Assembly: GCF_021531055.1 (NCBI RefSeq)
Contig: NZ_JADYTL010000001.1
Span: 62,001 to 126,000 of the forward strand
Direction: 5' to 3'
Length of the DNA stretch: 64,000 nt
Source of the DNA: Collinsella tanakaei
Lineage (GTDB): Bacteria > Actinomycetota > Coriobacteriia > Coriobacteriales > Coriobacteriaceae
A program made the translations under genes and the position numbers. Under the pieces are notes generated by a model. The model saw only the letters and a program-made list of their open reading frames with translations. It was not told where the DNA came from and made no database searches. Below, piece after piece: positions 1 to 64,000 of this stretch (the first letter of the stretch is position 1; every line of letters begins with the position of its first letter).

Positions 1-2
1 TC

Positions 3-308
3 GAGGCGGCGATGTCGCTCGGCATGCGTCGGGGCCGCATCATGTTCAAGATCGTGCTGCCGCAGGCGATCCGGTTCGTGATCCCCTCGCTCATCTCACA
101 GCTCGTCGTGGTGGTCAAGGACACGACCGTCGCCTACGTGGTGAGCTATCCCGACCTCATGCAAAACGCCCGCGTGCTCATCACGAACTACGACGCCCTC
201 GTGTCGATGTACTTCACGATCGCGATCGTCTACATCCTGCTCAACTACGCCATCAACAAGCTGTCCGCCGTCGTCGCCGAGCGTATGGGCGTCAAGATCA
301 TCCGCTAG
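3..308 (+). CDS. Polar amino-acid ABC transporter permease, C-terminal fragment
   Basis: The frame is open to the left edge of the window, so the gene begins upstream and only about 101 residues are seen. The visible part opens with the EAA loop (EAAMSLGM, then I-LPQAI), the signature by which HisM/GlnP-type permeases contact their ATPase. It is followed by membrane segments and a basic C-terminus. It would form the inner-membrane channel of an amino-acid importer. The matching ATPase gene starts 25 bases downstream, which supports one operon. The substrate cannot be read from this fragment. Confidence 0.88.
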
Positions 309-333
309 GCCGGCCAACAGAACGGAAGGTACC

Positions 334-1092
334 ATGTCTTTGGATCACACCGACGAGATGCCCGTCATCGAGCTTCGCCACGTCGACAAGCATTACGGCG
401 ACCTGCACGTCCTGCGCGACATCAACCTCAAGGTCTCGCGCGGCGAGGTGCTCGTGGTCATCGGCCCTTCGGGGTCGGGCAAGTCCACCATGTGCCGGAC
501 CATCAACCGGCTCGAGACCATCGATTCGGGCGAGGTGCTCATCGAGGGCAAGCCGCTTCCGCGCGAGGGGCGCGAGCTTGCCGCCATGCGCGCCGAGCTC
601 GGCATGGTGTTCCAGAGCTTCAACCTGTTCGCGCACAAGACGATTCTGGAGAACGTCACCCTCGGCCCGATCGACGTGCTCGGCATGAAGCGCGAGGAGG
701 CGGAGCGTCGCGCCATGGAGCTGCTCGCGCGCGTCGGTGTCGCCGAGCAGGCCGACAAGGTCCCCGCGCAGCTTTCCGGCGGCCAGCAACAGCGCGTGGC
801 CATCGCGCGGTCGCTCGCGATGAACCCCAAGGCGATGATGTTCGACGAGCCCACGAGCGCGCTCGATCCCGAGATGATCAACGAGGTGCTCGATGTCATG
901 GTCGAGCTCGCCCGCGGAGGCATGACGATGGTCGTCATCACGCACGAGATGAATTTCGCCCGTCGCGTGGCCGACCGCGTCGTGTTCATGGCGGATGGCC
1001 AGATCGTCGAGGAGGGCTCGCCCGACGAGTTCTTCGATCATCCCAAGACGCAGCGCGCCCGCGACTTCCTCGATTCCATCAAGGGTCACTGA
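334..1092 (+). CDS. Polar amino-acid ABC transporter ATP-binding protein (GlnQ/HisP type)
   Basis: This 252-residue ATPase would power the permease encoded just upstream. It has Walker A (GPSGSGKST, residues 44-52), the Q-loop Gln94, the signature LSGGQ (147-151), Walker B MMFDEP (168-173) and the switch histidine His204. The THEMNFA sequence around the switch histidine is typical of the polar amino-acid (PAAT) subfamily. Length is normal for GlnQ. A binding-protein gene is not in the window and presumably lies upstream. Substrate specificity is not decidable from the ATPase. Confidence 0.92.
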
Positions 1093-1151
1093 GGGGCGAC
1101 GCGCACGTCGCGATACGCGGTATTCGCACGACGATGAGGAGTTTGAACAGT

Positions 1152-1940
1152 ATGGACGGAATCGACGTCACACCCACGGATACGGCAGCGGGCGCCCGCC
1201 CGCTCATTTTGGTGTCGCCGCGCTTGGAGCATTGCCAGCCCTGCCTCAAGATGCCCGAGGCGCTCGCGCCGGAGGAAACCGCGGCGACCGTCTTCCTCGA
1301 CGCGATACTTGCCGCCGGCGGCCTGCCGCTCGTCATGCCGCTCACCGAAGACGACGAGGTGCTCGCCTCGATGGTCGCCATGGCCGACGGCATCGCGCTG
1401 CCGGGCGGACAGGACGTGGACCCCGCGCTGTGGGGCGATGCCGAGCCGTACGATCCCGCGCTGCTGTGCCCTGAGCGCGACGCCTTCGAGGTGCGGCTCA
1501 TCAAGATGGCCCTGACGGCCCATAAGCCCCTGTTCGCCACCTGCCGTGGCGCCCAGGTGCTCAACGTCGCCCTCGGCGGCACCCTGTGCATGGACGTGCC
1601 GAGTTTCGAGCCGATCGACGGCATGGCGCTGTGGCGGCACCGCCCCATCCTGAGTGACCCCGCGCATCCCGTCGAGGTCCGTGCGGGTTCCCTGCTGGAG
1701 CGCGCCCTCGGCGGCTTCACGTCGATCCAGGCCAACTCGAGCCATCATTGCTGCGTGGATCGCCTGGGCGAGGGCGTGGAGCTCGTCGCGCGCGCGACCG
1801 ACGGCGTACCCGAGGCGATCGAGGTTCCCTCCGAGCGTTTTTGCCTCGGGGTCCAATGGCATCCCGAGTACACCTGGCGCACGATGCCGACCGATTTCAA
1901 TCTGTGGAAGGCGTTCGTCGCCGCCGCGGCCGGCCGCTGA
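1152..1940 (+). CDS. Class I glutamine amidotransferase-like hydrolase (gamma-glutamyl-GABA hydrolase, PuuD type)
   Basis: The protein has 262 residues with the peptidase C26 layout: an early PGGQDVDP segment, the nucleophile Cys131 in FATCRGAQ, and the catalytic His in QWHPE (His237). In the PuuD family such enzymes cleave gamma-glutamyl amides such as gamma-glutamyl-GABA. I chose the ATG at 1152 because AGGAG at 1137-1141 sits at good spacing; an in-frame ATG at 1134 would add six residues. It follows an amino-acid importer by about 60 bases, so a role in using an imported gamma-glutamyl compound is plausible, but that is inference. Confidence 0.85.
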   Translation: MDGIDVTPTDTAAGARPLILVSPRLEHCQPCLKMPEALAPEETAATVFLDAILAAGGLPLVMPLTEDDEVLASMVAMADGIALPGGQDVDPALWGDAEPYDPALLCPERDAFEVRLIKMALTAHKPLFATCRGAQVLNVALGGTLCMDVPSFEPIDGMALWRHRPILSDPAHPVEVRAGSLLERALGGFTSIQANSSHHCCVDRLGEGVELVARATDGVPEAIEVPSERFCLGVQWHPEYTWRTMPTDFNLWKAFVAAAAGR

Positions 1941-1943
1941 TCG

Positions 1944-3092
1944 CTATCCGCGATCGAGGGTGCCGAGATACGCATCGACCGAGCGGAACACGGCGACACC
2001 GGACCGTACGGCGTGGTCGATGAGCACACGGGCGGTGGCGTCCTCGTTTCCCCCGTCGATGCAACAGATGAGCGTTCCGCATGCGGATATGGTCCGGCAT
2101 GCCTGCGCGACCAGCTCCTCATCGATCGGCTCGTAGGCGTATTGCGCGATCACGGTGCCGGCAAGGTGCCGTGCGAGCACGCAGTCGATATCGTGCTCGT
2201 AGAGCACGCCGGTCGCGAAGGGGATCCCGGCGCGCTGGAGCGCGCGGAAGCACGGCGCCCCCGTACCCGCTCCTGCGAGGACGAATACGCGGGCGGCGCC
2301 GGTCGGTGCGGGAAGCTCGACGCTGCCGAAGGCGGGCTCGAACGATCCGGCATCGAGGCCGTAAAGGTCCTCGATCGCCTGGGCGGTCATGACCCGATCG
2401 GGCGTACCCTGGCGGATCACGTGGCCGTCGCGGATGCAGACGACGTGGTCGGCCGCCTTCTGGGCGAGCTCGATCTCGTGCAGCGACGCGACGATCGCCA
2501 TGTTCCGCTCCCGTGCATGGCGTCGCAGCAGCGCGAGCATCTCGATCTGCGCATGGATGTCCAGATACGATGTCGGCTCGTCGAGTAGCAGCAGACGCGG
2601 CATCTGCACGAGCGCGCGGGCGAGCAGGGTTCGCTGGCGCTGGCCGTCGCTCATATGCGCGAAATCGCGGTCGCGAATGTCCCAGATGCCCGCTTCGGTC
2701 AGCGCGGCGCGCACCGCCTCGCGGTCCTTCGCGTCGAGTATGCCCAGACTGCCGGTATAGGGATATCGTCCCGCCTCGACGATATCCTGGCAGGTCATGA
2801 GCTCGGTGCGGGGGCGTTCGGTGAACAGGCACGCGATCGTGCGCGCACGGGCGGTGCCGTCCACGTCGCGAAGCGCCTGCCCGAAGACCGAGATATCGCC
2901 TGCGAGCGGTGCCAGATGGCCGGCAAGCGTCTTGAGCAGGGTCGTCTTTCCCGAGCCGTTCGGGCCGATGAGCGCGACGACCTGGCCGGGGTGCACGGCG
3001 AGGTCGATACCGCGTATGAGCGGATGCGCGCCGTGTCCGACCGCCAGCCCGTGCGCGACGAGCGCGAGCATATCCGTATCGCGGGCGCTCAT
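1944..3092 (-). CDS. Iron-siderophore/cobalamin-type ABC transporter ATPase with an extra C-terminal domain
   Basis: Residues 1-250 form a FecE/BtuD-like ATPase: Walker A GPNGSGKT (43-50), signature MSDGQ (147-151, in place of LSGGQ), Walker B LLLLDEP (167-173) and switch His205. At 382 residues it is about 120 longer than ordinary FecE. The extra part (about 265-382) looks like a separate alpha/beta domain beginning with a glycine-rich strand (VFVLAGAGTG) and containing LYEHDID and ICCIDGG. It overlaps the permease gene by 4 bases and is third in a three-gene importer operon. The domain's function is unknown to me; sensing or regulation is only a guess. Confidence 0.88.
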   Translation of the reverse strand: MSARDTDMLALVAHGLAVGHGAHPLIRGIDLAVHPGQVVALIGPNGSGKTTLLKTLAGHLAPLAGDISVFGQALRDVDGTARARTIACLFTERPRTELMTCQDIVEAGRYPYTGSLGILDAKDREAVRAALTEAGIWDIRDRDFAHMSDGQRQRTLLARALVQMPRLLLLDEPTSYLDIHAQIEMLALLRRHARERNMAIVASLHEIELAQKAADHVVCIRDGHVIRQGTPDRVMTAQAIEDLYGLDAGSFEPAFGSVELPAPTGAARVFVLAGAGTGAPCFRALQRAGIPFATGVLYEHDIDCVLARHLAGTVIAQYAYEPIDEELVAQACRTISACGTLICCIDGGNEDATARVLIDHAVRSGVAVFRSVDAYLGTLDRG

Positions 3093-4120
3093 CTAAACGT
3101 CCTCGTACGCAGCATGAGCGCGATCACGATGGGCGCGCCGAACACGGCGGTCACGGCGCTGACCGACAGCTCGACGGGGGAGAACAGCATGCGCGCCACG
3201 AGGTCGCAGCCGCAGCAGAAGACCGCGCCCGTGAGAAAACACAGCGGCGTGACTGCGAGCGGGCGCGACGACCCGATGGCGATCTTGGCGATGTGCGGCG
3301 CGGCGATGCCCACGAACGAGATGGGGCCGGCGAACGCCACGACGCACGCCGACAGCAGGCTCGAGATAAGGACGATGAGCATGCGAAGGCCCATCACGTG
3401 CACGCCGAGGCTTTTCGCATACGTTTCGCCGAGCTGATAGGCGCCGAGGGGTTTGGACAGCGCGATCACGACGGCCGTCGCGGCGACGACGATAACGACC
3501 GCGGCGGCCACCTCGCTCCAGCGCGACCCGGAGAAGCTGCCCTGAGACCAGCTCTGCAGGTTGACGATGCTCTGGTCGTCGGCGAAGGCGATGAGGAAGT
3601 TCGTGACGGCCGAGCAGATGTAGCCCACCATCACGCCGGCGACGATGAGCATGCTCTGCGTCCTGACGCGCCGGGCGATCAGGAGCACGAGGCCCATCGT
3701 CGCCAGCGATCCGACAAGCGCGCCGGCGATCGACATCGCCGGCGTGAGGATCTGTCCGCTTCCGAGCACGGCGATCATGAGCACGGCGATCGCGCAGCGC
3801 GCTCCGGAGGAGATGCCGAGCACGAAGGGGTCGGCGATCGGGTTGGCGAAAAACGTCTGCAGCAGAAAGCCCGACAGCGACAAGCCCCCGCCGAGCACCA
3901 GGGACATGATGGCGCGCGGGAGGCGGATCTCCCAGATGATGCGGCTTGCCGTCGAGTCCGCAGGGCCGGCGAGCACGAGCCCCAGGCTTTCCGCCGGGGA
4001 TAGGTCGGCGCTTCCCGCGCAGAGGCTCGCCACGAACAGCGCGATCAGCGCGATGGCGAGCGCGATGTGCGCACCGGCGAGCCGCATGCGGCGTATGTCC
4101 GTGGAGCCGCGTGCGGTCAT
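3089..4120 (-). CDS. FecCD-family ABC transporter permease (iron chelate/cobalamin type)
   Basis: This 343-residue, very hydrophobic protein matches the BtuC/FecCD family in length and in its landmarks. These include the loop FVLGISSGARCAIAVL, a region equivalent to the GANPLA-type motif, and FVGIAAPHIAK near the C-terminus, where the ATPase docks. Two copies would form the membrane channel for an iron-chelate or corrinoid substrate. Its ends overlap both neighbours by 4 bases (ATGA-type), so the three genes are translationally coupled. Confidence 0.93.
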   Translation of the reverse strand: MTARGSTDIRRMRLAGAHIALAIALIALFVASLCAGSADLSPAESLGLVLAGPADSTASRIIWEIRLPRAIMSLVLGGGLSLSGFLLQTFFANPIADPFVLGISSGARCAIAVLMIAVLGSGQILTPAMSIAGALVGSLATMGLVLLIARRVRTQSMLIVAGVMVGYICSAVTNFLIAFADDQSIVNLQSWSQGSFSGSRWSEVAAAVVIVVAATAVVIALSKPLGAYQLGETYAKSLGVHVMGLRMLIVLISSLLSACVVAFAGPISFVGIAAPHIAKIAIGSSRPLAVTPLCFLTGAVFCCGCDLVARMLFSPVELSVSAVTAVFGAPIVIALMLRTRTFR

Positions 4121-5337
4121 GCGAGCTTCCAGAGGTAACCGTTTGCGGGCAGGGATTCCTCGAGCGCGGACCTGATATCCTCCAGGATCTCGTCGGTCGC
4201 GTTCATCGCCTGATACATGTTCTCGTCGCAGGCGTAGACCTCACCGGAGCGCACGGCGGCCATATCTGCAAGCAACGGGTTCTTATCCAGGATGTCGTCG
4301 ATGTCGGTCACCGCGGTGTCGACCGTCGTGTTGTAGATGATGACGTCGGCATCCTTGGCCGTCGCGTAGAACGTCTCGAGATCGATGACGGATTGGACCG
4401 ACGAGGAGCCGTCCTCCTCGTCGTCGGGGTCGAATGCGACGAAGGTGCCGCCCGCCATATCGATCATCTGCGAGAAATAGTCCGTCGAGCGGCGCGTGAC
4501 GGCGGCGCCGTCCTCGTTGATGTAGAAGAAGGCGACCGTTTTGCCGGTCGGCTCGAGCGAGGCGATTCCGCGCACCCGCTCGGCGATATCCCCATATGCC
4601 GCCTGTGCGGCATCCTCGCGATCGAACAGCACACCCATCAGCTTGATCCATTCGAGTCTTCCCAAAACCTCGGGTTCGCTACTCGATTGCTCGGTCAGCA
4701 CCGCCACGTCCAAGTCTTGCAGCTTGCGTTTGGCATCGGGTGCATGGTTGATCTTGGTGTTCTCGATGGCGAGCGTGCAACCCGCCTCGGCAATGAGCTC
4801 GAAGTCGGGGGAGCGGTACTTTCCGCCGTAGGCGATCTTGCCCGCGCGGATCTTCTCGGCAAGGCGCTCGTTGGGGGAGTCGTCGGCGGTGACCGAGCAG
4901 ACGGAAACCGAATCCAGCGCATCGATCTCGTCGAGCAGGCAGATCATGCCCGTCGAAACCAGGTAGACGCTCGTCAGGGGCCGCCTGATGAGCGCGATAT
5001 CCTCAGCCAGTCCGTCCGGTGCCGACCACGGCGCGTCGACGACGAGGAAGCGCTCGTCACCTGCGGTGCAGATCAGAACCTCGCCATCCTCGAGGCGATC
5101 GAGCGTGAAGTTGCGCGCCGCATCGAGCTCGATCGGCTGCGCCGCTCCAAGGTCGCATCCCAGGTCGGTGTTGCGGAAGGAGGCGGCACGGGCACCTTCG
5201 TCGGACGAGCCGTCCGCGCCCGCACGTTCGGGTGAGGAGGTCTCGCTGCAACCTGCAAGCCATGCGCCGGCGCATGCGGTGGATGCGGCGATCAGGGACA
5301 GCAGGTGGCGACGTTCGATCGGATGACGAAAAGGCAT
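4117..5337 (-). CDS. ABC transporter substrate-binding lipoprotein (periplasmic-binding-protein-2 type, iron/cobalamin class)
   Basis: The protein has 406 residues. A twin-basic start (RR), a hydrophobic stretch and the lipobox LAGC (Cys30) mark a membrane-anchored lipoprotein. The mature part carries the class III binding-protein pattern (LTSVYLVSTGMICLLDE, then the IAYGG and ELIAEAG region) expected of siderophore, heme or cobalamin binders. The start at 5337 is preceded by AGAAGG; the longer open frame upstream overlaps the divergent Nudix gene and is not credible. It is first in the minus-strand operon. The ligand cannot be read from sequence alone. Confidence 0.88.
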   Translation of the reverse strand: MPFRHPIERRHLLSLIAASTACAGAWLAGCSETSSPERAGADGSSDEGARAASFRNTDLGCDLGAAQPIELDAARNFTLDRLEDGEVLICTAGDERFLVVDAPWSAPDGLAEDIALIRRPLTSVYLVSTGMICLLDEIDALDSVSVCSVTADDSPNERLAEKIRAGKIAYGGKYRSPDFELIAEAGCTLAIENTKINHAPDAKRKLQDLDVAVLTEQSSSEPEVLGRLEWIKLMGVLFDREDAAQAAYGDIAERVRGIASLEPTGKTVAFFYINEDGAAVTRRSTDYFSQMIDMAGGTFVAFDPDDEEDGSSSVQSVIDLETFYATAKDADVIIYNTTVDTAVTDIDDILDKNPLLADMAAVRSGEVYACDENMYQAMNATDEILEDIRSALEESLPANGYLWKLA

Positions 5338-5362
5338 GGGGCCTTCTTTCGGACGGGATGGC

Positions 5363-5386
5363 TGCGACGAGCTTCGGCTCGTCGCA
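5363..5386. repeat. 10-bp perfect inverted repeat with a four-base loop in a divergent promoter region
   Basis: TGCGACGAGC (5363-5372) is mirrored by GCTCGTCGCA (5377-5386) around TTCG. It lies 26 bases from the binding-protein start and about 80 from the Nudix start, between two divergent genes. It could be an operator for the iron/cobalamin operon or a stable UUCG-type hairpin in a leader RNA. No U-run follows on the minus strand, so a simple terminator is unlikely. Confidence 0.5.
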
Positions 5387-5464
5387 AAAGGGTACCCATC
5401 ATGATAGCCCCATCCTTGCCCGTGGAGTAGGATGGAGCCTGTGGGAACGGCAAAGGAGGAGCGT

Positions 5465-6010
5465 ATGCCGACACCTGATTTCATCGTGCGTCTTCGCGAG
5501 CATATCGGCCATGAGCTTCTATGGCTCGTCGGGGTGACGGCTTTCATCGAGGACGACCGCGGCCGTATCCTGCTCGGTCGGCGCACCGACACCGGGTGCT
5601 GGGCCCTCATCTCGGGCATCAACGAGCCGGGCGAGGAACCCGCCGACACCATCGTGCGCGAGGCGCTCGAGGAAGCCGGCGTCCGCATCGTGCCCACCGC
5701 GCTGGTGGACGTCCATGCCGATAATCGCATCCTCACCTACGATAACGGCGACCGGGTGCAGTATCTGGAGCTGCTCTACCTCGCAAAACTCGTCGGGGAT
5801 GCGGACGACGCGCACGTCGGCGACGAGGAGAGCACCGACGTCGGCTGGTTTGAGCCCGACGACCTGCCCCATCCGCTCGCGCGGAGCACGCGAGAGCGCA
5901 TCGGTATCGTCAAGCGCTATCGCGACCGGGTGCGCCAAGGCGACCGCAGCGCCCTGTTCCGCGTGACCGCCCGGGAAGGCGCGACGTCCGATAAGGAGGC
6001 ACGGGCATGA
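5465..6010 (+). CDS. Nudix hydrolase
   Basis: This 181-residue protein has a perfect Nudix box spanning residues 51-73: Gly, five residues, Glu, seven residues, then REALEEAGV. Such enzymes hydrolyse nucleoside diphosphates linked to another moiety; the box gives no substrate. The region before it (LLGRRTDTGCWALISG) is typical of MutT-like or ADP-ribose-like members. I chose the ATG at 5465 because AAAGGAGGAG lies just ahead; an upstream in-frame ATG at 5432 has no ribosome site. Its stop overlaps the next gene by 4 bases (ATGA), coupling it to an NADH pyrophosphatase. Confidence 0.88.
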   Translation: MPTPDFIVRLREHIGHELLWLVGVTAFIEDDRGRILLGRRTDTGCWALISGINEPGEEPADTIVREALEEAGVRIVPTALVDVHADNRILTYDNGDRVQYLELLYLAKLVGDADDAHVGDEESTDVGWFEPDDLPHPLARSTRERIGIVKRYRDRVRQGDRSALFRVTAREGATSDKEARA

Positions 6011-7104
6011 GCGATGCGATGCGGCACGTGGAGCCGTTGCGCGATCTTCCGCTGGCGCAAAGCGAGATCGACTTCGATGTGGCGTCGAGGACCGACGAGG
6101 GCCTCATCGACCGTCTGCTCGATGACGAGGCGACCAAGGTCCTGCTCGTGCGCGAGGGCTCGGTTGCGGTGCGCGGTGCGGCATCGACCGCCGCGGCAGC
6201 GGCGCTCTCGTGCGCCGATGATCCGGCGGCGCCCCGTCCCGATGCGGGTGCTCCCGCAGGCGAGCTCGACTTGGCGCTGATCTCCGCCGCCGACGTCCGC
6301 CGTGACGCGCGACGTCCCGGTGCGCTCGTCGTATACCTTGGATGCGAGCATGGCGATACTGCCGACATCCCGTATCTCGCACTCGATATCACGCGTATCC
6401 GTTCCGATAGCGAACTGGGACGTGCCGGCGCCGATCACGAGCCCGATGGGGCGGATGCCGTCTTCGGCGACGGGGAGCCGGCTTGGTTCGACTGGCTCGA
6501 GCTGCGCTCCTTTGCGCCCTGCGCCTCCGCGCGCGACGCCGGGCTCGCCACGAGCGCGATCGCCATCACCACGTGGCAGCGCAGCCAGCGCTTTTGCCCG
6601 TACTGCGGCTCGCCGGTGGTGCCGATCTGGTCGGGCTGGGCGCAGACCTGCTCGAATCCCGACGACGCCGGGCGGCTGCTCTTCCCACGCATAGAGCCGG
6701 CGGTCATCACCGCGATCGTGGATGATGACGACCGCCTGTTGCTTCAGCACAACCGCGCATGGCGGCCCCGGTTCCATTCGGTGTCGGCGGGATTCGTCGA
6801 GGCGGGGGAGAGCCTGGAGCATGCCGTGCGTCGCGAGGCGAAGGAGGAGGTCGGTATCGAGGTGGACGATGTCCGCTACCTCGGGTCTCAGCCATGGCCG
6901 TTTCCCGCCTCGATCATGCTCGCGTTTCGGGCGCACGCCTGCGACACCGACATCCGCGTCGACGAGGATGAGGTCGGCTCAGCACGTTGGTTCACGCGCG
7001 AGGAACTGATCCGTGCCGTGGCGACCGGCGAGATCGAATCGCCGGGACGCGCGTCGATCGCCCGCCACATGATCGAGCAATGGGTGGGCAAGCGCTTGCC
7101 TTGA
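6007..7104 (+). CDS. nudC: NADH pyrophosphatase / NAD-capped RNA hydrolase (NudC family)
   Basis: The protein has 365 residues. The C-terminal half shows the NudC arrangement: a zinc-ribbon region (CPYC at 197-200), a Nudix box from Gly262, and the family-specific SQPWPFP motif (294-300). NudC hydrolyses NAD(H) and removes NAD caps from RNA. The zinc ribbon is incomplete: the second pair reads CSNP (Cys215) instead of Cys-x-x-Cys, so only three of the four ligands are present here. The N-terminal 190 residues are variable, as is usual in the family. It is translationally coupled to the upstream Nudix gene. Confidence 0.88.
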   Translation: MSDAMRHVEPLRDLPLAQSEIDFDVASRTDEGLIDRLLDDEATKVLLVREGSVAVRGAASTAAAAALSCADDPAAPRPDAGAPAGELDLALISAADVRRDARRPGALVVYLGCEHGDTADIPYLALDITRIRSDSELGRAGADHEPDGADAVFGDGEPAWFDWLELRSFAPCASARDAGLATSAIAITTWQRSQRFCPYCGSPVVPIWSGWAQTCSNPDDAGRLLFPRIEPAVITAIVDDDDRLLLQHNRAWRPRFHSVSAGFVEAGESLEHAVRREAKEEVGIEVDDVRYLGSQPWPFPASIMLAFRAHACDTDIRVDEDEVGSARWFTREELIRAVATGEIESPGRASIARHMIEQWVGKRLP

Positions 7105-7207
7105 TCATCGGCTCGAATGCTTACACGATCCTGACGCATCCATGACCGTGTGTTGCCCCGGACGCGGTAAGAACAAGATGTACGACGTCTTGGGAGAGGT
7201 GGCGACC

Positions 7208-7459
7208 ATGGTTGACTGGCATGAGATCATCGGCGATCGCGAAAGCGAGTTCACCGGCAAGAAGGGCGAGCTGCTGCGCTACGGAGGCGTCACATTCGTG
7301 CTGCTGGTCATCGTGCAGCTCGTGAAGGCGCTGCTTTCGGTCATCGGGTACGCGTCGGATACGCTTGATGTGGCGTTCGTGGCGATATCGCTCGCCATGT
7401 TCGCCGTGTATCCGCTCTACCGGAAGGTCAGGCCCGCCCAAGTGGGCGATGCGGCCTAG
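7208..7459 (+). CDS. Small two-helix membrane protein of unknown function
   Basis: This 83-residue protein begins MVDWHEIIG. It has a charged N-terminus and two hydrophobic segments (about residues 30-47 and 53-72) followed by a basic tail. I chose the ATG at 7208 because GAGAGG lies 8 bases ahead; in-frame starts at 7142 and 7178 would add 22 or 10 residues with no better ribosome site. I do not recognise a family. Its stop codon shares bases with the stop of the convergent HAD gene. Confidence 0.6.
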   Translation: MVDWHEIIGDRESEFTGKKGELLRYGGVTFVLLVIVQLVKALLSVIGYASDTLDVAFVAISLAMFAVYPLYRKVRPAQVGDAA

Positions 7460-8061
7460 CCGAAAATGGCACGTTCGAGGGCGTGCGCGTCGCCCGTGAA
7501 GTGGAACGCCGCCATGCCTGCGACCCTCGCGCCCGCGCAGTTGTCCGCATTGTCGTCCACGAACAGGCAGCTGGCCGGCTCAAGGCCGTAGCGCGCGCAG
7601 AGCAGCCGGTAGATGGCCGGGTCGGGTTTCATGATCCGCTCGTATCCCGAGACGATCCGACCGTCCATGAGGGGGTAGACCGGGCATCCCGCGAGCTGGA
7701 GGTCGATGCGCGTCGAGGCGTTCGAGAGCAGATAGAGGCCATATCCCTGTCGTTTGAGTCGAACGACGAGGTCGCACACCTCGCCGAGCGGCTCGGATCG
7801 CTCGGGCCAGCCTTCCAGGCAGGCGTGCAGGTTCGGGTGGAGCCGTTCGGGCAGGTGCGCCTCGGCGATGCGGCGCATCGTCTCGTGGTCGATGGCGCCG
7901 GCATCGAGCAGGGCCCACTCCGCGCGCCCGAACAGGGCACGGTACAGCAGCTCGGCATCCCGGGGCGTATCGGTGAAGCAGCGCGAGAAGGCGGGGCCGT
8001 CGAACGTCATGAGGACGTTACCCATGTCGAACACGATGTTCTCGAGTCGCGTGGCGCTCAT
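7456..8061 (-). CDS. HAD-superfamily hydrolase (YihX-like phosphatase)
   Basis: This 201-residue protein has the HAD motifs in order: the nucleophile Asp12 in FDMGNVL, LSNAS (motif II), the motif III lysine in MKPDPAIY, and VDDNADN (motif IV). The DMGN form, with Asn in place of the second Asp, is common in the YihX/HAD-IA group that dephosphorylates sugar phosphates. The substrate is not predictable here. Its start is 16 bases from the end of the thioesterase gene, so the two may be co-transcribed. Confidence 0.88.
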   Translation of the reverse strand: MSATRLENIVFDMGNVLMTFDGPAFSRCFTDTPRDAELLYRALFGRAEWALLDAGAIDHETMRRIAEAHLPERLHPNLHACLEGWPERSEPLGEVCDLVVRLKRQGYGLYLLSNASTRIDLQLAGCPVYPLMDGRIVSGYERIMKPDPAIYRLLCARYGLEPASCLFVDDNADNCAGARVAGMAAFHFTGDAHALERAIFG

Positions 8062-8076
8062 GCGGGGCGGCCTTTC

Positions 8077-8817
8077 TCAGCGGAATTCGATCACGGCATA
8101 GGGGCTGCCCGTCTCATCGGCGAGCTCCACGACCGTGTTTCCATCGAGGTTGCCCACGGCGGGGTACAGGGCGTCGCCCAGCACCGCCGCTCGGCGGTAG
8201 TCCACCCGCACCCGGCTCGGCAGCACCTCGCGGGGGAGCTGGTCGAGCGCGATTTGGATGTACTGGCAGTTGTTGACGTGCTCGTTGGTGTCGATGAGGC
8301 CGCGACCGACGACGAGGGGCTCTCGTTGTTCGAGCGCATCGGGGAGGTCGATCCGATGGCCCTCGTGCGGCATGGCGAGCGGCTCATGCGAGCCGTAGGG
8401 GGTGACATGGCGCTCGTCGGGTTTGGCGAGTCGGCCGTTCGTAAGGTCGAGGAACGCCCATATGGAATCCGCTCGCGCGATCAGCGAACCGTCGGCTCCC
8501 TTGAGATAGAAGTTCCGTCGCCCGGTCACGCCCTTGAACGATGTCGCGAACGTGCCGACCACGACGTGCTCGCACAGGGCGGGATAGCGATCGATGACGA
8601 TCTGCCAATGGGTGAGGAACCAGGCCCGTTGCTCGTGTTTGAGCCATTCCATCCCGACGCCGAGCGCCTCCGATTGGAACGTGCTGCAATCCTGGAAGGC
8701 GTTGACGAGCGCGGGCAGCGTCATGAGGCCGCGATGACCCACCTCGCTGTAGCGGACGTGCCAGGAATATTCGAATGAGTTGTCATCGCGTATGGGCGAC
8801 GAGGTGTCCTGATCCAT
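8077..8817 (-). CDS. Acyl-ACP thioesterase
   Basis: The protein has 246 residues in a tandem hot-dog arrangement matching bacterial acyl-ACP thioesterases (FatA/FatB-related). The N-terminal domain has the YSEVGHRG opening and the WFLTHW segment. The second domain carries the catalytic cluster DTNEHVNNCQY (Asp176, Asn178, His180). It releases free fatty acids from acyl carrier protein in the cytoplasm. This fits the lipid genes elsewhere in the window (acpP, plsX and the FakA-like kinase). The ribosome site is weak (AGAAAG), so the start is less certain. Confidence 0.88.
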   Translation of the reverse strand: MDQDTSSPIRDDNSFEYSWHVRYSEVGHRGLMTLPALVNAFQDCSTFQSEALGVGMEWLKHEQRAWFLTHWQIVIDRYPALCEHVVVGTFATSFKGVTGRRNFYLKGADGSLIARADSIWAFLDLTNGRLAKPDERHVTPYGSHEPLAMPHEGHRIDLPDALEQREPLVVGRGLIDTNEHVNNCQYIQIALDQLPREVLPSRVRVDYRRAAVLGDALYPAVGNLDGNTVVELADETGSPYAVIEFR

Positions 8818-8851
8818 GGGTCGACGCTTTCTGCCACGGGCGGCATCGGAG

Positions 8852-9202
8852 CTAGAAGTTCGAGCCGTTCCAGCCGAAATGGGCGGTCGTGCGGTATTCG
8901 ACGTATATCCGTGCCGGATCGATGCCGAGCGCCTCGCTCACGGCAGGGGTGAGAAGGCCGGTCAGCTCCTCCCAGACCTCCGCTGCGATCTGGGTACGTG
9001 CGAAGACGCTCACCTCGACGAGCGCGCAGGGCTGCGTATCATCGCCGGCGAAAAACATCGGCGCCTGTTCGTCGAAGGTGCACATGAGCCACTGCTCGGA
9101 TTTGCCGGGGACGGTCGCTATGGCGTCGCCGAACGAGCGCTTGAGGGCGAGCTGCGCCTCGCGGGGTATGGCGGTGGAGGCGTGAACGCGGATGACGGGC
9201 AT
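8852..9202 (-). CDS. Macrophage-migration-inhibitory-factor-like tautomerase
   Basis: The 116-residue product begins MPVIRVHAS. Removal of Met would expose Pro1, the catalytic base of the MIF/tautomerase superfamily, and the length matches MIF. The central stretch with WLMCTF and the C-terminal YVEYRTTAHFGWNGSNF also fit MIF, including the terminal WNGSNF region. The start at 9202 has AAGGAG at ideal spacing and gives the conserved Met-Pro; the longer open frame is rejected. Bacterial MIF-like proteins are seen in several gut bacteria, but their role is unsettled. Confidence 0.87.
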   Translation of the reverse strand: MPVIRVHASTAIPREAQLALKRSFGDAIATVPGKSEQWLMCTFDEQAPMFFAGDDTQPCALVEVSVFARTQIAAEVWEELTGLLTPAVSEALGIDPARIYVEYRTTAHFGWNGSNF

Positions 9203-9233
9203 GGTTGCTCCTTGGGTACGCGAGGTGCGGGAT

Positions 9234-9719
9234 TTAGTCGACGACGGGGCCTTGGACGAACCATTCGAGGGCGCCGGCGACGCCGCTGTCGTCAAGATCG
9301 ATCGAGGCGATGCCGCCGGGTTTGAGCGCAAGGTCGACGCCGCTGATACGGCTGATGACGTTGTTCATGAACGGGATGTGACCGACCGCGATCAGGCAGT
9401 CGGCATCGGTCGCAGCGATCTGGGAGATGAAGGTGTCCTCATCCTGCTCCCACAGGCTGTCGACGAGCACGATGTCGTGGTCGCCTCCGAGCGTGCGATC
9501 GACCTCGTCGGCGGTTTGACGGGCGCGGACGGCAGGGCTCGACCAGATGGTCGCATGCGAGGCGCTGTGGGCGTCCAGCAGATAGAACGAGCGCATGAAG
9601 CCGTCGACCGAGGCGAGGACGGAACGGGCCGAATCGGTGAGCTCGCGATCGAAATCCGACTCGCCCGGGCCCGTGCCGCGCGCTTTGCCGTGGCGGACGA
9701 GGATGAGCTTCTTTACCAT
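9234..9719 (-). CDS. SixA-like histidine phosphatase
   Basis: This 161-residue member of the histidine (phosphoglycerate mutase-like) phosphatase superfamily starts MVKKLILVRHGKA. The RHG motif carries the phospho-accepting histidine. The second half contains the SSPAVRARQTAD region and the catalytic histidine in AVGHIPFM. Short proteins of this kind resemble SixA, which dephosphorylates phosphohistidine. I chose the ATG at 9719, which has AAAGG 9 bases upstream; the ATG at 9728 lies directly against that site. Confidence 0.82.
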   Translation of the reverse strand: MVKKLILVRHGKARGTGPGESDFDRELTDSARSVLASVDGFMRSFYLLDAHSASHATIWSSPAVRARQTADEVDRTLGGDHDIVLVDSLWEQDEDTFISQIAATDADCLIAVGHIPFMNNVISRISGVDLALKPGGIASIDLDDSGVAGALEWFVQGPVVD

Positions 9720-9975
9720 GGTGACCATCCTTTACGACGGGGGCATCTGACTCATGATTCTACCCGAGCTCCGCGCGTATGGAGCGAATTCGTATCCGAT
9801 GATCGCGATGGGTTTTGCCGGCGGCCATCGGCGCGTGCATGTCTGCGCGATACCGTCCGCCCCCTGCAACATGTGGAACGTCGAGATGATGAGGACACGT
9901 CCCGTCCGGCGATGTAGAATACGATAATGATTGCTCCCGTGGACGATGCCTCGCGCATCTAGGAAGGAGACCATC

Positions 9976-10329
9976 GTGTCTGAGATCATCACCGGCAGCC
10001 TGAGCGTCTCCAACGACGTCATCGCCGATATCGCCGGGTATGCTGCGCTTTCGTGTTACGGCGTGGTCGGTATGGCCGAGCAGCAGCAGGGCGTCGAGTC
10101 CGTGCGTCTGCTTCCCGGCCAGCGTCTGCGCAAGGGCGTTCTCGTATCCTCCACCGAGGACGGACTCAAGCTCGACCTCCATATCGTGATCGAGAGCGGT
10201 GTCAACATGAAGTCCGTCTGCGAGAACCTCGCGAGCGCGGTGTCGTTCGCACTCGCCGAGATCGCGCAGATCGATCCCTCGCATCTCAAGATCGCCATCC
10301 ACATCGACGCGCTCAAGTCGCGCGGCTAG
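9976..10329 (+). CDS. Asp23/Gls24-family envelope-stress protein (YloU-like)
   Basis: This 117-residue alpha/beta protein has the Asp23 core (ITGSLSVSNDVIADIAGYAA, then LDLHIVIESGVNMKSVCENL). The start is the GTG at 9976, preceded by GGAAGGAGA. It sits immediately before a FakA-like kinase gene, the same order as yloU-yloV in Firmicutes. The pair is so widely conserved that a shared function in lipid or envelope homeostasis is likely. A second Asp23 gene lies at 60494. Confidence 0.87.
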   Translation: MSEIITGSLSVSNDVIADIAGYAALSCYGVVGMAEQQQGVESVRLLPGQRLRKGVLVSSTEDGLKLDLHIVIESGVNMKSVCENLASAVSFALAEIAQIDPSHLKIAIHIDALKSRG

Positions 10330-10360
10330 GCACCGTATCGAGTTTTGGAGTTAAGAGAAG

Positions 10361-12019
10361 ATGATCGCGAAAACCATCCGCACGTGCTTCCCGATCGCGG
10401 CTAAGGCAGTTGCCGACAAGGCGGAGGACATCAACAAGCTCAACGTGTTCCCCGTCCCCGACGGAGACACCGGCACGAACATGTCGCTCACGCTCGCCTC
10501 GGTGGTCAAGGAGCTCACCTCGCTGTCCGCCGACGCCGACATGGAGGCCATCGCCGGCGCCATCACGCACGGCTCGCTCATGGGCGCCCGCGGCAACTCC
10601 GGCGTCATCACCTCGCAGATCCTGCGCGGCGCCGCCGAGGGCCTTATCGGCGCCTCCTCGCCCACGACGAGCGCCGACGTGGCCGCCGCCCTGCGCCGCT
10701 CCGTGAAGGTCGCGTTCCAGGCCGTCCGCAAGCCCGTCGAGGGCACGATCCTCACCGTCTTGCGCGATATCTCCACCAAGGCAGACGAGTGCGAGAAGAA
10801 GAAGCTCGCCCTCGACGAGACCCTCGACGCCATCGTCGTGGAGGCCTACCAGTCGGTGGCGCGTACTCCGGACCTGCTCCCCGTGCTCAAGGAGAACGGT
10901 GTGGTGGACTCCGGCGCCTTCGGTTTCGCGATCTTCCTCGAGAACTTCGTCGCCGCGGCGCTCGGTCGTACCTCGCAGGTCGAGGACATCGCCACCACCT
11001 TCGACGCCTCCTCCGCGCGCGAGGGCGCGCTCGGTCGCGTCGAGATCGAGGCGAACGACGACTGGGAGGGTTCCGAGTTCAGGTACTGCAACGAGTTCCT
11101 CTTCAAGGCCGAGAAGCGCTTCGATGAGGACGAATGCCTGAAGTTCCTCGCCTCGATGGGCGACTGCGAGCTGCTCGTCGGCGCCTATCCGGACTACAAG
11201 ATCCACGTCCACTCCAACACCCCCAACCTCGTGCTCGAGCACATGCTCCAGTTCGGCCAGGTCTATGAGGTGTTCATCCACAACATGGACATGGAGTCCC
11301 ATGAGCGCACCGCCAAGATCCACGCCGACCAGGAGGCGGCGGCCGAGCCCGCCAAGCCTCTCGGCTTCGTCGCGGTGGCCGCCGGTTCGGGCGAGGGCGA
11401 GATCCTCACCTCCATGGGCGTCGACGTGATCGTGTCCGGCGGTCAGACCATGAACCCCTCGACGGCCGACCTGCTCGCCGCCGTCGAGCAGGTGAACGCC
11501 GAGGCCGTCATCATCTTGCCCAACAACGGCAACATCCGCATGGCCGCCGAGGCCGCCGCTTCGGCCTGCACCGACAAGCAGGTCCTCGTCGTTCCCACCA
11601 AGACGGTCCCGCAGGCGTTTTCCGCCCTGTTCGCCGTCATGCCCGAGACGCCTGCCGATGAGGTCGCCGAGGCCATGGCCGAGGCGGCCGCGGAAGTCCG
11701 CGACGGCGAGGTCACGACCGCGGTGCGCGACAGCTCCGCCGCGGATGGCAGCCCCATCCACGCGGGCGACGTGATGGGCATCATCTCCGGTTCCATCGAC
11801 GTCGTCGGCAGCGACGTCAAGCAGGTCACGCTCGACTGCATCAACCGCATGCAGGATGAGGAGGAGGGCGATACGCTCACCATCCTGGCCGGCTCCGACA
11901 TGGACGACGAGGCCTTCGAGGACCTCATCGCCGCGATCGAGGAGGCCCAGCCCGACCTCGAGATCGATTCGCACCGCGGCGAGCAGCCCCTGTACCCGGT
12001 GATCTTCTCCATCGAGTAG
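10361..12019 (+). CDS. DAK/DhaL-domain fatty-acid kinase catalytic subunit (FakA/YloV-like)
   Basis: The protein has 552 residues. The N-terminal DhaL domain carries the ATP/Mg site NVFPVPDGDTGTNM (28-41; Asp34 and Asp36 bind metal) and a second motif, GARGNSGVI. The middle and C-terminal DAK-related parts match FakA. With a DegV/FakB carrier, such kinases phosphorylate exogenous fatty acids to acyl-phosphate, the substrate that PlsX and PlsY use. No fakB gene is in the window, but plsX is 5 kb downstream. It lies 31 bases after the Asp23 gene and just ahead of recG. Confidence 0.9.
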   Translation: MIAKTIRTCFPIAAKAVADKAEDINKLNVFPVPDGDTGTNMSLTLASVVKELTSLSADADMEAIAGAITHGSLMGARGNSGVITSQILRGAAEGLIGASSPTTSADVAAALRRSVKVAFQAVRKPVEGTILTVLRDISTKADECEKKKLALDETLDAIVVEAYQSVARTPDLLPVLKENGVVDSGAFGFAIFLENFVAAALGRTSQVEDIATTFDASSAREGALGRVEIEANDDWEGSEFRYCNEFLFKAEKRFDEDECLKFLASMGDCELLVGAYPDYKIHVHSNTPNLVLEHMLQFGQVYEVFIHNMDMESHERTAKIHADQEAAAEPAKPLGFVAVAAGSGEGEILTSMGVDVIVSGGQTMNPSTADLLAAVEQVNAEAVIILPNNGNIRMAAEAAASACTDKQVLVVPTKTVPQAFSALFAVMPETPADEVAEAMAEAAAEVRDGEVTTAVRDSSAADGSPIHAGDVMGIISGSIDVVGSDVKQVTLDCINRMQDEEEGDTLTILAGSDMDDEAFEDLIAAIEEAQPDLEIDSHRGEQPLYPVIFSIE

Positions 12020-12023
12020 CGTC

Positions 12024-14207
12024 GTGCCCGCAGCGTGCAACATCACCGCGCCGCGGGTATCCTCGCGTCTGGCGAGGATGTCGCTGCTCGCCCAGGATAT
12101 CGCTCGACTCAAATACGTTTCGGGTGCCCGCGAGGAGGCCCTCCGACGTCTCGGTATCGAGACCGTGGAGGACCTCCTCTGCCATATCCCGCGCCGGTAC
12201 CTTGATTTCAGCCATGCCTACACGATCGAGGCCGCCCCGCTCGGGAGCGTCTGCACGATCGTGGCGACCGTTGACCGCGTGCGCGAGAAGCGCCCGCGTC
12301 CCCGTATGGTCGTGACCGAGGTGAGCCTCGTCGATTCGACGGGCGTCATGCAGGTCGCCTTCTTCAAGCAGCCGTGGATCTCGCGCGATCTGGCCGTCGG
12401 GGATCGATTGGCGGTCATGGGGACCGTGGAGTTCGCCTACGGGTTCAAGCAGATGAGCTCGCCGCATTTCGAGAAGCTCGACCGAGGTGCCGCCACCGGC
12501 TCGATCCTGCCGGTGCATCCGGTGGGCGAGGGTATCAGCCAGGCGTGGATGCGCCGTATCGTCTCGGGTGCGCTCGAGACGGTGGCGTCCGTTCCCGATC
12601 CGCTGCCGGCGCGCCTTCGCGTCCGTCGCGGTCTCATGAGCTTCGCTCGCTCGCTTCGCGCGATCCATTTCCCCTCTACGATGGGGGAGCGCGACTTCGC
12701 GCGTCGGCGTTTGGCCTACGATGAGACGCTGCTGTTGCAGCTCGCGCTGCGCCTGCGCAACGACGCCAATCTGCTCGACGTGGCGCCCATCGCCCACGTG
12801 GTCGGTCCCCATGTCGAGGCGATGCGCGCGGCGCTGCCCTTCGCCCTCACCGACGAGCAGGCCCATGCCGTCGACGATATCTTGGGCGATCTCGCATGCG
12901 GCGAGCGGGTGATGAACCGCTTGCTGCTCGGCGATGTGGGTACGGGCAAGACCGCGGTCGCCTTGGTCGCGCTCGCCGCCGTCGCCGACACGGGGACGCA
13001 GGCGTGCGTCATGGCGCCCACCGGCGTGCTCGCACAGCAGTACGCGGTCAAATGCATCCCCCTGCTCGCCGAGGCGGGAATCCGCGCCGCGCTGCTCACC
13101 GGTTCCACGCCCGCCTCCGAGCGCGCGGGCATCGTCGAGGACGTCGCATCCGGTGCCATCGACGTGTTGTTCGGCACCCATGCGGTCCTTTCCGACGATG
13201 TGACGTTCCGCCGCCTGTCGTTCGTGGTGATCGACGAGCAGCACCGCTTCGGCGTGGGGCAGCGCAACGCGTTGCGCGCCAAAGGCCCCGGGGCCGACCT
13301 GCTCGTGATGAGCGCCACGCCCATTCCCCGCACCCTCGCGTTGTCCGTCTACGGAGACCTCGAGACGAGTATCATCCGGCACCGTCCCGTCGAAGGGGCG
13401 GGGATCAGCACGCGCGTGCTCGACGAGGCGAACCACGACATCGCCTACGGCGCGATCCGCGATGCCGTGGCGGCAGGACAGCGAGCCTATGTGATCTGCC
13501 CGCTCGTCAGCGAGCAGGACGATCCCGACGAGCTCGAGGACGTCGTCGGTACCGAGGATGACGAGCAGGGACGCGCCCGTGCGCTGCCGGAGCTCCATGC
13601 CGTCGAGACCGAGGTCGAGCGCATCGCCCGCATCTTTCCCGAGGCGACCGTCGCGGCCCTTCACGGCAGGCTTTCCGCGGCGGAGAAGGATCGTGTGATC
13701 GACGGGTTCCGCACGGGCTCGATCGACATCCTCGTCTCGACGACCGTCGTCGAGGTCGGCGTGGACGTGCCCGATGCGACCGTCATGCTGATCGAGAACG
13801 GCGAACGATTCGGACTGGCGACGCTCCATCAGCTCCGCGGCCGCGTGGGGCGCGGTTCGCTGCCCGGTACGTGCTTCGTCATCTCCCGCGGTGCGGGTGG
13901 GTCCAAGCGCACCGTCGCGACGGACCGCTTGGAAGCGCTCGAGAAGACCGACGACGGGTTCGCCTTGGCCGAGATGGACCTCAGGCTCCGTCACGAGGGC
14001 GAGATCTTGGGCCTGCGCCAACACGGCGGGGTCACGCTGCGTTTCGTCGATCTGGATGCCGACGCCGACCTCATCGAGGCAGCGCATATGGATGCCGTCG
14101 AACTTTTGCGGTATGCTCCCACGCTGAACGCGACGGCGACTCTGCCGTTGCGCCACCGTGTGATCGAGCGCTACGGCGATATCTTCAAGGAGGTCAGTGG
14201 GGGATGA
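12024..14207 (+). CDS. recG: ATP-dependent DNA helicase RecG
   Basis: RecG remodels stalled replication forks and Holliday junctions. The protein shows an N-terminal wedge domain (ETVEDLLCHIPRRYLD), then helicase motifs Walker A GDVGTGKTA, DEQH box IDEQHRFG, motif III MSATPIPRT, and the C-terminal QLRGRVGRG and TRG-region motifs. The GTG at 12024 gives 727 residues; an ATG at 12078 gives 709 and fits the usual N-terminus better, though neither has a strong ribosome site. Its stop overlaps rsmD by 4 bases. Confidence 0.95.
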   Translation: MPAACNITAPRVSSRLARMSLLAQDIARLKYVSGAREEALRRLGIETVEDLLCHIPRRYLDFSHAYTIEAAPLGSVCTIVATVDRVREKRPRPRMVVTEVSLVDSTGVMQVAFFKQPWISRDLAVGDRLAVMGTVEFAYGFKQMSSPHFEKLDRGAATGSILPVHPVGEGISQAWMRRIVSGALETVASVPDPLPARLRVRRGLMSFARSLRAIHFPSTMGERDFARRRLAYDETLLLQLALRLRNDANLLDVAPIAHVVGPHVEAMRAALPFALTDEQAHAVDDILGDLACGERVMNRLLLGDVGTGKTAVALVALAAVADTGTQACVMAPTGVLAQQYAVKCIPLLAEAGIRAALLTGSTPASERAGIVEDVASGAIDVLFGTHAVLSDDVTFRRLSFVVIDEQHRFGVGQRNALRAKGPGADLLVMSATPIPRTLALSVYGDLETSIIRHRPVEGAGISTRVLDEANHDIAYGAIRDAVAAGQRAYVICPLVSEQDDPDELEDVVGTEDDEQGRARALPELHAVETEVERIARIFPEATVAALHGRLSAAEKDRVIDGFRTGSIDILVSTTVVEVGVDVPDATVMLIENGERFGLATLHQLRGRVGRGSLPGTCFVISRGAGGSKRTVATDRLEALEKTDDGFALAEMDLRLRHEGEILGLRQHGGVTLRFVDLDADADLIEAAHMDAVELLRYAPTLNATATLPLRHRVIERYGDIFKEVSGG

Positions 14208-14776
14208 GGATCGTTGCGGGTATGTGGCGAGGACGCCGCATCGGCGAGCCCACGGGTCGCGCCGTGACGCGGCCGACCACCGATCGGGTGCGCGAGGCCA
14301 TGGCATCCATGGTCGCATCGGCGCGCGACGAGGGCATCGAGGGCGCGGTCGTGCTCGACGCGTTCGCCGGATCCGGTGCGCTCGGCATCGAGATGCTCTC
14401 GCGCGGCGCCTCCTTCGCGTCGTTTTTCGACATCGACCGCGGTGCGGCGGCACTCGTGCGCAAAAACCTCGAGCAGCTGGGATGCGCGCGCGACCGCTAT
14501 CGCGTGACCTGCGGCGACGTGATAGCGCATGCCGAGCGCGGGCGCGTTGCGGGCGGCCCGTTCGACGTCGTGTTCATCGATGCCCCGTACGCCTTGGGAG
14601 CCGAGCCCGCCGAGTCGCTGCTCTCCGCACTTGCCGCGACCGGTCAGCTGTCGCCCGACGCCATCGCGATCGTCGAGCACGCCGCCGAGGACGCGGGCGC
14701 CCGACCCGACGGTTTCACCGTCGTCCGCGAGAAACGCTACGGGTCGATCGCCGTCGACCTTTTGCGCATGAACTAG
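14204..14776 (+). CDS. rsmD: 16S rRNA (guanine-966-N2)-methyltransferase RsmD
   Basis: This 190-residue Rossmann-fold methylase has the SAM-binding motif DAFAGSGALGIEML and the catalytic IDAPY (the family's DPPY-type motif with Ala in place of one Pro). RsmD methylates G966 of 16S rRNA during 30S assembly. The ATG at 14204 overlaps the recG stop (ATGA) and is preceded by AAGGAGGT. The rsmD-coaD order is common in Gram-positive bacteria. Confidence 0.92.
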   Translation: MRIVAGMWRGRRIGEPTGRAVTRPTTDRVREAMASMVASARDEGIEGAVVLDAFAGSGALGIEMLSRGASFASFFDIDRGAAALVRKNLEQLGCARDRYRVTCGDVIAHAERGRVAGGPFDVVFIDAPYALGAEPAESLLSALAATGQLSPDAIAIVEHAAEDAGARPDGFTVVREKRYGSIAVDLLRMN

Positions 14777-14809
14777 CAGTCCCATCCGTTTCGATCAGAA
14801 AGCGATCCC

Positions 14810-15307
14810 ATGCAGGCAATCATCGAGCATGCGCTCGTACCCGGTACGTTCGACCCCATCACCTTCGGCCATATCGACGTGGTGACGCGTGCGCGTCGCC
14901 TGTTCCCGCGCGTCACCGTCGCCGTCGCCGCCTCCATCGGCAAGAACGGTTCCGGCCCCACGTTCAGTCTCGAGGAGCGCGTGGCGCTCGCCAGCGAGGC
15001 GCTCGCAGGCATCGAGGGCGTCGAGGTCCGGCCGTTTCGCGGCCTGCTCGTCGATTTCGCCCGCGAGGTCGGTGCCGGCGCGTTGGTCAAGGGCCTGCGC
15101 GCCATGACGGATTTCGAATACGAGCTCCAACAGGCCGACCTCAACTATCGTTTGGATTCCGACCTCGAGTCGATCTTCGTTATGAGCGCGCCCCAGTACG
15201 GCTACATCTCCTCCTCGGTCGTGCGGCAGATCGCCTCGTTCGGCGGGGACGTGAGCTCGCTGGTGCCCCAAAACGTCCAAGCGGCCCTGCGTGAGCACTT
15301 CAAGTAA
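14810..15307 (+). CDS. coaD: Phosphopantetheine adenylyltransferase
   Basis: This 165-residue enzyme converts 4'-phosphopantetheine and ATP to dephospho-CoA, the fourth step of coenzyme A synthesis. The nucleotidyltransferase motif appears as PGTFDPITFGH near residue 11, with the HxGH-type signature as T-F-G-H. The second motif is ISSSVVR (ISSS) near residue 128. It follows rsmD by 33 bases. Coenzyme A supply fits the nearby acyl carrier protein and phospholipid genes. Confidence 0.95.
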   Translation: MQAIIEHALVPGTFDPITFGHIDVVTRARRLFPRVTVAVAASIGKNGSGPTFSLEERVALASEALAGIEGVEVRPFRGLLVDFAREVGAGALVKGLRAMTDFEYELQQADLNYRLDSDLESIFVMSAPQYGYISSSVVRQIASFGGDVSSLVPQNVQAALREHFK

Positions 15308-15392
15308 GGAACACAAAGGTGCGCGCCTGTCCGGCAATCTGCGCGCATGTGGTACTATTACCTGTTGACAGCAGCCAACGGAAGGAGACTTG

Positions 15393-15890
15393 ATGGCTGG
15401 CGACAACTTTCCCGGCGAGAGGATCGAGAGCCTTGTCGATGAGCTTGAGGGCATCATCGACGAAGCCAAGCCTCCCTTCGGCAAATCCGCTCAGTTCAAA
15501 GTCATCGAGACCGAGGTGTTCTACAACATCCTCGATGAGATTCGCATGAGCTATCCCGAGGAGTGGCAAAAATCCCGCCGCATCCTCAAGGAGCGCGACG
15601 AGCTTATGGCCAGCGCCACGGCGCAGGCCGATTCCATCATCGCCGATGCGCAGCAGCAGGCGCTGACCATTGCCGGCGAGCAGGAGATCGTGCGTCTGGC
15701 CCAGCAGCAGGCCGACGATATCCGCGAGCGCGCGCAGCAGTACGAGCGCGAGACCCGCTATGCCGCCGAGGACTACGCCGAGCAGGTGTTCACCCATCTC
15801 GAGGAGAACCTCAAGTCGCTCACGTCCACGGTCGCGCGCTGCCGCCAGCAGCTCAACGAGGGTTCCAGCGCCCAGAACGGCTCCTGGTAA
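15393..15890 (+). CDS. Coiled-coil protein, DivIVA- or ATP-synthase-b-like
   Basis: This 165-residue, mostly helical, highly charged protein has a central Ala/Gln/Glu-rich coiled coil (about residues 68-135). Its order between coaD and the DUF177 gene is seen in related Gram-positives, where the product is usually annotated as a cell-division-initiation or ATP-synthase-b-like protein. I see no catalytic motif. The start is the ATG at 15393 after GAAGGAG. Its stop overlaps the next start by one base (TAATG), so they are coupled. Confidence 0.7.
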   Translation: MAGDNFPGERIESLVDELEGIIDEAKPPFGKSAQFKVIETEVFYNILDEIRMSYPEEWQKSRRILKERDELMASATAQADSIIADAQQQALTIAGEQEIVRLAQQQADDIRERAQQYERETRYAAEDYAEQVFTHLEENLKSLTSTVARCRQQLNEGSSAQNGSW

Positions 15891-16456
15891 TGGAGGGGAT
15901 CCAGCCCGTCGTCATCGACCTGACCGATCGCTTGGAGAATCCCGGCGATTCCTTCTCCCTGACCGGTCGCGTCGATATCGATACCTATTCCACCGGCGAG
16001 AAGAGCTTCTCGCTTGCCGACGGCGTGGGCTATGACGTGGTGCTTACCAATGCCGGTGACGGCATCCTGGTGACCGGTCTTGTCCGCGCGGCGGCCGAGG
16101 GGGCCTGCGACCGGTGCCTGGAGCCGGCGCACTTCGATATCGCCGGCGAGATCGAGGAGTACTACCTGTTCGAGGAGCCCGAGGACGCCGAGGAATACGA
16201 GGACGGCTTCGAGCTCGTCACGCCCGAGCACACGGTCGACCTATCCGGCGCCATCTGGGACGCCATGGTCATGGACACCCCGTTCGTCGTGCTGTGCCGC
16301 CCCGATTGCGCGGGTCTGTGCCCGACGTGCGGCGCGAATCTGAACGAAGGACCCTGCGGTTGCGCCGAGGCCGCCGAGCAGGCGTGGGTCGACGGCGACG
16401 ACAACCCCTTCGCCGCCCTGCGCAACCTCAAGCTCGGGGACGATGGCGACGCCTGA
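15890..16456 (+). CDS. YceD/DUF177 family protein (23S rRNA accumulation, cysteine-rich)
   Basis: The product has 188 residues. The C-terminal half contains the conserved cysteine cluster of DUF177: CDRCLEP, then CRPDCAGLCPTCG and a final CGC, likely a zinc site. Members are encoded beside rpmF and are needed for normal 23S rRNA levels in several bacteria. The start overlaps the previous stop; rpmF follows after about 110 bases. The acidic stretch between the two cysteine groups is ordinary for the family. Confidence 0.87.
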   Translation: MEGIQPVVIDLTDRLENPGDSFSLTGRVDIDTYSTGEKSFSLADGVGYDVVLTNAGDGILVTGLVRAAAEGACDRCLEPAHFDIAGEIEEYYLFEEPEDAEEYEDGFELVTPEHTVDLSGAIWDAMVMDTPFVVLCRPDCAGLCPTCGANLNEGPCGCAEAAEQAWVDGDDNPFAALRNLKLGDDGDA

Positions 16457-16567
16457 TCGCCTGCAGCGCGTGTGGAGATTGTAAACATCTGGACACGGGC
16501 GCGTTCTATGCTAATATCGCTACTTGCGCGTAATCGTGCCAGGACACAGTCATAAAGAGAGGTTATC

Positions 16568-16747
16568 ATGCCAGTACCTAAGCAAAAGAAGGGCCGCGGA
16601 GCCACTCACACCCGTCGTTCCGCCAACATGAAGATCGATGCGCCCTCCCGCTCCGTTTGCCCTCGTTGCGGTGCCGTCAAGCTTCCGCATCACGTTTGCC
16701 CCAACTGCGGCTACTACAAGGATCGCGAGGTCATCGTCACCGAGTAA
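16568..16747 (+). CDS. rpmF: 50S ribosomal protein L32
   Basis: This 59-residue protein begins MPVPKQKKGRGATHTRR, the usual basic L32 opening. It has two CxxC pairs (CPRC and CPNC) for zinc, so this is the zinc-binding C+ paralog type. AGAGAGG precedes the ATG. It sits between the YceD gene and plsX, the conserved rpmF position. Confidence 0.97.
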   Translation: MPVPKQKKGRGATHTRRSANMKIDAPSRSVCPRCGAVKLPHHVCPNCGYYKDREVIVTE

Positions 16748-16809
16748 CTCGGTGTCTTGCCTCTTCGATCGCGCATGTGTCTATGGCAGCGTGAGAGACA
16801 TGGAACCGT

Positions 16810-16838
16810 ATGGCCGGCTCGCAGAGTCGGCCATTTGT
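16810..16838 (+). terminator. Terminator-like hairpin between rpmF and plsX
   Basis: ATGGCCG at 16810-16816 pairs with CGGCCAT at 16828-16834. CTC/GAG extends the stem inward through a G-T wobble, leaving a three-base loop, and TTTGTCGTT follows. It may partly end rpmF transcription and lower read-through into plsX. Confidence 0.55.
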
Positions 16839-16856
16839 CGTTAAGGGGGTATTCCC

Positions 16857-17879
16857 GTGAAGAAGGTACGTATCGCCGTCGACGTGGTCGGCGGTGACGA
16901 GGAGCCCAAGGTCGTCCTCGACGGTATCGATGCCGCGCTTGCCGCCGACGCGGAGCTGGAGGTGCTCGCCGTCGGTCCCGCCGATATCGTCGAGCCCTTC
17001 GCCGCCGAGCGCGACCGCGTCGAGGCGCTGGTCGCACCGGATGTCATCACGATGGAGGACGATCCGATCCAGGCCGTGATGCATAAGCGCAAGTCCTCGA
17101 TCGTGCTCGCGTGCCGTGCCGTCAAGAAGGGCGAGGCCGACGGCTTCTTCTCCGCGGGCTCCACCGGTGCCATGACGGCGGCGGCGACCGCGTACGTGAC
17201 GCCGTTCAAGTACCTCAACGAGGCGGGCGAGAAACGCCCGATCCGTCCCTGCATCGTGAGCGAGATCCCCAATCGTGCGGACGGCTTCACGGTCTTGGCC
17301 GACATGGGTGCCAATCCCGATATCGATGCCGACGACATGGTGCGCTTCGGGCAGATGGCCTGCACGTACGCCCGCGTGGTCTGCGGTATCGCCAACCCGC
17401 GCGTCGGCCTGCTGTCCAACGGCTCCGAGGACACCAAGGGCTCGCACTTCACCAAGGAGTGCTTCCCGCTCATGCGCGACAACGTCAAGGGCTTCGTCGG
17501 CAACTGCGAGGGTACCGATCTCACCTCCGGAGACTTCGACGTCGTCGTCTGCGACGGCTTCTCGGGCAACATCGCGCTCAAGGCGACCGAGGGCGCGGCC
17601 AAGCTGCTGCTCCACGAGCTCAAGCGCGTGCTGCTCTCCTCGACGTCCGGCAAGATCGCCGGCCTGCTCGTCAAGCGCGGCCTCAAGTCCATCCAGGCCC
17701 GCCTTTCGGGCGATGCGCGTGGCGGTGCGGTGCTGCTCGGCCTGCGCGGCGTCGTCGTGATCGGTCACGGCGCCACGAGCGTCGAGGCCGTCAAGAACGG
17801 CACCCTCGCCGCCGCCAGCGCGGTACGCGGCAATCTCGTGGAGATGCTCGCCGCTTCCATGGATAACATCGTCCGCTAG
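16857..17879 (+). CDS. plsX: Phosphate acyltransferase PlsX
   Basis: PlsX converts acyl-ACP to acyl-phosphate for phospholipid synthesis. The 340-residue protein begins with a variant of the family opening (VDVVGGDEEP instead of the usual VDAMGGDHAP). It contains the characteristic GFFSAGSTGAMTAA and VCDGFSGNIALKATEG motifs. The start is the GTG at 16857 after AAGGGGGT. The rpmF-plsX-acpP-rnc order is the classical lipid cluster, minus fabD, fabG and fabH. Confidence 0.93.
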   Translation: MKKVRIAVDVVGGDEEPKVVLDGIDAALAADAELEVLAVGPADIVEPFAAERDRVEALVAPDVITMEDDPIQAVMHKRKSSIVLACRAVKKGEADGFFSAGSTGAMTAAATAYVTPFKYLNEAGEKRPIRPCIVSEIPNRADGFTVLADMGANPDIDADDMVRFGQMACTYARVVCGIANPRVGLLSNGSEDTKGSHFTKECFPLMRDNVKGFVGNCEGTDLTSGDFDVVVCDGFSGNIALKATEGAAKLLLHELKRVLLSSTSGKIAGLLVKRGLKSIQARLSGDARGGAVLLGLRGVVVIGHGATSVEAVKNGTLAAASAVRGNLVEMLAASMDNIVR

Positions 17880-17912
17880 CGCGCCGGCGCCTGCGGCCGT
17901 GCGGTATGCGGG

Positions 17913-17918
17913 TACAAT
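17913..17918 (+). promoter_or_regulatory. Putative -10 element ahead of acpP
   Basis: TACAAT lies 56 bases before the acpP start in the plsX-acpP gap. The same hexamer occurs before thyA and the ileS leader. No convincing -35 is visible, so confidence is low. Confidence 0.35.
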
Positions 17919-17973
17919 CAGACGCAGGGTATCCGGCGCAGGGTCGCGCCGGGTTTCATGAAAGGAGCGCGCG

Positions 17974-18216
17974 ATGGAGCGCACGGAAATCTTCGCCAAA
18001 GTCGCCGACGTGGCGTCCGATATCCTCGGGGTCGACATCGACAGCATCACCGAGCAGACCTCCTTCGACGACCTCGACGCCGATTCGCTCGACCGTCTCC
18101 AGCTCGTCACCGCCATGGAGGACGAGTTCGATATCGAGTTCGACGAGGAGCGTCTGACCACGATCGCCTCGGTCGCCGACGCCATCGACGCGATCGATGC
18201 CGCGCTGGAGGGCTGA
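17974..18216 (+). CDS. acpP: Acyl carrier protein
   Basis: This acidic 80-residue helical protein has the phosphopantetheine site DADSLDRLQL; the modified serine is Ser38. It carries growing acyl chains for fatty-acid synthesis and is the substrate of PlsX and of the thioesterase at 8077. Lengths and spacing within plsX-acpP-rnc are as usual. AAAGGAGCGCG precedes the ATG. Confidence 0.95.
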   Translation: MERTEIFAKVADVASDILGVDIDSITEQTSFDDLDADSLDRLQLVTAMEDEFDIEFDEERLTTIASVADAIDAIDAALEG

Positions 18217-18220
18217 AGCC

Positions 18221-18946
18221 GTGCCGGTATCCGATAAGCTCGCCCGCATCGAGGAGATCTGCGGTCACACGTTCAGCGACCGCGTGCTGCTCCGTTCCGC
18301 CATCACCCATCCCTCGGCCGTCGAGGGGCAGCCGGTCGACGCTTCCTATGAGCGCCTGGAGTTTCTCGGCGATTCGATTCTGGGGTCGGTCGTCGCGCTG
18401 TCCCTGTATCGGGCGTATCCCTCCTTCGACGAGGGCAAGCTCACGCGCCTCAAGGTCTCGCTCGTCTCGGGCATGACCTTATCCGAGGTCGGTCGTGAGC
18501 TCGGCATCGATGAGTGCATCATCTTCGGGTCCTCCGAGATGGGTACCGGCGCGCGCGGTATGCATTCCGCCCTCGAGAACGTCTACGAGGCGCTCGTCGG
18601 CGCGCTGTATCTCGATGGTGGCTGGGATGTCGCCGAGGCCTTCATCACGCGCACGCTCAAGCCCCATCTGGCCGACGAGCGCGCCGAGCACCCCACGAAT
18701 CCCAAGTCCTACCTGCAGGAGTGCGTGCAGCGCGATCGGATGGAAGCGCCCGCCTACAAGCTCGTCGACAGCAGCGGCCCCGCGCATGAGCCGACCTTCA
18801 CCGCGGTCGCCATCGTGGACGGCATCCGTCGCGGGCGGGGGAGCGGCTCCTCCAAGAAGGAAGCCGAGGCCGCAGCTGCGCTCGATGCCCTCGAGCGGAT
18901 GGGTTATACGCACAACGGCGTCATCTTGAAGCGCAAGCTCGGTTAG
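18221..18946 (+). CDS. rnc: Ribonuclease III
   Basis: RNase III cuts double-stranded RNA, including rRNA precursors. The 241-residue protein has the signature ERLEFLGDSILG with its catalytic acidic residues, a second catalytic region ALENVYEALVGALYLDGG, and a C-terminal double-stranded RNA-binding domain from about residue 165. The start is the GTG at 18221, with GGAGGG 8 bases ahead; the longer frame overlaps acpP. Confidence 0.96.
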   Translation: MPVSDKLARIEEICGHTFSDRVLLRSAITHPSAVEGQPVDASYERLEFLGDSILGSVVALSLYRAYPSFDEGKLTRLKVSLVSGMTLSEVGRELGIDECIIFGSSEMGTGARGMHSALENVYEALVGALYLDGGWDVAEAFITRTLKPHLADERAEHPTNPKSYLQECVQRDRMEAPAYKLVDSSGPAHEPTFTAVAIVDGIRRGRGSGSSKKEAEAAAALDALERMGYTHNGVILKRKLG

Positions 18947-18958
18947 CGAGGTCGACGC

Positions 18959-21900
18959 GTGTACCTGAAATCCCTCACCCTCAAAGGATTCAAATCGTTC
19001 GCCGATCGGGCGCACATGACGTTCGAGCCCGGGCTCACGGTCATCGTCGGTCCGAACGGTTCCGGCAAATCCAATATCTCCGATGCGATCCTGTGGGTTC
19101 TGGGCGAGCAGAGCGCCAAGCAGCTGCGCGGCCAGGCCATGGAGGACGTCATCTTCTCCGGCTCCTCCGCCCGTAAGCCCGTCGGCGTGGCCGAGGTCAC
19201 GCTCGTGCTCGACAACTCCGACCACGTCCTTCCGGTCGAGTTCGACGAGGTCGCCATCACGCGACGGATGTACCGTTCCGGCGAGTCGGAGTACCTGATC
19301 AACTCGAGTCCGTGCCGACTCATGGATATCCAGGACATCCTGCATGATTCCGGCTTGGGCAAGGATACCCACTCGATCATCAGCCAGGGCAAGCTCGACG
19401 GCATCCTGCAGAGCCGTCCCGAGGAGCGCCGGAGCCTCATCGAGGAGGCCGCCGGCATCTCCAAGCACAAGCGCCGCCGCGAGCGCGCCGCCAAGAAGAT
19501 CGCCTCGATGGACAAGCACCTCACGCGTGCCCGCGATATCAATCGCGAGGTCACGCGTCAGCTCAAACCGCTCGAGCGCCAGGTGGACCGCGCGCGTCGC
19601 CATCGCGAGCTGACCGAGCGCGCCCATGAGCTCACGCAGATCCTCGCCGTCGACGAGCTCCGTTCGCTGCAGGCGGCATGGACCGACCTGGAGAGCCGCT
19701 CCAAGGAGGCATCGGCCACCCTCGAGCTCGCCCGCTACCGGTTGGGTGAAAAGGAGCGTGAGCTCGAGAAGCTGCAGGTCATGCTCGAGGAGAAGGGCCT
19801 GTTCGTCGGCGATCTGGGCGAGCGACGCCGTCATATGCAGGATATCGTCGGTCGCATCGGCTCCGACATGCGCCTGCTCGAGGAGAAGGGGCGCAACATG
19901 GTCGCGCGCCTCTCCGAGATGCGCGGGACGCTTTCGGGTTCCGAGCATCAGCGCCGTCAGGCCGCCGACGAGCTCGACCGTGTCCGGCGCGACCTCGATG
20001 AGGTCCGCGGGCTCGCCGCGATCGCGGCCGCCGACGTCGAGGAGTTCAGCCCCGCCGCCGAGCGTCTGCACGAGCGTCGCGTCGAGCTCGACGAGCAGAT
20101 CTCGCGCCTGACGCGTGAGCGCCGCGAGTCGCAGCGCATCGCCGACGCCGCCGCCCTCGATTACGTCAAGGCCAAGGAGACCGTCTCCAACGCCGAGCTC
20201 GAGGACTCCATGTACGCCTCGCGCTTGGAGCAGCTCGATGCGCAGATCGAGGAGATCGCCGCATCGCTCGACGATCGCCGCGAGCGCCTGAACAGGCTCG
20301 AGGGTGATCTGGCGAGCGCCCGCGTGCAGCGAGACGAGTCGCGCGGTGCCATAAAGACCGCCCAAGCCGCCCTCGACGAGCGCCGCGAACAGGAGGCGTC
20401 CGCCCGCACGAGCCATGCCGAGGCGACCTCCGAGCTCGCGAGCCTCAAGCGCCTCGACGAGCGTGCCACCGACGGCTCGTCGCTGACCGCTAAGATCGCG
20501 CATGCCCACGCCGGTACCGTCCGCGCCCGCCTGAGCGATGTCATCGAGGCTCCCGTCGAGCTCGAGGAGCTCGTCGAGTCCCTGCTCGACGTCGATATCG
20601 ATGCGCTCGTGGTCGACAACGCGCGGGCGCTCTCCTCGCTCGGCTCGTTTGCGCGGGAGCAGCAGGCTGGCGGCCAGGCCGTCATGGTCGCCCGTGACGT
20701 GCCGCTTGCCCCGCACGGGGAGGATGCGGCGGGCTACCGTCTGGTCGAGCGCCTGCGCGTCCGCGAGGGGTACGGCAACGCCGTGGCAGCCCTGTTGGGC
20801 GCCTATCGCGTCGTCGACACGATCGATGAGGCGCTGGCGGCCGGGTTCGCGCCGGGCGTGGTCTATGTGACGCTGGACGGCGCGCGCGTCTCTCATGGCG
20901 GCGTGGTCCGGATCGGCTCCGCGGGCGACGTGAGCGCCGGTACGCTCGAGCGGAAGCGCCGCATCCGTGAGCTGGAGGAGCTCGAGCCCGAGTTGTCTGC
21001 CCGCCTCGAGCACGCCGCATCGCTCGTCGCCGAGGCGACCGAGGCGCTGGCCGTCGCGCGTGCCGCCGAGACCGACATCGCCGGCGATATCGCCCGCTTC
21101 GAGGGCGAGCGCACATCCCTGCTGTCCGAGATCGGTCGTCTCGAGCAGAGCGTCTCGACGTCCGCCTCCGAGCGCGCGCAGGTTGAGCGTCGCCGCACTC
21201 AGGCGGCCGAGGCCGTGCGCGAGATCCAGCCCAAGCTCGACGAGCTCGCCGCTACGCGCGACGATGCCCGCGAGCGCGCCGACGAGCTGTCGAGCGGTAT
21301 CGAGCAGGCGACCGATGAGCTCGAGCGCGTGCGGCGCGACGACGCCGAGGCCGCCGGCAAGCTCGCCGACGCCAAGGTCAGACAGGCCCAGGCGGCCGAG
21401 CGTCTCCGTAGCTTGGAGACCCGTGCACCGGAGCTCGAGCGCCGCCTCGACCGTATCGACCATCGCATCCGCGCGACGCGTCAGGCATCCCGCTCGCTCG
21501 AGGTTCTGCGTCTCCGCGTCGATCCGCTGCACGACCGCTATCAGGTCTTAAGCGAGCGCGCCATGGACTGGGCCGCCCGCCTGCGCGACCAGGCGTCGCT
21601 CGAGGAGGCCGATTCGGCATCCCTCAAAAAGACGATCGAGGGCGCGCGCGGCGACGTGTCCGCGGCGAAGTCCGAGGTCGACGCCGCCAACGAGGCCATC
21701 GCCTCGCTCAAGGTTGAGCGCGGTAAACTTGAGGTCCAGGTCGAGAACGCCATCGCCGCCATCACCGCCGACGGCTCGACCGTGCTCGAGGAGGCCCTCA
21801 CCTTGCCGGCTCCCGACGACCGCGCCGCCTGCGAGCGCGAACTCGCCGACCTCGTCCGCCGGATCAACAACCTGGGACCGGTGAACCAGGTCGCGTTCCA

Positions 21901-22492
21901 GGAATACGAGCAGCTGCGCGAGCGCGCCGACTATATCGCCGCCCAGCTCGCCGACCTGGAGCACGCGCGCGGTGCCCTCACCAAGATCACCGCGGCGATC
22001 GACCGCAAGATGCGCCGCCAGTTCCTGACCACCTTCGAGGCGGTCGACGCGAATTTCCGCGAGGTCTTCGGTATGCTGTTCCCCGGTGGTCAGGCCCATC
22101 TGGAGATGACCGATCCGGAGCATCCCTCCGAGACCGGCATCGAGGTCGTCGCCCAGCCCCGCGGCAAGCGCATCACCAAGATGACCCTCATGAGCGGCGG
22201 CGAGAAGAGCCTGACGGCGCTCGCGCTGCTGTTCGCCGTATATCGCACCCGTACCGTGCCGTTCTACGTCCTCGATGAGGTCGAGGCGGCGCTCGACGAT
22301 TCCAACCTCGGCAAGCTGATCGGCGCGATCGACCATCTGCGCCGGACCACGCAGCTTCTGGTCATCTCGCACCAGCGCCGCACCATGGAGGACGCCGACG
22401 TCCTGTACGGCGTATCCATGCAGGCCGATGGCGTGAGCCGCGTGGTGAGCCAACGGCTCGATCGAACGACAGGAAAGGTCGTGAACGCATAA
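18959..22492 (+). CDS. smc: Chromosome partition protein SMC
   Basis: This 1177-residue ATPase condenses and segregates chromosomes together with ScpA and ScpB. The N-terminal Walker A is GPNGSGKSN (31-39). Long coiled coils flank a hinge at about residues 515-640. The C-terminal head has the signature MSGGEKSL and Walker B VLDEVEAALDD. The start is the GTG at 18959. It sits between rnc and ftsY, the Gram-positive order. No scpA or scpB is in the window. Confidence 0.96.
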   Translation: MYLKSLTLKGFKSFADRAHMTFEPGLTVIVGPNGSGKSNISDAILWVLGEQSAKQLRGQAMEDVIFSGSSARKPVGVAEVTLVLDNSDHVLPVEFDEVAITRRMYRSGESEYLINSSPCRLMDIQDILHDSGLGKDTHSIISQGKLDGILQSRPEERRSLIEEAAGISKHKRRRERAAKKIASMDKHLTRARDINREVTRQLKPLERQVDRARRHRELTERAHELTQILAVDELRSLQAAWTDLESRSKEASATLELARYRLGEKERELEKLQVMLEEKGLFVGDLGERRRHMQDIVGRIGSDMRLLEEKGRNMVARLSEMRGTLSGSEHQRRQAADELDRVRRDLDEVRGLAAIAAADVEEFSPAAERLHERRVELDEQISRLTRERRESQRIADAAALDYVKAKETVSNAELEDSMYASRLEQLDAQIEEIAASLDDRRERLNRLEGDLASARVQRDESRGAIKTAQAALDERREQEASARTSHAEATSELASLKRLDERATDGSSLTAKIAHAHAGTVRARLSDVIEAPVELEELVESLLDVDIDALVVDNARALSSLGSFAREQQAGGQAVMVARDVPLAPHGEDAAGYRLVERLRVREGYGNAVAALLGAYRVVDTIDEALAAGFAPGVVYVTLDGARVSHGGVVRIGSAGDVSAGTLERKRRIRELEELEPELSARLEHAASLVAEATEALAVARAAETDIAGDIARFEGERTSLLSEIGRLEQSVSTSASERAQVERRRTQAAEAVREIQPKLDELAATRDDARERADELSSGIEQATDELERVRRDDAEAAGKLADAKVRQAQAAERLRSLETRAPELERRLDRIDHRIRATRQASRSLEVLRLRVDPLHDRYQVLSERAMDWAARLRDQASLEEADSASLKKTIEGARGDVSAAKSEVDAANEAIASLKVERGKLEVQVENAIAAITADGSTVLEEALTLPAPDDRAACERELADLVRRINNLGPVNQVAFQEYEQLRERADYIAAQLADLEHARGALTKITAAIDRKMRRQFLTTFEAVDANFREVFGMLFPGGQAHLEMTDPEHPSETGIEVVAQPRGKRITKMTLMSGGEKSLTALALLFAVYRTRTVPFYVLDEVEAALDDSNLGKLIGAIDHLRRTTQLLVISHQRRTMEDADVLYGVSMQADGVSRVVSQRLDRTTGKVVNA

Positions 22493-23410
22493 ATGGGATT
22501 CTTTGAGAACCTGTCGCGCGGACTGCAGCGCAGCCGCGAGGCCATCAACGAGATCTTCTACTTCGGCGGCGAGGTCGACGAGTCCTTCTGGGAGGACTTG
22601 GAGGACACGCTCGTCATGGGCGACATGGGCGCCGACATCGCCATCTCGGTGTCCGACGACCTGCGCGAGCTCGCGGCCCGCAAAAACCTCAAGTCCGCGC
22701 GTCAGCTGCGCGAGGCGCTCGCCGACCGCCTTGCCGAGACCTTCGCGGCGCCCGAGCGCGATCCGTTTTCCGACGTCCCGTCCGTCGTGCTGTTCGTCGG
22801 CATCAACGGAGCCGGCAAGACGACGACCGTCGGCAAGATCGCGAGCGCCTCGGCGCACGCCGGTATCAAGACCATCATCGGCAGCGCCGACACCTTCCGT
22901 GCCGCCGCCATCGAGCAGCTCGACGTGTGGGGCGAACGCGCCGGCGTGCCGGTCGTCAAGCGCGAGCGCGGCGCCGATCCGGCGAGCGTGTGCTACGACG
23001 TGCTCGACGTTGCCGAGCGGGAGGGGAGCGAGCTCGTCCTCATCGACACGGCCGGTCGTCTCCATACTTCGGCCGACCTCATGCGCGAGCTCGCCAAGGT
23101 CGTGAACGTCACCCGCAAGCGCGCTGCGTCGTGCGCCCGCGGCCCCATGCCCGTCTCGGTCGTCCTGGTCATCGACGCCGCGACGGGTCAGAACGGCCTG
23201 TCCCAGGCGCTCGAGTTCAACGAGGCGCTCGGCATCGACGGCATCATCATGACCAAGCTCGACGGCACGGCCAAGGGCGGCATCGCCATGGCGGTCGCCT
23301 CGAAGCTCAAGCTGCCCATCTTGCGCATCGGTGTTGGCGAGCAGGTCGACGACCTGCAGCCCTTCGACGCCCGCGAGTTCTGCCGAGCGCTTGTGGGCGC
23401 CGACGCCTAA
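22493..23410 (+). CDS. ftsY: Signal recognition particle receptor FtsY
   Basis: The 305-residue NG-domain GTPase docks the SRP-ribosome complex at the membrane. It has GINGAGKTTTVGK (G1), a DTAGRL motif and TKLDGTAKGG. The N-terminal acidic A domain is short, as in other Gram-positives. The ATG directly follows the smc stop, so the genes are coupled. Confidence 0.95.
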   Translation: MGFFENLSRGLQRSREAINEIFYFGGEVDESFWEDLEDTLVMGDMGADIAISVSDDLRELAARKNLKSARQLREALADRLAETFAAPERDPFSDVPSVVLFVGINGAGKTTTVGKIASASAHAGIKTIIGSADTFRAAAIEQLDVWGERAGVPVVKRERGADPASVCYDVLDVAEREGSELVLIDTAGRLHTSADLMRELAKVVNVTRKRAASCARGPMPVSVVLVIDAATGQNGLSQALEFNEALGIDGIIMTKLDGTAKGGIAMAVASKLKLPILRIGVGEQVDDLQPFDAREFCRALVGADA

Positions 23411-23473
23411 CCTGTACGTTTCCACGGCCGCGCGTGCGCGCGTCCGACCTGTTCCAACGAGCGAGGAGCCTTC

Positions 23474-24961
23474 ATGTTCGAGAGTCTGTCCGATCGCCTG
23501 AACGATACCTTCGACCGTCTGCGCGGCAAGGGTAAGCTCACCGAGGCCGACATCACCAGCGCGATGCGCGACATCCGCATGGCGCTGCTCGAGGCCGACG
23601 TCAACTTCAAGGTCGTCAAGGACTTCGTCGCCAAGACCCGCGAGCGCTGCCTGACCGCCGATGTCATGGAGTCGCTGACGCCTGCGCAAAACGTCGTCAA
23701 GATCGTCCTGGACGAGCTGACCGAGCTGCTCGGTTCCACCGAAAGCAAGCTCGTCCTGTCCAACCGCATCCCCAACGTGATCATGCTCGTCGGCCTGCAG
23801 GGCTCCGGAAAGACGACGGCTGCGGTCAAGCTCGCCTACATGCTCAAGAAACAGGGTCACTCGCCGCTGCTCGCCGCCTGCGACGTCTACCGCCCCGCCG
23901 CCGCCGACCAGCTCGCGACGCTCGGTGGCGAGATCGGCGTGCCGGTGTTCCGCGGCGACGGCGCCGATCCGGTCGGCATCGCGCGCGCGTCGGTGCGCGA
24001 GGCCATCGACAACCTGCGCGACGTCGTGATCGTCGACACCGCCGGTCGCCTGCAGATCGACGAGCAGATGATGCAGGAGGCCGTCGACATCAAGCGCGCC
24101 GTCAAGCCCGACCAGGTGCTCATGGTCGTCGATGCCATGACCGGTCAGGACATCGTCAACGTGGTCCAGACCTTCGCCGAGCGTACCGATTTCGACGGCG
24201 TCATCATCTCCAAGCTCGACGGCGACGCCCGCGGCGGCGGTGCGCTGTCCGTGCGCGCCGTCACCGGCAAGCCCATCAAGTTCGTGTCGATGGGCGAGAA
24301 GCCCGATTCGCTCGAGCCGTTCTATCCCGACCGCATGGCCAAGCGCATCCTCGGCATGGGCGACGTCGTCGGCATCATCGAGAAGGCCCAGCAGGCTGCC
24401 GATGCCGAGACCATCGCGAGCGCCGAGCGCATGCTGCGCGACGGCTTCACCATGAACGACATGCTCGAGCAGATGCGCGCCGTCAAGAAGATGGGCGGCA
24501 TGAAGTCCATCCTGGGCATGCTTCCGGGCGGCCAGAAGATGCTCAACCAGATGGGCGGCAACCTCGACGAGTCCATTTTCGCTCGCAACGAGGCCATGAT
24601 CATGTCCATGACGGCCGAGGAGCGCATGAAGCCCTCGATCATCAACGGTCAGCGCCGCGCCCGCATCGCCCGCGGCTCGGGCGTCACCCCCACCGACGTG
24701 AACCAGCTCATGAAGCAGTGGGGCGAGATGAACAAGATGATGAGCCGCGTGCGCGCCATGTCCCAGCAGGCCGGCGGCAAGAAGGGCAAGAAGGGGAAGA
24801 AGGGCAAGAAGATGCGCATGCCCAACATCCCAGGCATGGGCAATATGGGCGGCATGGGCGGCCTCGGTAACCTCGGCGGCATGGGCGGTCTCGGCGGCCT
24901 TGGCGGCGGGTCCGAGATGGACATGCTGCGCGAGATGGAAAAGCAGATGCGCCGCAAGTAG
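23474..24961 (+). CDS. ffh: Signal recognition particle protein Ffh
   Basis: This 495-residue protein has an N-terminal helical domain, a GTPase domain (GLQGSGKTTA; DTAGRL; SKLDGDARGGGA) and a methionine-rich M domain that binds 4.5S RNA and signal peptides. After the M domain is an unusual tail: a run of GKK repeats near residues 440-450, a long Gly/Met/Leu-rich stretch (MGG and GLGG units), and a basic amphipathic end. Such a tail is seen in several Actinobacterial Ffh proteins. ftsY lies just upstream. Confidence 0.96.
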   Translation: MFESLSDRLNDTFDRLRGKGKLTEADITSAMRDIRMALLEADVNFKVVKDFVAKTRERCLTADVMESLTPAQNVVKIVLDELTELLGSTESKLVLSNRIPNVIMLVGLQGSGKTTAAVKLAYMLKKQGHSPLLAACDVYRPAAADQLATLGGEIGVPVFRGDGADPVGIARASVREAIDNLRDVVIVDTAGRLQIDEQMMQEAVDIKRAVKPDQVLMVVDAMTGQDIVNVVQTFAERTDFDGVIISKLDGDARGGGALSVRAVTGKPIKFVSMGEKPDSLEPFYPDRMAKRILGMGDVVGIIEKAQQAADAETIASAERMLRDGFTMNDMLEQMRAVKKMGGMKSILGMLPGGQKMLNQMGGNLDESIFARNEAMIMSMTAEERMKPSIINGQRRARIARGSGVTPTDVNQLMKQWGEMNKMMSRVRAMSQQAGGKKGKKGKKGKKMRMPNIPGMGNMGGMGGLGNLGGMGGLGGLGGGSEMDMLREMEKQMRRK

Positions 24962-25035
24962 GGTTTCCGTGCCGTCGGTATGGGGGCTCACGGGATGCCG
25001 TGCCGCCGCCGGCCGTTCCGAGGTGCCGGCTGCGG

Positions 25036-25344
25036 CTCTGCGCTGACGGTAAAACTCTGTACCGACAGCTGGCGCTCTGTATTGACAGTAGGAACTCTGT
25101 ACTGACAGCGAAAACTCTGTATTGACAGGCAAAACTCCCAGCTGACACAAATCGATGATATTCGCCGGTTTATGTCAGTTGGGAGTTTCTTGTGTCAGTA
25201 CAGAGTTTTCGCTGTCAGTACAGAGCCCCAACTGTCAGTACAGAGCCTCGGGTGTCAGTGCAGGGTTCCAACTGTCAGTACAGAGCCTCGGGTGTCGGTG
25301 CAGGGTTCCAACTGTCAGTACGGAGCCCCGGCTGTCAGCAGAGC
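25036..25344. repeat. Mirrored array of 20-bp-period repeats
   Basis: About fifteen copies of a 13-14 base unit (consensus CTGTCAGTACAGAG) recur every 20 bases. Six left copies (25036 to 25147) run in one orientation and nine right copies (25173 to 25344) in the other, mirrored about position 25160 around a 25-base centre. The arms 25095-25147 and 25173-25225 agree at about 47 of 53 positions when one is reversed. The innermost pair shares a variant (CTCCCA-CTGACA), so it stays complementary. It fills the gap between the convergent ffh and MerR genes. The rest of 24962-25386 shows no gene. Confidence 0.9.
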
Positions 25345-25386
25345 GCTTTGGCCGAGTCCGTGCATCGATCTCGGCGGCTCATCTCG

Positions 25387-26208
25387 TTACGTAAGCAGCG
25401 GTATCTCGACGCGCGTCAGGTACTCGTCGCTTACCGACGTGTCGCGGTTGTCCAACTCGTAGATCTCGAACGCGGGTTCACCGACGTTCAACCCTTGCTG
25501 CTGCGCGTAGGCGAGCATCGAGCGGAGCACATCGCCGTTTTGCTCGTAGGCTCCGCGATAACGGTAGATGAGGTAGTTTCCCGCCGGCAGTCGGAAGTCG
25601 CAGGCTATCGGCTCGTTCTTTAATACGAAGAAGACCGAATCGTAGATGTTGGTGGCGCCGGCCTCAAGTTCCGTGCGCGAGAGGTTCGCGCCGATCGTGA
25701 TGTCGCTCAGATGGGGCGTCACGTCCTTGAGGCGGTGACGAAGGCTCTGGATCGCGACATCCATCTCCTCGTCGACCTCGATGCGGGCCGCGAGCTCGAT
25801 GCAGCGGCGCTCGGGCATGCGCTCGATGAGGAATCGCCCGCACACCGCGGTCCGCGCGGTGAGGATGGTCCGTTCATGGCGCTCGATCGCCGCCTTGCGT
25901 TCCCGCAGACGCTCGATCTGCCGGTCGATCAGGGCGGCCTCCTCCGATAGGAGCCGTCCGGTGCTCTCCAGGGTGCGATCGTCGAGGTACGTCTTGATCT
26001 GCTGCATCGAGAACCCGAGGAGCCGCAGGTCCTTGATGAGGGACAGGGTGAACATGTCGTCGAGGTCGTAGGCGCGGTACCCGTTGTCCTTGCGCTTGGG
26101 CACGACGATGCCGAGCCGCTCGTAATAGCGCAGCGAGTCCTGCCCGATGCCGAACAGACGCGAGACCTCGCCGATCCGATACTGCTCCTTGAACAGGCCG
26201 TCATCCAT
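25387..26208 (-). CDS. MerR-family transcriptional regulator with effector-binding domain
   Basis: The protein has 273 residues. The N-terminal winged helix-turn-helix (YRIGEVSRLFGIGQDSLRYYERLGI) is that of MerR activators. A coiled-coil dimer helix follows, then a C-terminal GyrI/BmrR-like domain of the kind that senses small, often hydrophobic, molecules. The ATG at 26208 has GGAG just ahead. Divergent from it is a MerR-type operator and promoter, then a YitT-type membrane protein, which it most likely controls. The inducer is unknown. Confidence 0.88.
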   Translation of the reverse strand: MDDGLFKEQYRIGEVSRLFGIGQDSLRYYERLGIVVPKRKDNGYRAYDLDDMFTLSLIKDLRLLGFSMQQIKTYLDDRTLESTGRLLSEEAALIDRQIERLRERKAAIERHERTILTARTAVCGRFLIERMPERRCIELAARIEVDEEMDVAIQSLRHRLKDVTPHLSDITIGANLSRTELEAGATNIYDSVFFVLKNEPIACDFRLPAGNYLIYRYRGAYEQNGDVLRSMLAYAQQQGLNVGEPAFEIYELDNRDTSVSDEYLTRVEIPLLT

Positions 26209-26226
26209 AGCTTCTCCATGTCGCCG

Positions 26227-26257
26227 TTGACCTTGGTATTGTACCAAGGTTTAGGCT
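26227..26257 (+). promoter_or_regulatory. MerR-type promoter and dyad operator
   Basis: A perfect 9-bp dyad ACCTTGGTA (26230-26238) and TACCAAGGT (26242-26250), with a 3-base centre, lies between a -35 TTGACC (26227-26232) and a -10 TAGGCT (26252-26257). The spacer is 19 bp, the lengthened spacing by which MerR-family activators are recognised. It would drive the gene at 26301 and probably autoregulate the divergent regulator. Confidence 0.8.
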
Positions 26258-26300
26258 GGGAATCGAGAAAGCCCGTAACAGAACGAAAGGGTGAGGTCCG

Positions 26301-26954
26301 ATGGATCTCAAGACATACCTGCGCCGCAACCGCGGCGACATCGCAAAACGACTCCTGTGCATCGCCGCCGGTTCGGCGATCCTCACCTTCGGCATCCATA
26401 ACATCCATCAGGTGGTCGGCATCACCGAGGGCGGCGTGATCGGCGCGTTGCTGCTCGCGAACCACTGGCTGGGCATCCCGTCGTCCATCGCGTCGCCCTT
26501 GCTCGACATCGTGTGCTACGCCGTGGCGCTGCGCTTGCTCGGGGCGGGTTTCCTCGGCTGGTCGGTCGTCTCGAGCGCCTGCATCGCCGGGTTCTATGCC
26601 ATCTGGGAGCATCTGCCCCATCTGCTGCCCGATCTGTCCTCGTGGCCGCTTGTCGCCGCGATCGCAGGTGGCGTCTTCGTCGGGCTGGGTGCCGGTCTCG
26701 TCGTGCGCGCCGGTGCATCGGCGGGCGGTGACGACGCCCTTGCGCTCTCGATTCAAAAACTCAGCGGTTGGCGCCTGTCCCGCTGCTATCTGGTGACCGA
26801 TCTTTCCGTGCTGCTGCTGTCTTTGTCGTATATCCCCGTGACGAAGATCATGTTCTCGCTCATCACCGTCTGCATCTCGTCGCCGCTGATCGACTTCGTC
26901 GTCGGATTCGCGGAAAAGGACGTGCGCGCGGAGTCGGCTGCTGAATCCGTGTAG
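26301..26954 (+). CDS. YitT/YczE-type membrane protein
   Basis: This 217-residue, multi-helix membrane protein begins with a basic amphipathic head and AAGSAILTFGIHNI. It has the conserved GITEGGVIGALLL and GGDDALAL stretches of YczE/YitT-like (DUF161) proteins. Function in the family is unresolved; some members are linked to export or stress. The gene is preceded by a MerR-type promoter and a GGGTGAGG ribosome site, so it is probably induced by the divergent regulator. Confidence 0.8.
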   Translation: MDLKTYLRRNRGDIAKRLLCIAAGSAILTFGIHNIHQVVGITEGGVIGALLLANHWLGIPSSIASPLLDIVCYAVALRLLGAGFLGWSVVSSACIAGFYAIWEHLPHLLPDLSSWPLVAAIAGGVFVGLGAGLVVRAGASAGGDDALALSIQKLSGWRLSRCYLVTDLSVLLLSLSYIPVTKIMFSLITVCISSPLIDFVVGFAEKDVRAESAAESV

Positions 26955-26981
26955 CGCGCACCCGATATCCGACGCGCGGGG

Positions 26982-26987
26982 TACAAT
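26982..26987 (+). promoter_or_regulatory. Putative -10 element ahead of thyA
   Basis: TACAAT is 36 bases before the thyA GTG, in the right place for a promoter. A clear -35 is not visible. Confidence 0.35.
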
Positions 26988-27022
26988 AGGTGCTCGATGT
27001 TGTCGATGACCGAGGAGCGCCC

Positions 27023-27871
27023 GTGAGCAAAGCAGACGAGCTGTTCGTATCCATGTGCTCAGACATCCTGGAGCATGGGACCACGACGGAAGGCGAGAAG
27101 GTGCGCCCCCATTGGGAGGACGGCACCCCCGCGTACACCATCAAGAACTTCGGCGTGACGAACCGCTACGACCTGCGCGAGGAGTTCCCTGCGCTCACGC
27201 TGCGTCGCACGGCCCTGAAGAGCGCCATGGACGAGATTCTGTGGATCTACCAGCGCAAATCGAACAACATCCACGATCTGAACAGCCATATCTGGGATGA
27301 ATGGGCCGACGAGACCGGTTCGATCGGCAAGGCCTACGGCTACCAGATCGCGCAAAAGTCGCACTATCCCGAGGGCGACTTCGACCAGATGGACCGCGTG
27401 CTCTACGACCTGACGCATACGCCGTACTCGCGCCGCATCATGACGAACATGTACACGTTCTCCGACCTGTCCGAGATGCACCTGTACCCGTGCGCCTACA
27501 GTGTGACCTATAACGTCACGCACGCCACGGGCGACGACAAGCCGGTGCTCAACATGGTGCTCATGCAGCGCAGCCAGGATATCCTCGCCGCCAACAACTG
27601 GAACGTGTGCCAGTACGCGATCCTGCTCATGATGGTCGCGCAGTCGGTGGACATGGTCGCCGGCGAGCTTTTGCACGTGATCGTCGACGCGCACATCTAC
27701 GACCGCCATGTCGACATCATCCGCGAGCTCATCGCCCGCCCGCAGTATCCTGCGCCCACGGTCCGCCTGAACCCCGAGGTCACGAACTTCTACGATTTCA
27801 CGACCGACGATTTGATCGTGGAGGGCTACGAGCACGGCCCGCAGATCAAAAACATTCCCATCGCCATCTAA
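27023..27871 (+). CDS. thyA: Thymidylate synthase (clostridial type)
   Basis: The 282-residue enzyme makes dTMP from dUMP with methylene-tetrahydrofolate. The nucleophile is Cys157, in EMHLYPCAYS. The RSQDILAANNWNVCQYA stretch replaces the RSGDxxxGxPFN region of the classical enzyme. That form, with this sequence flavour, matches the Clostridium-type ThyA branch. The start is the GTG at 27023, with GAGGAG 5 bases ahead. It lies 9 bases before a fused dihydrofolate reductase gene, so the two steps of thymidylate synthesis are coupled. Confidence 0.93.
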   Translation: MSKADELFVSMCSDILEHGTTTEGEKVRPHWEDGTPAYTIKNFGVTNRYDLREEFPALTLRRTALKSAMDEILWIYQRKSNNIHDLNSHIWDEWADETGSIGKAYGYQIAQKSHYPEGDFDQMDRVLYDLTHTPYSRRIMTNMYTFSDLSEMHLYPCAYSVTYNVTHATGDDKPVLNMVLMQRSQDILAANNWNVCQYAILLMMVAQSVDMVAGELLHVIVDAHIYDRHVDIIRELIARPQYPAPTVRLNPEVTNFYDFTTDDLIVEGYEHGPQIKNIPIAI

Positions 27872-27880
27872 GGAGTACCT

Positions 27881-29056
27881 GTGAGCTGCACGCTTTCCGC
27901 CATCGTCGCCGCCTGTGACGACTGGGGCATCGGCTATGAGGGCGATATGATCGTCTCCAACCGAGCCGATATGCGCCATTTCGTGGAGACCACCACCGGG
28001 CATACCGTCATCATGGGTCGCAAGACCCTGGAGAGCCTGCCCGGGGGCCGTCCGCTCAAGAACCGCCGCAACATCGTGCTCACCCGCGATGCGTCCTTCG
28101 CGCGCGAGGGCGTCGAGGTCGTCCACTCGCTCGACGAGGCGCTCGCCGCCGTCGCCGCCGACGATGAGGCGTGGGTCATCGGCGGTGCCGAGATCTACGA
28201 GCTGTTCCTGCCGCATTGCGATCGCGTGGTCGTCACCAAGACGCATTGCCGTCGCCTTGCCGACACGTTCCTCCCCGATCTTGATGCGCTCGACGGGTGG
28301 GAGATCGCCGAGACCTCCGATACGATGACGATCGCTCCCGAGGAGGAGGATCACGGCATCGCGTTCGAGTTCGTGACGTACCGTCGCGAGGGCACGGCGG
28401 CGCCCGAGGCGGCGCCTGCGCCCGACGCGGCTTCCGATGCCGCCGACGAGCGGGACGTCCACGTCAAGACGATGATCCTGTACCGCTCCAAGCATCATGG
28501 CAACACGAAGAAGATCGTCGACGCCATCGCGGCGGCGTATCCCGACGATGTCGATACCGTCGACGTCGCGACCCTCGACAAGGGTCAGACGGTCGATCTG
28601 TCGGAGTATCCGCTGGTGGGCGTGGCGAGCGGCATCTACTACGGCGAGATCGACCGCGATCTTGCCCGTGTGCTGCAAAACTCCCTCATCGAGGGCACCT
28701 TCGTGTTCAGCCTGCTCACCTACGGCGGTGAGAGCAAGTGGTACGGCAAGGACATCGATGGCATCTGCCGCGCGCAGCGTGCCAACTACCTGGCAGGCCA
28801 CGGATGCGCGGGCTTTGACACCTGGGGTCCCTTCAAGCTCACGGGCGGCATGAACAAGGGTCGTCCCAACGAGGACGACCTCGCCGATATGGTGTCGTGG
28901 TACCGCAACCTCGTGCAGGGCTACGGTGAGCCGCTCAACGCGGAGCTCGAGAAGCGCCGTCGCCGTGAGGCGTGGAATGCGGCGCATCCCGACCCCACGA
29001 TGCTCGACAAGCTCAAGAACACAGGGCGCAAGCTCTTCCGCCGCGGTGGGAAGTAG
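27881..29056 (+). CDS. Dihydrofolate reductase fused to a flavodoxin-like domain
   Basis: One uninterrupted frame of 391 residues encodes two domains. Residues 1-168 are a dihydrofolate reductase (IVAACDDWGIG, MGRKTLESL, NIVLTRD, VIGGAEIYELFL). Residues 170-195 are an Ala/Pro/Asp-rich linker. Residues 197-391 are a flavodoxin-like domain with the FMN-phosphate loop YRSKHHGNT (201-209) and GVASGIYYGEID. An internal Met198 at 28472 has no ribosome site, which argues for a true fusion. The GTG start has AAGGAG ahead. The role of the flavodoxin part is unknown. Confidence 0.88.
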   Translation: MSCTLSAIVAACDDWGIGYEGDMIVSNRADMRHFVETTTGHTVIMGRKTLESLPGGRPLKNRRNIVLTRDASFAREGVEVVHSLDEALAAVAADDEAWVIGGAEIYELFLPHCDRVVVTKTHCRRLADTFLPDLDALDGWEIAETSDTMTIAPEEEDHGIAFEFVTYRREGTAAPEAAPAPDAASDAADERDVHVKTMILYRSKHHGNTKKIVDAIAAAYPDDVDTVDVATLDKGQTVDLSEYPLVGVASGIYYGEIDRDLARVLQNSLIEGTFVFSLLTYGGESKWYGKDIDGICRAQRANYLAGHGCAGFDTWGPFKLTGGMNKGRPNEDDLADMVSWYRNLVQGYGEPLNAELEKRRRREAWNAAHPDPTMLDKLKNTGRKLFRRGGK

Positions 29057-29063
29057 CGCCGCC

Positions 29064-29975
29064 ATGCCCACGACCCCGTGCCTGATCCGCATCGATTCGC
29101 TCGACGATGAGCGGCTGGATGCCTATACGCGTCTCACGGAACGCGAGCTCAGATGCGTGCTCGAGCCCGAGAAGGGCATCTTCATCGCCGAGAGCGCCAA
29201 GGTGATCGAACGGGCGGTCGACGCCGGGCTCACACCGGTCAGCTTTTTGATGGGGGAGCGCTGGGTCGACCAGCTCATGCCCCTGCTCGAGCGCGTCACC
29301 GCGGCAGGCAACACCGAGATCCCCGTGTTCGTCGCCTCCATGGAGCTTATGGAGCAGCTCACGGGCTTCACGGTGACGCGCGGCGCGCTCGCGGCGTTTC
29401 GGCGTCCCGCGATGCCCGACGCGGCGGATTTCCTGCATGGAATCGTCGCGCATGCTCAGGGACGTCCCGTGCGCGTCTGCGTGCTCGAGGGCATCGTCGA
29501 CCACACGAATGTGGGCGCGATCTTCCGAAGCGCCGCCGCCCTCAACGTCGACGGTATCCTTGTGAGTCCCACCTGCTGCGACCCACTGTACCGCCGCGCG
29601 GTGCGCGTGAGCATGGGGACCGTCTTCCAGGTTCCCTGGTGCCGTCTGGGAAGCGAGGCGCGCCGCTGGCCGCACGACGGGTTGGCGACGTTGCATGAGG
29701 CGGGATTCACCTGCGTGGCCATGGCACTGACCGACGATTCCGTGTCGCTGGACGACCCCGCGCTCGCCTCGATCGAACGCATGGCGATCTTCATGGGAAC
29801 CGAGGGTGCGGGGCTCAAGGCGTCGACGATCGCCGGCGCCGACCTGGCGGTGCGTATCCCCATGGCACACGGGGTCGATTCCCTGAACGTCGCGGCCGCG
29901 AGTGCCGTGGCGTTTTGGCAGCTCTGCCCGCATGTGGACAACGCGTACCACTACCGTCCCGGCATGTTCGCCTAA
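29064..29975 (+). CDS. TrmH/SpoU-family RNA 2'-O-ribose methyltransferase
   Basis: This 303-residue protein has a substrate-binding N-terminal domain and the SPOUT knot motifs in order: DHTNVGAIFRSAAA (motif 1), FMGTEGAGL (motif 2) and DSLNVAAASAVAFW (motif 3). Members methylate 2'-OH groups of rRNA or tRNA. The target cannot be assigned. The ATG at 29064 lies 7 bases after the fusion gene, with a weak ribosome site. Confidence 0.88.
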   Translation: MPTTPCLIRIDSLDDERLDAYTRLTERELRCVLEPEKGIFIAESAKVIERAVDAGLTPVSFLMGERWVDQLMPLLERVTAAGNTEIPVFVASMELMEQLTGFTVTRGALAAFRRPAMPDAADFLHGIVAHAQGRPVRVCVLEGIVDHTNVGAIFRSAAALNVDGILVSPTCCDPLYRRAVRVSMGTVFQVPWCRLGSEARRWPHDGLATLHEAGFTCVAMALTDDSVSLDDPALASIERMAIFMGTEGAGLKASTIAGADLAVRIPMAHGVDSLNVAAASAVAFWQLCPHVDNAYHYRPGMFA

Positions 29976-29992
29976 CGGCGGTGCGCTCGCGG

Positions 29993-31399
29993 CTACACCA
30001 CGCCGCCCGCGCTCAGGTGGGCTGCCTTGTGCTCGGCATGGCGCAGCCAGTGGCCCCAGTGGTGGTAGGCCACGAACAGGATCGCCGTCAGGATCCACGT
30101 GACCGGGTAGACCAGCAACATGGTCTCGATGGTATGGTGCGCGGGCACGACGGCCAAAAGCCAGATCACGCGGAACACGACGGTGCCCAGGATGGTGAGC
30201 AGCATCGGGCGCAGGCTCTCGCCCGATCCGCGGATCGCGCCCGAGGTGTTATCCACGATGGAGTAGAACGCGTAGAACGGCGCGATGAAGTGGAGCATGA
30301 TGGTCGTGTAGCCCGTGACGGCGGGGTCGTCGATGAAAATGCGCGACAGGGGTTCCACGAACACGACGAGCGCGGCGGACATGCTGCCGATCACGAGCAC
30401 CGTGATGATAAGCGAGGTGTGGTAGCCTGCCCGCATACGTTCGTAATTTCGTGCACCGAAGTTCTGGGCGGCAAACGTCGTCATCGACACGCCGAGCGCC
30501 TCGGTCACCATCCAGATGAACGCGTCGAGCCTGGCCGACAGACCCCAGCCCGTCACCGCGTCGGTGCCGAAGGTGTTGACGGTCGACTGCACGATGATGT
30601 TGGAGATCGAGTAGAGCGACGACTGGATGGCGAGCGGCAGGCCGGTTCCGAGCATGCTCTTGCAGATGCGTCCATCGATGCCAAGGCGGCGCAGGTCGAG
30701 CCGCCAGGCGCCGTCGGCGCGCATGAGGCGCAAGGTCATGAAGATGGCGTTGACGGTGAGCGTGATGGCGGTCGCCATGCCGCAGCCGGCGGCTTCGAGA
30801 CCGAGTGCCGCCACGAAGATGACGTCGAGCACGGCGTTGATCAAACAGCCGCTCGCGATGATGAGGGCGGGCGTGCGCGTGTCGCCCACCGAGCGCAGCA
30901 GGGCCGAGCCCATGTTGAGCACGAGCGAGCACACCATCGCCGCCGCGTACCAGCGCGAATAGGGAACCGCCTCGCCCATAAGGTCGGCGGGCGTGTCCAT
31001 GAGCTCGAGGATGTGCGGGATGAAGATGACGCCGGCGATGGATATGCAAAGGCCGAGTACGAGCGCGATCGTCATGGCGGTGTGGATGGCACGCGAAAGA
31101 CGCTCGTCGTCATGGCTGCCGAAGAACTGGCCGGAGATGACGGCGCAGCCCGCGCCGAGGCCGACCGAAAAGCCGACCGCCAGCTCGAACAGCGAGGCGG
31201 TCGACTGCACGCCGCCCAAGGCGAGCTTGCCGCCGAACTGTCCCAAGATGAACGTGTTGATCAGGGCGTGGGCCTGTTGGAAAAACGAGCTGAGGAAGAT
31301 CGGGACGCAGAGCAGCAAAAGCTGTTTCCAGATGACCCCGTGCGTCACGTCGAGCGAAGCCGCGCCGGCATGCCGCGACGTGCGTTTTCCGAACGCCAT
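29993..31399 (-). CDS. MATE-family multidrug/toxin exporter
   Basis: The 468-residue protein is predicted to span the membrane twelve times. It matches MATE transporters in length and in the FFQQAHALINTFILGQFGG opening, the internal repeat halves, and the SGAIRGSGESLRPM stretch. Exporters of this family use a sodium or proton gradient. The ATG at 31399 lies inside a GGGATGGGGTATG context. It runs convergent to the TrmH-like gene. Confidence 0.9.
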   Translation of the reverse strand: MAFGKRTSRHAGAASLDVTHGVIWKQLLLLCVPIFLSSFFQQAHALINTFILGQFGGKLALGGVQSTASLFELAVGFSVGLGAGCAVISGQFFGSHDDERLSRAIHTAMTIALVLGLCISIAGVIFIPHILELMDTPADLMGEAVPYSRWYAAAMVCSLVLNMGSALLRSVGDTRTPALIIASGCLINAVLDVIFVAALGLEAAGCGMATAITLTVNAIFMTLRLMRADGAWRLDLRRLGIDGRICKSMLGTGLPLAIQSSLYSISNIIVQSTVNTFGTDAVTGWGLSARLDAFIWMVTEALGVSMTTFAAQNFGARNYERMRAGYHTSLIITVLVIGSMSAALVVFVEPLSRIFIDDPAVTGYTTIMLHFIAPFYAFYSIVDNTSGAIRGSGESLRPMLLTILGTVVFRVIWLLAVVPAHHTIETMLLVYPVTWILTAILFVAYHHWGHWLRHAEHKAAHLSAGGVV

Positions 31400-31528
31400 A
31401 CCCCATCCCTTCCACGTTGTGTGCCTTGAGCATGATAGCAGGTGCAAGGTAATGGTTGGCAAAGGTTCGGTCAGCAGGAAGCATGCAATGGTATGGGCGC
31501 TCCTTTGCCGATGTTACGCAATCTTTGA

Positions 31529-31649
31529 TTACGGTTCGGTTTTGATTGGATTGTACGAGTAGGGCCTGAAACTGTACGCGTTCTACCTGTGGACTTTGTG
31601 CGTCGTAGGGCCGGTGTACCCACAGGTCGCCCTCAAAACCGAACCGTAA
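31529..31649. repeat. 121-nt element with 17-bp perfect terminal inverted repeats
   Basis: TTACGGTTCGGTTTTGA (31529-31545) is exactly mirrored at 31633-31649. Inside is an inverted pair, ACCTGTGG (31585-31592) and CCACAGGT (31620-31627). The core repeats TAGGGCC at 31560 and 31607. No open frame fits. It sits in the 430-base gap between the divergent MATE and ftsH genes. It may be a miniature mobile element or a structured RNA. The rest of 31400-31829 shows no gene. Confidence 0.8.
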
Positions 31650-31829
31650 ACGCGAAAGGTGGGATTTCCGTGTCACATGCGGAGGAAGCTTCGGCGCATG
31701 CGGGATCGCGTCCGGCCTCACCGCGCATCGTCCGTGCGCTCCAAGATGGAATCGGGGTAGGGGCGTGATTATCGTCTGCGCATTCGGGTATCTTTGTACC
31801 ATTGCAAACCGTACGAGACGGAGTATTCG

Positions 31830-33746
<1,917 letters not shown>

Positions 33747-33765
33747 GTCCAGCCGAACAGTTTCC

Positions 33766-33802
33766 CATGCGGCCTCGTCACCACGCGCGACGGGGCCGCA
33801 TG
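33766..33802 (+). terminator. Hairpin after ftsH
   Basis: CATGCGGCC (33766-33774) pairs with GGCCGCATG (33794-33802). CGTC/GACG inside gives about 14 pairs with one wobble and a nine-base loop. No U-run follows, so it could be a weak terminator or RNA-stability element. Confidence 0.45.
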
Positions 33803-33837
33803 CCGTATCGATACCCCACGATGGAGAAAGGTGGTCC

Positions 33838-34776
33838 ATGAGCGATTCGAACGAGCGCGACCTGCGCTTCGCCATCCTGATCGACGCCGACAACGTGTCG
33901 GAGAAGTACATCAAGATCATCCTCGAGGAGGTCGCCAACTACGGCGTCGCCACGTACAAGCGCATCTACGGCGACTGGACGAGCCCGCGTTTGGCCAGCT
34001 GGAAGGGATGCCTGCTCGATAACTCGATCATCCCCATGCAGCAATACAGCTACACCTTCGGCAAGAACGCGACCGACTCGGCGATGATCATCGACGCGAT
34101 GGACATCCTCTATTCGGGTACGGTCGACGGGTTCGCGATCATCAGCTCCGATTCGGATTTCACGCGGCTCGTCTCCCGTCTGCGCGAAAGCGGCATGCAG
34201 GTGATCGGCATGGGCGAGCAGAAGACGCCCCAGCCGTTCATCTCCGCGTGCAACCAGTTCAAGTACCTCGATTTGCTCTATGCCGCCCATGCCGCCGAGC
34301 AGGAAGGGGAAGACGAGGGCGAAGCCGAAGGGGAGGAGCGGCCCCGTCAGCGTCGTCGCCCGCGTACCCGAGTCGCCAAGCGCAAGGACGTGCCGATGCC
34401 GGGAGCCGATGCCGATGAGGGCAAAGACGGTCGCCAAGCGGACGTTCCCGGCGATACCGACGATGATGCCGAAGAGCCCTCAGAGGTCGCGTTCGGCGAG
34501 ATGTCCAAAGCGGATCGCCGTCGGCATCTCAAGAAGATCCGCGAGACGGTGAACGCCATCGTCGATAAGTTCTCCGATGAGGACGGCTGGGTCTCCCTCG
34601 GGCTCATGGGTGATCAGCTCGGCAAGCGCTTGCCCGATTTCGACGTGCGAAATTACGGCTACAAGAAGCTCCGTCCGTTTCTGAAATCGCTCGGGGTGTA
34701 CGAGTTCGACGAGCCGGTGGACGAAGGTGGACGGCGTCATGTCAACATCCGCGTCATCGACGGCGAGAAGATGTGA
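33838..34776 (+). CDS. NYN-domain (PIN-like) RNase-fold protein with C-terminal LOTUS/OST-HTH domain
   Basis: The 312-residue protein has an N-terminal NYN/DUF88 nuclease fold (residues 8-150). Its conserved acidic residues are in ILIDADN (Asp16, Asp18), DSAMIIDAMD and SSDSDF. A charged, disordered linker (about 155-225) follows, then a LOTUS/OST-HTH domain (about 225-312) with GLMGDQLGKRLPDFDVRNYGYKKL. LOTUS domains bind RNA, so this may be an RNA nuclease. The start is the ATG at 33838 after GAGAAAGG. The cellular target is unknown. Confidence 0.85.
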   Translation: MSDSNERDLRFAILIDADNVSEKYIKIILEEVANYGVATYKRIYGDWTSPRLASWKGCLLDNSIIPMQQYSYTFGKNATDSAMIIDAMDILYSGTVDGFAIISSDSDFTRLVSRLRESGMQVIGMGEQKTPQPFISACNQFKYLDLLYAAHAAEQEGEDEGEAEGEERPRQRRRPRTRVAKRKDVPMPGADADEGKDGRQADVPGDTDDDAEEPSEVAFGEMSKADRRRHLKKIRETVNAIVDKFSDEDGWVSLGLMGDQLGKRLPDFDVRNYGYKKLRPFLKSLGVYEFDEPVDEGGRRHVNIRVIDGEKM

Positions 34777-34798
34777 AAATACGTCTGACGTATTTTCA
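34774..34798. terminator. 11-bp perfect palindrome containing a stop codon
   Basis: TGAAAATACGT (34774-34784) mirrors ACGTATTTTCA (34788-34798) around CTG. The TGA is the stop of the NYN gene. The A-rich to U-rich stem is compatible with a bidirectional terminator, or a regulator site for the gene at 34853. Confidence 0.55.
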
Positions 34799-34852
34799 TC
34801 TGTGGTGGCACAATGGTGCGGTAGCGGAAACCTGATGCGAAAGGGGAGTCCG

Positions 34853-35392
34853 ATGGGCTTTCTCGATGATGTGCAAGCCTCTGTCAACCGCGGTATCGAT
34901 GGTGCGAGCCGCGGTGTCGAGACGATGAAGCTCAACGGCCAGATGGGCGACGCGCTCGGCCGTCGCGAGAAGCTCGCGGCCGAGCTCGGTGCAAGCCTGT
35001 ATAAGGTCACCAAGGACGATGCGGCACTTCGCGAAGGACGCGAGGAACTCTATGACGGAATCGCCGCGATCGATGCGGAGTGCGCCGAGATCCAGGCAAA
35101 GCTCGACGAGATCGAGCGTGAGGCGGCCGAGGCTGCGCGCGTGGCGGCCGGCATCGATTGCCCGTTCTGCCATACGCATATGGAGGCGGCCGATCGCTTT
35201 TGCTCGGGCTGCGGCAAGCCCCGTGTCGAGGTGGAGGCCGCGATCGCCGAGGCCGCGCAGGCGTCGGCGCGCGACGATGGCTCAGCTGATGGGGCCGAAA
35301 GCCCCGTTGCCCCCGTGTGTCCAGCCTGCGGGTTCGCGGTGAACGAGGGCGATCTGTTCTGCATGAGCTGCGGGTCCAAGCTCGGCGAATAG
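34853..35392 (+). CDS. Coiled-coil protein with two zinc ribbons
   Basis: In this 179-residue protein, residues 1-95 are a predicted coiled coil (alanine/glutamate-rich, beginning MGFLDDVQASVN). Two zinc-ribbon pairs follow: CPFC/CSGC (about 102-120) and CPACG/CMSCG at the C-terminus. The ATG at 34853 has AGGGGAG ahead. I do not recognise a named family; it resembles the many bacterial 'zinc-ribbon domain-containing proteins'. A DNA- or RNA-associated or assembly role is possible but unproven. Confidence 0.75.
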   Translation: MGFLDDVQASVNRGIDGASRGVETMKLNGQMGDALGRREKLAAELGASLYKVTKDDAALREGREELYDGIAAIDAECAEIQAKLDEIEREAAEAARVAAGIDCPFCHTHMEAADRFCSGCGKPRVEVEAAIAEAAQASARDDGSADGAESPVAPVCPACGFAVNEGDLFCMSCGSKLGE

Positions 35393-35432
35393 GTGGTGCA
35401 TCGGCATCGACCGAGAATCAGCCTGTGTGCGA

Positions 35433-35468
35433 AACGAGGGGCATCGATCCAGGTCGATGCCCTTCGTT
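35433..35468. terminator. Bidirectional terminator between convergent genes
   Basis: A 15-bp stem with one G-T wobble (35433-35447 with 35454-35468) closes a six-base loop. The outer ends are AACGA and TTCGTT. It stands between the end of the zinc-ribbon gene and the end of the dehydrogenase gene, the place expected for a shared terminator. Confidence 0.7.
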
Positions 35469-35512
35469 CATGCAGGAACCAGGTGATTCGAGGTTCTCTT
35501 GCCGTGGTCCGA

Positions 35513-36601
35513 TTACGACAGCGAGCGACCGAACGCGTCGGCGGCCTTGATGGCGTCGATGAAGCGGGAATCCTCGAACGGCTCGGGATTGCCCTGCTTC
35601 CATTCGTTCGTCTCGTGGGCGAAGGCCGTGAGCGCCTCGAGGTGGCTCTCGTCCAAATCGAGTTCGGCGAGCGTCACCGGCAGGCCCATCTGTTTGTTGA
35701 AACGGGCATAGCGCTCGAGCTCGGCCTGATTGCCGGCGTAGGCGAACATGACGAGCACACCGAACGACACGACCTCGCCGTGCAGGTGCGTCCGTCCCGC
35801 ACGATGGATACCCGTGGATCCGTTGTAGAACGCGTGGGCGAGCGTGGAGTTGTAGTAGAAATCCGGTTGGTTGGTGAGGTTGGACACGTAACCGGTGTTG
35901 ATCACGATGTCGAGTGCGATCTGGCGCACCGCCTCGCTCGAGCGGTTCTCGCGGACGTCGGCGAGGCCCTGTACGCCCCAGGTCATAAGAGGCTCGGTGC
36001 AGGTGTGGGCGAGTGCCAGACCGAGGCTCGCGGTATGGCCGAGCTCGCGGGTGCTCGTGGCCCATTCGACTTCGGGCTGCTTGGAGAGGGCGTCGCCCAC
36101 GCCCGCCCAGAAGTACTCCTCGGGGGCTTCGGCGATGATGCGCGGATTGATGAAGATGTGCGCCGGGCACGGGGGATAGGCGTAACCCTTGAGCGAACCG
36201 TCGTCGTTGTAGATGACCGCGATGGCGGTCGCGGCCGAGCAGTTGGAGCAGATCGTGGGAACCGAGAAGACGGTCTTGTCGAACTCCTTGGCGGCCGTCT
36301 TGACGGTATCGATGGCCTTACCGCCTCCGACGGCGAACGCGACATCGGCTTCGGCGAACGCCGATGTGGCGACGAGGCGATCGACGTTGGACTGCGTGGC
36401 ATCGGTGCCGTAGACGATGGTGTCGAGGATCTTGATGCCGGTGCCGTCAAGCGCCTCCTTGATGCCGTCTGCCGCGGCGGCAAGGGCGCGCGTGCCGCCG
36501 ACGATCACGACGGACGTGGCTCCATAGCTCGCAAGGGTCGCGGGGATCGCGTCGAACGCGTCCTCGCCGACGGTGTAATCGCTCATTTGGATGGTGCGCA
36601 T
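35513..36601 (-). CDS. Iron/zinc-type alcohol dehydrogenase (glycerol dehydrogenase-like)
   Basis: The 362-residue protein has the group III dehydrogenase pattern. It has an N-terminal NAD-binding half (AFAVGGGKAIDTVK) and a C-terminal helical half with metal-site residues in GVGDALSK and HLHGEVVSFG. It is closest in style to glycerol dehydrogenase, which reversibly oxidises glycerol to dihydroxyacetone. The ATG at 36601 has GGAAGGAAGG ahead. The substrate is not certain. Confidence 0.82.
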   Translation of the reverse strand: MRTIQMSDYTVGEDAFDAIPATLASYGATSVVIVGGTRALAAAADGIKEALDGTGIKILDTIVYGTDATQSNVDRLVATSAFAEADVAFAVGGGKAIDTVKTAAKEFDKTVFSVPTICSNCSAATAIAVIYNDDGSLKGYAYPPCPAHIFINPRIIAEAPEEYFWAGVGDALSKQPEVEWATSTRELGHTASLGLALAHTCTEPLMTWGVQGLADVRENRSSEAVRQIALDIVINTGYVSNLTNQPDFYYNSTLAHAFYNGSTGIHRAGRTHLHGEVVSFGVLVMFAYAGNQAELERYARFNKQMGLPVTLAELDLDESHLEALTAFAHETNEWKQGNPEPFEDSRFIDAIKAADAFGRSLS

Positions 36602-36682
36602 GGGTACGCCTTCCTTCCGCTCGTATATGTCCATTTTGTCGATTATACGTCGAGTCGCCGCACGCGTACGCGAATGTTTTCG

Positions 36683-37672
36683 CTATCGCGAACCCTCCTC
36701 GAAGGGAAAGACGATGCCGAACTGCGCGCGGATCGCATCGAGCTGTCGCATGATCTCGAGGGTTTCGGCATGCGGCATCTCGGGACATTCGATGCGCCCT
36801 TCCTCGATGGCGCGCCTGCAGGAGAGGATCTCGTACTCGTACCCGCTGATCTGCGGCGGAACCTCGATCGACTCGCGCAGCGAGCAGGTGAGGCCGTCGG
36901 CGTCGTAGACGTCGATGCGCTGCGGGTTGTTGATGTTCTCGACGCGGATGAAGCCGTCGGTGCCGCAGATGAGGCCGCGCCGGTCGGTCATGGTGTGCAT
37001 GGTCGTGAACATCGTCGCCATGGCGCCATCGGCATAGGTGAGGGTGACGGAGTCCTGGCCGTCGACGCCCGTCTCGATCGGCACCATGTGGGCGTCGATG
37101 TGCGCGATGTCGTCTCCGAGCACCATGCTCGCGAAGTTGAGCGGGTAGACCGTGAGATCGAGCAGCGCCCCGCCGGCAAGCGCGGGGTCGACCATGCGGC
37201 GGTTCATGTCCACACGGTAGCCCAGGTTCGCGTCGACGGTGCGTACCGCTCCGATCGCGCCGCCGCGGACCAGGTCGTCGATGATGCGGCGCGAAGGCAT
37301 GTAGCGCGTCCAGATGGCCTCGGCGAGCAAGCGCCCTTCGGAACGCGCGACCTCGATCATCTCGGCGGCCTCGTGCGCGTTGGCGGCGAACGCCTTCTCG
37401 CACAGGACGTGATGGCCGGCACGGAGCGCGCGGATGGTCCACGTGCGATGATGCGAGTGGGGGAGCGCGATGTAGACGAGGTCCACATCCGGGTCTGCGA
37501 GCAGCTCGTCGTAGCTGTCGTAGGCGACGTCGAACCCATAGCGGGCGGCGAAGGCGCGAGCGCGCTCAGGGTCGCGGGCGGCAACGGCGTAGTTGGACGC
37601 TTCATCCATCCGGGCGATCGTCTCGGCCATCTGCGATGAGATGTTGCCGGCTCCAATATATCCCACGCGCAT
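36683..37672 (-). CDS. Gfo/Idh/MocA-family oxidoreductase
   Basis: The 329-residue NAD(P)-dependent enzyme has an N-terminal Rossmann domain (GYIGAGNIS, residues 4-12). It has the family lysine in CEKAFAAN (usually EKP) and a C-terminal alpha/beta domain with RRMVDPALAGGALLDLTVYPL. Members oxidise or reduce sugars, inositols or trans-dihydrodiols. The ATG at 37672 has AAGGAG. Divergent from it is a metallo-beta-lactamase-fold gene. Confidence 0.87.
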   Translation of the reverse strand: MRVGYIGAGNISSQMAETIARMDEASNYAVAARDPERARAFAARYGFDVAYDSYDELLADPDVDLVYIALPHSHHRTWTIRALRAGHHVLCEKAFAANAHEAAEMIEVARSEGRLLAEAIWTRYMPSRRIIDDLVRGGAIGAVRTVDANLGYRVDMNRRMVDPALAGGALLDLTVYPLNFASMVLGDDIAHIDAHMVPIETGVDGQDSVTLTYADGAMATMFTTMHTMTDRRGLICGTDGFIRVENINNPQRIDVYDADGLTCSLRESIEVPPQISGYEYEILSCRRAIEEGRIECPEMPHAETLEIMRQLDAIRAQFGIVFPFEEGSR

Positions 37673-37775
37673 ATGCTGCTCCTTTCGTGATATATCGAGA
37701 CGAGACGGTTCTTCTGCATGCCGATGCGCCACAATGGGTCGGCCGTATCCGAATCGTCCCCACAATGGAGTGTAC

Positions 37776-38576
37776 ATGAAGCTCACCATGCTGGGCACCG
37801 GCAACGCGCCGGTCACCGAGTGCTATAACACCTGCTTCGTCATCTCCGACGGCGCGCGTCATCTGCTTGTCGACGGCGGCGGTGGCAACACCGTGCTCGC
37901 GCAGCTCAAACGCGCGGGCATCGATTGGAAGGATCTGCGCGAGATCTTCGTCACCCACAAGCACATCGATCATCTGCTCGGAATCGCGTGGCTCATGCGT
38001 ATGATCTGCCAGAACATGCGTCGTGGGACCTATGAGGGGGAGGCGACCATCTACGCGCACGATGAGGTCATCAAGATCTTGCGAGATATGGCGCAGACCC
38101 TGCTTGCCGCCAAAGATGCCGCCTATATCGACGATCGTCTGCACTTGGCGGTCGTCGAGGATGGCGAGCACGTCGAGCTCATCGGCCATGACGTGACGTT
38201 TTTCGACATCGCCTCGACCAAGGCCAAGCAGTTCGGTTTCCATATGGATCTGGGAGACGGCCGCAGCCTGTGCTGCTGCGGCGATGAGCCCTACAACGAG
38301 CGCGAGGAGCCGTACGCCTCGGGCGCCACGTGGCTTTTGCATGAGGCTTTTTGCCTCCACGGGCAAGCCGATATCTTCCATCCGTACGAAAAGCACCATT
38401 CCACTGTCAAGGACGCCTGTGAACTTGCCGAACGGCTCGGCGTCGAGAACCTGGTGCTCTATCACACGGAGGATAGGAACATCGCACGCCGTCGCGAGCT
38501 GTACACGGCGGAAGGGTCACGCTATTACCACGGAAATCTGCTCGTTCCCGACGATCTGGACGTCATCGAGCTGTGA
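37776..38576 (+). CDS. Metallo-beta-lactamase-fold hydrolase (RNase Z-like)
   Basis: The 266-residue protein has the metal-binding motif THKHIDH (60-66; the usual HxHxDH), an opening MLGTGNAP typical of RNase Z-like proteins, and later metal histidines including the CLHG and EKHHSTVKDA stretches. Without the exosite arm of tRNase Z it is more likely a small-molecule or phosphodiester hydrolase. It is preceded by TGGAG and transcribed away from the Gfo/Idh/MocA gene. Confidence 0.83.
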   Translation: MKLTMLGTGNAPVTECYNTCFVISDGARHLLVDGGGGNTVLAQLKRAGIDWKDLREIFVTHKHIDHLLGIAWLMRMICQNMRRGTYEGEATIYAHDEVIKILRDMAQTLLAAKDAAYIDDRLHLAVVEDGEHVELIGHDVTFFDIASTKAKQFGFHMDLGDGRSLCCCGDEPYNEREEPYASGATWLLHEAFCLHGQADIFHPYEKHHSTVKDACELAERLGVENLVLYHTEDRNIARRRELYTAEGSRYYHGNLLVPDDLDVIEL

Positions 38577-38620
38577 TATGGATTCGCGTGCGAGATGGCG
38601 TCGTGTGCGACGCTGCGTGC

Positions 38621-38626
38621 TACAAT
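38621..38626 (+). promoter_or_regulatory. Putative -10 element of the ileS T-box leader
   Basis: TACAAT sits just before the start of the leader RNA. The leader's first conserved block (AGTA) follows about 27 bases later, consistent with transcription starting near 38633. No strong -35 is apparent. Confidence 0.45.
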
Positions 38627-38639
38627 AGCGCGCAATGGC

Positions 38640-38939
38640 TGTGAAGGGGAGGAGTAGCCGGCCCCCGCGTGCACAAGAGAGCGGACGGTAGCTGTGAAGT
38701 CCGCGCGCGCGACCGAGCGAATATCACCCCGGAGCCGCGGCCCGAACGGTATGCGATATTATGCCAGACATGTTTTCGCATCCCAGTAGACGTCGCCGGG
38801 ACGACCGCCGTCATGAGGTCGGCCGAGTACGGGCACGAAACGTGCCTAAGCTGGGTGGTAGAACGAGGAGCTTGTCCGCAGGCGATGTCCTGCGTTGCAA
38901 AAGCGCTTCGTCCCAGCTTGCAGGGACGGGCGCTTTTTT
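38640..38939 (+). promoter_or_regulatory. T-box riboswitch (isoleucine) controlling ileS
   Basis: Stem I landmarks are present: AGTA (38653-38656), AAGAGAGC then a GGAC...GTCC hairpin, and a specifier loop AATATCACC whose ATC (38723-38725) is an Ile codon. The T-box core GGGTGG lies at 38853-38858. AAGCTGGG (38848-38855) is exactly complementary to CCCAGCTT (38912-38919), the 5' arm and loop of the terminator, so antiterminator and terminator exclude each other. Uncharged tRNA-Ile would stabilise antitermination and turn on ileS. Of 38577-38974, the remainder is promoter and short spacer. Confidence 0.88.
38899..38939 (+). terminator. T-box intrinsic terminator before ileS
   Basis: About 16 stem pairs (AAAAGCGC with GCGCTTTT outside and CGTCCC with GGGACG inside, two wobble pairs between) close an eight-base loop and run into six T. 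It lies 36 bases before the ileS GTG. Confidence 0.85.
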
Positions 38940-38974
38940 CGTACGCATGAGCGCCCACGACGAAAGGGGTATTC

Positions 38975-41779
38975 GTGGCTAACGAGTACAAGGGCACCAT
39001 GAACCTGCCCAAGACCAAATTCCCCATGCGCGCGGCCCTCGCGCAGCGGGAGCCCGAGCGCCTGCGCCGCTGGCAGCAGGACAAGGTCTACGAGCTGATG
39101 CTCAAGAAGAACGAGGGTCACGACAAGTTCATCCTGCACGATGGACCTCCCTACGCCAACGGTCCGATCCACATCGGCCACGCCATGAACAAGATCTCCA
39201 AGGACATGATCGAGCGCTATCAGGCCATGCAGGGCTATCAGACGCCGTATGTCCCCGGTTGGGACTGCCACGGCCAGCCTATCGAGCACAAGGTCGAGGA
39301 GATGCTCGGCACCGAGAAGTTCAACGCGACCCCGGTGGCCGAGATTCGTGAGCTGTGTCGCAAGTTCGCCGTCGAGAACATCGACCTGCAGCGCGAAGGC
39401 TTCAAGCGCCTGGGCGTGCTGGGCGACTGGGATAACCCCTACCTCACGCTGTATCACCAGCACGACGCCGCCGATATCGAGGTCTTCAAGGCGATGTTCG
39501 ACCGCGGCATGATCTACCGCGGCCATAAGCCGGTGCACTGGTGCAAGCACTGCCACACCGCGCTCGCCGAGGCCGAGATCGAGTACTCCGACGAGACGTC
39601 GCCTTCCATCTACGTGCGCTTCGAGCTGACGTCCAAGCCCGCCGGCTTGGAGTCCTTCGACGGCCCCGTCGACTTCATCATCTGGACCACCACGCCGTGG
39701 ACCATCCCGTCCGATCAGGCTGTGTCGCTCAAGCCTGGCGCCATCTACACCGCCATCGAGCACGAGGGCCGCGCCGAGATCATGCTGAAGGATCTTGCCG
39801 AGAAGGTCTGCGGTATCGCCGGCTGGGAGTGCACGCCGGTCATGGTCGACGGAAAGCCGTATGAGGTGCCGGCCGAGACCTTCGACCACCTGCACTACAA
39901 GCAGCCGATCTTCGATGACGTCGAGGGTGTGGCGCTGCTCGCCGACTACGTGGGCACTGAGGACGGTACCGGTATCGTCCACAACTCGCCCGGTCACGGT
40001 GTGGACGACTATTACGTCTGCATGAAGGAGGGCATGGACATCTGCATGCCCGTCGACGATGACGGTAAGTTCTACGTCGGCGACACCTTCGGCACGGGCG
40101 GCCCGTTCTCCGGCATGGACACCGATGAGGCCAACCCGCATATCATCGAGTTTCTGCGCGAGCGCGGCACACTCGTCGCGTCCGTCAAGATCACGCACAG
40201 CTACCCGCACTGCTGGCGCTGCAAGCATCCGGTGCTGTTCCGCGCGACCGACCAGTGGTTCGTCTCCATGGACAAGACCGGCCTGCGCGACCAGGCGAGC
40301 GACGCGATCCAGAACCACGTGACGTGGTATCCGGCGCACGCTGCCAACCGCATCGGCGCCATGGTCGAGCAGCGCCCCGACTGGTGCATCTCCCGTCAGC
40401 GCAACTGGGGCGTGCCCATCCCGAGCTATACCTGCGCCGACTGCGGCGAGAAGATCATGAACGACGACACGCTCGACGCTGTCATCAAGCTGTTCCACGA
40501 GAAGGGCTCCGACGCCTGGTTCACCGACGCGCCCGAGAGCTACCTGGGCGACGCCTGCGTGTGCCCCAAGTGCGGCGGCCATCATCTCAAAGCCGACCGC
40601 GACATCCTGGACGTGTGGTGGGACTCCGGCGTGTCCTGGCGTGCCGTGTGCCAGGGCCGCGAGGAGCTCGAGTATCCCGCGGACGTCTACCTCGAGGGTT
40701 CCGACCAGCATCGCGGCTGGTTCCAAAGCTCGCTGCTCACGAGCGTGGGCGCCAACGGGATCGCGCCGTATAAGGCGGTCGTGTCCCAGGGCTTCACGCT
40801 CGACGGCCAGGGTCGCAAGATGTCCAAGTCGCTCGGCAACGTGATCGACCCCAACAAGGTCTGCGACGAGATGGGCGCCGACATCATCCGCCTGTGGGTC
40901 GCGAGCGTGGACACCTCCACGGACGTCGCGATCGACCACGAGATCCTCGCGCGCACCTCGGATGCGTACCGCCGCTTCCGCAACACCTTCCGGTTCCTGC
41001 TCGGCGAGCTCGAGGACCAGTTCGATCCGGCGACCGAGGGCGTGGCCTTCGCCGACCTGCTGCCGCTCGACAAGCTCATGCTCGCACGGCTCACGCAGGT
41101 GCAGGCCGAGGTCGATGAGGCGTTCGCCGGCTACGAGTTCAACCGCGTCTACCGCACGCTGTACGACTTCGTCGTCACCGAGCTCTCCAACGTGTACCTC
41201 GACGCCCTGAAGGATCGTCTCTACTGCGAGAAGGTCGGTTCGCTCGCGCGTCGCAGCGCCCAGACGGTGCTCGCCGAGCTGCTCTCGATGCTTTTGCGCG
41301 ACCTGCAGCCCATCTTGGCCTACACCTGTGACGAGGTCATGGAGTTCGCGCCTGCCGGCTGCCGTGACAACCAGCGTTACGCGGCCCTGCTCGACTGGTA
41401 CCATGCTCCGATCACGCTCGAGGAGGCCAACGAGTACAAGCCTGTGCTCGAGGCCGCGCTCGAGCTGCGCGGTGCGGTGACGAAGGCGCTCGAGGAGGCC
41501 CGCGCCGCCGGCACCTTCACCAAGAGTCAGGCGACGCGCGTCGTCGCCACGGCGCCCGCCGAGGCCTATACGCTGCTCATCGGTGACAAGGCGTGCGATC
41601 TCGCCGAGTTCTTCATCGTGTCCGAGCTCGAGCTCACCTGCGGCGACGAGTTCACCGCCACGGTCGAGGCTGCGCGCGGCGAGTGCTGCGACCGTTGCTG
41701 GAACTTCCGTGCCTCCACGGGCGTTCACGGCGAGCATGCCCATATCTGCGACCGCTGCGCCGAGGCTATCGACGCATAA
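38975..41779 (+). CDS. ileS: Isoleucyl-tRNA synthetase
   Basis: The 934-residue class I synthetase attaches isoleucine to tRNA-Ile. It shows HIGH in GPIHIGH (near residue 66), an editing domain (WTTTPWTIPSDQAV), KMSKS in GRKMSKSLGN (near residue 615) and a C-terminal zinc finger with CDRCW...CDRC. The GTG start has AAAGGGG ahead. It is preceded by the isoleucine T-box leader, which explains its control by tRNA-Ile charging. A 12-bp hairpin follows. Confidence 0.96.
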   Translation: MANEYKGTMNLPKTKFPMRAALAQREPERLRRWQQDKVYELMLKKNEGHDKFILHDGPPYANGPIHIGHAMNKISKDMIERYQAMQGYQTPYVPGWDCHGQPIEHKVEEMLGTEKFNATPVAEIRELCRKFAVENIDLQREGFKRLGVLGDWDNPYLTLYHQHDAADIEVFKAMFDRGMIYRGHKPVHWCKHCHTALAEAEIEYSDETSPSIYVRFELTSKPAGLESFDGPVDFIIWTTTPWTIPSDQAVSLKPGAIYTAIEHEGRAEIMLKDLAEKVCGIAGWECTPVMVDGKPYEVPAETFDHLHYKQPIFDDVEGVALLADYVGTEDGTGIVHNSPGHGVDDYYVCMKEGMDICMPVDDDGKFYVGDTFGTGGPFSGMDTDEANPHIIEFLRERGTLVASVKITHSYPHCWRCKHPVLFRATDQWFVSMDKTGLRDQASDAIQNHVTWYPAHAANRIGAMVEQRPDWCISRQRNWGVPIPSYTCADCGEKIMNDDTLDAVIKLFHEKGSDAWFTDAPESYLGDACVCPKCGGHHLKADRDILDVWWDSGVSWRAVCQGREELEYPADVYLEGSDQHRGWFQSSLLTSVGANGIAPYKAVVSQGFTLDGQGRKMSKSLGNVIDPNKVCDEMGADIIRLWVASVDTSTDVAIDHEILARTSDAYRRFRNTFRFLLGELEDQFDPATEGVAFADLLPLDKLMLARLTQVQAEVDEAFAGYEFNRVYRTLYDFVVTELSNVYLDALKDRLYCEKVGSLARRSAQTVLAELLSMLLRDLQPILAYTCDEVMEFAPAGCRDNQRYAALLDWYHAPITLEEANEYKPVLEAALELRGAVTKALEEARAAGTFTKSQATRVVATAPAEAYTLLIGDKACDLAEFFIVSELELTCGDEFTATVEAARGECCDRCWNFRASTGVHGEHAHICDRCAEAIDA

Positions 41780-41791
41780 GTCGCATGCAAT

Positions 41792-41824
41792 GCGGGACGC
41801 CGCGCCTCAAGTGCGGCGTCCCGC
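41792..41824 (+). terminator. 12-bp perfect hairpin after ileS
   Basis: GCGGGACGCCGC (41792-41803) pairs with GCGGCGTCCCGC (41813-41824) around a nine-base loop. No poly-U follows, so it may attenuate or protect the message rather than terminate strictly. Confidence 0.5.
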
Positions 41825-41897
41825 CTGCGATGGCGTGTGCGCTCGCGGGCTTCCGACGGCGGCACGCCGTTTCCATCTCGTACGACAAGGAGCGGAC

Positions 41898-42410
41898 TTG
41901 GATCGCGGATCCCAATCACATGACCCGTCCATCTTGGGGCGCATGCTCGTCGCCGGCGTGCTCGCATCGTTTTTCTTCTTCGTCGATCAGGTGAGCAAGA
42001 TCATCGTGCGCGATGCCGTCGCGCACGGGTTTTCCGGCATGGATGTGATCCCGGGCGTTGTGGGTCTGCGCTACGTCGAGAACATCGGGGCGTCGTTCAG
42101 CTTGGGCGAGGGCTTCGCGCCGCTGTTCGCCGTGCTCGCGATCGTCGTCACCGCGTTTTGCATCGTCTACCTCCTGCGTGCGCCCCGCGTCTCGTGGCTC
42201 GAGGTCGCAGGGATGGGCATGGTCGTCGGGGGCGCCCTCGGCAACGCCGTCGACCGTATGCTGTTCGGGTTCGTGACCGACTTCATCGCGACGCTGTTCG
42301 TGTCGTTTCCCGTGTTCAACATCGCCGATATCGGTATCACGTGCGGGGCTGTGCTCGCCTTTATCGGATTCGCGTTCGGACCTGCCGGCGGCGAGGGAAA
42401 GGGGGAGTAG
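41898..42410 (+). CDS. lspA: Lipoprotein signal peptidase
   Basis: The 170-residue membrane aspartyl protease removes signal peptides from lipoproteins after lipid attachment. It has four hydrophobic segments and both catalytic aspartates, Asp119 in GNAVDR and Asp144 in FNIADIG. I chose the TTG at 41898 because AAGGAG lies ahead; the frame is open further upstream only as the antisense of other signals. It follows ileS and precedes a pseudouridine synthase, the usual Gram-positive order. Confidence 0.9.
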   Translation: MDRGSQSHDPSILGRMLVAGVLASFFFFVDQVSKIIVRDAVAHGFSGMDVIPGVVGLRYVENIGASFSLGEGFAPLFAVLAIVVTAFCIVYLLRAPRVSWLEVAGMGMVVGGALGNAVDRMLFGFVTDFIATLFVSFPVFNIADIGITCGAVLAFIGFAFGPAGGEGKGE

Positions 42411-42413
42411 AGG

Positions 42414-43421
42414 ATGGCCGACGTCCACCTGCTGGTCACCTCCGAGTACGAGGGCATGCGTCTCGACGCGTTCCTCGGTGCCCAGGAAAGCTGCCCCACC
42501 CGTTCGGCTTGCGCTAAGCTAATCGAGGCGGGGTCCGTCGCGGTGAACGGCGAGGACTGCTACTCCAAGAAATACGCGGTGTCGTCTGGCGACCGTATCG
42601 AGGTCGACCTTCCCGAGATCCGCGAACCCGGCGCTATCGAGGGGCAGGCGATCCCGCTCGATATCCGCTATGAGGACGAGTACCTGATCGTGCTCTCCAA
42701 ACAGCGCGGGTTGGTGTGCCATCCCGCGCACGGTCACGATTCCGGAACGCTCGCCAACGCGCTCGTCTACCATTGCGGTATCGACCACCTGGGGACCCTC
42801 CAGGGGGAGGATCGCCCCGGCATCGTGCACCGGCTCGACCGGGACACCTCGGGTCTCATGCTCGCGGCAAAAGACGATGACACCCAGCGCGCCCTGCAGG
42901 ATCTCATCCGCCTGCGCACGCTCGATCGGCGCTACATCGCGCTCTGCCACGGCTACATCGCCATGGATTCCGGCACGATCAACACGGGTATCGCGCGTTC
43001 GACCCGCGACCGCGTGAAGATGGCCGTATCCGACGACCCGTTCGCGCGCCAGGCCATCACGACGTTCCAGGTGCTCGAGCGCTTCGAGGCCCATCGGGGC
43101 GATGAGGGCTACACGCTTGTCGAATGTCATCTGTATACCGGCCGTACCCATCAGATCCGCGTCCACATGCGCCATATCAACCACGCGCTCGTGGGCGACC
43201 CGCTCTATGGATGCGGGTCGGTCCGGTCCAATCTCGACCTCACACGCCAGTTCCTCCACTCATGGCGCGTGAAGTTCGATCATCCGGTGACCGGCGAGGT
43301 GATCGAGCGGCGCGATGTCCTGCCCTGGGATCTTGCGGCGGCGTACGACGAGATCGCCGATCGCTCCATGGGCCGCACCGAGGCGGGGGACGGCATCATC
43401 CCGTATCTGCTCGAGGAGTAG
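42414..43421 (+). CDS. RluA-family ribosomal pseudouridine synthase
   Basis: The 335-residue protein has an N-terminal S4 RNA-binding domain and the catalytic motif HRLDRDTSG (139-147) with Asp144, followed by RTHQIRVH. Members make pseudouridines in 23S rRNA (RluD sites 1911, 1915, 1917) or other RNAs. The lspA-rluD arrangement is common. The exact site cannot be told from sequence alone. Confidence 0.92.
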   Translation: MADVHLLVTSEYEGMRLDAFLGAQESCPTRSACAKLIEAGSVAVNGEDCYSKKYAVSSGDRIEVDLPEIREPGAIEGQAIPLDIRYEDEYLIVLSKQRGLVCHPAHGHDSGTLANALVYHCGIDHLGTLQGEDRPGIVHRLDRDTSGLMLAAKDDDTQRALQDLIRLRTLDRRYIALCHGYIAMDSGTINTGIARSTRDRVKMAVSDDPFARQAITTFQVLERFEAHRGDEGYTLVECHLYTGRTHQIRVHMRHINHALVGDPLYGCGSVRSNLDLTRQFLHSWRVKFDHPVTGEVIERRDVLPWDLAAAYDEIADRSMGRTEAGDGIIPYLLEE

Positions 43422-43551
43422 TCGGATGGCGGGCGTCGCGAACGACGTGTGCCACCTCTTTGCGACGTCCGTGTTGCCACATAAGCTCCACCAACGGTTG
43501 ACACCCCTGCGCTACACTTGCCGGTACGTTCGTTATCGATAGGGGCTTGGC

Positions 43552-44847
43552 ATGCTATTCGATTTCTCGCATATGACCCCGCTGGTGATGTTCAACTTCA
43601 TCGTCGGCGGCCTGTTCTCGGTCTGCTTCCTCTACCAGGTCGTCTTCTTCCTCGTCGGTTTCTTCCGTGGCGAGGTGAAGGTCCCGCCCGCGACCCGCAA
43701 GCATCGCTACGCCTTCTTCATCGCCGCCCATAACGAGGAGTCCGTCATCGCCAACCTCGTCCATTCGATCCAGGACCAGGATTACCCCTCCGAGCTGATC
43801 GATATCTTCGTCGTCGCCGATGCGTGCACCGACGACACCGCCCGCGTCGCCCGCGAGGCCGGCGCCATCGTCTATGAGCGCAACGACCTCGCACGCAAGG
43901 GCAAAAGCTGGGTCATGGACTACGGGTTCGACCGGATCCTCAACGAGTATCCCGGCAAGTACGAGGCGTTCATCATCTTCGATGCCGACAACCTGCTCTC
44001 CAAGAACTACGTGTCCGTCATGAACGACGTGTTCGATCAGGGTTACCTCGCCATCACGAGCTATCGCAATTCCAAGAATTTCGGCAGCTCGTGGATCTCG
44101 GCAGGGTACGCGACGTGGTTTTTGCGCGAGGCGCGCTTCCTCAACAACGCGCGCATGCTGTGCGGTACCTCGTGCGCCGTCTCGGGTTCGGGCTATCTCG
44201 TGTCGGCGAAGATCATCGAGGGCATGCACGGCTGGGACTTCCATACCCTCACCGAGGATATCCAGTTCTCGACGTTCTGCGCCATCCACGGGGTGCGCAT
44301 CGGCTACGCGCCGGCGGAGTTCTTCGACGAGCAGCCGGTCACCCTCGCCGCGTCGTGGAAGCAGCGCATGCGCTGGACGAAGGGCTTTTACCAGGTCTTC
44401 TTCACCTATGGTGCGCACCTGGTCAAATCGATCGCGTTTTTCCGGCGCTTTGCCGCGTACGATCTGCTCATGACCATCGCCCCCGGCATGCTGCTCACGC
44501 TGATCTCGGTGCTCGTCAACGTGACGTTCATCATCGTGGGGTCGCTCAGCCACGGTTTTCTGGCCACCGAGGCGGAGCTCTCCATGTGCTTCGGTTCGAT
44601 GGTGATGACGCTCGTCTCCATGTACGCGACGTTTTTCGTGCTCGGCTTGCTCACCACGGTGATCGAGCGCTCCCATATCCATTGCCCGAGCAAGCTGCGC
44701 ATCGTGACGAACCTGTTCACGTTCCCGCTGTTCATGTTCACCTATATCCCGATCACCGTCGCGGCGCTCTTCCTCAAAGTCGACTGGGTGCCTACGCCCC
44801 ACGACGTCTCGGTGACGCTCGACGAGGTCATGGAAGGTGCCCGGTAG
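43552..44847 (+). CDS. Membrane glycosyltransferase, family 2
   Basis: The 431-residue protein starts with a membrane helix and carries a GT2 catalytic domain: metal-binding FDADN (143-147), general base in TED (232-234) and QRMRW (269-273, the QxxRW motif of processive enzymes). Several C-terminal membrane helices follow. The layout suggests a processive polysaccharide or glycolipid synthase such as those of cellulose, hyaluronan or PNAG type. No export or modification partners are nearby, so the product is unknown. Confidence 0.85.
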   Translation: MLFDFSHMTPLVMFNFIVGGLFSVCFLYQVVFFLVGFFRGEVKVPPATRKHRYAFFIAAHNEESVIANLVHSIQDQDYPSELIDIFVVADACTDDTARVAREAGAIVYERNDLARKGKSWVMDYGFDRILNEYPGKYEAFIIFDADNLLSKNYVSVMNDVFDQGYLAITSYRNSKNFGSSWISAGYATWFLREARFLNNARMLCGTSCAVSGSGYLVSAKIIEGMHGWDFHTLTEDIQFSTFCAIHGVRIGYAPAEFFDEQPVTLAASWKQRMRWTKGFYQVFFTYGAHLVKSIAFFRRFAAYDLLMTIAPGMLLTLISVLVNVTFIIVGSLSHGFLATEAELSMCFGSMVMTLVSMYATFFVLGLLTTVIERSHIHCPSKLRIVTNLFTFPLFMFTYIPITVAALFLKVDWVPTPHDVSVTLDEVMEGAR

Positions 44848-44863
44848 CGGTTCGGGCCATACC

Positions 44864-44890
44864 GGCGCCCCTAGCCGATAACGGGGTGCC
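44864..44890. terminator. Hairpin between convergent genes
   Basis: GGCGCCCC (44864-44871) pairs with GGGGTGCC (44883-44890), including one wobble, with an 11-base loop. It separates the glycosyltransferase from the minus-strand membrane protein. Confidence 0.4.
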
Positions 44891-44902
44891 GTCGATCGTC
44901 CC

Positions 44903-45211
44903 TTAGAAATCGAGGCCGATCGTGCGAGACGGCTCTCCTCCTGACGCCAGGGGCGCTTCGCGGTACTCCTGGAGCCAGGACCACTGATCACCCTCTTGGG
45001 CGGCGCGGGCGGCGACCGTGTACATGAGCAGCGCCAGCGCGATGACGAAAAGCGACACGATGACGAGCACGCCGAGGGTCAGCGCGTAGGCGAAGCGCGT
45101 CGAGTCCTGTTGCGCCGTCGAGGCGCTCGCGCTTTCGATGTGGCGCTCGGATGGGATGATCGACGCGGGTCGATCGTCTTTTGCCGTCGATGCGGTATCG
45201 CTTGGGTGCAC
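44903..45211 (-). CDS. Single-pass membrane protein of unknown function
   Basis: The 102-residue protein has a Ser/Thr/Asp-rich N-terminal region, one strong membrane segment (about residues 43-68, with LGVLVIVSLFVIALALLMY) and an acidic/aromatic tail. The start is a GTG at 45211 with AGAGGAAG ahead. I do not recognise a family. It faces the glycosyltransferase gene tail to tail. Confidence 0.6.
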   Translation of the reverse strand: MHPSDTASTAKDDRPASIIPSERHIESASASTAQQDSTRFAYALTLGVLVIVSLFVIALALLMYTVAARAAQEGDQWSWLQEYREAPLASGGEPSRTIGLDF

Positions 45212-45406
45212 GGGTGCTTCCTCTCATCAGACATGTCTTGAGTATATGGCATCTTCTCTTCGGTATCGTGTTCGAGCGTGCGGTGTCGGGCGTTTGTCGG
45301 GCGCGGGGATTCGAAGGTTCGATTCCGCATCCGCTCGCCACCGCCGCCTCTACCATATACCCATGTGAACGATGCTGCTCCGTGCGATGTGGGGAGGGCG
45401 ATCGGC

Positions 45407-45838
45407 GTGCTTGCCTTCATCGATGCGATCTTCGCGGTGCTCATGGTGGTATCCGCGTTGGTCGACGCCCGCCATCGGCGCTTTCCGTGTGCGGTAGGGT
45501 TGGCTTTAGGACTATGCACCGCCGTCCGAACCGGTATCGCGCAGGGGCCAATCCGGCTTGCCTGCAACGCCGCGGTCGGGTTCGCGATCTGCATGCTCCT
45601 GGTTGCCGTCGAGCTCGTCTGGCGGCGATATCGCGGCGCGATCGGCATCGGCATGGGCGATATCAAGTACCTGTTCGCAACCTGCCTGTTCGATCCTGTC
45701 GTGGCGGTGCTCGCGTTCTGTTGCGCGCTGGTGCTGCTCGCCGCCTCCGGCATCGCGCTTCGCCGCGCATCGTTGCCGCTGCTTCCGTTTGCCGTCACGT
45801 GCTTTCCCGTGGCGAGTGTCATCTGCGCCGCCTTCTAG
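45407..45838 (+). CDS. A24 (type IV prepilin) peptidase-like membrane protein
   Basis: The 143-residue multi-helix membrane protein has the two catalytic aspartates of the A24 family: Asp20 in ALVDARHRRFP and Asp85 in the GMGDIK motif (82-87). It lacks the N-terminal methylase domain of PilD, as do the short TadV/CpaA-like prepilin peptidases. The GTG at 45407 has GGGGAGG ahead. No pilin, ATPase or other Tad/type IV genes are in the window. Confidence 0.8.
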   Translation: MLAFIDAIFAVLMVVSALVDARHRRFPCAVGLALGLCTAVRTGIAQGPIRLACNAAVGFAICMLLVAVELVWRRYRGAIGIGMGDIKYLFATCLFDPVVAVLAFCCALVLLAASGIALRRASLPLLPFAVTCFPVASVICAAF

Positions 45839-45927
45839 GTCGCCCATCCGTCCGCACGGCGTCCATGCGGCGATGTGTCCGTGCGGTGTGCGATGATATC
45901 GCCGAGAACACGATGAGAGGAAGATGT

Positions 45928-47184
45928 ATGGATACGGTGACCAACTCGACGCTTCGCGAGGACGTGCTGCGTCGTATCGCCTCCTTGCCCGACGACCTGT
46001 CTCCCGAGCTGACCGAGCGCATGCGCGACGATCGGGCTCGCGGCTGGGTGAATCCCTTCCGCACCGATGACGCCCGGGCGATCCGTCGAGACGACAGCCC
46101 GCATGATGCGGCGAGCATTTGGCGGCCCGCGTTCGTGCGCGACGTCGAGAAGATCATGCACACGCCAGCGTACAACCGGTACGCCGGCAAGACCCAGGTG
46201 TTCAGCTTCAGGAGCAACGACGACCTCTCGCGCCGCGGCATCCATGTGCAGCTCGTCAGCCGCATCGCGCGGGATATCGGATACGCCCTCGGCCTCAACT
46301 GCGATCTCATCGAGGCGATCGGGCTCGGCCACGATCTGGGCCACACGCCCTTCGGCCATGCCGGGGAACGCGCGCTGAACGACGTGTACCATGCGCGTAC
46401 CGGACGGTGGTTCTTCCATAACGTCCATTCGGTTCGCGTGCTCGATGTCCTGTACGGCCGCAACCTCACCCTGCAGACGCTCGATGGGTGCCTGACGCAC
46501 AACGGCGAATACGAGCAGCGCACCTTCGAGCTATCGGGGCTGTCGTCGTTCGAGGAGTTCGACCGGACGGTGGAGCAATGCGCCTCGATGGGCGACCTTG
46601 CGATCGGGAAGCTCCGTCCCATGACGCTCGAAGGCTGCGTGGTGCGTATCTCCGACATCATCGCCTATGTCGGGCGCGATCGTCAGGATGCCATCGCGGC
46701 CGGCTTGCTCGACGAGGACGTGTTCTCCGACGGACTCGGCGGGCGCTACAACTCGTGGATCCTATCCCATGCGACGGTCGACATCATCGAGCACAGCTAC
46801 GGTAAGGACCGCATCGAGATGAGCGAGGAGATGTTCGCCGAGCTTCGTCGCGCCAAGGCCGAGAACTACGCGAAGATCTACCGATCCAACGGCATCGAAG
46901 GGGAGCGTGCCGAGGTGCTGGCGCGCGCGTTCAGTCTCATGTACGAGCATTGCCTGGGTGATCTGCGCGCCCGCGACGAATCGAGCTACATCTTCCGCCA
47001 TCACATCAGGCGCATCGATGCCGCGCTCTCCCATTACGGGAAGCGCTACGAGTGGGACCGCGATCTCGACCAGACCGTGGTCGACTATATCGCGAGCATG
47101 AGCGACGGGTACTTCGCGGAGCTCGCCAGCAAGCTGTTCCCGGAGATCCGCTTTCCACAGCGTACCTACATCAACGAGCGCTAG
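45928..47184 (+). CDS. dGTPase-like HD-domain phosphohydrolase
   Basis: The 418-residue protein has the HD domain of deoxyguanosine triphosphate triphosphohydrolases: the metal-binding GLGHDLGHTPFGHAGE stretch (His135, Asp136, and later His139 and His144). A C-terminal arm has the SYIFRHHIRR stretch. Such enzymes hydrolyse dNTPs to the nucleoside and triphosphate. The start is the ATG at 45928 after GAGGAAG. It is upstream of rarA. The exact nucleotide preference is unknown. Confidence 0.85.
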   Translation: MDTVTNSTLREDVLRRIASLPDDLSPELTERMRDDRARGWVNPFRTDDARAIRRDDSPHDAASIWRPAFVRDVEKIMHTPAYNRYAGKTQVFSFRSNDDLSRRGIHVQLVSRIARDIGYALGLNCDLIEAIGLGHDLGHTPFGHAGERALNDVYHARTGRWFFHNVHSVRVLDVLYGRNLTLQTLDGCLTHNGEYEQRTFELSGLSSFEEFDRTVEQCASMGDLAIGKLRPMTLEGCVVRISDIIAYVGRDRQDAIAAGLLDEDVFSDGLGGRYNSWILSHATVDIIEHSYGKDRIEMSEEMFAELRRAKAENYAKIYRSNGIEGERAEVLARAFSLMYEHCLGDLRARDESSYIFRHHIRRIDAALSHYGKRYEWDRDLDQTVVDYIASMSDGYFAELASKLFPEIRFPQRTYINER

Positions 47185-47223
47185 GGCGCACCAATTGGCG
47201 CGGGATAGGGTAGACTGGACGCT

Positions 47224-48594
47224 ATGGAAACGTTATTCAGCAACAACGAGCGAGCCCAGCGCGTCAAGTACGCCCCGCTCGCCGTCCGCATGCGCCCGAC
47301 GACGCTCGATGAGTACGTCGGGCAGCGGAAGGCCGTCGGCCCCGATTCGTGGCTCCGTCGTGCGATCGAGCACGACGTGCTCTCGAGCGTGATTCTGTAC
47401 GGCCCGGCCGGTACCGGCAAGACGACGCTCGCGCATATCATCGCCGCGCATACCCGCAGCGAGTTCGTCGAGGTCTCGGCGGTGACCGGTTCCGTCAAGG
47501 ACCTGCGCCGCGAGATCGATGAGGCCTCGAGGCGCCTGATGGCGTTCGGCCGCCGAACGATCCTGTTCATCGACGAGATCCACCGTTTCTCGCGCTCGCA
47601 GCAGGACGCGCTGCTCCATGCGGTCGAGAACCGGACCGTCATCATGATCGGCGCGACGACCGAGAATCCGTACTTCGAGGTCAATTCGGCGCTGTTGTCC
47701 CGCAGCCGCGTCGTGGAGCTCGAGCATCTCTCCGATGCCGATATCGAGGTGCTCGTGCGTCGTGCAGTCGACGACGAGCGCGGCCTTGCCGGAGCCTACA
47801 CGCTCGACGATGACGCCGTGAAGGCCATCTGCACGCTTGCCGCGGGCGATGCGCGCAGCGCGCTGACGACGCTCGAGCTCGCGAGCGAGATCGCCCTCAC
47901 GCGCCACGACCCCGCCGAGCTGCAGGGTGTGGACCATGCGCCCATCGCGATCGAGGTCGCCGACGTTCGGGCCGCCAACCCGCGTCGCGGGCTGTCCTAC
48001 GACAAGAGCGGCGACATGCACTACGACATCATCTCGGCGTTCATCAAGTCGATGCGTGGCAGCGATCCTGATGCCACCGTCTATTGGCTTGCGCGCATGA
48101 TCGATGCCGGCGAGGACCCGAAGTTCATCGCGCGGCGCATCATGATCCAGGCATCCGAGGATATCGGCAACGCCGACCCGCAGGCGTTCCTCATCGCCGA
48201 GGCGGCGTTCAAGGCCGCCGAGGTCATCGGGTATCCCGAGTGTCGCATCAATCTCGCCCAAGCGGCGCTCTACAACGCACTCGCCCCCAAGAGCAACGCC
48301 TGCGAGGCCGCCATCGATGCGGCGCTCGCCGACGTGCGGTCGAGCGGGCAGCGCGAGGTGCCGAGCTATCTGCGTGACCGGCATCGCCCTGGCTCCGACG
48401 AGTACGGCACCTATCGCTATCCGCACGATTACCCTTGCGGGTGGGTCGATCAGCGCTACCTGCCCGAGGGGCTCGAACGCGGCGCTTTTTGGCAGCCATC
48501 CGGCAGGGGATGGGAGCAGTGGCGCTTCGAGCAGTCGGCTCGCGACCGGTCGGGAAACGCCCCCGACGTATCGGACGATGAAGCGGCGAATTGA
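47224..48594 (+). CDS. rarA: Replication-associated recombination protein A (RarA/MgsA)
   Basis: The 456-residue clamp-loader-like AAA ATPase acts at stalled forks. It has GPAGTGKTTLA (Walker A), LFIDEIHRFSRSQQD (Walker B), GATTENPYFEVNSALLSRS (sensor/arginine-finger region) and a C-terminal tetramerisation domain. The first residues have ERAQRVKYAPLAVRMRP and DEYVGQ, typical of RarA. It is close downstream of the HD gene. Confidence 0.93.
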   Translation: METLFSNNERAQRVKYAPLAVRMRPTTLDEYVGQRKAVGPDSWLRRAIEHDVLSSVILYGPAGTGKTTLAHIIAAHTRSEFVEVSAVTGSVKDLRREIDEASRRLMAFGRRTILFIDEIHRFSRSQQDALLHAVENRTVIMIGATTENPYFEVNSALLSRSRVVELEHLSDADIEVLVRRAVDDERGLAGAYTLDDDAVKAICTLAAGDARSALTTLELASEIALTRHDPAELQGVDHAPIAIEVADVRAANPRRGLSYDKSGDMHYDIISAFIKSMRGSDPDATVYWLARMIDAGEDPKFIARRIMIQASEDIGNADPQAFLIAEAAFKAAEVIGYPECRINLAQAALYNALAPKSNACEAAIDAALADVRSSGQREVPSYLRDRHRPGSDEYGTYRYPHDYPCGWVDQRYLPEGLERGAFWQPSGRGWEQWRFEQSARDRSGNAPDVSDDEAAN

Positions 48595-48693
48595 TGTGAT
48601 GACCCGCATGGAGCCATGCGGGTTGGGTACTATGATTGAATATGCATCTTCCGCGATCGACGCGGAGGGTCCATCTCGACGTTGGGAGTTAGC

Positions 48694-49278
48694 ATGGAGC
48701 CCCTACAGATTGTCCTTATCGTGCTCGCGGTCGCCGGTGTCTGGGCCGTCGTCGAGCTCGCCCTCACGCTGCGCAAAAGCCGTTCGACGATTCAGACGGT
48801 CGACCGTGCCGTGGGCGAGCTGAACGAGACGCTCGGCGAGGCGCGTCCCGTCATCGCCAAGCTCGATACCACCCTCGACGACCTGCAGCCCGCGCTCAAT
48901 CAGGTTGAACCGCTGCTTAAGCAGGGAAGCATCGCCATCGAGGCGCTTTCCGCCGACCTGATCGAGGTCAACGGCGTGCTGCGCGACGTCTCCGAGGTGA
49001 CCGGCAGCATGTCGAGCGCATCCGGCGCCGTCTCGGGTATCGCGTCCGCCGCCTCGGAGAAGGTCCAGCGTCTCTTCTCCAAGCACGGGGTCGATACAGC
49101 CGCCACCGATCGCGCGATCGCGGACAGGACGTCCGACGTCCAGGAGGATCGCGCCGATGCCGCCGATTCGCACGACGAAGACCCCGACGGCGCGGCGACG
49201 CCCGAGTCCGCCCCGCGTCGCCAGTACTACACCTACGATGATCCCGTAACCGAGCAGCAGGAGAAGTCCGATGAGTGA
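48694..49278 (+). CDS. DUF948-like membrane-anchored coiled-coil protein
   Basis: The 194-residue protein starts with one membrane helix (LQIVLIVLAVAGVWAVVE). It continues as an amphipathic coiled coil (about 30-110) with the NETLGEARPVIAKLD pattern, then an acidic tail. This is the arrangement of DUF948 proteins, some of which are general-stress proteins in Firmicutes. The ATG at 48694 follows GGGAG. Its end overlaps the anti-sigma-like gene by 8 bases, so it is likely part of the sigma operon. Confidence 0.75.
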   Translation: MEPLQIVLIVLAVAGVWAVVELALTLRKSRSTIQTVDRAVGELNETLGEARPVIAKLDTTLDDLQPALNQVEPLLKQGSIAIEALSADLIEVNGVLRDVSEVTGSMSSASGAVSGIASAASEKVQRLFSKHGVDTAATDRAIADRTSDVQEDRADAADSHDEDPDGAATPESAPRRQYYTYDDPVTEQQEKSDE

Positions 49279-49648
49279 TTCCATGACGACGGTACGCCTG
49301 ACCGTGGCTGCCGATCCGCATCTTGCACGCCTCGTCCGTATGACGGCCGCCAACGTCGCCATGCTGAGCTCGATGTCGGTCGAGCGCGTCGAGGATATGC
49401 GCATGGCCGCCGAGGAGGCGTTCGTCTTCTCGTGCGGGCTGTGCCCCGGAACCGACGTCGCCATCCGCTTCGACGTCGATGCGACGCGCGTGGGCATGGT
49501 CTTCGAGCTCGGCGATGCGTCCTTCGAAGATGCCGCGGGTTCCGAGTCGGCGGTCTACGCAGACCTCATCTTGGGCGCCGTGTGCGACGAATACGAGAAG
49601 CGCACCGCTCCGACCGCCCTCGTCATGACCTTGAAAGCTGATGTGTAA
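49271..49648 (+). CDS. RsbW/SpoIIAB-like anti-sigma factor homologue, divergent
   Basis: The 125-residue protein directly precedes a SigB-type sigma gene (1-base overlap), which is where the anti-sigma kinase is encoded in B. subtilis. It has the RsbW layout: an N-terminal strand, then RVEDMRMAAEEAF, which aligns with the region leading to the N-box. The ATP-binding Asn of that box is not present in EEAFVFSCGL. So it may bind sigma without being an active kinase. No RsbV-like anti-anti-sigma gene is adjacent. Confidence 0.7.
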   Translation: MSDSMTTVRLTVAADPHLARLVRMTAANVAMLSSMSVERVEDMRMAAEEAFVFSCGLCPGTDVAIRFDVDATRVGMVFELGDASFEDAAGSESAVYADLILGAVCDEYEKRTAPTALVMTLKADV

Positions 49649-50439
49649 TGGCAGATAAGACCGCTTCCGGCAAGGCGGCATGGGATAAGGAGAAGACGCA
49701 CGAGCTGTTCCGGCGCTATAAGGAACACGGCGACATGGACGCCCGCGAGAAGCTCGTCATGTCCCACCTGAACCTCGTCCGCTTCCTTGCCAACAAATTC
49801 AAGAACCGCGGTGAGCCGCTCGACGACCTCATGCAGGTCGGCTATCTCGGCTTGCTCAAAGCTATCGACCGTTTCGACCCCGATCGCGGACTCGAGTTCA
49901 CGACGTACGCCACGCCCACCATCATGGGCGAGATCAAGCGCCATTTCCGCGATAAGGGCTGGAGCGTCCGCGTACCCCGCCGTCTGCAGGAACTATCCGC
50001 GAAGGTCAACCAGGCGACCGATACCCTGACCACGCAGCTCCAGCGTTCTCCGACCGTCGAGGAGATCGCCGACTATCTCGATGCATCGGTCGACGAGGTC
50101 CTCGAGGCCATGGAATCCTCCTCGGCCTATACCTCCGTGCCGCTCGAGGCGCCCGGCAGCACCGATTCCGATGACACGCCTTCGGTCCTCGACCGCTACG
50201 CCTCCGAGGACAGCGCCCTGTCCTTCACCGACGATCGACTCGTCATCGAGGAGGCCCTGAAGGGCTTCTCACCGCGTGAGCGCGAGGTGATCGAGATGCG
50301 GTTCGTGCAGGGCATGACCCAGATCGAGATCGCCGAGAAGCTCGGGGTCTCGCAGGTGCAGGTGTCGCGCCTGCTGCGCCGCACGCTCAAGAAGATCCAA
50401 GAGAAGATCGATCCCGAGGGGGTCATGCAGAAGCGATGA
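49648..50439 (+). CDS. SigB/SigF-family RNA polymerase sigma factor
   Basis: The 263-residue sigma-70 family factor has region 2 (LVMSHLNLVRFLANKF, DDLMQVGYLGLLKAIDRFDP, TYATPTIMGEIKRHFRD), a region 3 (SPTVEEIADYLDAS) and a region 4 helix-turn-helix (MTQIEIAEKLGVSQVQVSRLL). This is the general-stress/sporulation group. It overlaps its upstream anti-sigma-like gene and the downstream permease by 1 and 4 bases. Confidence 0.92.
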   Translation: MADKTASGKAAWDKEKTHELFRRYKEHGDMDAREKLVMSHLNLVRFLANKFKNRGEPLDDLMQVGYLGLLKAIDRFDPDRGLEFTTYATPTIMGEIKRHFRDKGWSVRVPRRLQELSAKVNQATDTLTTQLQRSPTVEEIADYLDASVDEVLEAMESSSAYTSVPLEAPGSTDSDDTPSVLDRYASEDSALSFTDDRLVIEEALKGFSPREREVIEMRFVQGMTQIEIAEKLGVSQVQVSRLLRRTLKKIQEKIDPEGVMQKR

Positions 50440-51842
50440 GCGGTTCCTCCCAACCCGAGCATCCGCAGGATAGGATTCTGCGTGACACCCGTATCGTGAC
50501 GCTGCGCATCTGGTCGGTCGTCGGCCTTCTGATCATCGGCGCCATGCTCTTGAACGTCGTGGGCGTGCTCGCACCGGTCGTCGAGTTTTTGGCCGTGGGC
50601 TCGCTCATCGCCTTCGTCGAGTCGCCGATCGTCAACGCGCTCGAGCATCGCGGTGTGCCGCGTTCGCTCGGGGCGCTCGTGGGCCTTCTGCTTGTGATCG
50701 CCGTCGTGGCACTCCTGTTCACGCTATTGCTGCCCATGTTCATCGAGCAGATCGTCGACGTGCTCAACCAGATGCCGCGTTACTTCTCGGCGTTCTCCCT
50801 GCAGATCCAAGACCTCATGGAGAACGTCCGGTCGCTCACCTCGAGCGACATGTTCGGCGGCGTCGACGACGTGTTGCTGTCGTTGCAGCATAACGCCACC
50901 GCGTTCGTGACCGACCTTGCCACCGACCTGGGCCGCGGCGTCATGCCGGCGCTCGGGGGCGTGGCCAACACGTTGTTCACCGTGTTCCTCGGTCTCGTCT
51001 TGGCCTACTGGCTCGCCTGCGACTACCCGAAGATCCACGGCGAGATCGGCTATGCGCTCGGCGAGGGTAAAGACGACGACTACCGCTTCATCGTCGCCAT
51101 CCTCTCGCGTTCCGTCGGCGGCTACATGCGCTCCATGATCATCACGTCGGCCATCAACGGCGTGATGGTGTTCGTCGGCCTTCTGATCGCCGGGCATCCC
51201 TATGCGGGCCTTATGGGCATCGCGACCGGTATCTTCCACCTTATCCCCGTGATCGGTCCGTGGTTCTCCGCCGCGATCGCCATCATCATCGCCGTGTTCT
51301 ACAGCCCGGCGCTTGCGATCTGGACGCTCGTGATCGTCGTCGTCGCGCAAAACATCACCGACAACGTCTTGTCGCCCAAGGTCATGCAATCCACCGTACA
51401 GGTGCATCCCGCCATGAGCCTGGCTGCGATCGTCATCGGTTCGGCCCTCATGGGGCCGATGGGCATGGTCATCGCCATCCCGCTGTGCGCGGCGCTCAAG
51501 GGCCTGTTCATCTTCTACTTCGAGAAGAGCACCAAGCGCCAGCTCGTCGGCTATGACGGCGCGATCTTCCGCGGCACGCCCTATCGCGATGAGAACGGGG
51601 ACCCGGTTCCCGCCTTCGATGCGCTGGGCGACGATACCTTCGTGAGCGATTCCGAGCTCATCCCGGATGACGTCGTGCCCGATGCGACGGCCCTGCCCAA
51701 GCCCAAATCCGATTTGGATAACCCGTGGGTCAAGCTCGCATCCATGCAGCCCGGCTCGACCGGCATGTTCAAGATCCCGTTCGGATCGTCTTCGGAGACG
51801 GGTTCCCCGTCGGATGACGGAACGGATGACGACGGCCGCTGA
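50436..51842 (+). CDS. AI-2E-family (PerM/TqsA-like) membrane transporter
   Basis: The 468-residue protein has about eight membrane helices in the AI-2E superfamily pattern. It includes an N-terminal pair with LIAFVESPIVNALEHRGVPR, a periplasmic segment, and the VVVAQNITDNVLSPKVMQ and PAMSLAAIVIGSALMGPMGMVIAIPL motifs. A long acidic cytoplasmic C-terminus follows. Members include exporters of AI-2 and sodium/proton antiporters. Its 4-base overlap with the sigma gene links it to the operon; substrate unknown. Confidence 0.87.
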   Translation: MSGSSQPEHPQDRILRDTRIVTLRIWSVVGLLIIGAMLLNVVGVLAPVVEFLAVGSLIAFVESPIVNALEHRGVPRSLGALVGLLLVIAVVALLFTLLLPMFIEQIVDVLNQMPRYFSAFSLQIQDLMENVRSLTSSDMFGGVDDVLLSLQHNATAFVTDLATDLGRGVMPALGGVANTLFTVFLGLVLAYWLACDYPKIHGEIGYALGEGKDDDYRFIVAILSRSVGGYMRSMIITSAINGVMVFVGLLIAGHPYAGLMGIATGIFHLIPVIGPWFSAAIAIIIAVFYSPALAIWTLVIVVVAQNITDNVLSPKVMQSTVQVHPAMSLAAIVIGSALMGPMGMVIAIPLCAALKGLFIFYFEKSTKRQLVGYDGAIFRGTPYRDENGDPVPAFDALGDDTFVSDSELIPDDVVPDATALPKPKSDLDNPWVKLASMQPGSTGMFKIPFGSSSETGSPSDDGTDDDGR

Positions 51843-51889
51843 TCGCGGCCCGATCCCATACTCTCGCGGTCATATGCGGTGCTTCGGTG

Positions 51890-51922
51890 CGTGCGGCTGT
51901 TTTTACCTTTACGGCCGCACGC
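51890..51922 (+). terminator. 9-bp inverted repeat before the alaS promoter
   Basis: GCGTGCGGC (51890-51898) pairs with GCCGCACGC (51914-51922); the 15-base loop contains TTTTT. It may terminate the sigma operon, or act as an operator for alaS. Confidence 0.4.
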
Positions 51923-51928
51923 GTCGGC

Positions 51929-51934
51929 TATACT
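51929..51934 (+). promoter_or_regulatory. Putative -10 element ahead of alaS
   Basis: TATACT lies 49 bases before the alaS ATG. A convincing -35 is not seen in the short G+C-rich stretch ahead. No T-box-like leader fits this gap. Confidence 0.4.
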
Positions 51935-51982
51935 AGGTGCGTTTACGCCTATCTACCGTGTTGAACATGAGGAGACGAACGC

Positions 51983-54643
51983 ATGACCGCTGGTAATCCG
52001 ACCATGACGACCGCCGAGATCCGCTCGGCGTTCCTTCACTTCTTCGAGGAGCGCGGGTGCAAGCTGTTCCCGAGCTCGTCGCTGATCCCCGACGATCCGT
52101 CCCTGCTGCTCGCCAACGCCGGCATGAACCAGTTCAAGCAGTACTACCAGGGCAAGAAGACCATGCACGAGATCGGTGCGACGTCCTGCCAGAAGTGCGT
52201 CCGCACTAACGATATCGACATCATCGGCACCGATGGCCGCCATGCCTCGTTCTTCGAGATGCTCGGCAACTTCTCGTTCGGCGGCGTGTCCAAGCAGCAG
52301 GCGTGCGCATGGGCGCTCGAGCTGTCCACCGAGGTCTTCAAGCTCCCGATCGAGCGTCTGTACTTCACGGTCTTCACCGACGACGATGAGACCTACGAGA
52401 TCTGGCGTTCCCTCGGTGTCGAGGAGAGTCACATCTCGCGTCTCGGCGAGGACGACAACTTCTGGGCGGCCGGCCCCACGGGTCCGTGCGGTCCGTGCTC
52501 CGAGATCTACTACGACATGGGCGAGGACGTCGGATGCGGTCGTCCCGACTGCGCGCCGGGGTGCGATTGCGACCGCTTCCTGGAGTACTGGAATCTCGTG
52601 TTCACGCAGTTCGACCGTCAGGAGGACGGTTCGATGCCGGAGCTTCCGCATCGCAACCTCGACACCGGCATGGGCCTCGAGCGCATGAGCGCCATCATGC
52701 AGGGCAAGACCTCGTTTTTCGACGGCGACATCATGCAGGGTCTCATCAGGCTCGGCGAGGAGATCTCGGGGGCGTCCTATGTGAGCGACGACTACATCGG
52801 TCCGAGCCGTTCGCTGCGTATCATCGCCGACCATGCGCGCTCCGTCGACTTCATGATCTCCGACGGCATCCTGCCGGGCAATGAGGGCCGCGGTTACGTG
52901 CTGCGCCGTCTGCTGCGCCGCGCGGTGTTCCACGGACGTCTGCTCGGCGTGACCGAGCCGTTCCTCGGTCGCTTCATCGATCGCGTGAACGAGCTCATGG
53001 GCGACGCCTATCCGGAACTCACCAAGAACGTCGCGCTGGTCAAGGGCATCGTGAGCGCGGAGGAGGAGCGTTTCTCCACGACGCTCGACAACGGCCGCGT
53101 CTATCTCGACGAAGCGCTCGCCAAGCTCGGCGAGGGCGAGGTGCTCGACGGTGCGTCCGCCTTCATGCTGCACGACACGTTCGGCTTTCCGATCGACCTG
53201 ACCGTCGAGATCGCCCAGGGTGCCGGCCATGAGGTCGATATCGACGGCTTCAACCGCGAGATGGAGGCGCAGCGCGAGCGCGCCCGTGCCAACGTCAAGG
53301 GCGACGCGTGGGGCTCGTTCAACGACGTGTGGACCGAGCTTTCCGATACGCTCGCTTCGACCGAGTTCTGCGGATACGACGCCGACGACATCGACGGCGC
53401 CCGCGTGCTCGCCATCGTGCGTGACGGCGCCTCGGTCGATGCCGCCGCGACGAGCGAGACCGTCGACGTGGTGCTCGACCGCACCCCGTTCTACGCCGAG
53501 ATGGGCGGTCAGGTCGGCGATGCCGGCACGCTCATGTGCGGTGACGTGTACGTGACGGTGGCCGACACCGTCTCCCATAACGGTCTGTATGCGCATCGTG
53601 CACAGGTCACGAGCGCCGGTGAGCTCAAGGTGGGCGATGTCGTGCGTGCCGTCGTCGACGGCACGCGCCGTGAGCTCATCCGCCGCAACCATACCGCGAC
53701 GCACCTGCTCGACGCCGCGCTCAAGGAGGTGCTGGGCGATCACGTGAACCAGGCGGGCTCGCAGCTCGACGACCATCGCCTGCGCTTCGACTTCACCCAC
53801 TTCGAGGCCCTGTCCGCCGAGGAACTCGCTCGCATCGAGGAGATCGTGAACCGCGAGATCTTCGCCGCCAAGCCGGTCGTGACCCGTGTGATGGGCATCG
53901 ACGAGGCCCGTGCTTCCGGTGCCGTCGCCCTGTTCGGCGAGAAGTACGGTGACGTGGTGCGCGTCGTCTCCGTGGGCGAGGAGGAGCATCCGTTCTCCCG
54001 TGAGCTGTGCGGCGGCACCCATGCCCGCAACACCGCCGAGATCGGCCTGTTCCGCATCGTCTCCGAGTCGTCCACGGGCTCCAACGTCCGTCGCATCGAG
54101 GCCGTGACGAGCCTCGGCGCCATGGCCTACCTCGAGGAGCGCGAGCGCATGCTCGCCGCTGCCGCCGAGGCGCTCAAGTGCCGTCCCGACGAGGTCGTCA
54201 CGCGAATCGAGGCGCTCCAGCGCAACCTGCGCGACGCCAACCAGAAGCTCAAGGCAGCGCTCACCGGTGGATCCTCCGATGCCATCGCCACCGCGATCGA
54301 CCAAGCCGTCGAGGTGTCCGGCTACAAACTCGTCATCGCCAAGCTCTCCGGTCTCGAGGCCGCCGAGCTCCGCAACGTGTGGGACACCGTCCGTTCGAAG
54401 ATCCACACGCCGGTCGCCTGCGTGCTCGCCACGGTGACCGAGAAGGGTACGCCTGCCCTTCTCGCCGCCGCCACCGACGACGCCGCGAAGGCGGGCTTCA
54501 ACGCCGGGTCCATCATCAAGGCGATCGCGCCGGCGGTCGACGGCCGCGGCGGCGGTCGTCCCACCATGGCGCAGGCGGGCGGCAAGAACGCCGACGGGAT
54601 CGACGCCGCGCTTGCGGCTGCTCGCGGAGAGCTGGGACTGTAG
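51983..54643 (+). CDS. alaS: Alanyl-tRNA synthetase
   Basis: The 886-residue class II synthetase has the catalytic core opening TAEIRSAFLHFFEERG, the ATP-binding TSFFDGDIMQ region, an editing domain with HTATHLLDAALK, and the zinc-site CGGTH. It ends with the DHHA1-type GGGRPTMAQAGGK domain. AGGAG precedes the ATG. It opens a six-gene, tightly packed operon (alaS-ruvX-mltG-yqeG-aroK-aroB-like). Confidence 0.96.
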   Translation: MTAGNPTMTTAEIRSAFLHFFEERGCKLFPSSSLIPDDPSLLLANAGMNQFKQYYQGKKTMHEIGATSCQKCVRTNDIDIIGTDGRHASFFEMLGNFSFGGVSKQQACAWALELSTEVFKLPIERLYFTVFTDDDETYEIWRSLGVEESHISRLGEDDNFWAAGPTGPCGPCSEIYYDMGEDVGCGRPDCAPGCDCDRFLEYWNLVFTQFDRQEDGSMPELPHRNLDTGMGLERMSAIMQGKTSFFDGDIMQGLIRLGEEISGASYVSDDYIGPSRSLRIIADHARSVDFMISDGILPGNEGRGYVLRRLLRRAVFHGRLLGVTEPFLGRFIDRVNELMGDAYPELTKNVALVKGIVSAEEERFSTTLDNGRVYLDEALAKLGEGEVLDGASAFMLHDTFGFPIDLTVEIAQGAGHEVDIDGFNREMEAQRERARANVKGDAWGSFNDVWTELSDTLASTEFCGYDADDIDGARVLAIVRDGASVDAAATSETVDVVLDRTPFYAEMGGQVGDAGTLMCGDVYVTVADTVSHNGLYAHRAQVTSAGELKVGDVVRAVVDGTRRELIRRNHTATHLLDAALKEVLGDHVNQAGSQLDDHRLRFDFTHFEALSAEELARIEEIVNREIFAAKPVVTRVMGIDEARASGAVALFGEKYGDVVRVVSVGEEEHPFSRELCGGTHARNTAEIGLFRIVSESSTGSNVRRIEAVTSLGAMAYLEERERMLAAAAEALKCRPDEVVTRIEALQRNLRDANQKLKAALTGGSSDAIATAIDQAVEVSGYKLVIAKLSGLEAAELRNVWDTVRSKIHTPVACVLATVTEKGTPALLAAATDDAAKAGFNAGSIIKAIAPAVDGRGGGRPTMAQAGGKNADGIDAALAAARGELGL

Positions 54644-54644
54644 C

Positions 54645-55073
54645 GTGATCGCGCTCGCCCTCGATATCGGCCAGACCCGTATCGGCATCGCCGTCTCGGA
54701 CCGCACCGGTTCGGTCGCGATGCCGATCAAGGTGATGCCGACCGCCGAGGTCGTCAACCTGTCGCGTCCCTTCCGCCAACTCGTCGAGGACCATGAACCC
54801 GACGTGCTCGTCTGCGGCAGGCCGCAGACGATGGCGGGGGAGGATGGGCCGCAGGCCCGTCGCGTCGAGCAGGTCGCCCGTGAGCTCGCCGCCCGTCTCG
54901 GGTTGCCGCTCGAGTTCGCCGATGAGCGACTCTCCTCGCGCGAGGCGAAGCGCATCCTGCGCGAGCAGGGGCTCTCGGAGCGCCAGATGCGCGGTAAAGT
55001 CGATATGATCGCCGCATCCCTGTTCCTGCAAGCGTGGCTCGATGCTAGGAATGGAAAGGAAGAACGTGGATAA
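54645..55073 (+). CDS. ruvX: Holliday-junction resolvase-like RuvX (YqgF)
   Basis: The 142-residue RNase H-fold protein has LALDIGQTRIGIAVSD (N-terminal Asp), VCGRPQTMAGEDG and a C-terminal DERLSSREAKRIL and DMIAASLFLQAWL. YqgF proteins process the 5' end of 16S rRNA and may resolve junctions. The GTG start lies 1 base after alaS. Its last 8 bases overlap mltG. Confidence 0.92.
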   Translation: MIALALDIGQTRIGIAVSDRTGSVAMPIKVMPTAEVVNLSRPFRQLVEDHEPDVLVCGRPQTMAGEDGPQARRVEQVARELAARLGLPLEFADERLSSREAKRILREQGLSERQMRGKVDMIAASLFLQAWLDARNGKEERG

Positions 55074-56298
55074 CCAGACGAATCGCGGGCGACATCTCGC
55101 GCCGCGAAACACCTCCGTGAACGGTTCGCGTCCGGCTGGCACGCGCTTTGCCACCGATCGTCGCGCCCCCTCGCGCACCTCCACATCCGGAGTCCGTCCC
55201 TATACCGGCGCACGTGCTTCGCGCGGCTATCAGTCCCCACGTCGCAGGAACGTTCGCTCCTCGTCCTCGTCGCTGCCGGCGGTGATCGCGGCAATCGTCG
55301 CGATCGTCGTCATCGGCGTCATCGCCTGGTTCGCCGTTCCCGCCGTCATGGGCGCCTTCTCGGGTTCCGATGAGGCCGTCGAGGCTGGCCAGGAGGTTCG
55401 ACTGACCATTCCCGAAGGCGCGTCCGGCGATACGATCGCGCAGCTCATGGCCGAAAACCATGTCATCGACAATCCCAAGGACTACTATGCCGCCGTCACC
55501 GAGCTCGGGGCCGAGACGTCCATCAGGCCGGGTGAGTACCTGCTCTATACCGAGCAGGACCCCAAGGAGGTCGTCCAACAGCTCGTCGACGGACCCAACG
55601 TGGAGGGTGCCGTCCTCGTCATCCAGGAGGGCCTGACCGTCGAGCAGACCGCCGCTCGCGTCGAGGAGACCTACGGTATATCCGCCGATGAGTTCCTCGC
55701 CCAGGCGAAGGCGTCCAACTACGTCGATGACTATCCGTTTCTCGAGGGCGCCTACAACGATTCGCTCGAGGGCTACCTGTATCCGAAGACCTATTCGATC
55801 TCCGATCGCACGCCCGACACGATCATCCGCGCCATGCTCGACCAGTTCGTCGCCGAGACGTCCTCGCTCGACCTGTCGGCCGGTCCCGAGGGCATCGACG
55901 CTCAGCAGGTCATCACCGTCGCCTCGCTGATCGAGCGTGAGACCGCCGTTATCGACGAGCGTCCGACCGTGGCGAGCGTGATCTACAATCGCCTGTCCAT
56001 CGACATGCCGCTGCAGATCGATGCGGCGATCGTCTATGCACGCGGTGGGGGCAGCGATCTGGTCACCTATGACGATCTCGAGATCGACTCGCCGTACAAC
56101 GTCTACAAGAACTACGGCTTGACGCCCGGGCCCATCTGCAGTCCGAGCATCTCGTCGATCGAGGCGGCACTCGCTCCGGCCGACACGGATTACCTGTACT
56201 ATGTCGCTTCGCCCGACGGCGATGGGACCCATCGCTTCACCGCGGATTACGACGAGTTCGAGACGTTCCGCCAGGAGTACGAGGCGTCGCTGTCATGA
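55066..56298 (+). CDS. mltG: Endolytic transglycosylase MltG
   Basis: The 410-residue membrane-anchored lytic transglycosylase cuts nascent peptidoglycan glycan. It has a basic, disordered N-terminus, one membrane helix (about 70-95), a LysM-like subdomain and a catalytic YceG-type domain. Catalytic Glu is in ASLIERETA. The GTG at 55066 has GAAAGGAAG ahead; an ATG 15 bases upstream is an alternative. It overlaps ruvX by 8 bases and yqeG by 4. Confidence 0.9.
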   Translation: MDNQTNRGRHLAPRNTSVNGSRPAGTRFATDRRAPSRTSTSGVRPYTGARASRGYQSPRRRNVRSSSSSLPAVIAAIVAIVVIGVIAWFAVPAVMGAFSGSDEAVEAGQEVRLTIPEGASGDTIAQLMAENHVIDNPKDYYAAVTELGAETSIRPGEYLLYTEQDPKEVVQQLVDGPNVEGAVLVIQEGLTVEQTAARVEETYGISADEFLAQAKASNYVDDYPFLEGAYNDSLEGYLYPKTYSISDRTPDTIIRAMLDQFVAETSSLDLSAGPEGIDAQQVITVASLIERETAVIDERPTVASVIYNRLSIDMPLQIDAAIVYARGGGSDLVTYDDLEIDSPYNVYKNYGLTPGPICSPSISSIEAALAPADTDYLYYVASPDGDGTHRFTADYDEFETFRQEYEASLS

Positions 56299-56795
56299 GT
56301 ATCTTTTCCCCTACACGCTATGTGGCGTCGGTCGATGTGATCGACCTCGAGCAGCTGTACGCGCAGGGTAAACGCGCGCTGCTGCTCGATCGTGACAATA
56401 CGCTCGTGCCACGCGACCGCACCAGCGCCCCGCCCGAGGTCGCAGCATGGCTCGATCGCGCTCGGGAGCTCGGGTTCTCGCTCTATATGGTTTCCAATAA
56501 CTGGCATAAGGACCAAGTCGAGCGCTCCGCCTCCGAACTCGGTCTCGATGCCATCTGCTTTGCGATGAAGCCGGCGCCGTTCGCCATCAACGCCGCCTTG
56601 CGGCGCCTCGGCGTCTCGCATGATGCCGCCGTGATCATCGGGGACCAGCTCTACACCGATGTGTGGGCGGGTACGTTGGCCGGCGTCGATTCGATCCTCG
56701 TCAAGCCACAGACGACCGTCGACCTGTGGTACACCAAGATCTTCCGCATCTTCGAGCGTCGCGCTCTGCGCGACGTGCCCTGTGAGGAGCGCTGA
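56295..56795 (+). CDS. YqeG-family HAD phosphatase
   Basis: The 166-residue protein is of the HAD IIIA class. Nucleophile Asp32 and Asp34 are in LLLDRDNTL; motif II is MVSNN; the motif III lysine is in FAMKPAPFAI; motif IV is IIGDQLYTDV. YqeG proteins are PgpA/PGP-phosphatase-related in some species. It overlaps mltG by 4 bases. Confidence 0.88.
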   Translation: MSIFSPTRYVASVDVIDLEQLYAQGKRALLLDRDNTLVPRDRTSAPPEVAAWLDRARELGFSLYMVSNNWHKDQVERSASELGLDAICFAMKPAPFAINAALRRLGVSHDAAVIIGDQLYTDVWAGTLAGVDSILVKPQTTVDLWYTKIFRIFERRALRDVPCEER

Positions 56796-56798
56796 CGC

Positions 56799-57332
56799 AT
56801 GCAGGCGATCGTCAAGCGCGGATGCGATCACGTCTTCTTCATCGGGTTTCTGGGCGCCGGTAAATCGACGCTCGCCCGCAATCTCGGGCGCATGTTCAAT
56901 CGGCGCTACGTCGATACCGACCGTCTCGTGGAGCGGACGCAAGGGCGCTCGGTCACCGAGATCTTCAACACCGATGGGGAAGCGCGGTTCCGTGAGCTCG
57001 AGACGCAGATCCTCGAGTCGCTCGCGCACGAGCGCAGCCTGCTCGTCTCCTGCGGGGGCGGTATCATCGAGACCCCGCGCAACATCGAGCTGATGCGCTC
57101 GATGGGGTATTGCGTGTACCTCGAGGGGGATATCGATGATTCCCTTCGCCAGATCAGAAGGCGCGATACGCGTCCCGACTTCAGGTCCGAGGCGCATGCG
57201 CGGCGACTGCTCGAACACCGTCGACCGCTCTATGAGCGGGCGGCCGATATGACGATCGATATACGGGGCAGGTCGTTCATCGAGGTCTCGTATGATTGTG
57301 CCGGTATTCTTTTGGAGCGTGGTTTGCTATGA
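56799..57332 (+). CDS. aroK: Shikimate kinase
   Basis: The 177-residue P-loop kinase phosphorylates shikimate at position 3. Walker A is GFLGAGKST (16-24); the magnesium-binding Asp is in YVDTDRLVE; the shikimate-binding CGGGI and the arginine-rich lid RRDTRPDFR with HRRPLYE are intact. It overlaps the next gene by 4 bases. Confidence 0.92.
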   Translation: MQAIVKRGCDHVFFIGFLGAGKSTLARNLGRMFNRRYVDTDRLVERTQGRSVTEIFNTDGEARFRELETQILESLAHERSLLVSCGGGIIETPRNIELMRSMGYCVYLEGDIDDSLRQIRRRDTRPDFRSEAHARRLLEHRRPLYERAADMTIDIRGRSFIEVSYDCAGILLERGLL

Positions 57333-58438
57333 CGATTCGCCGTCAGCTTGTCAACTTCGGTCGCACGACGACCGACTACCGCGTAGGATGCGGCGCCTTG
57401 GGTGAGCTTGACTCGCTGGTCTCCCATGTCGTCGGTTCGCCCAAGCGCGCGATGCTCATCTGCGATGCGCTTGTATCCGACGAGGTGCACGAGCTCGCCC
57501 GGCGCGCGCTCATCGATATCGGATTTTCCATCGAGGAGGTGCGTTTCGGGGCGGATGCGTCCCTGACGCGTCTTGCGGATGCCGATGCCCTGCTCGCCCG
57601 CATCGCGGACGCCGCGATCACCGCCGACGACCTGATCGTCGCGGTCGGAGGGTTCGAGCTGTGCTCACTCGTCTCCTATTGCTCGACCGTCTGGTGCCAG
57701 GGCACCTCGAGCGTCGCCATCCCCCTGACGCTCGATGCCATGTGCTCGGTCGCCACCTCGATGCGTCAGCTCGACGTCGGAGATGCCGCCGAGATGGTCG
57801 GCATCCTGCCGCATTGGGACATGATCGTCTGCGACATCGATCTCGTCACCGCGAGGCCCGTCGACGAGGTCGGTATGGGATACGTCCAGCTCGTATCCTG
57901 CGCCCTTGCCGAGAGCAAGCGCGCATGGGAGCAGTTCCCCGATCTGGTCGACGGCATGCTCGCCGGGCGCGAGAAGTCGTTCGCCGATGCGCTCTGCCGC
58001 GCTCAGACCGCGCGCGGATCGGCCATCCGCTCCGCGAACCCCTCGTCACGCAATGCCGTGCTGTACGGCACCGTGACCGCTCGTGCGCTGGGCGCCTGCC
58101 TTGGTGGGGATGTCCCTGCATATCGCTTGCTTGCCGAGGGCATGCGCTTCGAGGCCCGACTCGCCCATGACGTCTGCGGCTTCGAGGCCGATACCCTGTT
58201 CGACCAAGATGACCTCCTCGAGGATCTGGGTATCGAGGAGCTCGCCTTCGAACTCGATGCCGATCGCTTCATCGAAGCGCTTCGCCGTGAGCGCTTCTCG
58301 CGTTCCAACCGATTCATGCTGGCCTTGCCGCGGTTCCCGGGCTCCATCAGGCTCGCTAACGTCGACGATGACGTGCTGCATCGCCATGCCGAGGCGTTTT
58401 TGGCCTCGCGCCGTCCCGATGCGGACGCCGACCGATAG
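57329..58438 (+). CDS. AroB-like (3-dehydroquinate synthase superfamily) protein lacking canonical metal ligands
   Basis: The 369-residue protein follows aroK with a 4-base overlap and aligns with AroB in its N-terminal half (FGRTTTDYRVGCGALGELDSL). The catalytic landmarks are altered. The GGGVVGDLAGF-type motif reads AVGGFELCSLV, the K-containing TLLAQVDSSVGGKTG motif reads TLDAMCSVATSMRQLD, and the zinc ligands of NFGHTxGH...HGE are missing (the region reads GTVTARALGACLGGDVPAYRLLAEGM). It is unlikely to work as ordinary dehydroquinate synthase. Confidence 0.8.
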   Translation: MTIRRQLVNFGRTTTDYRVGCGALGELDSLVSHVVGSPKRAMLICDALVSDEVHELARRALIDIGFSIEEVRFGADASLTRLADADALLARIADAAITADDLIVAVGGFELCSLVSYCSTVWCQGTSSVAIPLTLDAMCSVATSMRQLDVGDAAEMVGILPHWDMIVCDIDLVTARPVDEVGMGYVQLVSCALAESKRAWEQFPDLVDGMLAGREKSFADALCRAQTARGSAIRSANPSSRNAVLYGTVTARALGACLGGDVPAYRLLAEGMRFEARLAHDVCGFEADTLFDQDDLLEDLGIEELAFELDADRFIEALRRERFSRSNRFMLALPRFPGSIRLANVDDDVLHRHAEAFLASRRPDADADR

Positions 58439-58516
58439 GTCATCGTGCCGTCTGCCTACGTTGTGTCCGTCTCGCAGACGTCTGTCCTCCTAATTCGATG
58501 AGAAAGGTGTTTGATC

Positions 58517-59647
58517 ATGAGTGATTGCACGACCGGTCCTTCCGCGCGCGTGGCGCGCGTCCGTTCGATGATGGACGATCGCGGCTACGACGCGGTCGTG
58601 GTGCGCGACGAGGCCAACCTGCGTTGGTTGACCGGTGCGATGGGCGTGTTCGACTACACCTACGAGTTCCCCCATGCGGCGTTCATCACCCGCGATGCCT
58701 GCTATCTGCATACCGACTCGCGCTATTACAACAGCTTCATGGAGAACCTTCCGGCCGATGGCGGTTGGCAGGTCGACATGGATGGGCACGATATCCCCGG
58801 TTGGGTCGCGCAGCGCGCGCTCGAGACCCGTTCGCGCACCATCGCGATCGAGGACGACATGCAGCTGTCGTTCTACCGCGGTATCCTTCGCGGGCTCGAG
58901 GACCGTTCGATCGCGGCTCAGCTGCCCTGCATGCACGGCGATATCCGCCGTATGCGCGCCGTGAAGGACGCCGAGGAGATCGCGCTCATGAAGCATGCCC
59001 AGTCGATCACCGACGCGGCCTTCGCGCATATGCTCGAGTTCATCAAGCCTGGCCTGACCGAGAAGCAGATTCGCACCGAGCTCGAGACCTTCATGTTCAT
59101 GAACGGCGCCGATTCGCTCGCGTTCGACTCGATCGTCGCGAGCGGCCCGAACACCGCCAACCCCCACGCCGTACCGAGCGACCGCGTCGTCCAGAAGGGC
59201 GACTTCGTGCTCATGGATTACGGTGCGGGCTACCGCGATTACCGCAGCGACATGACCCGTACCGTCGTGCTCGGCGAGCCGACCGATGAGCAGCGCGCCC
59301 TTTACGACCTGGTGCAGCGCACCCATGAGGAGTGCGTCCGCGCCATCCATGCGGGCGTCGACGGCCACGATATCCACATGCTGTCCGTGAAGATCATCAC
59401 GGACGCCGGCTACGGCGACTACTACGGTCACGGTCTCGGTCACGGGGTGGGCATCGACATCCACGAGCTTCCCAACTTCGGTCGGGCGAGCAACATCGTC
59501 GAGGCGGGTTCGGTCATCACCGTCGAGCCCGGCGTGTACCTGCCCGGCGTCGGCGGCGTGCGCCTCGAGGACTTCGGTCTGGTGACCGAGGACGGTTACG
59601 AGCCGTTCACCGAAAGCCCCCATGAGCTGCAGGTCATCGACTGCTAA
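58517..59647 (+). CDS. M24B-family Xaa-Pro aminopeptidase/dipeptidase
   Basis: The 376-residue protein has a creatinase-like N-terminal domain and a pita-bread catalytic domain. It has the metal ligands in [17 protein letters not shown] (two Asp), GHGLGHGVG (His), VEPGVYLPG (Glu) and VRLEDFG (Glu). It would release N-terminal residues next to proline. The ATG at 58517 has AGAAAGG ahead. The order peptidase-efp is common in Gram-positives. Confidence 0.92.
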
Positions 59648-59720
59648 GGGGAGTGCGCGCCGTGTTGCGCGCGACCCGTGGAATCGCGCCCGCCTCGCCG
59701 TGTGCGCGATGCCGTTAGAG

Positions 59721-59726
59721 TATACT
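59721..59726 (+). promoter_or_regulatory. Putative -10 element ahead of efp
   Basis: TATACT is 38 bases before the efp ATG. No -35 can be identified with confidence. Confidence 0.4.
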
Positions 59727-59763
59727 TTCGCCGTTATGTGTATTGAGTAGGGAAGGATAACCC

Positions 59764-60327
59764 ATGGCTTCCATCACCACCGCCGATTTCAAGAACGGCC
59801 TCGGTCTGCGCATCAAGGACAAGGTCTGCACCATCGTCGAGTTCCAGCATGTCAAGCCCGGCAAGGGCGGCGCGTTCGTGCGCTATAAGACCAAGGACCT
59901 CAAGACCGGTCGCGTCGTCGAGCAGACCTGCAACGCCGGCTCCAAGTTCGAGAGCGTCACCCTCACCACGACCGAGATGCAGTATCTCTACAACGACGGC
60001 GACAACTACTACTTCATGAACATGGAGACCTACGATCAGGTGCCTGTTCCGGCCGACTTCATCGGCGACAACGAGAAGTGGCTCAAGGAGAACGACATCT
60101 GCCAGCTGCTCTACGCGGATGACGAGCTCATGGGCGTGAACCCGCCGATGTTCATCGAGGTCGAGATCACCGAGACCGACCCCGGCTTCAAGGGCGACAC
60201 CGTCCAAGGCGGCAGCAAGCCCGCCGTCATCGAGACCGGTGCCACCATCCAGGTCCCCATGTACCTGAACGTCGGCGAGACCATCAAGGTCGATACGCGC
60301 GACGGCAAGTTCGTGTCCCGCGTCTAG
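59764..60327 (+). CDS. efp: Elongation factor P
   Basis: The 187-residue translation factor relieves stalling at proline stretches. The decoding loop residue is Lys34 in VKPGKGGAF, the lysine form rather than the arginine form. The three OB-fold domains are of normal length. It follows the Xaa-Pro peptidase by 116 bases. A strong intrinsic terminator follows. Confidence 0.96.
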   Translation: MASITTADFKNGLGLRIKDKVCTIVEFQHVKPGKGGAFVRYKTKDLKTGRVVEQTCNAGSKFESVTLTTTEMQYLYNDGDNYYFMNMETYDQVPVPADFIGDNEKWLKENDICQLLYADDELMGVNPPMFIEVEITETDPGFKGDTVQGGSKPAVIETGATIQVPMYLNVGETIKVDTRDGKFVSRV

Positions 60328-60351
60328 GCTCGCATATCGTCTGATGACCTC

Positions 60352-60385
60352 GGGCGGGGCCGCACATCCGGTCCCGCCCTTTTTT
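60352..60385 (+). terminator. Intrinsic terminator after efp
   Basis: An 11-bp G+C stem with one wobble (60352-60362 with 60369-60379) and a six-base loop is followed directly by six T. This is the clearest rho-independent terminator in the window. Confidence 0.85.
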
Positions 60386-60493
60386 CATCGAGGTCGCTTA
60401 TCGGGCTTCTTGCGGCCATGATACGGGGTATCGTGTACACTGGTTCCATATATGTCCTTCGGACGTCGACCAATCGCTGGAATGGGTGAGAAC

Positions 60494-60856
60494 ATGTCTG
60501 CTGAGATCACTATCGACGGTATCGCCATCGCGCCTGAGGTGCTTTCGATCATCGTGTCCCATGCGGTCGAGGGGGTCGAGGGCGTCGCTTCGGTCGGCAC
60601 CAGCGACTTCACCGCCAATCTCGTCTCGATGTTCACGGCTCGCACCACCCAGCCCGCGCTTCCTCCCGTCGAGGCCGAGGTCGTGGATGGCGCCCTCCAT
60701 ATCACGGTGCGCCTGACCGTCTTTTTCGGCTATCCGTTCAAGAAGCTCGCCGAGCAGGTTCGTACCGTTGTCGCCAAGGCAATCGACGGTCAGGTCGGGG
60801 TTCCGGTCTCCAGCGTCGATGTCTGCATCGACAGCCTTGTGTTTCCCAAGGAGTAA
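60494..60856 (+). CDS. Asp23/Gls24-family protein (second copy)
   Basis: The 120-residue protein has the Asp23 core (EVLSIIVSHAVEGVEGVASVG and HITVRLTVFFGYPFKKL). It resembles the YqhY lineage, which in Firmicutes lies next to nusB and accC and affects fatty-acid synthesis. Here nusB follows 3 bases on. I used the ATG at 60494 with GGGTGAG close by; an ATG at 60482 is possible. Confidence 0.83.
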   Translation: MSAEITIDGIAIAPEVLSIIVSHAVEGVEGVASVGTSDFTANLVSMFTARTTQPALPPVEAEVVDGALHITVRLTVFFGYPFKKLAEQVRTVVAKAIDGQVGVPVSSVDVCIDSLVFPKE

Positions 60857-60859
60857 TGC

Positions 60860-61351
60860 GTGAGTTTGAAAGTTGAGCGCGGGCGCACCCTCGCCCGCAG
60901 TCAGGCCTTGCAGATCCTGTTCCAGGCCGAGGCACTCGATGAGTCCGTGGATGATGTCCTTACGGGCGACTTCCTGCTCTCCAAAGGTCCGCTGCAGCCC
61001 TACGCCGAGCAGCTCGTCCGCGGGTGCTACGAGCACCTCGATCGCATCGACGACGCCCTGCATGCCATCTCCGATAACTGGAGCCTCTACCGCATGCCCG
61101 CCGCCGATCGCAATATCCTTCGTATCGCAACCTATGAGATGCGCCTGCTCGACGGCGACGATCGGATCGACGATTCGATCGTGATCAACGAGGCCGTCGA
61201 GATCGCCAAGGCCTACGGCACCGATCAGTCCGCGCGCTTCATCAACGGCGTGCTCGGACGTATCGCCCGTGCCGAGGAGCTTCCCGGTGCGCCCGAGACC
61301 GCCGTCGAGGATGCATCCGAGGATACCGATGGGGATGCCATCGATGGCTGA
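60860..61351 (+). CDS. nusB: Transcription antitermination factor NusB
   Basis: The 163-residue helical RNA-binding protein partners with NusE and helps antitermination of rRNA operons. It has the RSQALQILFQAE opening and C-terminal DSIVINEAVEIAKAYGTDQSARFINGVLGRI. The start is the GTG at 60860. A low-complexity acidic tail is present. It overlaps xseB by 8 bases. Confidence 0.94.
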   Translation: MSLKVERGRTLARSQALQILFQAEALDESVDDVLTGDFLLSKGPLQPYAEQLVRGCYEHLDRIDDALHAISDNWSLYRMPAADRNILRIATYEMRLLDGDDRIDDSIVINEAVEIAKAYGTDQSARFINGVLGRIARAEELPGAPETAVEDASEDTDGDAIDG

Positions 61352-61610
61352 ATCGACGATCAACACCTTCGACGACATCACCGAGCGGCTCGATGAGATC
61401 ATCGCGACCGTGCGATCCAAGGAGACGTCGCTCGAGCGCAGCCTCGATCTGTTCGACGAGGCCATCAAGCTCGGTTCGCGCGCCGTCGATATGGTCGACA
61501 CATTCGAGCTGTCCCCGCGTGAGGCTGACGAACTCGCCCAGCAGATGGACGACGATGCATCCGCCGACACCGGCGATGCCGAAACGACTTCCGACGAGGT
61601 GGGGGAGTAG
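61344..61610 (+). CDS. xseB: Exodeoxyribonuclease VII small subunit
   Basis: The 88-residue helical protein has the XseB pattern FDDITERLDEIIATVR and SLERSLDLFDEAIKLG. The small subunit works with XseA to degrade single-stranded DNA. xseA is not adjacent: nusB directly precedes and tlyA follows. It overlaps nusB by 8 bases. The acidic C-terminal extension is longer than in typical XseB. Confidence 0.9.
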   Translation: MAESTINTFDDITERLDEIIATVRSKETSLERSLDLFDEAIKLGSRAVDMVDTFELSPREADELAQQMDDDASADTGDAETTSDEVGE

Positions 61611-61618
61611 CGTCGGAT

Positions 61619-62407
61619 ATGAAGCGTGTCCGCCTCGACGATGAATTGATTGCGCAGGGTCTTTGTGCCGATCGGGATGAGGCCCTGCGTTTTTGTATGG
61701 CGGGGCTCGTGTCCGGTCCCTGCGTGCGTTACTCCTCGCCGGCGACGAAGGTCGAGCCGGGCGTCTCGCTGCACGTCAAGGGGCGGATTCCCTACGTCGG
61801 CCGTGGAGGGTTCAAGCTCGCCGGTGCGCTCGACGCCTTCGGTGTGGACCCTACCGGCTGCTCCTGTCTCGATATCGGCTGCTCAACCGGTGGGTTCACG
61901 GACTGTCTGCTGCAGCGCGGTGCCGCCCATGTCGTGTCCGTCGACGTCGGACGCGCCCAGTTCGATTGGTCGCTTCGCAACGACTCGCGTGTCACCTTGC
62001 TCGAGCGGACGAACGTCGTCGACCTTCCGAGCCTCGGCTACACCTCCTCGTTCGATCTTGCCGTATGCGACGTCTCGTTTACGAGCATCCGGACCATCCT
62101 CGCCGCCGTCATCGATGTGCTGCATCCGGGTGCGACCTTCGTGACGCTGGTCAAGCCGCAGTTCGAGGCCGCGCCCGACGATGTCGGTGAAGGCGGTATC
62201 GTGCGAGACCCCGCTGTCCATGTACGCGTGCTGCACGAGTGTCTCGACTACGTGTCCGCCCATGGGCTCGACCCCCATGACATCTGCGCGTCGCCCATCA
62301 CCGGCGCGAAGGGTAACCGCGAGTTCTTCCTTTTGGGAACGCGTGCCGTCGGTGAGGTTCCGGCTGCGCGCGTCGATGACCTCAAACGAAAGGCCGAGAA
62401 CCTATGA
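61619..62407 (+). CDS. TlyA-family rRNA 2'-O-methyltransferase
   Basis: The 262-residue protein has an N-terminal S4 RNA-binding domain (RLDDELIAQGLCADRDEALRFCMAGLVS) and an FtsJ-type SAM-binding domain with LDIGCSTGGFTDCLL and DVSFTSIRT. TlyA methylates C1409 of 16S and C1920 of 23S rRNA, which affects capreomycin sensitivity. It overlaps nadK by 4 bases. Confidence 0.92.
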   Translation: MKRVRLDDELIAQGLCADRDEALRFCMAGLVSGPCVRYSSPATKVEPGVSLHVKGRIPYVGRGGFKLAGALDAFGVDPTGCSCLDIGCSTGGFTDCLLQRGAAHVVSVDVGRAQFDWSLRNDSRVTLLERTNVVDLPSLGYTSSFDLAVCDVSFTSIRTILAAVIDVLHPGATFVTLVKPQFEAAPDDVGEGGIVRDPAVHVRVLHECLDYVSAHGLDPHDICASPITGAKGNREFFLLGTRAVGEVPAARVDDLKRKAENL

Positions 62408-63273
62408 AGATCTTCCTCGTCGCGAATTACTCCAAGGATGAGGCCGTCCAAAGCGGGCTGACGCTCGAGCTGTGGCTCACCCGTCAGGGGTACGAGGTCG
62501 TGTGGGCCGCCGATAAGAACTCGAAGATCGCCGTCGACCATACTCCCGATATCGACGGCTCGGAGCTCGTCATCTCGCTCGGGGGAGACGGCACCCTGCT
62601 TCGCGCGGCGCATCTGGTCGGTGCGCGCGAGATTCCCATTTTGGGCCTGTCCTACGGGCACCTCGGATTCCTGACGGCGGCGAGTCCCCAGGATCGTGAC
62701 ATCCTGGGTGTCGTGTCCGATGCGCTTGCCGGTGAGATGCACGTCAGCCGACGCGCGACGATCGCGTGCGACGTGCATGTCGTGACGCCCGATGGGGGCG
62801 AGGAGGTCATCTCCGCCACCGGCTTGAACGATATGGCGCTCGCACGCGGTCCTCTTTCCGACATGGTCGAATTCGATATCTCGGTCTCCGGTCACCACAT
62901 CGACCGCCTGCGCGGCGACGGCGTCGTGGTCTCGACGGCCACCGGCTCGACGGGATACGCGCTGTCCGCCGGCGGCCCGATCGTCAGCCCCGATTTCGAC
63001 GGTATGGTGTGCGTGCCGATCGCCCCGCACACCATCCAGGCCCGTGCCTTCCTGACGTCGCCTTCCGACGTGATCGAGGTCACGATGTCGCGCGACCGTC
63101 CCTCGCAGCCCGCGATCGCCGTCGACGGTCAGTACATCCTTTCCGAGGGCGTGGTCGACCGTGTGGTCTCGCGTCGTGGCGATGCCGATATCCTGCTGCT
63201 CGATTACGGTCCGGAGAGCTTCTACAACTCGGTGTCCCGCGTGTTCTACGGAGTCAGGCGCCATGATCGATGA
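62404..63273 (+). CDS. nadK: NAD kinase
   Basis: The 289-residue enzyme phosphorylates NAD to NADP. Its hallmarks are GGDG (60-63, in SLGGDGTLLRAA), the catalytic NDM region (GLNDMALARG) and STATGSTGYALSAGGPI. The nadK-recN order is conserved in Gram-positives. It starts inside the tlyA stop (ATGA) and overlaps recN. Confidence 0.95.
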   Translation: MKIFLVANYSKDEAVQSGLTLELWLTRQGYEVVWAADKNSKIAVDHTPDIDGSELVISLGGDGTLLRAAHLVGAREIPILGLSYGHLGFLTAASPQDRDILGVVSDALAGEMHVSRRATIACDVHVVTPDGGEEVISATGLNDMALARGPLSDMVEFDISVSGHHIDRLRGDGVVVSTATGSTGYALSAGGPIVSPDFDGMVCVPIAPHTIQARAFLTSPSDVIEVTMSRDRPSQPAIAVDGQYILSEGVVDRVVSRRGDADILLLDYGPESFYNSVSRVFYGVRRHDR

Positions 63274-64000
63274 GCTGCATGTCGAGAACCTCGCGCTGAT
63301 CGAGGACGCCGTGCTCGAACCGGCGCCCGGTCTGACCGTGCTCACCGGCGAGACGGGGGCGGGTAAGACCGCGCTGTTGTCCGCCTGCAAATTGCTCATG
63401 GGCGATCGTGCGGATTCCGCGATGGTCCGCGAGGGCACGGATGCCGCGGTGGTCGAGGGCCGTCTGTTCGACGGTCCGCACGATACCGAGGGCACCGTCG
63501 TCGTGAGGCGGGTCGCCGCCGACGGCAGGAGCCGCGTGCGCATCGACGGTACGCTGGCAAGCGTGAAGGAGCTGTCCGCGCGCATCGGATCGCATATCGA
63601 CCTGTGCGGGCAGCACGAGCATCAGCGTCTGCTCGATTCCGCGACCCATGTCGAGATGGTCGATCTGTGGGCTGGAACCGCGGTCTCCCGGCCGCTCGAT
63701 GCCTATCGTCGCGCCCTTCGCGAAGCGCGTGAGGCGCAGCGTGAGGTCGATCGGGTCGAGCGGGCGTCGCGTACACAGGGCGCACGGCTTGAGGAGGCGC
63801 GTTTCGCCTACGATCGCATCTGCGATGTCGATCCTCAGCCCGGTGAGCTCGAGGAGCTCGAGGAGACGCTTCCGCGAGCCCAGCACGCCGAATCGCTCGT
63901 CTCGTGCGCGCTCGATGCCGACGAGTCGCTTTCCGGTGAGGGGGGCGCCCTGGACGCGCTCAACGCGGCGATCGCGGAGCTATCGCGTATGGGTACGGTC
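63263..64000 (+). CDS. recN: DNA repair protein RecN, N-terminal part (runs off the window)
   Basis: 246 codons are present to the window edge. RecN is an SMC-like ATPase that helps repair double-strand breaks. The start has IDELHVENLALIE and Walker A GETGAGKT (29-36); IDLCGQHEHQRLL is the conserved RecN region. The ATG at 63263 overlaps nadK by 11 bases. The C-terminal Walker B half lies outside. Confidence 0.93.
   Translation, partial: MIDELHVENLALIEDAVLEPAPGLTVLTGETGAGKTALLSACKLLMGDRADSAMVREGTDAAVVEGRLFDGPHDTEGTVVVRRVAADGRSRVRIDGTLASVKELSARIGSHIDLCGQHEHQRLLDSATHVEMVDLWAGTAVSRPLDAYRRALREAREAQREVDRVERASRTQGARLEEARFAYDRICDVDPQPGELEELEETLPRAQHAESLVSCALDADESLSGEGGALDALNAAIAELSRMGTV

Follow-up and report, generated by a model that had tools for sequence, protein, structure and literature searches.

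The mirrored array of 20-bp repeats between ffh and a MerR-family gene of Collinsella tanakaei is, on balance, probably one copy of a non-autonomous, dispersed, REPIN/foldback-like mobile repeat of a small Collinsella clade, with arms that would be putative protein-binding sites. The segment that is copied would be a hairpin of about 65 bp, consisting of the core and one unit per side, and the arms would then be extended by tandem unit duplication and degenerate at their outer ends. The 20-bp unit would be recognized by a DNA-binding protein with sequence specificity, in the simplest case the recombinase or transposase that moves the element; such a site would explain the constant spacing as well as the existence of two unit families side by side, TGTCAGTAnnGAG and TGTCGCGnnGGGG. 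The array was noticed in an earlier, sequence-only reading of the window, which is the whole stretch of 64,000 nucleotides analysed (contig NZ_JADYTL010000001.1, positions 62,001 to 126,000), and was compared here with the rest of its genome (the window genome, G000) and with related genomes, among them C. tanakaei ET30 (G021) and G022.

Structure of the array and its neighbours

The array occupies positions 25036-25345 of the window and comprises 20-bp units, six on the left and nine on the right, arranged in mirror image around a core of 25 bp; the unit consensus is TGTCAGTA[CG][AGT]GAGYYYYRRC. The left arm (25036..25147, minus strand) contains six outward-reading units of the TGTCAGTAnnGAG type, which start at 25036, 25055, 25075, 25095, 25115 and 25135 and have a period of 20 except for a single 19-bp step, the outermost, and the right arm (25173..25345, plus strand) contains nine units at an exact 20-bp period, with starts from 25173 to 25333. 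The core (25148..25172) is asymmetric, reads CAAATCGATGATATTCGCCGGTTTA, and can be aligned with 11 other cores of the window genome if flips are allowed. The sequence-only reading was accurate on the array, its coordinates, its period and the change of orientation, and the point it gave for that change, 25160, is the middle of the core. It also pointed out a variant in the innermost unit pair (CTCCCAGCTGACA / TGTCAGTTGGGAG), in which complementarity is indeed kept. The core with one linker and one unit per side forms a 65-bp block (25128..25192), which is approximately the segment common to close copies elsewhere and the sole part with covariation of units between the arms; as DNA, either strand of this block is predicted to fold into a hairpin, with z about -6.

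The array is flanked upstream by ffh (SRP54; 23474..24961, plus strand; Pfam SRP54, E = 8e-72) and on the other side by the convergent gene of a MerR-family regulator with a GyrI-like domain (25387..26208, minus strand; Pfam MerR_1, E = 1e-17). Short repeats in tandem are also present in the 3' end of ffh (24776-24907), namely GGCAAGAAG and a Gly-rich coding repeat of 18/27 bp. Matches to CTGTCAGTACAGAG with at most two mismatches number nine in the window, against 0.18 expected, and none of 100 shuffles reached nine; the RNA fold predicted for 25000-25360 has an energy of -229.8 kcal/mol (z = -16). By unit count and fold z-score, the array is far beyond chance. Tandem Repeats Finder recovered the window arrays at periods of 20 and 40. 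No match was obtained over the window at the gathering threshold of Rfam (4227 families), and a consensus scan of 24900-25450 for an intrinsic terminator (a GC hairpin with a T run behind it) found none.

The family in the window genome

At least 15 elements were counted in the window genome from unit matches plus core patterns, 14 of the CTC type and one of the CCCC type (C8:312k); one place on contig C12 (one mismatch, no array) was left out of the set. At a maximum of one mismatch the unit has 45 matches (18 forward, 27 reverse), and the reversed-pattern control has none. Chance repeats or an assembly artefact, for which the draft state of the assembly (16 contigs) might be cited, have a probability close to nil and are rejected on the genome-wide copies, the shuffle test and the assemblies of the other carriers: the fifteen loci differ in their flanks, the same plan recurs in the arrays of two other assemblies, and the reversed control is empty. 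The earlier observation is thus real and was understated. It had allowed that the array might occur only once or be an artefact of short-read repeats; no fewer than 14 others with flanks of their own were found in this genome, and ET30 has arrays built from this unit, two of which lie at orthologous positions.

The 14 CTC elements have 160 units with 132 spacings, of which 125 measure exactly 20, the exceptions being five of 19, one of 18 and one of 21, and in four of these seven the outermost step is concerned. The 20-bp period is not absolute, as is seen from an ET30 arm (L081:12792-12900) that alternates 18- and 20-bp steps and looks as if a unit pair had been duplicated as a 38-bp block. 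Constraint extends over all 20 unit positions (142 units): TGTCAGTA, C or G, a position where C is rare, GAG, four positions with mainly pyrimidines, two with mainly purines, and C. The unit starts with TGTC, sometimes CGTC, which belongs to the repeat and is not an unpaired tag.

Arms consist of 2-11 direct tandem units per side, and their outermost units are the least conserved. All units of one arm are co-oriented, each element having a single flip of orientation and no alternation, and no fixed outer ends or fixed outer terminal inverted repeats were seen in the family, the arms ending at 2-11 units. Units resemble their same-arm neighbours most (14.5/20), those of the opposite arm less (13.95) and those of other elements least (13.5). 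The two unit families, TGTCAGTAnnGAG and TGTCGCGnnGGGG, have a common plan, and their proportions differ between species, even at one and the same intergenic site (ABC-CutC), as would be expected if the arrays co-evolve with a dedicated DNA-binding protein.

The palindromic centre

Covariation between the arms was measured on 19 aligned 65-bp blocks, a set that includes rows from the relatives. The covariation score is 0.278 against 0.169 in shuffled sets (0/500), with slid versions reaching at most 0.113, and cells changed on both sides number 45 against 24.8 (0/500). Neither the pairs with changes on both sides (13 against 10.6; 38/500) nor the further pair types (33 against 30.9; 131/500) are clearly raised; these are two of the five measures, and the ones least sensitive to kinship. 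Rank by rank, with right arms permuted among the elements of the window genome and about 24 tests run, the mirror match of unit columns 6-12 at rank 1 is 0.786 against 0.657 expected (p = 0.0004; 14 CTC elements) and remains so after removal of near-duplicates (p = 0.0007, n = 11), and units at ranks 2, 3 and 4 have no such signal in the same 14 elements (p = 0.85, 0.23 and 0.61). Pooling the first three ranks gives a weak signal over all columns (p = 0.0035 by identity, 0.0245 with G-U allowed), which is attributed to rank 1 plus the linkers of rank 2. The mirrored linkers of the sequence-only reading are real at unit pair 2 of the window locus, where 19/20 positions are identical across the pair; family-wide, linker mirroring is weak (p = 0.74, 0.013 and 0.10 at ranks 1, 2 and 3).

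The closer resemblance of neighbouring units and the restriction of covariation to rank 1 are read as a palindromic centre with arms that would lengthen as units are duplicated locally. The one very long RNA hairpin that had been suggested would form, given the predicted fold; since mirror covariation is limited to the innermost pair, it looks like a by-product. A sign of selection on such a hairpin along its whole length was looked for in unit covariation and not seen beyond rank 1. Two example units fold no better than shuffles. Another suggestion, a protein bound to the DNA, is favoured indirectly by the period, by the constraint on 20 positions and by the lack of a pairing signal in the outer units.

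Genomic placement and transcription termination

By our own gene calls, six of the 15 elements lie between convergent, eight between co-directional and one between divergent genes, and none overlaps a called gene. A terminator-like hairpin, defined by a simple fold and a T run without a shuffled control, lies between gene end and array at nine of the 14 testable loci, which are those with a gene end facing the element; three of the nine have a weak T run, and at C9:314k and C9:327k the hairpin was found for one of the two gene ends. Three of the five testable loci without one are convergent, the window locus among these. In a relative (L117), ffh is followed by an ordinary terminator-like hairpin; of the 30 loci read together with this one, 13 on the minus strand were left out.

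These counts bear on the proposal that the array is a two-way transcription barrier, put forward because both neighbours point inward. As a general function the barrier is not supported, because only 6/15 loci are convergent and 9/14 testable loci come with their own terminator-like hairpin; at the window locus, where no terminator was found, a role in termination is possible, as a secondary one. A bidirectional terminator or dsRNA-forming hairpin that serves the flanking genes as the main explanation would draw on the predicted fold (-229.8 kcal/mol, z -16), on the lack of an ordinary terminator between ffh or MerR and the array, on the three of six convergent loci without a terminator-like hairpin and on the ordinary hairpin after ffh in L117. 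It is nevertheless very improbable in view of the single divergent and merely six convergent contexts, the nine loci with hairpins of their own (three with a weak T run, no shuffled control), the lack of unit covariation past the innermost pair and a copy number of only about 15 per genome. The mobile repeat that we prefer would act mainly at the DNA level, settling between genes, with no dedicated part in the control of ffh or MerR, a reading favoured by the nine of 14 testable arrays that lie beyond a terminator-like hairpin.

Six of the 15 arrays lie within about 37 kb (C9:291k-C9:328k; L075, L076, L077), a stretch that contains an L24 gene and ends beside rpoC. This cluster, recognized post hoc, may reflect local hopping or a regional preference.

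The core

The 25-base cores seem unrelated until flips of orientation are allowed, and they then have a conserved sequence that occurs in either orientation. In the orientation-optimized alignment of 12 CTC-type cores, which leaves out two near-duplicates and the CCCC-type core, position 3 is A and position 7 is G in 12/12. The information of this alignment is 158.6, against at most 115.2 in 200 controls in which the four outer bases per side were kept and the inner 17 shuffled (0/200; 60 restarts for the observed set, 10 for controls). With equal restarts, 100 controls reached at most 118.0 (0/100 at the observed value), and with a further near-duplicate dropped the information is 146.3 against at most 114.0 (0/100). 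Over all 91 pairs in their best orientation, median identity is 12/25, and conservation is not obligatory, as the core at the shared locus C9:291k is identical at 16/25.

At the ABC-CutC site (L082, L083), the cores of ET30 and G022 match at 22/25 if one is inverted and otherwise at 10/25, and the innermost units are inverted together with the core. Ordinary recombination between inverted units could explain this flip.

Cores of 26 bp that contain AACCGGTT, a LacI-like operator, occur in CCCC-type arrays of ET30 (C1, C22) and G022 (C12). They lie at L233:7990-8177 and L234:7664-8066 in ET30 and at L235:8358-8582 in G022, so that two such cores are found in ET30, one of them also in G022. One context is the interval from a beta-galactosidase to a LacI-family gene, the other that from a starch/glycogen-synthase-like gene to an alpha-amylase/glucanotransferase gene. 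The core may possibly have been co-opted as an operator in the arrays that bear AACCGGTT.

Evidence for mobility

For twelve elements, the corresponding orthologous positions in ET30, G022 and G013 were compared, 29 loci in all, of which 20 could be aligned on both flanks; no mirrored array was found at a maximum of one mismatch in any of the 29. The stretch between the flanks is 391 nt in the window genome against 4 nt in ET30 and 9 nt in G022 at C8:312k, 293 nt against 5 and 30 nt at C10, 240 nt against 19 and 31 nt at C16, and 445 nt against 91 and 89 nt at C9:57k. On this alignment evidence the four loci are read as near-clean empty sites in sister genomes; the remaining loci, with larger or one-sided gaps, are not clean evidence. 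Inspection by eye places the start of the extra DNA of C10 at the linker belonging to the left arm's outermost unit, from where it continues through decayed units, and a REP-like hairpin beside this element also differs between the genomes. No target-site duplication was recognized by eye at the four empty-site loci, where decayed units blur the borders.

Two elements are common to the window genome and ET30, at C9:294k (core 25/25) and C9:291k (core 16/25), the alignment at the latter covering the element and its right flank only. Copy number, which the sequence-only reading had suggested comparing between strains, differs between the two genomes at C9:294k. At the ABC-CutC site on C2, the array is of the CTC type in the window genome and of the CCCC type in ET30 and G022; because the cores are alike at only 9-10/25, two separate insertions are as likely, and the place is counted as a shared site. 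Between ffh and MerR in ET30 there is, by eye, a possible decayed remnant of the CCCC type.

Close copies also occur within the window genome. The cores at C9:294k, C9:297k and C16 are 20-24/25 identical (24/25 for C9:294k and C9:297k), and C14 and C9:326k share 22/25 of the core and have identical linkers at rank 1 on both sides (14/14). The rank-2 units of the close-copy pairs match at 12-16/20, against an average of 13.5 between elements. As likeness extends over the core and about one unit per side and is near average at rank 2, the copied segment is probably about 65 bp long. No solitary one-unit copy was found in the window genome by a profile search with filters that lose weak matches; with no such copy and only shared homology to go by, the 65-bp founder is one that we infer.

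The element thus appears to be mobile, as indicated by empty sites and duplicate cores, and at each single locus a loss in the sister species, instead of a gain here, is possible. The arrays could alternatively be static binding sites for a chromosome-structuring or regulatory protein, each having arisen in place, with mobility merely apparent. The near-constant 20-bp period would fit such sites, as would the six arrays within about 37 kb of C9, a stretch with an L24 gene and an end next to rpoC, and the LacI-like operator in ET30 cores at intergenic sites beside sugar and starch genes. Static arrays would leave unexplained the near-identical cores at unrelated loci, the near-clean empty sites in sister genomes and the 40 of 43 genomes of the genus in which no such array was seen, and we think them unlikely.

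Candidate movers

The window genome has four Y1_Tnp genes, which are RAYT-like (C8:234.6k, C9:168.8k, C13:139.8k and C13:15.5k; L106, L107, L108 and L109). Each of these loci has its own, different hairpin repeats nearby (partly by eye), and no tandem units lie within about 1.5 kb of any of the four. The array could be a REPIN-type element moved by one of these transposases, the tandem growth of its arms being a side effect. Besides the presence of the genes, this reading is favoured by the hairpin-forming inverted doublet and the extragenic spread, both of which are REPIN traits (PMC3116915), by REPs like the Y1-adjacent ones, or a similar one, within 400 bp of 5/15 arrays (three of the five in one C9 cluster; no such REP lies in the 64-kb window), and by CGTC-tagged REPs, which reportedly have no dedicated transposase (PMC3733652). 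Set against it are the different repeats and the lack of tandem units at the four Y1 loci, the example units that fold no better than shuffles and the limitation of covariation to the innermost pair, so that movement by the resident Y1 proteins is a minority reading with a low probability.

IS21/Tn7-like ends have TGTC and roughly 20-bp repeats and were considered for this reason; they were rejected, as the three rve transposase loci of the window genome are without tandem units. One of these loci (L112) gave a 26-column profile match (E = 0.05), and its sequence likewise has no tandem units. No transposase or unit-binding protein for the element was found in the Y1 and rve loci of the window genome. 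Two of the Y1-locus repeats have copies next to four of the mirrored arrays; a fifth array (C10) is accompanied by a different REP-like repeat.

Comparison with known repeats

To our knowledge, most small dispersed repeats described in bacteria consist of one hairpin or a pair of hairpins, or else of tandem modules enclosed by fixed ends. Foldback transposons are eukaryotic, with outer ends that are the transposition termini, and in Drosophila FB long inverted arms are formed from tandem subunits about a middle. The Collinsella element shares with foldback transposons (Drosophila FB, Tetris) a middle flanked by inverted arms that consist of tandem subunits; we know of no sequence link between them.

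REPINs are short, extragenic, non-autonomous repeats with a hairpin-capable inverted pair, dispersed and differing between relatives (PMC3116915). The Collinsella element resembles REPINs and REPs moved by RAYT (TnpA-REP) in being short, extragenic and dispersed and in having a hairpin-capable inverted pair. It differs in that its unit is not a palindrome, in its 2-11 direct tandem units per arm and in the conserved core in its middle. An inverted doublet kept by covariation is present in the innermost pair only, with two of five measures weak; a RAYT gene flanked by the same repeat was not seen at the four Y1_Tnp loci of the window genome, and the unit is not an imperfect palindrome tagged GTAG or CGTC.

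BIMEs are mosaics of palindromic REPs in alternating orientation (PMC2817692). Several short, regularly spaced intergenic units are common to both; by contrast, units of a Collinsella arm all have the same direction, with one flip and no alternation. In the BOX elements of Streptococcus pneumoniae, tandem boxB modules lie between boxA and boxC (PMC3049150). Both are modular small repeats with a variable number of tandem modules, but the tandem units of the Collinsella element stand outside a central core and not between two end modules. BrickBuilt of Porphyromonas gingivalis is MITE-like, with 23-nt tandem repeats inside a non-repetitive leader and tail and outer terminal inverted repeats (PMC4596501). 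Tandem repeats are present in both; BrickBuilt has fixed outer ends, and none were seen in the Collinsella element. The sequence-only reading knew of no named element of this form, in agreement with literature searches by title and start of abstract, which found no description of such an element, subscription journals lying mostly outside the search.

A further-reaching idea is a new class of bacterial mobile DNA that contains nothing except recombinase-binding sites, in which a flippable core of 25-26 bp would sit in a palindrome, a hairpin of about 65 bp would be copied and mirrored iteron arms would then grow; we regard it as rather unlikely. Mirrored direct repeats about a flippable core, missing in sister genomes at many loci, would be a compact system for finding the mover, for tracing how arrays of inverted arms expand and are maintained, and for following the way in which a recognition sequence shifts with a protein.

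Distribution

A search of relatives, also recommended in the sequence-only reading, found the unit pattern at a maximum of one mismatch in three of 43 genomes of the genus (reversed control 0), namely the window genome, C. tanakaei ET30 and G022. As far as searched, the element is confined to a small Collinsella clade. Among 396 genomes of the class, the mirrored pattern at zero mismatches was found in the window genome only, a stringency at which ET30, although included, is missed. The exact two-unit pattern was found among the genome_contigs of 84,980 species, where the window's own or a near genome may be absent, only in C. tanakaei ET30 (contig NZ_JAUDCO010000014.1). Neither plasmids nor phages gave a match to the whole element, and viral contigs contained no match to CTC unit pairs, to CCCC unit pairs or to one core family. 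Single matches of the core pattern in G013 and G039 have no tandem units, and a pattern match in G034 is not an array, the reversed control of that search being high in array carriers (15/18 in the window genome, 3/3 in G022).

In a profile search of the 43 genomes with stricter filters, matches below E = 1e-6 were restricted to the same three carriers. At E up to 0.1 matches were obtained in 17/43 genomes, those of the other 14 being partial (27-37 columns, E 0.016-0.08). Three of the four weak partial matches in G025 (L206, L223 and L226) have a common repeat of their own.
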